Virus record (IMG/VR): IMGVR_UViG_3300008107_000366
Span: 1-24,939 of that record
DNA from: a virus
DNA: 24,939 nucleotides
Reading direction: 5' to 3' (one strand)
The position numbers were made by a program, and so were the translations under genes. This document shows positions 1-24,939 of the stretch, in pieces. Every line of letters starts with the position of its first letter. Position 1 is the stretch's first letter. Below the pieces are notes generated by a model. The model had not been told where the DNA came from, searched no databases, and saw only the letters and a program-made list of their open reading frames with translations.

Positions 1-362
1 GACATCATTTGCAGGAAGGTGCGATCGGCCTCGGGCATGTCAGCGCAGACAAACTTGATCTGGCTGTTGAGCAGGGTGCTGATGAACTGAACGTCGCGTG
101 CCAGGCGATCGAGCTTGGCGACCACCAGGGTGGCTTTCTGCTTTCGTGCAAGATCAAGGGCAGCTTTGAGCATTGGACGCTCATGCAGCTTCTTGCGGGT
201 GCCTGATTCGATCTCGGTGAACTCGCCGATCACTGACCAGCGACCGCCATTGAGAAACGTGGTGACCAGCTCGCGTTGAGCGTCTAAGCCAAGGCCTGAT
301 GCGCCCTGCTTGTCAGTGCTGACGCGGTAGTAAGCGACGAACTTGCCATTGTGGGGTGCCAT
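1..362 (-). CDS. Serine recombinase (resolvase/invertase family), N-terminal part, cut by window edge
   Basis: Translating the minus strand from the ATG at 362-360 gives about 120 residues that run off the window. Near the N-terminus is YYRVSTDKQGASGLGLDAQ, the hallmark of the serine recombinase catalytic domain: the Ser in RVST is the nucleophile that attacks DNA. The later AKLDRLARD segment (about residues 82-90) supplies the conserved Arg residues. A strong Shine-Dalgarno (AGGAGG) lies 4-5 bases before the ATG. The family includes phage integrases, DNA invertases and resolvases. The C-terminal part that would separate a small invertase (about 190 aa) from a large integrase (450 aa or more) is missing, so the role is open: prophage integration, or inversion of a tail-fibre segment. 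The gene diverges from the early operon. The family call is firm; the role is not. Confidence 0.93.
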   Translation of the reverse strand, partial: MAPHNGKFVAYYRVSTDKQGASGLGLDAQRELVTTFLNGGRWSVIGEFTEIESGTRKKLHERPMLKAALDLARKQKATLVVAKLDRLARDVQFISTLLNSQIKFVCADMPEADRTFLQMM

Positions 363-409
363 GCTGTCCTCCTGTCCATCGGTAGGGTGCTGCGGGATGC
401 AGTAAGCGC

Positions 410-438
410 ATTTTGCATATATCTCGGAGCTATGTCAA
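410..438 (-). promoter_or_regulatory. Candidate sigma70 promoter for the serine recombinase
   Basis: On the minus strand there is a perfect -35 TTGACA (438-433), a 17-base spacer and a -10-like CAAAAT (415-410, four of six consensus matches). The predicted transcript would start near 403, leaving a short leader before the recombinase ATG at 362. Seen by eye only; no transcript data. Confidence 0.5.
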
Positions 439-473
439 CAATCCAAACGTCGCCTTTGTGTTTCGTTATCTAT

Positions 474-512
474 TTGACACCAATGGCATCTTTTGGTTTT
501 TGGATATATATT
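474..512 (+). promoter_or_regulatory. Candidate rightward early promoter region
   Basis: The 363-539 gap separates divergent genes. On the + strand there is TTGACA at 474-479 with no good -10 at the right distance. ATGGCA at 483-488 followed after 18 bases by TATATT (507-512) is a better overall fit. Either could drive the early operon starting at 540. The stretch is visibly AT-richer than the genes around it, as expected of a control region. Which pair is used is uncertain. Confidence 0.3.
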
Positions 513-539
513 CCCGCAATCGACCCGTTTGGAGTTTGT

Positions 540-728
540 ATGGACAAAAACTACAAGATGTTTCTCATGCGCATGCGCCCCGAGGTGCGTCGCCTGCTCG
601 ACCAGGCTGCTGATGAGCAGCGCCGCAGCCGCACCAGCATCCTCGAGGAGCTCATTGTCGAGGCGTATGGCAAGCGCTACGAAGGCGCTGATGCCCGTCT
701 AAAGCGCCTGCTGGGTGAACCTGCGTGA
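540..728 (+). CDS. Ribbon-helix-helix (Arc-like) DNA-binding protein
   Basis: This 62-aa protein starts at the ATG at 540, with GGAG at 531-534 as ribosome binding site; the longer upstream reading frame has no matching signal. A short strand (residues 5-13, FLMRMRPEV) is followed by two helices (about 14-28 and 31-46) with the RRSRTSILEEL turn, the pattern of Arc/MetJ-type repressors, which act as dimers placing a beta-ribbon in the major groove. The size is typical of phage Arc proteins (about 50-60 aa). It is the first gene of the rightward operon and faces the divergent recombinase, so it may control one or both promoters in the gap; that is inference. The stop overlaps the next gene's GTG start. 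Confidence 0.75.
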   Translation: MDKNYKMFLMRMRPEVRRLLDQAADEQRRSRTSILEELIVEAYGKRYEGADARLKRLLGEPA

Positions 729-1045
729 ACGGTCGCGGCAAGCGTGCTAAGGGCGCAGCTGGTGAGCGTGAGCTCGCTGCCCTCCTCTCTGAGCACCTGG
801 GCTTTGTGGTCAAGCGCAACTTGGGCCAGGCCCGCGACGGTGCTGACGATCTGACGGTGCAGCAGTTCCGAATCGAAGTGAAACGACAAGAACGACTACA
901 GGTGGACAAATGGAGCGAGCAGGTCGAGAGCTGCGCCCAGCCAGGCGAGGTGCCGGTGCTGGCGTACCGCAGGAATGGTCAGCCCTGGCGTGTTTGCCTG
1001 CGGCTGGAGGACTTCATACCGATGATGCGCGACCAGCTCAAATGA
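725..1045 (+). CDS. PD-(D/E)xK nuclease-like protein (Holliday-junction-resolvase type)
   Basis: This 106-aa product uses a GTG start overlapping the previous stop as GTGA. Its layout fits small archaeal/phage Hjc-like nucleases: a Gly-Glu-Arg-Glu helix (residues 13-16) gives the first acidic residue, GQARDGADD (34-42) gives the metal-binding Asp, and IEVKRQE (50-56) gives the Glu-x-Lys core. A WSEQVESCA helix and VLAYRRNGQPWRV follow, a pattern I associate with phage-encoded resolvase-like endonucleases. The likely job is cleaving branched or recombining DNA during replication or packaging; substrate choice is inference. It sits in the early operon with putative regulators and the replication gene. 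All the expected catalytic residues appear present. Confidence 0.7.
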   Translation: MNGRGKRAKGAAGERELAALLSEHLGFVVKRNLGQARDGADDLTVQQFRIEVKRQERLQVDKWSEQVESCAQPGEVPVLAYRRNGQPWRVCLRLEDFIPMMRDQLK

Positions 1046-1377
1046 GCTGGGAGTGGATCGTCAAGCAGCTCCAGGGTGAGCGAGCTCTGATCCCAAAGCA
1101 AGGCGGCAGGCTGGTGATCAACATCGGCATGAACGGTCGGACGACCAAGCCGGTGCGCAATGAGTTACGAGAGTTAATCGTTGAGATCCTCGAGGAGTCA
1201 GGCGAGCTCAGTACGCAGGAGCTCTACGACGAGGTTTCGGCTGCAGGCATGGAGCTCACCCGCGAGTCTGTGTACTCGGTCTGCAGAAAGATGGCGGCGA
1301 AGGGTCAGCTGGAGATGCGCAGCGTGCCAAGGCCGGATCAGTTTGGGAAAGGATTGAGTCTATGGAAAACGAAATGA
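1042..1377 (+). CDS. Hypothetical winged-helix-like protein
   Basis: This 111-aa product starts at ATG 1042, overlapping the previous stop as ATGA, so translation is probably coupled. I do not recognise a named family. Residues about 40-100 look like a winged-helix DNA-binding fold: a first helix (LRELIVEILEES), then LSTQELYDEV, and LTRESVYSVCRKMAAKGQLEM with a likely recognition helix and wing. Comparable small wHTH proteins in phage early operons are often regulators of unknown target. The N-terminus (MSWEWIVKQLQGE) is amphipathic. Role not assigned. Confidence 0.6.
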   Translation: MSWEWIVKQLQGERALIPKQGGRLVINIGMNGRTTKPVRNELRELIVEILEESGELSTQELYDEVSAAGMELTRESVYSVCRKMAAKGQLEMRSVPRPDQFGKGLSLWKTK

Positions 1378-1574
1378 ACTGGCCGCCTCGCTTTTGCACC
1401 AGCTGCCAGGTGATGCGAACTGTGGAAGGAGGCGTATGGGTCAAGATCGAACGAGGCAAGCGGCAGCGCTGGGTGTGCCAGTGGTGCATGGCCAAGCGGG
1501 GTGCTACAGCTGCAGGCACAGCGCCGGCCACGCAGAAGGCCTCTGGTGCCAATTGTGGGATTGTGAGTCGTTAG
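1362..1574 (+). CDS. Small zinc-ribbon-like protein
   Basis: This 70-aa product has two CxxC pairs, C12-C15 (CTSC) and C39-C42 (CQWC), spaced like a treble-clef or zinc-ribbon finger, with a basic patch between (KIERGKRQR). The ATG at 1362 has a good AAAGGA ribosome binding site at 1348-1353. An in-frame ATG at 1374 overlaps the previous stop as ATGA and is the alternative start, losing four residues without touching the cysteines. The tail is Ala/Thr/Gly-rich and probably disordered. The likely role is binding nucleic acid or a protein partner; nothing more specific is visible. Confidence 0.6.
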   Translation: MENEMNWPPRFCTSCQVMRTVEGGVWVKIERGKRQRWVCQWCMAKRGATAAGTAPATQKASGANCGIVSR

Positions 1575-1583
1575 GGGATTGTC

Positions 1584-1784
1584 ATGAGTACGAATACGAG
1601 CCTGGTACAGATGCCGGCGAACGATAAGAAGAAGACCAAGCCGACCGCGCAGATCCAGCCATCGGTGTGGAACCCTGAGTGGAAGTACACGCCGGCAGAG
1701 AAGACCGATCTGGCCAAGAAGTTTCGCCGCATCCAGCGCGAGCTCAAGGCCGAGGCCGAGAAGAAGGTGCGCAGGATTAAGTGA
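1584..1784 (+). CDS. Hypothetical small lysine-rich protein
   Basis: This 66-aa product has AGGGGA about 6-10 bases before its ATG as ribosome binding site. The sequence is rich in Lys, Ala, Glu and Arg. The first half (to about residue 30) looks disordered, and residues 36-66 (from YTPAEKTDLAKKFRRI on) look like one long charged helix. The stop overlaps the GTG start of the next gene (GTGA). No family recognised; position in the early operon is the only functional hint. Confidence 0.55.
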   Translation: MSTNTSLVQMPANDKKKTKPTAQIQPSVWNPEWKYTPAEKTDLAKKFRRIQRELKAEAEKKVRRIK

Positions 1785-2050
1785 ATGCCCATTGTCCAAT
1801 ATGCAATCGGGAGCATTGGCAACCGCGCACGGTCGAGCTCAACGGTACCCAGGTCTGCACGCACAGCGAGGCCTGGCGATTTGAATGCGAGGTCAGGTGG
1901 GCTCTGAAGCTGCCTGACAAAGCTAGGAAGCCGCGCATTAGCAAGCTGGACTACCTGATGGGTGTCGAGCAGCAGCGTGGCACAGAAGAGCGCACAAAGC
2001 TGCGCAACGAGATGGTGAGGAGGTACACAAGTGGAAAAGCCAAGAGTTAA
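1781..2050 (+). CDS. Small Cys/His protein of phage early region, zinc-binding-like
   Basis: This 89-aa product starts with GTG overlapping the previous TGA. CPIC (residues 5-8) is followed by C26, H28 and C36 in VCTHSEAWRFECEVRW. This pattern is a plausible zinc site and resembles short phage/prophage proteins of unknown function with a Trp-Arg-x-x-Cys-Glu core (possibly the DUF7696 type; family number recalled, not checked). The C-terminal half contains YLMGVEQQRG and is helical and charged. It overlaps the start of the XRE-like gene by 20 bases, as expected in a compact phage operon. Confidence 0.6.
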   Translation: MNAHCPICNREHWQPRTVELNGTQVCTHSEAWRFECEVRWALKLPDKARKPRISKLDYLMGVEQQRGTEERTKLRNEMVRRYTSGKAKS

Positions 2051-2243
2051 ACACAAGCTGCTGGACGCCCTGATGAAGGAGCTGTCAGCCAGGAACGATG
2101 CAGACATCAGCCGGCTGATGCGTTGGCCACAAGGGTATGTAAGCAAGGTGCGGCATGGTCATGCACCGATCACGCCCAACCGCATCCTCGAGATCCACGA
2201 CGCGCTGGGCTGGTCGGTCAAGCGCATCAAGGGGCTGTTATGA
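2031..2243 (+). CDS. XRE/Cro-like helix-turn-helix protein
   Basis: This 70-aa product has a GTG start at 2031 and a GAGGAGG-type ribosome binding site near 2017-2023, inside the previous gene. Residues about 8-60 form a compact helical domain: DALMKELSARNDADISRLM, then GYVSKVRHGHAPITPNRIL, where YVSKVRHG is the usual recognition-helix region, followed by IHDALGWSVKRIKGLL. Such single-domain XRE proteins are typically phage repressors or Cro-like regulators. Two operator-like dyads lie about 100 bases downstream (2349-2379); binding to them is an attractive but untested idea. The stop overlaps the next ATG (ATGA). Confidence 0.65.
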   Translation: MEKPRVKHKLLDALMKELSARNDADISRLMRWPQGYVSKVRHGHAPITPNRILEIHDALGWSVKRIKGLL

Positions 2244-2344
2244 CGTACATGTTTGCAGCCATGTTTCTGTTTGGTGCTGGTGCCGCGGTGCTGGTGATTG
2301 CGATTGCGCTTTGGGTCTCACTGCTGACGGATGATGAGACATGA
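2240..2344 (+). CDS. Small single-span membrane peptide
   Basis: This 34-aa product starts with an ATG overlapping the previous stop (ATGA). Residues 4-29 are a continuous hydrophobic segment rich in Ala, Leu, Val and Phe (FAAMFLFGAGAAVLVIAIAL), ending in the acidic tail TDDET. One transmembrane helix with the C-terminus probably cytoplasmic fits. The stop in turn overlaps another ATGA. Small phage membrane peptides of this kind can be holin-like, exclusion factors or assembly aids; nothing here decides between them, and there is no endolysin beside it. Confidence 0.5.
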   Translation: MTYMFAAMFLFGAGAAVLVIAIALWVSLLTDDET

Positions 2345-2412
2345 AAAACCGTATAAGGAATTCGGAAAACCGTATACGGATTTCTGACGCTTGGAGCCAG
2401 GCAAAACAATGA
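2341..2412 (+). CDS. Possible 23-codon mini-ORF carrying the dyad repeats
   Basis: An ATG at 2341 overlaps the previous TGA, and the TGA of this frame (2410-2412) overlaps the ATG of the next gene, so the mini-ORF fits exactly between its neighbours with ATGA joints on both sides. The 23-aa product repeats a heptad (NRIRNSE, NRIRISD) because the DNA carries a 21-bp repeat. It may be translated as a coupling leader for the initiator, or be a by-product of the DNA repeats. Not recognised. Confidence 0.3.
   Translation: MKNRIRNSENRIRISDAWSQAKQ
2345..2379 (+). repeat. Two 21-bp-spaced operator/iteron-like dyads
   Basis: AAAACCGTATA occurs at 2345-2355 and 2366-2376, exactly 21 bp apart. The second copy contains a perfect 10-bp palindrome, CCGTATACGG (2370-2379); the first has one changed base, CCGTATAAGG (2349-2358). 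Two helical turns between centres puts both sites on one face of the DNA, as for cooperative binding by a dimeric regulator or initiator. They lie immediately before the replication gene. Confidence 0.55.
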
Positions 2413-3320
2413 GCGCCCTGCCTGACAACATCGTGGAATTCAAGCTGCCAAAGAAGCCCAAGGTCAGGGAGAAGGAGCCTGCACCAGATCAGCGCCGTGC
2501 CTGCATTGTTCCGATCCGAGCAGTCAGCGACAGGAAGCTCCACGAAGCCGGCCTACGCCTGCTGATGGCGATCTGCAGCTACACCAACAGAGCAGGCATC
2601 ACCTGGGTTGGAGGCGCAAAGCTGGCGTCAGACTTGGGCATTAGCAAGCAGGCAGTCAGCAAGCAATTCAAGAGCCTGGTTGAGCTGGGCTACATCGAGG
2701 TCATGCGCAAGGGCTGGAAAGGACACGGGAACCAGACCATGCGCGTCATCTTTGATGAAAGCATCGATGCCGAGACAGCGATCGCAGTCACCAGCAGCAT
2801 CGAGGACACCAGGCCACCTTACATCAAGGAGAAGCAACAAATGCAAGCAGATAACACCATCGATCCCGAAGGACTCAAGCGCATCCAAGACATGATCAAG
2901 GGTGTTGTCAAACCAATGACCCAACCACCAAAGGAGTACGTCATGCCCAAGTCAGGAGACACCGTAACCGTTGCCAAGATGAAGAAAGAAATAGCTGCAG
3001 CTAAGGCAAGAAGAGAGAAGCATAGTCAACCCCTAGAGGTTGACAATGTAGAGGGCTCTCATAGTCAACCTAATAGTCAACCTACTGAGGTTGACCCAAA
3101 CGAGAAAGAACGAGTACTTATAGATATATACATAAAAGGTTTAGATAAAGAGTTAAAGAAGTACTTAGTAGATCTAACCGAATTAGAACTAAGGTCAACC
3201 TTGTCGCAATTGCAAGCGCGTTGCCAAGCTGATGGCGTGGGCATGCCGACCAACGAAGCGCTGGTCGAGGCCATCTTGGTGCTGCATGCGGACAACCTGA
3301 TCAACACGCATGCCGTTTAA
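2409..3320 (+). CDS. Replication initiator-like protein (O-like, winged helix) with internal origin
   Basis: This 303-aa product starts at ATG 2409, overlapping the mini-ORF stop, with CAGG/GGAG upstream. After a Lys/Pro-rich tail, residues about 32-115 form a winged-helix domain: RLLMAICSYTN, the HTH at about 72-96 (LASDLGISKQAVSKQFKSLV) and a YIEVMRKGWKGHGN wing. This is the kind of N-terminal DNA-binding domain found in phage replication initiators (lambda O, RepO/DnaT-like). Residues 120-235 are low-complexity linker, encoded partly by the repeat cluster at 3021-3095. Residues 235-303 form a compact helical C-terminal domain that could contact a helicase or its loader. No ATPase, primase or polymerase motif is present, so the protein probably opens an origin and recruits host replication proteins. 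The lambda-O-like layout is my main argument; sequence homology is not established. Confidence 0.6.
   Translation: MSALPDNIVEFKLPKKPKVREKEPAPDQRRACIVPIRAVSDRKLHEAGLRLLMAICSYTNRAGITWVGGAKLASDLGISKQAVSKQFKSLVELGYIEVMRKGWKGHGNQTMRVIFDESIDAETAIAVTSSIEDTRPPYIKEKQQMQADNTIDPEGLKRIQDMIKGVVKPMTQPPKEYVMPKSGDTVTVAKMKKEIAAAKARREKHSQPLEVDNVEGSHSQPNSQPTEVDPNEKERVLIDIYIKGLDKELKKYLVDLTELELRSTLSQLQARCQADGVGMPTNEALVEAILVLHADNLINTHAV
3021..3095 (+). repeat. Iteron-like cluster of GTCAACC/GGTTGAC inside the initiator gene
   Basis: CATAGTCAACC is at 3021-3031 and 3060-3070, and ATAGTCAACC again at 3073-3082. The inverted form GAGGTTGAC is at 3036-3044 and 3087-3095. Two pairs form dyads of identical geometry: 7-bp arms with a 6-base centre at 3025-3044 and 3076-3095. 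The first is a 20-bp palindrome with only one mismatched pair. A further GTCAACC stands alone at 3194-3200. This resembles the O-binding iterons in lambda gene O. Confidence 0.7.
3105..3192. other. AT-rich segment next to the iterons, candidate DNA-unwinding element
   Basis: Positions 3121-3180 contain only 16 G/C out of 60 bases, in a window that is otherwise clearly GC-rich. The purine-rich + strand has runs such as TATAGATATATACATAAAA. It lies directly downstream of the repeat cluster and is flanked on the far side by one more GTCAACC (3194). Iterons plus an adjacent AT-rich tract is the standard arrangement of theta-type origins. It is still coding (residues about 233-261 of the initiator). 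Confidence 0.6.
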
Positions 3321-3480
3321 ACGCGTCAGAAGGTACCCACAAGGCGCGATCATGGGTCGGGTGATAGGCAGACATGGGTGGACAGGGAAAACGGCTCAGA
3401 TCGCCTGTAATCCGAGGTTGTACAAAACCCATACGTTCGTCTGCGTGTTGGACGTGTCCAGCAGGCAGGGGGTGCGCTGA
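3310..3480 (+). CDS. Possible small basic protein downstream of the initiator
   Basis: An ATG at 3310 overlaps the end of the initiator gene by 11 bases and opens a 56-aa frame ending at the TGA 3478-3480. The product is basic and contains VRRYPQGAIMGRVIGR near its start, then ACNPRLYKTHTFVCVLDVSS. The residue mix looks protein-like and the overlap style matches its neighbours. No good ribosome binding site is seen beyond possible coupling. I do not recognise it. Confidence 0.4.
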   Translation: MPFKRVRRYPQGAIMGRVIGRHGWTGKTAQIACNPRLYKTHTFVCVLDVSSRQGVR

Positions 3481-3650
3481 CGTGTCCTGCTCAAGCCGGC
3501 ACCAGGGCGCACTGGCTGCAGGTCGATTCGGAAAGCTGGCGGTGGGCAGTCTGTTGTCAGAAAGGCACCCTTTGCCCCCTCCCCCACACGGTGCGTTGGC
3601 GGGTGCCTCCCTCAATTTTTCCCCCGTTTTTCCTTACACGGGTCTTTTGA
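3477..3650 (+). CDS. Doubtful small Cys/Trp-rich frame with CTG start
   Basis: In the frame following the 56-aa ORF, a CTG at 3477 overlaps that ORF's TGA (CTGA), echoing the ATGA/GTGA/TTGA joints elsewhere, with AGGGGG at 3467-3472 as a possible ribosome binding site. The 57-aa product has AHWLQVDSESWRWAVCCQKG, which looks protein-like, but its end is encoded by pyrimidine-rich DNA and looks non-coding. It could equally be reached by frameshifting from the upstream ORF, or not be translated at all. Confidence 0.2.
   Translation: MTCPAQAGTRAHWLQVDSESWRWAVCCQKGTLCPLPHTVRWRVPPSIFPPFFLTRVF
3623..3648 (+). terminator. Weak terminator-like hairpin before the packaging operon
   Basis: CCCGT (3623-3627) can pair with ACGGG (3638-3642) around a 10-base loop, followed by TCTTTT. 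The stem is only five pairs and the T-run is broken, so this is a weak candidate. It would separate the early operon from the packaging genes. The surrounding 3540-3660 stretch is rich in C and T runs and holds no clear promoter that I can see. Confidence 0.25.
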
Positions 3651-3674
3651 TGTTTTTACAACAAGGAGTATGTG

Positions 3675-3935
3675 ATGGCTTATGAGATGAGACCGGGTAG
3701 TGGTTCGCTGTTCAAGAACGACAAGAAGACAACGGATAAGCACCCGAGCCTGAAGGGTAAGGTGATGCTGCCTGATGGCACGACGCATTGGGTGTCTGGG
3801 TGGACGAAGAAGACGCAGGCGGGTGAGACCTGGATCTCGTTGCAGATCGGCGAGATGGTCGGTGGTGATGCGCATGGCCAGGCCAAGGCCAATGGCTACC
3901 AGCCGCAGTCTGCTGACTCTGATATTCCGTTCTGA
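3675..3935 (+). CDS. Short SSB-like protein with DIPF C-terminal tip
   Basis: This 86-aa product starts at ATG 3675 with AAGGAG at 3663-3668; an adjacent GTG at 3672 is the alternative. Residues 10-57 read as short beta strands (SGSLFKND, SLKGKVMLPDGTTHWVSGWT, ETWISLQIGEMV), compatible with a small beta-barrel. The C-terminus is acidic and ends Asp-Ser-Asp-Ile-Pro-Phe, the tip by which bacterial SSB proteins recruit replication and repair partners. Normal SSB is about 170 aa, so this would be a minimal version; a DUF736-like protein is the other possibility. It opens the packaging operon and its stop overlaps the terS ATG (TGATG). The tail is clear; the DNA-binding function is inferred. Confidence 0.55.
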   Translation: MAYEMRPGSGSLFKNDKKTTDKHPSLKGKVMLPDGTTHWVSGWTKKTQAGETWISLQIGEMVGGDAHGQAKANGYQPQSADSDIPF

Positions 3936-4354
3936 TGGCCGGCAAGAAGCAATCCTCGGTGGTGCCGCCTCTGACCAACTGGGGCGGGGTGCGGTCTGTC
4001 CAGCGGCGTCTGGAGCGGTCGAACACCCTGATCCAGAACCGGGAGGCTGTCAGCTATGCCCTGCTCTGCATGGCTAATACCAAGATCACCGACATCATGA
4101 CCTGGGATGAGGACGGCAACGTCAAGGTCAAGGCGGCTCACCAGATCCCAGAGCACGCGCTGCAGGCCATCAAGAAGGTCTCGGTCAGGACTGACAAAGA
4201 TGGCAACAGCTTCCTCGACATCGAACTCTACGATAAGGTTGGTGTTTTGCGGTTGCTGGCCAAGGCGTCTGGCTTGCTGGACAACCCTGACGAGAATGAC
4301 AAGCCGTCTGTGATCGATGTGAACGTGGTGGCGCCACCATCGGGGGAGCAATGA
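3935..4354 (+). CDS. terS: Terminase small subunit-like protein
   Basis: This 139-aa product overlaps the preceding stop by one base. The C-terminal half carries the stretch ALQAIKKVSVRTDKDGNSFL followed by DIELYDKVGVLRLLAKASGL. This 'K-x-R...D...ElyDK..aL..Lak..Gl' pattern is common at the end of phage small terminases of the Terminase_2 kind. The usual N-terminal HTH is not obvious: residues 18-60 are helical (RSVQRRLERSNTLIQ, AVSYALLCMANTKITD) and may do the same job. TerS would recognise the packaging site and present DNA to TerL. The position just ahead of terL supports the call; an unrelated helical protein is less likely. Confidence 0.7.
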   Translation: MAGKKQSSVVPPLTNWGGVRSVQRRLERSNTLIQNREAVSYALLCMANTKITDIMTWDEDGNVKVKAAHQIPEHALQAIKKVSVRTDKDGNSFLDIELYDKVGVLRLLAKASGLLDNPDENDKPSVIDVNVVAPPSGEQ

Positions 4355-4710
4355 AAAAGATCTTTCTGCTGCTGTGTTTGGTTACCTGCTCTGCCAGTGC
4401 TGGGGTGCGTTTGGACGAAAGCAAAACCGCTCAAGATGCTTACCGCACCTGGCGTGATGAGCGTGGCTTAGATTTTGTGCTGTCTAACGAAAAGCCATTT
4501 ATCTGCGCTGGCTTAGAACGCATATACATATTAAATCCGAAAGGAACAACCGAATATGGTTGTTGGATGAAGATACGAAATGAGCTGCACATCAATTACA
4601 TCAGCAATCGGGGTGTGGTTGAAAATCTTGTCTTGGATGCCACTAAATTTGAACGCCAATTAAACGCCGTTGGGCAGCCAGCTCCAGTGCGCAACCTACC
4701 GCTTAAATGA
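4351..4710 (+). CDS. Secreted/periplasmic accessory protein between terS and terL
   Basis: This 119-aa product starts with an ATG overlapping the terS stop. It begins MKKIFLLLCLVTCSASAGV: a Lys-Lys start, a hydrophobic core and an Ala-Ser-Ala cleavage site give a convincing signal peptide, with the mature protein from about residue 18. A lipoprotein is less likely because the residue before Cys13 is Thr. The mature part has two cysteines (52 and 71), suitable for a disulfide in the periplasm. The central part is visibly AT-richer than the flanking terminase genes. A signal-peptide gene here is neither packaging nor structural, so it looks like a 'moron', perhaps acting in superinfection exclusion or another envelope change during infection. 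Not recognised as a family. Confidence 0.7.
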   Translation: MKKIFLLLCLVTCSASAGVRLDESKTAQDAYRTWRDERGLDFVLSNEKPFICAGLERIYILNPKGTTEYGCWMKIRNELHINYISNRGVVENLVLDATKFERQLNAVGQPAPVRNLPLK

Positions 4711-4725
4711 GCCTCTGGAGGAAAC

Positions 4726-6279
4726 GTGGCAAGAACGAAAGAACAAAGCGACAAAGCAGTGAGCTCGGCGGGTCTGCACCTGGACTTTTCCGAGTCGCCA
4801 GTGGTGTACGACTTCATCAAGTCAAATGCCTTTGTACAAGGCCTAATGGGGCCGGTGGGGTCTGGGAAATCGTATGCCTGCGCTGCCAAGATCTTCCTGA
4901 AAGCGATCAAGCAAAAGCCCTCCCCGATCGACAATGTGAGGTACAGCCGCTGGGCAGTGGTCAGGAACAGCTACCCCATGCTGAAGACCACGACCATCAA
5001 GACCTGGCTTGAGCTCTTCCCCGAGGCTACCTTTGGCCCGATGCTCTGGACGCCGCCGATCACCCATCACATTCGGCTACCAGCTCGAGGCGACGCTGCA
5101 GGCATCGACATGGAAGTCATCTTTCTGGCGTTAGATCAGCCCAAGGACGTTAGAAAGCTGCTTTCCCTGGAACTGACCGGTGCATGGGTCAACGAAGCGC
5201 GAGAATTGCCCAAGGCCGTCATCGATGGCCTGACCCACCGGGTGGGTCGATACCCGACCAAGCGCGACGGTGGCGCTACCTGGCACGGCATCTGGATGGA
5301 TACCAACCCTCCTGATTCCGACCACTGGTGGGCGAACATGCACCTGAAGGAAAAGATGACCGGCCCGTATGCTTGGAAGTTTTGGCAGCAACCAGGCGGC
5401 GTGCTCGAGGTCGATGCAGCCGACCTGCCCGAGAACCCCGAGGCCAATGATCACGTCTTTGCCGGCAGCCGCTGGTGGAAGATCAACCCCAAGGCTGAAA
5501 ACACCAACAACCTGCCTGCCGGCTACTACCAGCAAATGCTGCTGGGTAAAAACTTCGATTGGATTCGCTGCTATGCCGGTGGCTTGTACACCTACGTCCA
5601 AGAAGGTCGCCCCGTTTGGCCCGAGTACGACGACACCACCATGTCAGGCGACACCGAGATCGAACCCGGCGTGCCGATCCAGGTCGGCCTTGACTTTGGT
5701 CTGACCCCGGCTGCAACGATCGGCCAGCGCCTGCCCAATGGCCGGTGGTTGATCCACCATGAGATCGTCACCTTCGACATGGGCCTCGAACGATTCGGCA
5801 GCCAGCTGTTGGCCGAGCTTAACCAGCGCTTCCCCAACCACCAGGTCATGCTCTGGGGCGACCCAGCAGGTATGGCCAGGGATGCCATCTATGAGGTCAC
5901 CAGCTTCGACTTCTTGCGGACGCTTGGCCTGCGAGCGCAGCCGACTGCCAGCAACGACTTCAAGGTGCGCCGGGAAGCAGCTGCAGCGCCCATGCAGCGA
6001 CTGATCAATGGCAAGCCTGGGCTGATCGTCAACCGCGACTGCAAGCTGCTGCGCAAAGCCCTGGGAGGCGGCTATCACTTCAAGCGGGTATCGATTGGTG
6101 CCGGCCAGGAGCGGTTCCGAGATGCGCCCAACAAGAACGAGCACTCGCACATCGGCGACTCGTTCGGCTACCTGATGCTCGGTGGCGGCGAGTACAACCG
6201 CATGACCAGGACGAACAGCTACGGTGCAGCCCCGCCCAAGCCGGTCGTGGCCAGCATGGATTTCGATGTGTTCAGTTGA
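4726..6279 (+). CDS. terL: Terminase large subunit (packaging ATPase/nuclease)
   Basis: This 517-aa product has a GTG start preceded by GGAGG (4717-4721). The ATPase domain shows Walker A GPVGSGKS (42-49), a Walker B-type strand ending in Glu (LTGAWVNE, E157) and a TNPP motif (193-196). The C-terminal RNase H-like nuclease supplies three acidic residues: D323 in GLDFG, D379 in WGDPAG and D478 in HIGDSFGY. All key residues are intact and the length is normal. TerL docks on the portal, pumps DNA into the procapsid and cuts concatemers or headful ends. The accessory gene sits between it and terS. The call is firm. Confidence 0.95.
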   Translation: MARTKEQSDKAVSSAGLHLDFSESPVVYDFIKSNAFVQGLMGPVGSGKSYACAAKIFLKAIKQKPSPIDNVRYSRWAVVRNSYPMLKTTTIKTWLELFPEATFGPMLWTPPITHHIRLPARGDAAGIDMEVIFLALDQPKDVRKLLSLELTGAWVNEARELPKAVIDGLTHRVGRYPTKRDGGATWHGIWMDTNPPDSDHWWANMHLKEKMTGPYAWKFWQQPGGVLEVDAADLPENPEANDHVFAGSRWWKINPKAENTNNLPAGYYQQMLLGKNFDWIRCYAGGLYTYVQEGRPVWPEYDDTTMSGDTEIEPGVPIQVGLDFGLTPAATIGQRLPNGRWLIHHEIVTFDMGLERFGSQLLAELNQRFPNHQVMLWGDPAGMARDAIYEVTSFDFLRTLGLRAQPTASNDFKVRREAAAAPMQRLINGKPGLIVNRDCKLLRKALGGGYHFKRVSIGAGQERFRDAPNKNEHSHIGDSFGYLMLGGGEYNRMTRTNSYGAAPPKPVVASMDFDVFS

Positions 6280-6287
6280 TATATCCG

Positions 6288-6299
6288 GCTGATATCAGC
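6288..6299. other. 12-bp perfect palindrome after terL
   Basis: GCTGATATCAGC is a perfect palindrome in the 62-base gap between terL and the next ATG. TAGAAT at 6326-6331 could serve as a -10 but has no good -35. The palindrome could be an operator; it is too short and lacks the T-run of a terminator. Confidence 0.3.
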
Positions 6300-6341
6300 G
6301 GACAGACTACGTGGCCAAAACCCAATAGAATCCGATGCAAT

Positions 6342-6821
6342 ATGGACGCCTTGACGATCTTTGAAGACAAGGTTCCGGCGCAGCAGATGCGTGACGCGGT
6401 GGTGCGTTTGCAGACCGCGCTGCTCGAGATGAACCAGGCCGACATTGTTACTACGCACAAGTTTCTGCCTGGCGTGTACGAGCGAACGATCACGATCCCG
6501 CCGTGGACTGTGTTGACTGGAGCAGCTCACAAGACTGCGTACCGGGTCAGACTGGAGAAAGGTGTCATCGCAGTCAACACCGACGACGGTGTGAAGGTGC
6601 TGGTGGCGCCGTGCGAGTTTGATGTCGATGCCGGGTTTCAGCGTGCCGGCAGAGTGTTCGAGGAGGAAGTGGTCTGGACTGACATCTATGCCAACCCAGA
6701 CAACTGCCGAAACATCGATGAATTGGAAAACCGTCTGTACGAGGTGCCTGAGTGCGGCCTCGGCGACAGCAGGAAAGGAGAAGTCAAATGGCTGGATGGA
6801 TCGCAGGCGCAATTATCATAG
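6342..6821 (+). CDS. Conserved phage cupin-like protein downstream of terL
   Basis: This is a 159-aa product from ATG 6342. An in-frame TTG at 6276 overlaps the terL stop (TTGA) and would add 22 residues; neither start has a clear ribosome binding site. After an N-terminal helix with QQMRDAVVRLQTALLEM, residues 45-115 form a beta-rich cupin-like domain with TIPPWTVLTGAAHKTAYRVR, KGVIAVNTDDGVKVLVAP and GRVFEEEVVWTDIY. I recognise this combination from small proteins between terminase and portal in many podoviruses and prophages, where it is unnamed or called cupin-like. It may be a minor structural or assembly protein. The last 34 bases overlap the next gene. Confidence 0.6.
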   Translation: MDALTIFEDKVPAQQMRDAVVRLQTALLEMNQADIVTTHKFLPGVYERTITIPPWTVLTGAAHKTAYRVRLEKGVIAVNTDDGVKVLVAPCEFDVDAGFQRAGRVFEEEVVWTDIYANPDNCRNIDELENRLYEVPECGLGDSRKGEVKWLDGSQAQLS

Positions 6822-7237
6822 GCTCGGCCTACCAGGCTAACGAAGCACGCAAGGCTCGCAAAGATGCCGAGCGACAGCAACAGCAAGCGCTACAACAGCA
6901 AGCTGCTGATGCCAATGCAATGCGTGCCGAGGTTGCGCGACAAACCGCTGAATACGGCAAGCAAAGTGCCTCGCTCCAGCAGCAGGCCGAGCTGGCCAAG
7001 CAGCAGTTTGAGCAGCAGCAGTTGAGCTACCAAGAAAACCGGCTGGCGATGGAGAAGAAGTCCAAAGAAGTGCAAGCCGCAGCTGATGAGGAGCGTCGCA
7101 AGGCTGCAGCATCCGAGGCATCTGCGCTTAAAGCTCGCACTCGCGGTGGTCGTCGCGCCCTGCTTTCTCAAGAACGTCTAACGCCAGAGCTCGGCGTCAC
7201 GTCGCCAATGCTCGGCTCTGACATGAGGATCGTCTAA
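6788..7237 (+). CDS. Coiled-coil protein with hydrophobic N-terminus
   Basis: This 149-aa product starts at ATG 6788 inside the previous gene, with a good AAAGGAG site just upstream. Residues 2-14 (AGWIAGAIIIGSA) are hydrophobic. Residues 18-125 are a long Gln/Ala/Glu-rich helix (RQQQQALQQQAADANAM and similar blocks), clearly coiled coil. The end, TPELGVTSPMLG, looks like an extended binding tail. A hydrophobic head plus a long coil recalls small ejected virion proteins (T7 gp14-like) that form a channel across the envelope, but a clearer gp14-like gene lies at 14784. No family assigned. The stop overlaps the next ATG (TAATG). Confidence 0.6.
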   Translation: MAGWIAGAIIIGSAYQANEARKARKDAERQQQQALQQQAADANAMRAEVARQTAEYGKQSASLQQQAELAKQQFEQQQLSYQENRLAMEKKSKEVQAAADEERRKAAASEASALKARTRGGRRALLSQERLTPELGVTSPMLGSDMRIV

Positions 7238-7923
7238 TGGCTGAGTCGATCTATCAAAAGCGGATGAAGGTGCGCCGCATGTCTGACATCGAGCGTCTGG
7301 CGCAGCAGTATTCAAAAGACGTTAGAGCTATGGGCAGTCAGTATCAGACAAGTTTTGCTGACTACCAAAAGCAAGTGTCTGCACAAATGGCGCCGTATGA
7401 ATCTGCTCTTGAAAAGTACAAGGTGGACATGTCTGCCTATCAATCGCAAGCAGCCGCTTATCAACAAAGACTAGACGCATACCAAAAAGCATTGCAAGAC
7501 TTCCCCACTTCTGAAGGCACAAAGGTTGGCGTGTCTCGAACTGGGGGAAAGCAAGGCTCTGTGTTCAATATTGACGGCGCCATATACAGCGTAAATGCAG
7601 AGCTGCCGGTGAACTATTATTCAAAACCAGTTTACGAAACAAAGTATCAACAGGTAAGACACAGCACAGGATTGCAACCATACCAAGCACTTGTTCGCCA
7701 CGATCTTTACAAAAAAACGCCACCAGAAAAATTTACTGAAGAAGCGCCTAGGGCGCCATCAGCGCCAACAAAGCCAGAGATCGCTGAGTTTGATCAATCT
7801 GACTTTGAAGCCAAGAGCAAAGAGCTTGGGCAGACGTATCAGCGCGAACTTGGTGAGCGCAAATCCGCACGCTTAGCAGCTGTCTCGCGTAGCTCTCGGC
7901 GTCCACTATTGCAAGGGAGCTAG
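7237..7923 (+). CDS. Tyr/Gln-rich coiled-coil protein, virion-associated candidate
   Basis: This 228-aa product starts with an ATG overlapping the previous TAA. Residues 14-90 are a heptad-like helix with Tyr repeated about every 7-8 positions (YKVDMSAYQSQAAAYQQRL). Residues 92-130 look like a beta segment (GSVFNIDGAIYSVNAEL). A Pro-rich linker (about 165-182) and a second charged helix end the protein. The gene is somewhat AT-richer than its neighbours. It belongs to the small cluster between terL and portal. Structural or scaffolding roles are possible; not recognised. Confidence 0.55.
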   Translation: MAESIYQKRMKVRRMSDIERLAQQYSKDVRAMGSQYQTSFADYQKQVSAQMAPYESALEKYKVDMSAYQSQAAAYQQRLDAYQKALQDFPTSEGTKVGVSRTGGKQGSVFNIDGAIYSVNAELPVNYYSKPVYETKYQQVRHSTGLQPYQALVRHDLYKKTPPEKFTEEAPRAPSAPTKPEIAEFDQSDFEAKSKELGQTYQRELGERKSARLAAVSRSSRRPLLQGS

Positions 7924-7925
7924 TC

Positions 7926-8105
7926 ATGCCTGGTCTATACGCAAACATCCACGCCAAGCGTGAGCGCATCAAGGACGGCAGCGGCGAGAAGATGCGCAAG
8001 CCCGGCTCGCCTGGTGCGCCAACCGAGGAGGCTTTCAAAGACTCCGCAAAAACCGCAAAGAGCCGAAAGGCCAAGCGCCCGATGCTTGCTGAATATGAGA
8101 AGTGA
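7926..8105 (+). CDS. Small basic protein upstream of portal
   Basis: This 59-aa product runs from ATG 7926 to TGA 8103-8105. It is strongly basic, with MPGLYANIHAKRERIKDGSG, then EKMRKPGSPGAPT and an Ala/Lys-rich helix (KDSAKTAKSRKAKRPM). I recognise this as a small conserved protein commonly lying just before the portal gene of podoviruses and related prophages; its function is unknown. The Lys/Arg content suggests contact with DNA or with acidic surfaces during head assembly. The ribosome binding site (AAGGGAG) lies about 7-13 bases upstream. Confidence 0.7.
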   Translation: MPGLYANIHAKRERIKDGSGEKMRKPGSPGAPTEEAFKDSAKTAKSRKAKRPMLAEYEK

Positions 8106-8113
8106 GGATTGAC

Positions 8114-9727
8114 ATGGCAGCATACGAAAAACCGCTTGGCGGCATGCGGCTGAAACCCGAAGAGATCTTGAAGCGTCAGCAGCTTGCGCAAACCAAGAAA
8201 GACGAGTTTCAGCAGATCTACCAGGATGCCTACGAGTTCGCCCTACCCCAGCGTCAGCTGTACGGTGTCTGGGAAGGTGGCGCAACTGGCACCAAGAAAA
8301 TGCAGCGCGTCTTTGATTCGACCGCGATCAACTCAACCCAGCGCTTCGCCAACCGGCTGCAGTCGGTCGTTTTCCCACCGCAGCGCAAATGGTCGAAGCT
8401 CGAGCCTGGCCCGTCGATTCCGCTTGAGCGCAAGTCGCAAGCACAAGCAATCCTCGACGCCTATGGCGACCGCATGTTTGATGTGCTGAAGCAATCAAAC
8501 TTTGACATCGCTATCGGTGAGTTCCTGCTGGATCTTGCGGTCGGCACTGCCTGCATGATGGTTCAACCTGGCGATGATGTGTCGCCGATCAACTTCGTGC
8601 CGGTGCCATTGTTCCTGGTCAGCTACGAGGAAGGCGCAAACGGCCAAGTGGATAACGTCTACCGCCGCATGCGCATGAAGGGTGAGTCGATCGCACGACA
8701 GTGGCCTGATGCCAAGATCCCGCCCGAGCTTCAGCGTCGCATCGACGACAAACCAACCGACGACATCGAGCTGCTCGAGGCAACGATTCACGACCACAAG
8801 CGTGGTGACTACTGCTACCACGTCATTTGGAAGGAAGGTAAGCAGGAGCTTGTCTACCGTCGTCGCAAGACTTCGCCTTGGGTAGTGTCGCGCTACATGA
8901 AGGTGGCCGGCGAGATCTACGGTCGCGGCCCGCTGATCACTGCCCTGCCCGACATCAAGACGCTGAACAAGACCAAGGAACTGCTGCTGAAGAACGCTTC
9001 GCTTGCTGTGGCTGGTGTCTACACTGCAGCTGACGACGGCGTGCTGAATCCGAACACGGTCAAGCTCTCGCCTGGCGCGATCATTCCTGTGGCTCGCAAC
9101 GGTGGCCCGCAAGGCCCAGCCCTGCTGCCCCTGCCCCGCTCCGGCGACTTCAACGTGTCGCAGCTGGTGATCAACGACCTGGTGAGCTCGATCAAACGCA
9201 TCCTGCTTGATGAGTCGCTGCCGCCCGAAAACATGTCTGCACGCTCGGCGACCGAGATTGTGGAGCGCATGAAGGAGCTCTCGCAGAACCTGGGCTCCGC
9301 CTTTGGTCGCCTCATCAACGAAACCATGATCCCGCTGGTGTCCAAGATCCTCGAGGTCATGGACGAGCGCGGCCTGATCGACCTGCCGCTGCGGGTCAAC
9401 GGTCTTGAGGTCAAGGTGGTGCCGGTCGCACCGCTGGCGATGGCGCAGAACATGGAGGATGTGAACGCGATTCTGCAGTACTCGCAGCTGATGGGTACCG
9501 GTCAGTTTGGCCCAGACGGCCAGCTGGCGTTGAAGAACGACGCGGTGGTGGACTACTTGGCCGACAAGCTGGGCGTGCCGGCGTCCGTCAGAAACAGCGC
9601 CGAGGAGCGTGCCGTATTGCTCGAGGAGGCGCAACAGCAGCAGATGCAGGCAGCCGCTATGCAGCAGGCAGCAATGCAACAGCAGGCAGCCGCAGCGATG
9701 CCAGCACCTGAAGGGATGCCTGTTTGA
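8114..9727 (+). CDS. Portal protein (head-to-tail connector)
   Basis: This 537-aa product starts at ATG 8114 with GAGG seven bases before it. It matches the podovirus head-tail connector family (Head-tail_con type, T7 gp8-like): an N-terminal helix with EEILKRQQLAQTKKDEFQ, then RVFDSTAINSTQRFANRLQS (65-84) and VVFPPQRKWSKLEPG. Typical later blocks are GRGPLITALPDIKTLNKTKE and the LLDESLPPENMSARSATEIV stem/tunnel region. The C-terminus is Gln/Ala/Met-rich, as in other members. Twelve copies form the vertex ring through which DNA is packaged and ejected; this is where TerL and the tail dock. The stop overlaps the TTG of the next gene (TTGA). Confidence 0.92.
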   Translation: MAAYEKPLGGMRLKPEEILKRQQLAQTKKDEFQQIYQDAYEFALPQRQLYGVWEGGATGTKKMQRVFDSTAINSTQRFANRLQSVVFPPQRKWSKLEPGPSIPLERKSQAQAILDAYGDRMFDVLKQSNFDIAIGEFLLDLAVGTACMMVQPGDDVSPINFVPVPLFLVSYEEGANGQVDNVYRRMRMKGESIARQWPDAKIPPELQRRIDDKPTDDIELLEATIHDHKRGDYCYHVIWKEGKQELVYRRRKTSPWVVSRYMKVAGEIYGRGPLITALPDIKTLNKTKELLLKNASLAVAGVYTAADDGVLNPNTVKLSPGAIIPVARNGGPQGPALLPLPRSGDFNVSQLVINDLVSSIKRILLDESLPPENMSARSATEIVERMKELSQNLGSAFGRLINETMIPLVSKILEVMDERGLIDLPLRVNGLEVKVVPVAPLAMAQNMEDVNAILQYSQLMGTGQFGPDGQLALKNDAVVDYLADKLGVPASVRNSAEERAVLLEEAQQQQMQAAAMQQAAMQQQAAAAMPAPEGMPV

Positions 9728-9987
9728 GCTGGGAAGACTTGGAGCAGCTGGGCGAGACCTCGGACATTCGTGAGGTCACCCAGCAGCGCGAGGATCTGGC
9801 GCGGCTTTGCTTGAGAGTGTTTGGCGATGAGGATGGCCAGGCGCTGCTCAAATGGCTGCGTGAAATGTACGTCGATGTACCTGTTGCCGTGCCGGGTACT
9901 GACGCCTCGCATGCCTACTTTGCCGAGGGGCAGAGGACGGTCGTGCGGGATCTAATCGCACGGATCAACCAAGCAAGGAGCCTATGA
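9724..9987 (+). CDS. Bbp19-like phage protein
   Basis: This 87-aa product has a TTG start overlapping the portal stop. Residues 25-83 have the pattern of the Bbp19 family named from Bordetella phage BPP-1: ARLCLRVFGDEDGQALLKWL, then an aromatic stretch (SHAYFAEGQRTVVRDLIARI). Family members are short, helical and usually encoded between portal and scaffold or capsid genes, as here. Their function is not settled; a head-assembly or virion role is likely. The end overlaps the scaffold start (ATGA). Confidence 0.7.
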   Translation: MSWEDLEQLGETSDIREVTQQREDLARLCLRVFGDEDGQALLKWLREMYVDVPVAVPGTDASHAYFAEGQRTVVRDLIARINQARSL

Positions 9988-10751
9988 GCGAAACCGCAAC
10001 AGTCGAGCCCGGTCAGTCCGGCCTACTCGACGGTGTTTCTGTCACGGACGAAAAACAAAACGAGACCAACCAGCAACAGGTCGCCATCGATCACAAACCA
10101 GCTGACCCAGCTGCAGCTGCCGCCCCGGCAGAGCGACCAGAGTGGATGCCGGAAAACTTCTGGAAGGACGGCAACCCTGACTATGAAGGTCTAGCCAAAT
10201 CTTGGCGCGACCTGCGCGGCAAGATCAGCAAAGGCGCTCACAACGCCCCGGCTGATGGCAAGTACGACCTGTCATCCTTCGGCGAAGCTACCGACAACCC
10301 GATGGCCAATACCTTGGCCGGTTGGGCGAAGGAAAACGGCTTGTCGCAGGCGCAGTTCGATGACCTGGTCGGCCAGCTGCAGACCCAAGCCAAGGAGATC
10401 ATGGGCAACGACATGGTTGACCCGGCGGCAGAGCTGCAGAAGCTCGGGCCAAACGGTCGGGCAATGGTCGATGGCATGGTCGATTGGGCTCGAGGCCTGG
10501 TCAACAAGGGCGTCTGGAATGCCGACGACTTCGAGGAGTTCAAGATCATGGGCGGCACTGCTCGCGGTCTGAACGCCTTGGTCAAGATCCGCGAAGCCTA
10601 CGAGGGCCGAGTGCCGATCGAGTCTGCCCCGCTGGACGGCGCCCCGACCAAGGAGGAGCTCTACCAGATGGTCGGCGACCCCAAGTACAAGACCGACCCG
10701 GCCTACCGCCAAAAGGTCGAACGCTTGTTCAATCAAGTGATGGGCCAGTAA
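9984..10751 (+). CDS. Scaffold / capsid assembly protein
   Basis: This 255-aa product starts at the ATG overlapping the previous stop. The N-terminal 50 residues are acidic and disordered (Glu, Gln, Ala, Pro). They are followed by ERPEWMPENFWKDGNPDYEG, a motif I associate with podovirus scaffold or capsid assembly proteins (T7 gp9-like). Helical segments come next, ending in EELYQMVGDPKYKTDPAYRQ and KVERLFNQVMG, the C-terminal helix-turn that usually touches the capsid protein. The position between portal and capsid fits. It would guide MCP into procapsids and then leave. Confidence 0.85.
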   Translation: MSETATVEPGQSGLLDGVSVTDEKQNETNQQQVAIDHKPADPAAAAAPAERPEWMPENFWKDGNPDYEGLAKSWRDLRGKISKGAHNAPADGKYDLSSFGEATDNPMANTLAGWAKENGLSQAQFDDLVGQLQTQAKEIMGNDMVDPAAELQKLGPNGRAMVDGMVDWARGLVNKGVWNADDFEEFKIMGGTARGLNALVKIREAYEGRVPIESAPLDGAPTKEELYQMVGDPKYKTDPAYRQKVERLFNQVMGQ

Positions 10752-10789
10752 TCCTGCCGGTGGGTTTGTACAGATTGCAATCGGCGGTG

Positions 10790-10817
10790 TTGCATTTTAA
10801 TCACCGACGCCTACAAT
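10790..10817 (+). promoter_or_regulatory. Candidate promoter for the capsid gene
   Basis: TTGCAT (10790-10795) is followed after 16 bases by TACAAT (10812-10817), close to the sigma70 -10 consensus. Transcription would start near 10824, about 140 bases before the capsid ATG. The same -10, TACAAT, appears before the tail-fibre gene. No phage RNA polymerase is seen in the window, so host polymerase is assumed. Confidence 0.4.
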
Positions 10818-10823
10818 CCGCGA

Positions 10824-10962
10824 CAAGGCCCACCGGGTTTACCCGACCCTGACCACGGCGAGATGCCGGCGAGTGGCTGCCGTAAGCAGCAAGCCCAGGC
10901 CCGCACGATGCGGCTCACCGACGCGCAAAACCCCTGACTAATCAACCGAACGAGGTTACGAA
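10824..10962 (+). other. Structured leader of the capsid gene
   Basis: This is the only sizeable gap within the head genes. It contains hairpins CGGG-TTTA-CCCG (10834-10845) and GCTGC-CGTAA-GCAGC (10876-10890), and a 24-codon frame (10863-10937, starting MPASGC). The capsid ribosome binding site GAGG is at 10952-10955. It may adjust mRNA stability or translation of the most heavily made protein. I see no clear gene beyond the tiny frame. Confidence 0.4.
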
Positions 10963-11817
10963 ATGGCTATCTCTCTGAGCAACGCCTTCGTCACGCTCTT
11001 CGACGCAGAGGTCAAACAGGCTTACCAGGGCAAGGCAATGCTGGTGGGCGCTGTGCGTCAGCGTCGTGGTGTCGAAGGCTCTACTGTCAAATTCCCGAAA
11101 GTCGGTCGCGGCGTGGCTACTGCCCGCGTGACTCAGACCGATGTAACGCCGATGAACGTCGGCTTCTCGACCGTTACCTGCACGCTGTCCGATTGGAACG
11201 CTGCTGAGTACTCGGACATCTTCTCGCAGGCCAAGGTCAACTTCGACGAGCGCTCTGAGCTCGCCCAAGTCGTCGGCGCTGCAATCGGTCGTCGCCAGGA
11301 TCAGCTGATCCTCGACGCGCTGAATGCTGCTTCCGGCACCGGCACTGTGGCGAACTCGATTGGTGGTGCAAACACCAACATGAACATCGCCAAGCTGCGC
11401 GAAGCCGCAAAGATCCTGAACGCCAAGAACGTACCGGCAGAGGGCCGCAACATCATTATCCACGCCAACTCGCTGGCCGCGATGCTCGAGCAGACTTCGG
11501 TCACCAGCTCGGACTTCAACACCGTCAAGGCGCTGGTGCAGGGTGAGATCAACCAGTACATGGGCTTCACCTTCCACGTCCTGGGCGACCGCTCTGAAGG
11601 CGGCTTGCCGATCGACGGCTCGTCGGATCGCACGCTGTTTGCTTTCCACCGCGACGCTATCGGCTACGCCGAAGGTATCGCCCCGAAGACCGAGATCAAC
11701 TACATCCCCGAGAAGACCAGCTGGCTGGTCAACGCTTTGTTCTCGGCTGGCTCTGTTGCGATCGATGCCGAGGGTATCGTCAAAATCACTGCCCGCGACA
11801 CTGCGGCTGCAGCTTAA
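10963..11817 (+). CDS. Major capsid protein
   Basis: This 284-aa product starts at ATG 10963, seven bases after GAGG. It lies right after the scaffold, and its composition is typical of HK97-fold capsid proteins. The N-terminal arm MAISLSNAFVTLFDAEVKQAY is followed by a stretch with KFPKVGRGVATARVTQTDVT, a long spine helix near RSELAQVVGAAIGRRQDQLI (residues about 93-112), and an A-domain with FHRDAIGYAEGI. The length suits BPP-1-like podoviruses. No cleaved delta domain or frameshift product is evident. Assignment rests on gene order and residue pattern together. Confidence 0.88.
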   Translation: MAISLSNAFVTLFDAEVKQAYQGKAMLVGAVRQRRGVEGSTVKFPKVGRGVATARVTQTDVTPMNVGFSTVTCTLSDWNAAEYSDIFSQAKVNFDERSELAQVVGAAIGRRQDQLILDALNAASGTGTVANSIGGANTNMNIAKLREAAKILNAKNVPAEGRNIIIHANSLAAMLEQTSVTSSDFNTVKALVQGEINQYMGFTFHVLGDRSEGGLPIDGSSDRTLFAFHRDAIGYAEGIAPKTEINYIPEKTSWLVNALFSAGSVAIDAEGIVKITARDTAAAA

Positions 11818-11833
11818 TAGGGAGGGCTAAGTC

Positions 11834-12112
11834 ATGGCTTACGATGCAGCTGGCTTTACCGCCTACTCCGCGTCCAAACGCGGCAACGCCCCGTCGATGT
11901 ATGGCTACAAGACCGCAGACACTATCGCGGATGTCAACACGTCGGGCTACTTCAACTCGCTGGCAAACACCCTCGAGGTGGGCGACATCATTCACTGCGT
12001 GACATCGACCGGTTCGACCGCCGTCGTCACTCTGGTGTATGTGGTGTCCAACGCATCGGGTGTGGTGGACGTGACCGACGGCACCACGCTGTCGAACACT
12101 GACAGCGACTAA
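11834..12112 (+). CDS. Small head protein (decoration/cement candidate)
   Basis: This 92-aa product has GGGAGG about ten bases before its ATG. After an N-terminal arm (AGFTAYSASKRGNAPSMYGY), the pattern YKTADTIADVNTSGYFN and LEVGDIIHCVT, then VVTLVYVVSN and SGVVDVTDGTTLSNTDSD, predicts a small beta domain. I recognise this from short proteins encoded just after capsid genes in phages and prophages, where capsid stabilising or surface decoration is suspected. It is likely made at high level with the capsid protein because no stop signal lies between them and the hairpin follows it. Function is inferred from position. Confidence 0.65.
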   Translation: MAYDAAGFTAYSASKRGNAPSMYGYKTADTIADVNTSGYFNSLANTLEVGDIIHCVTSTGSTAVVTLVYVVSNASGVVDVTDGTTLSNTDSD

Positions 12113-12133
12113 CCCGCTGTTCCAGTAGTGCTG

Positions 12134-12165
12134 GGGGCTGGTCTCTGAAACATGGGCCAGCCCCT
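12134..12165 (+). terminator. Hairpin after the capsid genes, terminator or processing site
   Basis: GGGGCTGG (12134-12141) pairs perfectly with CCAGCCCC (12157-12164) over eight pairs with a 15-base loop, followed by TTCTCACATT. The stem is strong but the T-run is poor, so partial termination or an mRNA 3'-end stabiliser is more likely than full termination. It separates the head genes from the tail genes. Confidence 0.5.
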
Positions 12166-12185
12166 TCTCACATTAAGAGGTTCCG

Positions 12186-12800
12186 ATGGCAGCAGGCGAC
12201 ACAGGTGTATCAATCTGCTCTGACGCGCTGATTCTTTTGGGCGCGAAGGCGATCTCGTCTTTCAATGACGGCACCGATGAGGCCAATGCCTGCGACCGTC
12301 TATACCCAGACATTCGAGATTCCACGCTGGCCGTTTACCCGTGGAAGTTCTCCATGAAGAAAGTGCAGCTGGCCCGGCTGATCACGGCCCCGAACAGCGC
12401 TTGGACTTATGCGTTCCAGCTGCCAGGCGACCGGCTCGCTTATCCGCGTGCTGTGCGTCAAAGCGCACTGCCCAACGCACCGATCGAAAAAGATTGGGAG
12501 ATCCAGGGCGACCAGCTGCTGACTAACATCGACACGGTCTTCATCGACTACCAATACAGCGCACCTGAGTACGCGTGGCCGCAGTACTTCGTGCAGCTGA
12601 TGAAGTACATGCTGGCATGGCACTTGGCCGAGCCAATCACCGAGCAGCGCGAGAAGTCTTCGTACTGGCAAGGCGTGGCAACCGGCGCACCGGCTGAGAA
12701 TGGTCGCGGCGGCTATTTGCGTCAGGCCATGCAGATTGATGGCGCGAACAACCCGAACCCGGTTATTGACGATTACACGCTCATTGCGGTGAGGGGTTAA
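12186..12800 (+). CDS. Tail tubular protein A (adaptor, T7 gp11-like)
   Basis: This 204-aa product has AAGAGG before its ATG. The pattern SICSDALILLGAKAISSFND, then EANACDRLYPDIRDSTLAVY and PWKFSMKKVQLAR, is the standard start of gp11-like adaptor proteins. Later come AYPRAVR, the IDYQYSAPEYAWPQYFVQLM block and helices with AWHLAEPIT. T7 gp11 is about 196 aa. Twelve copies join the portal to the nozzle. The stop overlaps the next ATG (TAATG), so A and B are made in coupled amounts. Confidence 0.9.
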   Translation: MAAGDTGVSICSDALILLGAKAISSFNDGTDEANACDRLYPDIRDSTLAVYPWKFSMKKVQLARLITAPNSAWTYAFQLPGDRLAYPRAVRQSALPNAPIEKDWEIQGDQLLTNIDTVFIDYQYSAPEYAWPQYFVQLMKYMLAWHLAEPITEQREKSSYWQGVATGAPAENGRGGYLRQAMQIDGANNPNPVIDDYTLIAVRG

Positions 12801-14782
12801 TGCGCTTCGTTGACTTCACCACGAATTTCAGCACGGGAGAGCTCGACCCTCTCCTGCGTGCTCGCGTGGATTTGCAGTCATACGGCAACGCGCTCGCCAA
12901 GGCGACAAATGTGCTGATCCAGCCGCAAGGTGGCCTGCGCCGCCGGCCTGGTCTTAAGCACATCTATCAGCTGCCGAACACTAGCACCGAGTCTGCCGGC
13001 AACGGCGTGCGCTTGGTGCCGTTTCAGTTTTCGGTCGATGACTCGTACATGCTGTGCTTCACGCACAACCGCATGTATGTCATCAAGAACGGTGTCGTGC
13101 AGACCAACATCAATGGCAGCGGTAACCCGTACCTGACCACCAGCATTGGCTCGACCATCGTTGACGACATGTGCTGGACGCAGTCGGCTGACACGCTGAT
13201 CGTCGTGCATCCAGACTTGCAGCCGGTGCGAATCACGCGCACCAGCGACACAGCCTGGACAGCGACCACGATCACGTTTGACAGCATCCCAAAGTATGCA
13301 TTCACGCTGGCGACCAGCAACCCATCCGGCACGGTGACCCCTTCTGCTGTTTCAGGAAACATCACGCTGACGGCGTCTGCATCGGTATTTACGTCTAGCC
13401 ATGTCAACCAGTACGTCAATGCCAGCCCACAGGGTCGCGCAAAGATTGTCCGGTTCAACTCTGGCACATCGGTTGATGCTATTACGGAGTACCCATTCTT
13501 TAACACGTCAGCAATCGCTAATGGACAGTGGGAACTCGAAACCGGCTACGAGGATGTGTGGAGCTCTGGTAAAGGCTGGCCTCGGTCGGTGACGTTTCAT
13601 GAGGGCCGTCTGTACTTTGGCGGTAGTAAGTCTCGCCCATCGACTGTGTGGGGCTCAAAGATCGGTCTGTTCTTTGACTTTGTGCCAAGCGAGTCGCTGG
13701 ACGATGACGCAGTAGAGGCGACGCTAGACACTAACGAGCTGAACGTCATCACCGACATCATCAGTTCGCGTGACTTCCAAGTGTTCACGACCGGTGGTGA
13801 GTTTTTCGTTCCGCAGCAAGGTACCGACCCAATCACGCCGCTGACCTTCACTTTCAAGAACGTCAGTCGCAACGGCATCAAGCCTGGCACCCGCGTGCAA
13901 TCGGTAGAGTCTGGCTCGATCTACATTCAGCGCCAGGGCAAGTCGCTCAACGAGTTTGTGTTTAGCGACACTCAGCTGACCTACATCACCCAGCGAATCT
14001 CTTTGCTTTCTGGTCATCTGCTCAAGGGGCCGCAGCGCATCGCACTGCGCCGTGCCTCAAGCACGGATGAGTCAGATCTGTTGCTGATGACGAATACTAG
14101 CGACGGCACGATGGCCGCTTTCTCGATCATGCGCAGTCAGCAGATCACAGCGCCAAGCGAGTTCATCACCGACGGCGACTTCATTGACGTTGGCGTGGAC
14201 GTGACGCAGATCTACTGCGTGACTAAGCGCGTGTTCAATGGCACAACCCGATACTTCATTGAGCAGTTCAAGAATGATTTGTACACCGACTGTGCATTTA
14301 CTGGTGGCTCTGCTGGTGGCGTCGGCTCTGGTCTGCCGCATGTCGGCAAGTCGCTGAATGTGATCACCGACGGCGTACCGCAGAGCAATGAAACAGTCAG
14401 CGGCAGTGGCGCTGTGACATTTGACCGCGAATCAGTGACTAGCTACGAGGTCGGCCTGCCGATCACCGTGTACGTCAAGACCATGCCTGTCGAGGTCAAG
14501 CTGCAGACCGGTAGCCGCGTATCGATGAAGAAGCGAATTGTAGAAATTAGCGCGGTGCTTGAGGACACGCAGCATTGCATTTTGAACGACAACGAGGTGG
14601 CCTTTAGGTTGCTGGACAACCCGCTGCTGGATGACCCTGTGCCGACGTTTACCGGCATCAAGCGCGTCAACGGTGTGCTGGGCTACAGCCGCGAGCAGTC
14701 GATCGAGGTATCGCAGAACCTGCCGCTGAAGATGAACCTGCTTGGCCTGGACTTCCGCGTGGCCGTTTACTCAGGAACCTAA
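12800..14782 (+). CDS. Tail tubular protein B (nozzle, T7 gp12-like)
   Basis: This 660-aa product begins MRFVDFTTNFSTGELDPLLR, the typical opening of gp12-like nozzle proteins, followed by NVLIQPQGGLRRRPGL. The blocks WSSGKGWPRSVTFHEGRLYF and GGSKSRPSTVWGSKIG, then FEFFVPQ-like and ISLLSGHLLKG stretches, match the beta-propeller core of the family. T7 gp12 is 794 aa, so this is a shorter member. Six copies form the tail tip and channel below the adaptor and gate DNA release. Fibres usually attach at its junction with the adaptor. The first half uses slightly more AT-rich codons than the head genes. Confidence 0.9.
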   Translation: MRFVDFTTNFSTGELDPLLRARVDLQSYGNALAKATNVLIQPQGGLRRRPGLKHIYQLPNTSTESAGNGVRLVPFQFSVDDSYMLCFTHNRMYVIKNGVVQTNINGSGNPYLTTSIGSTIVDDMCWTQSADTLIVVHPDLQPVRITRTSDTAWTATTITFDSIPKYAFTLATSNPSGTVTPSAVSGNITLTASASVFTSSHVNQYVNASPQGRAKIVRFNSGTSVDAITEYPFFNTSAIANGQWELETGYEDVWSSGKGWPRSVTFHEGRLYFGGSKSRPSTVWGSKIGLFFDFVPSESLDDDAVEATLDTNELNVITDIISSRDFQVFTTGGEFFVPQQGTDPITPLTFTFKNVSRNGIKPGTRVQSVESGSIYIQRQGKSLNEFVFSDTQLTYITQRISLLSGHLLKGPQRIALRRASSTDESDLLLMTNTSDGTMAAFSIMRSQQITAPSEFITDGDFIDVGVDVTQIYCVTKRVFNGTTRYFIEQFKNDLYTDCAFTGGSAGGVGSGLPHVGKSLNVITDGVPQSNETVSGSGAVTFDRESVTSYEVGLPITVYVKTMPVEVKLQTGSRVSMKKRIVEISAVLEDTQHCILNDNEVAFRLLDNPLLDDPVPTFTGIKRVNGVLGYSREQSIEVSQNLPLKMNLLGLDFRVAVYSGT

Positions 14783-14783
14783 C

Positions 14784-15473
14784 ATGGCGCAACCAGGACA
14801 ATATGTAAGCGCACTTGATCCATCTCGGGCATCAACTGTTGTTAGAGAGGAGATCGCTGGCGCTGGTGGTGCCGCTGGTGGAATCACTGGTGGCCAGGTC
14901 ATGGCCGTCGCAGGCTTCATCAATGCCTACGGTCAAGCACAGGCACAGCAGGCTGCTGCCATCCAGCAGCAAACCGGCTACCTGCTACAGGCCCGCAATA
15001 CGCTTGCGGTGGCCGAGGTCAATGCTGAGTACTCCACCCTGTACGCATCAGTGCAAGCTGGGCGCATGCTTAAGAAGGCCGAGATCGAGGCTAGGAACTA
15101 TCAGATCGCCGGCAATCAGCTGCTGAAGAACCTGCGCAAAACCAATGCCGCAGCAAGAGCTCGAGCAGCCGCATCAGGCATCGACTATGCCGGCGGCAGC
15201 ACGCAAGCAATTCAAAACGAAAACGTGCGCAACGTCATGCAAGACGTAGCGATCGCAGACCTGAACGCGCTGACCGCTCAGGTGCTGGGCTTTGAAGATG
15301 TGACCGCGATGTTGCAATCAACCGAGATGCAAAACACGCTAAACCTGTTTGCCGCTCGTCAGCAGGCTGGCCAATACCAGCAGGCCGGCAAAGCGGCGCG
15401 TCAGGCTGGTGGCTTGATGGCCAATGCGACATTGACTGCAGGCGCGGTTGAGCTAGGGAAGGCGATACTGTAA
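14784..15473 (+). CDS. Internal virion / ejection protein, gp14-like
   Basis: This 229-aa product starts at ATG 14784, with AGGAAC just upstream; a longer in-frame start is unlikely. It is rich in Ala and Gln, with a Gly/Ala stretch (GAGGAAGGITGGQVMAVAGF, residues 27-46) that could cross a membrane, then long helices including EARNYQIAGNQLLKNLRKTN and the ARAAASGIDYAGGS turn common in gp14-like proteins. T7 gp14 is 196 aa. In this family the protein sits inside the head and moves into the outer membrane to begin the ejection channel. The following genes are the larger ejection proteins. The stop overlaps the next ATG (TAATG). Confidence 0.75.
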   Translation: MAQPGQYVSALDPSRASTVVREEIAGAGGAAGGITGGQVMAVAGFINAYGQAQAQQAAAIQQQTGYLLQARNTLAVAEVNAEYSTLYASVQAGRMLKKAEIEARNYQIAGNQLLKNLRKTNAAARARAAASGIDYAGGSTQAIQNENVRNVMQDVAIADLNALTAQVLGFEDVTAMLQSTEMQNTLNLFAARQQAGQYQQAGKAARQAGGLMANATLTAGAVELGKAIL

Positions 15474-17239
15474 TGGCTGAGAGACTCGAATCAGGACAGC
15501 TGCAAATCCGCTCGGTGAGCGGCTCGCCCATGCAGCAGATCAACGCTCGCGGCGTTGATTACACCATCGCCTCGCGTGAAGAAGCTCGCACTGCTAACAC
15601 GATGGCCGAGATCCTCGACCGCATGGGTCGCAGCATCAACGTCATGGCAAAAGAGAAGCGCCAAGAGGAGGCACTGCGCTTTGCTGCTGAGAACCCAATA
15701 ACGCTTGAGCAGCTGCAGCTTGCCAAGGAAGGTCTGCCTGGTGCTATCCCTGGCCTGAATACTGTCTCCGGTGACCTCACCTACTTCGGCCAAGCCCTTA
15801 AGAAAGCTCGCACGCTGCAGGTCGCCAGTGCCTTTGAGATGGAAGGCATGAATGCGCTGACCCAGATGCTGGCTGATGTGGAGTCTGGTGCGCTTACAAC
15901 CGAACAGGTGCAGCAGAAGATCGCATCAATCAACAAGGGTTACACAGACTCGCTGACCAAGGTCGATCCAGAAGCCGCCATCAAGTTCAACGCGACGTTT
16001 GCCACGCACGGCAACACGGTGCTGAAGACTGCGCTCGAGGCGGAAGCAAAGCGCACCAAGGCGCAGAACGTCATCAAGGCGCGTGAAAACTTTAACAACA
16101 TCAAACTGGTGCTAGAAAAGACTGTCTCGCTTGGCGAGTATACCGACCCAGCAACCGGTCAGAAGTATTCGATAGACATCATGGCTGACACGCTGCGGGC
16201 TGGCTTGCAAACGCAGACGCTCGCTATCGGCGACGCGGTGCTGGCCAAAGAGATCATGGGTGAGTTTGAGAAGGAGCTGCGCGACGCCAAGGTCAACGCA
16301 GTGACCAGGCACATCCTGACGAATGACACGCTGATGAACGACCCGCAGCTGGGCAGAAAGATCATGACCGGACAGCTCGACAAGATGAGCAATGTCATGC
16401 TTGGCCTTTTGAAGGATGACATGGAAGCGGTGGCAAAGATTAACGCCAACGTAGACATTGCGCTGAACCGCCGAGAGAGCCTGAAGAAGCAGCAAGCTGC
16501 CGATGCCAAGGCTGAAGCGATCAAGCAATTCGTGCCGCTGTATCAGCAGGCTGTGGCTTTGCCAGAAGGCAGCAAACAGCGCAAACAGATCGCTGAACAA
16601 ATTGCAGCGATTGCTCGCAGCAACCCTGATGCTGTGCCGCTGAGTGTGCTCAAGGATCTGCTTGAGCCGGCGAAGGCTGGCGAAGGCAACGCGGCGGTGT
16701 ACTTCAATTTGCGTCAGATGATTTACGACAACAAGATCACTGACCCAAGTCAAATCTGGGCATTGACCAAACAAGGCCTGTCCACCAGCAACGCTATCTC
16801 TGCGCTGGATCTGTTCTATCGAACTGACAAACAAGATCAAAAAGATCTCGACATCGGGATCAGCAAACTGGCTGGCATCAATGTGGTACCTGGCAGCGTG
16901 GTGGTGCTCGACCCCAAAGGGCAAGAGTTCCAGCGCCGGCAGGAGCTCGTTGCGCAATCCAAAGAGATCGAAGCCCGCTATGCCCGCGAAGGCAAAGCTG
17001 CGCCAACGCCTCGCCAGATTCTGACTGAGCTGGAGACCGGCTTGGAGAAGCGCCGCAACAGCGAAGCTGCCAAGGCTGCCCGCGAGCAGCTAGATAGAGT
17101 CTGGTCGAAGCAGAAGTGGATTAACGGCCCGATCAGCCGCAAGAACCTGTCGCAGCTTGAGCATTTGGCCAAGGGCGACCAAAAGAAGGAAAGAGACTTG
17201 GCTCAGATCAAGAAACTGCTAGACCAGGCTGGAGAGTGA
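15473..17239 (+). CDS. Internal virion / ejection protein, gp15-like
   Basis: This 588-aa product is almost wholly helical and charged. The N-terminal region (residues 1-60) with QLQIRSVSGSPMQQINARGV, then MAEILDRMGRSINVMAKEKR, resembles the opening of gp15-type core proteins in podoviruses. The middle has DYT-like and KFNATFATHGNTVLKTALEA stretches and long coiled helices. T7 gp15 is 747 aa. It should form a periplasmic tube between gp14-like and the largest ejection proteins. No enzyme motif is visible. It sits second of four in the ejection block; assignment is by position, size and residue pattern. Confidence 0.65.
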   Translation: MAERLESGQLQIRSVSGSPMQQINARGVDYTIASREEARTANTMAEILDRMGRSINVMAKEKRQEEALRFAAENPITLEQLQLAKEGLPGAIPGLNTVSGDLTYFGQALKKARTLQVASAFEMEGMNALTQMLADVESGALTTEQVQQKIASINKGYTDSLTKVDPEAAIKFNATFATHGNTVLKTALEAEAKRTKAQNVIKARENFNNIKLVLEKTVSLGEYTDPATGQKYSIDIMADTLRAGLQTQTLAIGDAVLAKEIMGEFEKELRDAKVNAVTRHILTNDTLMNDPQLGRKIMTGQLDKMSNVMLGLLKDDMEAVAKINANVDIALNRRESLKKQQAADAKAEAIKQFVPLYQQAVALPEGSKQRKQIAEQIAAIARSNPDAVPLSVLKDLLEPAKAGEGNAAVYFNLRQMIYDNKITDPSQIWALTKQGLSTSNAISALDLFYRTDKQDQKDLDIGISKLAGINVVPGSVVVLDPKGQEFQRRQELVAQSKEIEARYAREGKAAPTPRQILTELETGLEKRRNSEAAKAAREQLDRVWSKQKWINGPISRKNLSQLEHLAKGDQKKERDLAQIKKLLDQAGE

Positions 17240-17240
17240 C

Positions 17241-19640
17241 ATGGCATACAGCGCGATCGAACAGAGATACGTTGACCTGCTGGCTACAGCAGCGTTCCCT
17301 GATGCCACGAATGAACCCGAGCCGATTGCCGAGGAGCCGTCGCTGGACGGTATGCAGCTCGCTGCTGGCCCGAGTGCTACGCGCACCGATGCGCCGCAAA
17401 GTTACGGTGAGATCCGCGCTGTGCAGCCGACCAAACTGGAGTCTGCGCTGCAGACTGCTGGTGTGACGCTCGAGCAGATCGGTCGTTTCGTTGATGGCCT
17501 CGGTCAGGTCGATGTGCCTGGTCTGGGCCAGATGAGCCTGGCTGACCTGCTGCCATTTGTCGGCAGCGCCAAAGAAGGTACCAGATCGGTGATGGGTGGC
17601 CCTGAATGGCAAGGCACGCCAAAGGCGCTGCAGGCACCAGCTGAAGGCAAGCCGCTGGTGACCGGCACGGGTCAAACGCTGCAGCTGTCAAAGGACGCCA
17701 AGCTCGCTGCGTTTGATGTGCTGCCTGCTGCCCAAGGTTTGAAGACTGCAGCCAAGGGTGCGAAGAAAGCAGGCGCTGCGCTGGCTCCCAAGGCTGGCGA
17801 GATGGCCGAAGATTATCTGCGAAGAACAGGTGGGCTGATGGATGTTGCGCCAGTTGGCCCTGCCGCACAAAACACTAGTGGTTTAGTTTTTCCAGCAAAA
17901 GACATTGAAACAAGACTGCGGCTTAAACAGCAAAGAAATGAGGCTTTAGCAAAAGGTAAAACTTTACCTGGTGAGCCAAAGAATGATCGCATTGTCATAC
18001 CAGCGCCAGAAGGAAGTAATTTGCCAGACTTTGTAGTTGGTAAAGTAACTGTCGATGATTGGAAGAATCGCGTTGAGTCATTGTTAAAGCCAGAGCAAAT
18101 TGATGAATATTCGCGTTGGTATTCGGATATACGCGATACATTTTTGAAGTACACAGCAGGTGATGAAGAAAAGGCCGACCGCTACATGAGCGCTTGGCTT
18201 GTTGCAAATCAAAACACAAGCGTTGATTCCGCAATGGCAAATGCTTTGCGACAAGCAGAGCAATTTGCACGCGGCATTCCAGAGTCGGAAATGATTGGTG
18301 GCGGTTTGCCTACAGCGACTGAAGCAGCAAGACGTGCTTTAAAGAACGAACCAATTACGAGTGGCGTCGGTGCAAAAATTTCTGATTTTGTTGACAGCGC
18401 TGCAGGCAGTAATACAAGAGCGTTTTATGGAAATGAAACTCAGGGCGGTGCGCCGTTTGTAGTTGACATTCATTCAGCAAGAGATACCGGCTTGGTTGAC
18501 CCAATACTGTTAAATCATCTTGACCGCCTTGGCTATCGCGTAGACAAAGAAAAAATCAAAGTTGATTTTCAAGCTGGGCCAACTGATACGCAATACGAAA
18601 ACAGAGCAGACTTTGGCCGAGCTTTAACTCAACACTTGAACGACATTGCATGGCAAGGGCGTAATGATTGGCGCCCACATGAAGTACAGGCTGTTGGTTG
18701 GATGGCCATGACTCGCCTCACCGCTGATGCAGCGGATAACACTGTAACGGCGCTCGAGCGCAATTTGCGTCGGATCTCAATGGAGGTTGCGCCGGGCGAG
18801 GGGTCTCCTTGGGCGCAAAAGTTTGGAGACCGTTTTGCTGCATTGCCGGTTGAACGTCAGTATGCAATCACGCAAACGGTAACTAACCGTGCTGTGGAAA
18901 TGTCCACCAAGATTACTGGTGTTGATTTGCGTGGGCTGGTTCATGGCACCGGCGGCTGGGAAAACTTTCAAAACCCTGCGGCAGTAGCACAAACTCTTGC
19001 GACCAGAGAGGGAGCTGAATACACGGCTAATCTGTTGGGCCTACTACTTCAGCAAACTGAAGTATGGGTTAACTCTGTCAAAGGGATGACGAAGAATCCA
19101 AAGGCTATTGCCGTTGACATTCTAGAAGACGGGTCTGAAAACATGGCTACAAACGAAGGGCTTAAACGTGTATGGGATACCGTAACTGCCGCAGACACAA
19201 CGGGATTAATCAAGGGATATCAACCCATCCGCACTGTTGATGGCCAAGTCGGCATCCGCGTCATAGTTGACCAAGGTGGCGCAAAGCGGATGTCCGATAT
19301 ACAATCAGCATTGTCCGGCTCAATTGGGCAAGCTCTTGATTCGCTACCTTTCAAGACGCGTGCTCGAGGATATGAGGCCGATCTGGTTAAAGCCAGAAAC
19401 GATTGGAAGGAGGCTCCTGATGGGAAACTTTACTTGGGAAGGTTGGCAGACCTCGGCAGAGGACGCGCCCCAACCAACCTCGATTCTCTACGGAAAGAAC
19501 TTGAAGACCTCTTCGAGAGCGAGCTCTCAGGAGGAAAGCCCGGTCGTTCAGCCGGAGGAAAATCCGCAAGCGACTCCGCAGGCACAAAAGCCAGCCAAGT
19601 AAACCGGGGCCGTAGAGCTCCTGCTTCAGGAGCTCAATGA
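17241..19640 (+). CDS. Large ejection protein with inserted-looking central domain
   Basis: This is a 799-aa product whose ATG lies one base after the previous stop. Residues 26-41 contain EEPSLDGMQLA, a motif repeated in the next protein. Residues 60-200 are Ala/Gly-rich and helical. Residues about 210-495 form a separate globular region encoded by clearly AT-richer DNA (about 17870-18720). It contains VDDWKNRVESLLKPEQIDEY, AWLVANQNTSVDSAMANALR, PFVVDIH (405-411) and HEVQAVGWMAMTR (480-492), which has the look of an enzymatic or nucleic-acid-binding helical domain (possibly DUF7178-like; recalled, unchecked). The C-terminus (about 745-799) is Ser/Gly/Lys-rich and disordered. It is probably ejected with the DNA. 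The catalytic role, if any, is unknown. Confidence 0.6.
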   Translation: MAYSAIEQRYVDLLATAAFPDATNEPEPIAEEPSLDGMQLAAGPSATRTDAPQSYGEIRAVQPTKLESALQTAGVTLEQIGRFVDGLGQVDVPGLGQMSLADLLPFVGSAKEGTRSVMGGPEWQGTPKALQAPAEGKPLVTGTGQTLQLSKDAKLAAFDVLPAAQGLKTAAKGAKKAGAALAPKAGEMAEDYLRRTGGLMDVAPVGPAAQNTSGLVFPAKDIETRLRLKQQRNEALAKGKTLPGEPKNDRIVIPAPEGSNLPDFVVGKVTVDDWKNRVESLLKPEQIDEYSRWYSDIRDTFLKYTAGDEEKADRYMSAWLVANQNTSVDSAMANALRQAEQFARGIPESEMIGGGLPTATEAARRALKNEPITSGVGAKISDFVDSAAGSNTRAFYGNETQGGAPFVVDIHSARDTGLVDPILLNHLDRLGYRVDKEKIKVDFQAGPTDTQYENRADFGRALTQHLNDIAWQGRNDWRPHEVQAVGWMAMTRLTADAADNTVTALERNLRRISMEVAPGEGSPWAQKFGDRFAALPVERQYAITQTVTNRAVEMSTKITGVDLRGLVHGTGGWENFQNPAAVAQTLATREGAEYTANLLGLLLQQTEVWVNSVKGMTKNPKAIAVDILEDGSENMATNEGLKRVWDTVTAADTTGLIKGYQPIRTVDGQVGIRVIVDQGGAKRMSDIQSALSGSIGQALDSLPFKTRARGYEADLVKARNDWKEAPDGKLYLGRLADLGRGRAPTNLDSLRKELEDLFESELSGGKPGRSAGGKSASDSAGTKASQVNRGRRAPASGAQ

Positions 19641-22600
19641 TGGCCTCACTCGACCAGCGCCTCGACCAATTCCTGCCACCGATCGACCAGGCTGAACCTG
19701 GTCAGCTTGAGCCAATGCCGGCAGCAGAGCCGGCGCCAATCCTCGCCCCTGAATCTACCTCCGAGCTCGGTGAGCCGAGCATGGACGGCGTGCAGCTGGC
19801 CGGACTGTCCGACAAGATCATCCGCAGCGCTTTAGCCCGTGCCGGCAAGAAGGCCGAGCGCGAGCTGCTGCCGCCCAAAGACTTCACCAAACCTGCTCGC
19901 CGCAAGAACGAAACTGAAGCGGACTACGCTGCTCGCACAATGGCCGAGCGCGATGCTTTCCGCGCCAGCCAGGCTGATCCTAACCAGCTGCCGCAGACCG
20001 GCACGATCGGCACCAAGCGCGTCATCCCCGAGGCCAGCCAAGAGCTGACCAATACAGTCAAGACGGCAGTCGATCAGCGCCGCAAGGGTGGTTACGAGAA
20101 CCGCTCCGGCAAGCCGTCGCCTAGCTCTGAAGAGCGGGCAATGGGCATGACCGATGAGGTGTTCAACCTCATGCGTGCCGGCACCGAGGACGCAGCTGCT
20201 GTGATCGGTGGCGTGGCAGACGCGCTGCAGATCAAGACCAAGGCTGTGACCTTCGCCGAGATCCAGGCCAAGGCAGCCGACCAGGGCATCGATGAGGCTT
20301 TTCTTAACCGGCTGATCGGCAGCGACGGCAAGATGGCTGCCAACGCTGTCGAAACTTACAAGGCGCTCGAGGTACTGGAGACCAGCTCGCGTGAGCTCGA
20401 CCGGCTGTTCAAGCTGGTGGACTCCGGTGCTGCGACCGACATGGACAAGCTGAAGCTGCGCCAGCAGATCAGCCTGCACGGCATGATCCAGAAGGGCGTC
20501 AAGGGTATGCAGACCGAGACTGCCCGAGCTCTGGCTGTGTTCCGCATTCCGCGCTCTGGCAATGCTGACGTGGTGCGCAAGGTGCTCGATGAGTACGGTG
20601 GCGACAAGTCGCTCACTGACCTGGCTCGCGCCTATCTGCAGGTCGAAACCCGCGGCGCGAAGAACGCCCTGGTCGAGAAGTCGATGATGTCAGGCGTCAA
20701 GGATGTGTGGATGTCTACCTATATCAACGGCCTGCTGTCGTCGCCTGTTTCGCACGCCAAGAACATCACAGCCAACACCCTCTTCGGTTTGTACCAGATC
20801 CCCGAGCGCTTGGTCGCATCGTTCTATTCCAACGTGCTGCCTGATGGTGTGCGCGGCTTCAGAGCTCTTGTGCCTGGTGCAGCCGAGGAGAAGATCGCTT
20901 TTGATGAAGCGCTCACCATGATCCAATCCCTGCGCACCGGGTTTGGTGAAGGCCTCGAGCTCGCAGCGCGTGCCTGGAAGAGCAACCAGCCGGTGTCCGA
21001 CATGGCCGACAAGATCGAGCTCAATGTGCGTGAAGGCATGGGTGAAACTCTGCAGCGCATTGCTGGCGCCGAGGAAGGCAGCTTGCTGGCCAAGGGGCTG
21101 GACTACTACGCGCAGGCGATCACCCTGCCTGGTCGTGCGCTGCTGACCGAGGATGAGTTCTTCAAGGGCGTGCTGTACCGCATGGAGCTCAACACCCAGA
21201 TCACCAGGCGCAGCAAGCAGGTCTACCGCGAGGCGATCGATGCCGGCCTGCCAGAGGCTGATGCAGTGGCCAGAGCAGAGGCCGAGGCGATGACGCTATT
21301 CAAGCGCCCGCCTGCAGACCTGGACGAGGCAGCGATGGAGTATGCCCGTCGCGGTACGTTTACCGCTGACCTGCCGCCTGGTCTCGAGAAGCTGCAGCGC
21401 GTGTTCAACCACCCTGCTCTCAAGATCGTCGTGCCGTTCTTCAAGACCCCGGCCAACGTCGGTTTGAACGTCATCGAGCGCACGCCGTTTGCCCCGCTCT
21501 CCTCTCGCTGGCGTCAGGAGATCGGAGCCGGTGGCGTACAGCGCGACATGGCGCTGGCCAAGGTGACGCTGGGCTCGACCATCCTGACGACGTTTGCGCT
21601 AATGGCAGCTGAGGGCAACATCACCGGCGGCGGGCCGAAGCGCCCAGCAGAGCGCGAGACATTCGCTCGTACTGGTGCGCAGCCCTACAGCATCAAGATC
21701 GGCGACCAGTGGTTCAGCTACCAGGGCATGGAGCCAGTCGGCGCACTGCTGGCAATGGCTGCCGACTTCCATGAATACGCGCTCAACGAGCCCGACCAGG
21801 GCAAGGTCGAGCAGGTCTTCCTGGGCGCGACCTATGGCCTGTACGAATACCTGAAAGAGCAGCCCTATCTGCAGGGCGTGGCAGACATCACCAAGGCGCT
21901 GGGCTTGAGCCGCCAGGGCGGCGAGATCGATGGCGCCAAGGTGGTCAACGAGCTCACCAAGCAGCTGGGCGGCTTTGTCATTGGCGGCTCACCAGCTGGT
22001 GCGTACAGCTCGCTGGGCGCCGCCATCGAGCGTATCGCTGACCCGACCAAGAGCGGCGTCAGAACTGAGCCTGACCTACCGATGGGCGTGCGTGGCTTCT
22101 ACGAGGCCTTCAACACGTACCGCAGCCGCCTGCCCTACTTCAGCGCTGACCTACCTGAAATGCTGAACCTGTGGGGCGACCCGGTCATGACTGCGCATCC
22201 AAACCCGGCGATGCGCGGCCTTGGCTTGGTGCTGCCGACCCGAGTGTCGCCCGAGCAGTTTTCTGCCGTGGACGACGCCCTGGTGCGCATTGGCTCGCCG
22301 ATCGGCATGCCAGACAAGAAGCTGGACGGCATTGAGATGGATGACTTCCAGTACAACCGGCTGCTGACCATCTACGGCAAGGAGCTCGGCGCCCAGATGC
22401 AGATCATGGAAACGATGATGAACCCAGGCTTTGGCCTGATGTCGCTGAAGGATCAGCAGCAGACGGTGCAGCGGGTGCATAGCCGGCTGATGCAGGCGGC
22501 AAAGATGCAGCTTAAGCAAGAGTATCCCGACCTGCAATTCAAGATTGAAGAGCTAAATGCACTGCGGGATGCAAACGGACTTTATTACAAACCTGATTGA
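19637..22600 (+). CDS. Largest ejection / internal virion protein, gp16-like position
   Basis: This 987-aa product starts ATGATG overlapping the previous stop; the second ATG may also serve. The N-terminal 60 residues are Pro/Glu-rich and contain GEPSMDGVQLA, shared with the preceding protein. A long helical body follows, with LLSSPVSHAKNITANTLFGL (about residues 367-386), a stretch typical of very large phage internal proteins. A hydrophobic helix at about 636-656 (MALAKVTLGSTILTTFALMA) could insert in the inner membrane. T7 gp16 (1318 aa) carries an N-terminal transglycosylase; no such catalytic signature is seen here. The likely role is completing the channel into the cytoplasm and pulling in the genome. 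Confidence 0.7.
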   Translation: MMASLDQRLDQFLPPIDQAEPGQLEPMPAAEPAPILAPESTSELGEPSMDGVQLAGLSDKIIRSALARAGKKAERELLPPKDFTKPARRKNETEADYAARTMAERDAFRASQADPNQLPQTGTIGTKRVIPEASQELTNTVKTAVDQRRKGGYENRSGKPSPSSEERAMGMTDEVFNLMRAGTEDAAAVIGGVADALQIKTKAVTFAEIQAKAADQGIDEAFLNRLIGSDGKMAANAVETYKALEVLETSSRELDRLFKLVDSGAATDMDKLKLRQQISLHGMIQKGVKGMQTETARALAVFRIPRSGNADVVRKVLDEYGGDKSLTDLARAYLQVETRGAKNALVEKSMMSGVKDVWMSTYINGLLSSPVSHAKNITANTLFGLYQIPERLVASFYSNVLPDGVRGFRALVPGAAEEKIAFDEALTMIQSLRTGFGEGLELAARAWKSNQPVSDMADKIELNVREGMGETLQRIAGAEEGSLLAKGLDYYAQAITLPGRALLTEDEFFKGVLYRMELNTQITRRSKQVYREAIDAGLPEADAVARAEAEAMTLFKRPPADLDEAAMEYARRGTFTADLPPGLEKLQRVFNHPALKIVVPFFKTPANVGLNVIERTPFAPLSSRWRQEIGAGGVQRDMALAKVTLGSTILTTFALMAAEGNITGGGPKRPAERETFARTGAQPYSIKIGDQWFSYQGMEPVGALLAMAADFHEYALNEPDQGKVEQVFLGATYGLYEYLKEQPYLQGVADITKALGLSRQGGEIDGAKVVNELTKQLGGFVIGGSPAGAYSSLGAAIERIADPTKSGVRTEPDLPMGVRGFYEAFNTYRSRLPYFSADLPEMLNLWGDPVMTAHPNPAMRGLGLVLPTRVSPEQFSAVDDALVRIGSPIGMPDKKLDGIEMDDFQYNRLLTIYGKELGAQMQIMETMMNPGFGLMSLKDQQQTVQRVHSRLMQAAKMQLKQEYPDLQFKIEELNALRDANGLYYKPD

Positions 22601-22612
22601 TATAAGTACAAT
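22584..22612 (+). promoter_or_regulatory. Candidate promoter for the tail-fibre genes
   Basis: ATTACA (22584-22589) is followed after 17 bases by TACAAT (22607-22612). The pair matches sigma70 at four and five of six positions. Transcription would start near 22619, just ahead of the fibre gene's ribosome binding site (GGAAGGA, 22621-22627). The local DNA is AT-rich compared with its surroundings. Confidence 0.45.
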
Positions 22613-22634
22613 TTTCAAGCGGAAGGATTGAGAT

Positions 22635-24284
22635 ATGGGCGTACCAATTAACAACGTGACGAGGCGCGTGGTCTATGCCGCAAGCGGCACTGGCCCGTAC
22701 GCCTTTACCTTCGAGATCCTTGCTGCGGGTGACATTGCGGTCTACAAGGACGATACCCTGCTGACGATCACGACCGACTACACGGTCACCATCGCCGGCA
22801 ACGGCACCGGCTCGATCACCCTGACTGCAGCCCCGACCGGCGCGACGCAGATCGCCATCGTCGGTAACCGGACGATTTCCCGCACCACGGACTTCGTGAC
22901 CGGCGGCGACTTCTTCGCCAACACCCTGAACGACGAGCTGGATCAGCAGACCATCTTCGCGCAGCAGAATGCTGAAGGTCTGAGCCGCGCTCTGCAGGCA
23001 CCGCAAACCGACCCGACCAGTATCAACATGACGCTGCCCAGGGCGGCGCTGCGTGCCAACAAGGCGCTGGGATTCGACGCCAACGGCAACCCAGCCATTG
23101 CTGACACGCTCGGCACCAACCGTGGCAACTGGGCGGCGGCAGTCTTGTACTACGTCCGAGACATCGTCAAGGACACCACCAACAATAACATTTGGCAGTG
23201 CATTACCCAGCACACATCGACCGGCTCGCAGCCGATCAACACCAACACCGATGCCGCCAAGTGGACGCTGCTGGTGGATGCTGCGGCTGCATCAACGTCT
23301 GCCACCAATGCGGCTGCGTCAGCCTCTGCTGCGGCGACAAGCGCATCAAATGCCTCAACATCGGCGACTAACGCAGCCAGCTCTGCTAGTGCTGCTTCAA
23401 CGTCTGCCACCAATGCGGCATCATCTGCAAGTACAGCTTCAGCGGCAGCGTCAAGTGTTAGCGCTGGTGTGACACTTTCCAGCCAATGGGCAACGCTGAC
23501 CACCGGCATTGTTGATTCAACTGATTACTCATCTAAGGCATGGGCAGTTGGTGGCACCGGTGTTACCAATACAGCTAGCCGTGGTGCTGCCAAAGAATGG
23601 GCAACGAAGACCGGCGGCACGGTCGATGGCACAGATTACTCTGCCAAGTATTACGCATTACAGACTGTCAGCAGCGCGTCGGCAGCAGCGTCAAGTGCCA
23701 GCGCAGCCAGCTCAAGTGCATCAGCGGCCAGCACTTCTGCCAGCAATGCTTCTAGCTCGGCATCTGCGGCATCGACTTCTGCTAGCAACGCATCGACCAG
23801 CGCGACTAACGCATCTAACTCTGCTAGTTCGGCAAGCACCAGTGCGACCAATGCCTCAAACAGTGCGTCGGCGGCATCAACAAGTGCAACAAATGCAGCC
23901 ACTAGCGCAACTAATGCGGCATCTTCTGCGACTACCGCTAGCACCGCAGCCACTAACGCTGCTGCCAGCTATGACGCATTTGACGATAGATACCTTGGCT
24001 CTAAGTCTTCAGCGCCGAGTGTAGACAACGACGGCAACACACTGCTGACCGGTGCCTTGTACTGGAACACAACAGCAAATCAACTTTATATTTGGACAGG
24101 CTCTGCATGGGATGCGGCTGCATTTAGCGTATCTGGTGCGGTGACTAGCTTTAATACTAGAACCGGCTCAGTAACATTGACCAGCACTGATGTTACTAAT
24201 GCATTAGGCTTTACCCCTGCAACCGCTGCATCTGTCTCAGCCATTCCCGATCCCGTGGCAATGGCACTTGTTTTCGGGAGTTAA
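22635..24284 (+). CDS. Tail fibre protein, T7-fibre-like N-terminus with heptad repeats
   Basis: This 549-aa product has GGAAGGA before its ATG. Residues 1-130 resemble the T7 gp17 N-terminal tail-binding domain: GPYAFTFEILAAGDIAVYKD, TLLTITTDYTVTIAGNG, IVGNRTISRTTDF. Residues 163-215 (GNWAAAVLYYVRDIVKD, then WQCITQHTS) look like a CBM5/12-type module. Two Ala/Ser/Thr/Asn stretches (about 216-275 and 344-445) repeat in sevens (SATNAAS, SASAAST), suggesting a trimeric coiled-coil shaft. Between them are two similar units, SSQWATLTTGIVDSTDYSSK and KEWATKTGGTVDGTDYSAKY. The end has LYWNTTANQLYIWTGSAWDA. It probably anchors the fibre, while the next gene may carry the receptor-binding tip. Confidence 0.85.
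   Translation: MGVPINNVTRRVVYAASGTGPYAFTFEILAAGDIAVYKDDTLLTITTDYTVTIAGNGTGSITLTAAPTGATQIAIVGNRTISRTTDFVTGGDFFANTLNDELDQQTIFAQQNAEGLSRALQAPQTDPTSINMTLPRAALRANKALGFDANGNPAIADTLGTNRGNWAAAVLYYVRDIVKDTTNNNIWQCITQHTSTGSQPINTNTDAAKWTLLVDAAAASTSATNAAASASAAATSASNASTSATNAASSASAASTSATNAASSASTASAAASSVSAGVTLSSQWATLTTGIVDSTDYSSKAWAVGGTGVTNTASRGAAKEWATKTGGTVDGTDYSAKYYALQTVSSASAAASSASAASSSASAASTSASNASSSASAASTSASNASTSATNASNSASSASTSATNASNSASAASTSATNAATSATNAASSATTASTAATNAAASYDAFDDRYLGSKSSAPSVDNDGNTLLTGALYWNTTANQLYIWTGSAWDAAAFSVSGAVTSFNTRTGSVTLTSTDVTNALGFTPATAASVSAIPDPVAMALVFGS
23284..23460 (+). repeat. First block of 21-bp heptad-coding repeats
   Basis: This block repeats degenerate 21-base units that encode Ser/Ala/Thr/Asn heptads. 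One 23-base unit (TCAACGTCTGCC followed by ACCAATGCGGC) is identical at 23292-23314 and 23397-23419, exactly 105 bases (five units) apart. Exact copies like this can change in number by slippage or recombination and so change shaft length. Confidence 0.75.
23660..23970 (+). repeat. Second block of heptad-coding repeats
   Basis: A longer run of the same type of degenerate 21-base units (AGC/GCA/ACT/AAT codon mixes) encodes residues about 344-445 of the fibre. The shared core GCAGCGTCAAGTG occurs near both blocks, around 23445 and 23685. The reverse strand also looks open here only because of the codon bias. Confidence 0.7.
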
Positions 24285-24287
24285 ATC

Positions 24288-24939
24288 ATGGCACTAAAAG
24301 GCAAACCAATCGCGGTCGGTACTTCTGATACCGATCTTTATACCTGTCCGTCAACAATTGAAGCATCTGTCCACGGCTTAGTATTTGCCAATGGAACAGG
24401 TAGTGCTGCGACGATTACGGTCAAGGTCTACATTCAAAGCACTGCGGCAACGACCACGATTATCACTGGTCAAACCGTGGCAGCGAATACAGCATTCACT
24501 TGGCCGAAGCCGATCAACCTGAACGCAGGCGACAAGATTATCGCCAGCGCATCAACTGGATCAGCCATTGTCTGCTTGTACTCAGCTTACGAAGGAAGTG
24601 CTGCACCAGTGGCCGTGGGCTTTACGCCTCGCGGTGCTTGGTCAAGTGGCGCAAGCTACATTACCAACGATGTCGTCAGCTTGAGCGGCTCAAGCTACTT
24701 GGCAATTCAATCCAGCACAAACCAAAACCCATCTTCAGCAACAGCCTACTGGCTAGTGTTAGCAGCTAAAGGTGACGCTGGTTCTGGTAGTGGTGATGTT
24801 ACCGGCCCAGCAAGCTCAGTTGATTCAGAGATTGTTCTGTTTGATTCAACAACAGGCAAGCTCATAAAACGTGCAACGACAACAGGAATGTTGAAAGCAA
24901 CGTCTGGCGTTCTTGCCGCAGCGTCTGCTGGCACAGACT
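24288..24939 (+). CDS. Second tail fibre / receptor-binding protein, N-terminal part, cut by window edge
   Basis: The frame opens at ATG 24288, three bases after the fibre stop, and stays open for 217 codons to the window edge. Residues 1-100 form a beta-rich domain (IAVGTSDTDLYTCPSTIEAS, then VHGLVFANGTGSAATITVKV), a type met at the start of phage tail proteins that sit on fibres. Residues about 107-155 (PRGAWSSGASYITNDVVSLS through YLAIQSS to AYWLVL) fit a CBM5/12-like fold. A Gly-rich linker (GDAGSGSGD) and VTGPASSVDSEIVLFDSTTG follow, a common tail-fibre module. The host-binding tip lies outside the window. No clear ribosome binding site is seen, so coupling to the upstream gene is likely. 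Confidence 0.8.
   Translation, partial: MALKGKPIAVGTSDTDLYTCPSTIEASVHGLVFANGTGSAATITVKVYIQSTAATTTIITGQTVAANTAFTWPKPINLNAGDKIIASASTGSAIVCLYSAYEGSAAPVAVGFTPRGAWSSGASYITNDVVSLSGSSYLAIQSSTNQNPSSATAYWLVLAAKGDAGSGSGDVTGPASSVDSEIVLFDSTTGKLIKRATTTGMLKATSGVLAAASAGTD

Follow-up and report, generated by a model that had tools for sequence, protein, structure and literature searches.

The window analysed here, which is the entire IMG/VR record IMGVR_UViG_3300008107_000366 (24,939 bases), very probably carries a phage replication origin at bases ~3021-3180, within the gene of its own initiator protein (Rep). The probability of this assignment is estimated at about 0.88, with origin activity deduced from sequence comparison. 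Four computational observations carry the argument: the sites themselves, a constraint on them at the DNA level, a layout conserved among relatives, and a tie of recognition-helix residues of Rep to the half-sites. The earlier note had proposed a lambda-like origin inside an initiator gene, and this proposal is supported by the array geometry, the AT-rich tract and, in relatives, by DnaA boxes and by covariation of the recognition helix with the sites.

The phages of this group are little known, were found in water and are almost uncultured. The window, with 25 kb versus 33-34 kb in fuller relatives, is probably a fragment. Two relatives of 33,959 and 33,649 bases (G001 and G002; L219-L222) have 127-base end overlaps and are therefore probably complete. 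The shorter one, G002, encodes a RecT-like annealing protein, a RecE-like exonuclease and a DNA invertase-like recombinase in a left arm that is absent from the window. A tail-fibre-like ORF of the window (22635-24284) bears a long Ser/Ala/Thr/Asn repeat tract. The features relevant to the origin are the following.

2391-3320, + strand: initiator (rep) gene, an ORF of 309 amino acids from TTG 2391
2514-2747, + strand: winged-helix DNA-binding domain, residues 42-119 (AlphaFold2 model)
2646-2648, + strand: codon of K86, which opens the recognition helix and is the main predictor of the half-site class
2661-2663, + strand: codon of K91; N at this residue accompanies GGACAC half-sites in relatives
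3024-3113, + strand: DNA coding the linker, residues 212-241 (pLDDT <50, probably disordered), which contains the array
3025-3031, + strand: half-site 1, GTCAACC, left arm of dyad 1
3038-3044, - strand: half-site 2, GTCAACC, right arm of dyad 1 after a 6-bp spacer
3064-3070, + strand: half-site 3, GTCAACC, single, 12 bp ahead of half-site 4
3076-3082, + strand: half-site 4, GTCAACC, left arm of dyad 2
3089-3095, - strand: half-site 5, GTCAACC, right arm of dyad 2; some close relatives have a degenerate copy
3096-3311, + strand: C-terminal helical domain, residues 236-307 (AlphaFold2 model), putative replisome recruiter
3099-3177, no strand: AT-rich tract directly after the array, likely DNA-unwinding element
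3194-3200, + strand: sixth GTCAACC beyond the AT-rich tract, probably incidental
3672-3935, + strand: gene of a single-strand DNA-binding protein (SSB) downstream of rep (PHROG 7364, 5.5e-11)

The family consensus places the start of rep at ATG 2409, yielding a protein of 303 amino acids whose relatives begin MSALPDN. Rep has a Pfam match to HTH_36 (PF13730, 2e-7), in agreement with the earlier statement that all the repeats lie inside the gene of a winged-helix protein. It also matches PHROG 678 and 391, annotated 'replication initiation O-like', at 1.2e-7 and 3.3e-7. The window protein gives no match to Phage_rep_O (PF04492) at E<=0.1, and this family appears below the cut-off in five of eleven near-full-length relatives (E 4e-4 to 6e-3). 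The earlier view that the protein is unrelated to lambda O in sequence thus has to be softened, since the PHROG matches and the PF04492 hits below cut-off indicate that it is not wholly unrelated; it is a very remote relative at most, and the case may be either independent or very diverged. The mean pLDDT of the AlphaFold2 model is 64, so its use was restricted to the local picture: the winged-helix domain features helices at residues 42-46, 52-64, 75-82 and 86-99 and strands at 102-106 and 116-119, the helix 86-99 being the recognition helix. A structure search with the Rep fold matched domains of the MarR/CodY type, among many of which PDB 4pt7 ('Structure of initiator') ranked tenth with E 8e-3, and a sequence search of solved structures gave weak matches to regulators only. 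Rep relatives were not found in the bacterial genome contigs searched, and the plasmids searched gave a single weak match.

Rep is present in eleven relatives of 32.6-34.2 kb, in which searches for DnaB, DnaC/IstB (PF01695) and lambda P (PF06992) found no matches. This makes Rep the best candidate for the initiator, and the array the candidate origin on which it acts. In two near-full-length relatives the Rep match crosses one in-frame TGA each (G007:C1:8376-9323 and G014:C1:29875-30801).

The window array comprises five GTCAACC half-sites in 71 bp, three direct and two inverted (3025+, 3038-, 3064+, 3076+ and 3089-), exactly as described in the earlier note. Four of them form two 20-bp dyads of identical geometry, GTCAACC-N6-GGTTGAC, starting at 3025/3038 and 3076/3089; the fifth is the extra half-site. 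The G/C-poor segment reported right after the repeats was likewise confirmed, with 16 G/C in bases 3099-3158 and 13 in the poorest 60-mer, 3118-3177. A density scan of the record, proposed at that time as a check, counted 10 copies of GTCAACC versus 2.56 expected, a number reached in 0 of 100 shuffles, and the array is the densest cluster of any 7-mer in the record. Of the six close relatives, only the near-identical L003 shares the far copy at 3194, which was formerly included in the origin; the remaining five have AACAGTT or AACAGCC at this place, and the copy is therefore excluded from the origin count. A scan for perfect DnaA boxes found none in the array of the window. Cumulative GC skew, another check suggested earlier, mostly rises along the block of genes on one strand in the window and three relatives, and is for this reason no guide to the origin.

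Relatives were retrieved from viral contigs as 234 loci with a Rep gene, among which 154 distinct proteins were analysed; the 129 distinct relatives long enough to include the linker are the set for array counts. In all 129 the array occupies the same position in the gene, over the disordered linker and ahead of the AT-rich tract. Their half-sites fall in four classes, G(T/A)CAAC, (C/T)ACAACC, NGCAAC (which reads NGCAACA in L164, L179 and L233) and GGACAC, and share a recurrent geometry: convergent dyads whose arms are separated by 3-6 bp, and direct repeats at intervals of 11-12 bp. Convergent pairs of half-sites are far more numerous than divergent ones (182 versus 18), and the pattern GTCAACC-N4-8-GGTTGAC occurs in at least 120 stretches of viral contigs. 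In 116 of 124 relatives the lowest-GC 60-mer of the gene begins between -10 and +100 bases from where the array ends. The earlier note had counted non-conservation of the repeats in relatives as evidence against an origin. In distant relatives the letters GTCAACC are lost, but the array persists and still matches the protein; that yardstick therefore needs refinement. In L237, L264, L302 and their kin, one GGCAACC is found beside a GGACAC site in arrays of the GGACAC class (CATAGGCAACCAATAGGACAC), perhaps a mixed site or the remnant of an earlier specificity.

Perfect DnaA boxes are concentrated in or beside the array, with 49 in 47 of the 129 relatives versus 11 in 661 kb elsewhere. Inheritance of a peptide may account for part of this enrichment, since 48 of 50 boxes share one reading frame coding [PA]VD[NK], although VDN in the linkers is encoded as GTGGATAAC in 41 cases.

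An array of binding sites for a winged-helix protein might instead be an operator, occupied by Rep only to repress or road-block its own gene or the downstream SSB and terminase genes. Such proteins are mostly regulators, the structure matches of Rep are of the MarR/CodY type, and initiators commonly autoregulate. However, the array lies in the middle of a coding region and is followed in nearly all cases (116 of 124) by the lowest-GC tract of the gene, DnaA boxes are often found within it, and the PHROG matches of Rep are initiators. A solely regulatory array appears improbable on these grounds; an operator role might exist besides origin function.

The assignment of the array as the origin on which Rep acts is connected to the protein itself by covariation between recognition helix and half-site, with half-site classes assigned by patterns picked after inspection. 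K86 goes with G(T/A)CAAC in 26 of 26 relatives and Q86 with (C/T)ACAACC in 35 of 35; R86 goes with NGCAAC in 50 of 52 when residue 91 is K or R, and with GGACAC in 16 of 16 when it is N. One of these relatives, L292, was mixed at first scoring; its listed sites led to a re-scoring by hand as ACAACC. Two relatives depart from these pairings, L196 and L225, which combine R86 with G(A/T)CAACC sites. Both carry three GACAACC-N4-GGTTGAC dyads. Position 86 has the highest mutual information with site class among 205 N-terminal columns (1.37 bits; the largest value for any column was 0.76 when labels were permuted 300 times over 51 clusters, by which kinship is only partly removed). S90, K94 and N114 come next; together with K86 they mark one helix face and the probable wing.

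Close pairs of proteins give the same picture. Where two near relatives have different sites, they also differ at residue 86 in 23 of 26 pairs, versus 1 of 27 same-site control pairs of similar divergence; two of the three remaining pairs differ at residue 91 and the third involves L196. This pattern is the one predicted if Rep reads its sites directly. On a tree built without the recognition helix, Q86 and ACAACC change jointly in ~6 of 6 independent pairs (p ~0.03) and N91 and GGACAC in 5 of 5 (p 0.06), both counted on well-supported branches before L292 was re-scored. Residue 86 changes 11 times on this larger set versus 3 on a first tree of 81 close relatives, which was too small. One or two amino acids would thus largely predict the DNA word read by Rep. 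It is likely that initiator and origin, held in one gene, co-evolved through at least four specificities (K86, Q86, R86 and R86+N91) with the geometry kept. The DNA-binding domain and the array move as a unit, and the C-terminal domains are swapped between relatives: L141 and L150 share 73% identity over the N-terminal part and 96% over the C-terminal part, and for L144 and L157 the values are 89% and 28%, respectively.

It is very improbable that the repeats are a by-product of coding for a linker rich in Ser-Gln-Pro and Glu-Val-Asp. The linker peptide of the window is indeed repetitive (HSQP, SQP, EVD) and disordered. Nevertheless, the same 7-mer is found in different frames and on both strands, coding SQP in one case and EVD in the other, and half-sites of relatives occur in all three codon phases. 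When the window and six close relatives are compared, 33 of 35 site columns are invariant, as are 11 of 12 third codon positions inside the sites versus 64 of 210 ahead of the array. None of 2000 synonymous-codon shuffles of rep placed any 7-mer five times within 80 bp. The site sequence also tracks a recognition helix encoded ~375 bases upstream in the gene. The odd linker peptide would rather be explained as written by the DNA sites of the array, which the protein tolerates best in this segment.

A packaging (pac) or partition (parS-like) site is equally hard to sustain. Such sites are also marked by repeats, and a terminase small subunit gene (PF03592, weak match) lies ~0.6 kb downstream. 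The half-sites track the recognition helix of Rep rather than the terminase, no partition gene was found among the ORFs searched, and a role in packaging is known neither for AT-rich tracts nor for DnaA boxes. A role for the dyads as hairpins of the rep mRNA, in attenuation or translation control, is scarcely credible: each could fold into a 7-bp stem with a 6-base loop, but unpartnered half-sites are preserved, as are direct repeats spaced by 11-12 bp, and both vary in sequence along with the dyads; the site class, moreover, tracks a DNA-recognition helix.

As an origin, the region would function in the following way, in which binding as a dimer, unwinding, recruitment of the helicase and even origin activity are all deduced from the features above. 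The winged-helix N-terminal domain of Rep would bind the GTCAACC half-sites, probably as a dimer on each of the two dyads. Bending of the Rep-bound DNA would put strain on the adjacent downstream AT-rich tract, which would open. The helical C-terminal domain might then recruit the host replicative helicase, directly or via a host loader, and in many relatives host DnaA would assist at the DnaA box in the array.

No published description of this origin family was found in a literature search that covered few subscription journals. An origin within an initiator gene is already known from lambda and Stx phages; new are the different sites, a protein that is a very remote relative at most, the P protein not found, the DnaA boxes in many members and a family-wide change of specificity. 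The results provide a probable origin and initiator for a group in whose isolated member no polymerase, helicase or initiator had been recognised. Protein and site reside in one gene and are inseparable by assembly or annotation, so metagenomes can supply matched pairs by the hundreds, making the evolution of initiator-origin specificity directly testable. If the code is true, these phages form a natural initiator-origin series with which to test how specificity evolves and whether co-infecting phages are incompatible. The apparent absence of a helicase loader raises the question of how the host helicase is loaded.

In Rep_3-type plasmids the iterons usually lie outside the rep gene and are direct repeats. 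Rep of the window, in contrast, has no Pfam match to Rep_3 (PF01051) at E<=0.1, and its array lies inside rep and contains dyads. The combination of iterons, DnaA box and AT-rich tract is described for such origins, for instance those of RK2 and pPS10 (review: PMC4980987).

The closest isolated phage is the Methylophilales phage MEP301 (MW452941, L139; PMC8024684), whose terminase large subunit is 73% identical. The early genes SSB and RusA are shared and the N-terminus of Rep is related (38%). Unlike the window protein, MEP301 Rep has 201 amino acids, without linker and array. Its kin (L306-L338) likewise have short Reps, of 201-230 amino acids, with a different recognition helix and neither linker nor array, and a search for repeat clusters or DnaA boxes around these genes gave nothing convincing.

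RepA_N replicons, such as that of the V. cholerae satellite PLE, have an initiator with an N-terminal DNA-binding domain, semi-palindromic iterons and, as a separate unit, a C-terminal domain for which recruitment of the replisome is hypothesised (PMC8263062, PMC7145576). In PLE the origin varies in step with the DNA-binding domain, and C-termini are exchanged (PMC8263062). Rep resembles these initiators in its two separate domains, in semi-palindromic iterons and in C-terminal domains that are exchanged apart from the DNA-binding domain and origin. The plasmid-type initiator 4pt7 occurs among its fold matches, at rank 10 next to many MarR/CodY domains. It differs by having no Pfam match to RepA_N (PF06970) at E<=0.1; furthermore, the PLE origin is intergenic, and the covariation in the phage family of the window is at residue level across about 50 sequence clusters.

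In lambda and Stx phages the origin lies inside gene O, with repeats and AT-rich tract in mid-gene; each lambda iteron, 19 bp long, is an imperfect inverted repeat to which dimeric O binds, and repeat number differs between phages, lengthening the O protein (PMC7466680). The window resembles lambda in that repeats and AT-rich tract adjoin inside the initiator gene (3025-3177) and that the iterons are inverted repeats of similar size, 20-bp dyads compared to ~19 bp. It departs from lambda by its two dyads with perfect arms plus a half-site, of another sequence, and by a Rep that lies under the Phage_rep_O cut-off and is at most a very remote O relative. P was not found in the eleven near-full-length relatives and, unlike in lambda, many members of the family have DnaA boxes inside the array and the half-site sequence has switched repeatedly within the family.
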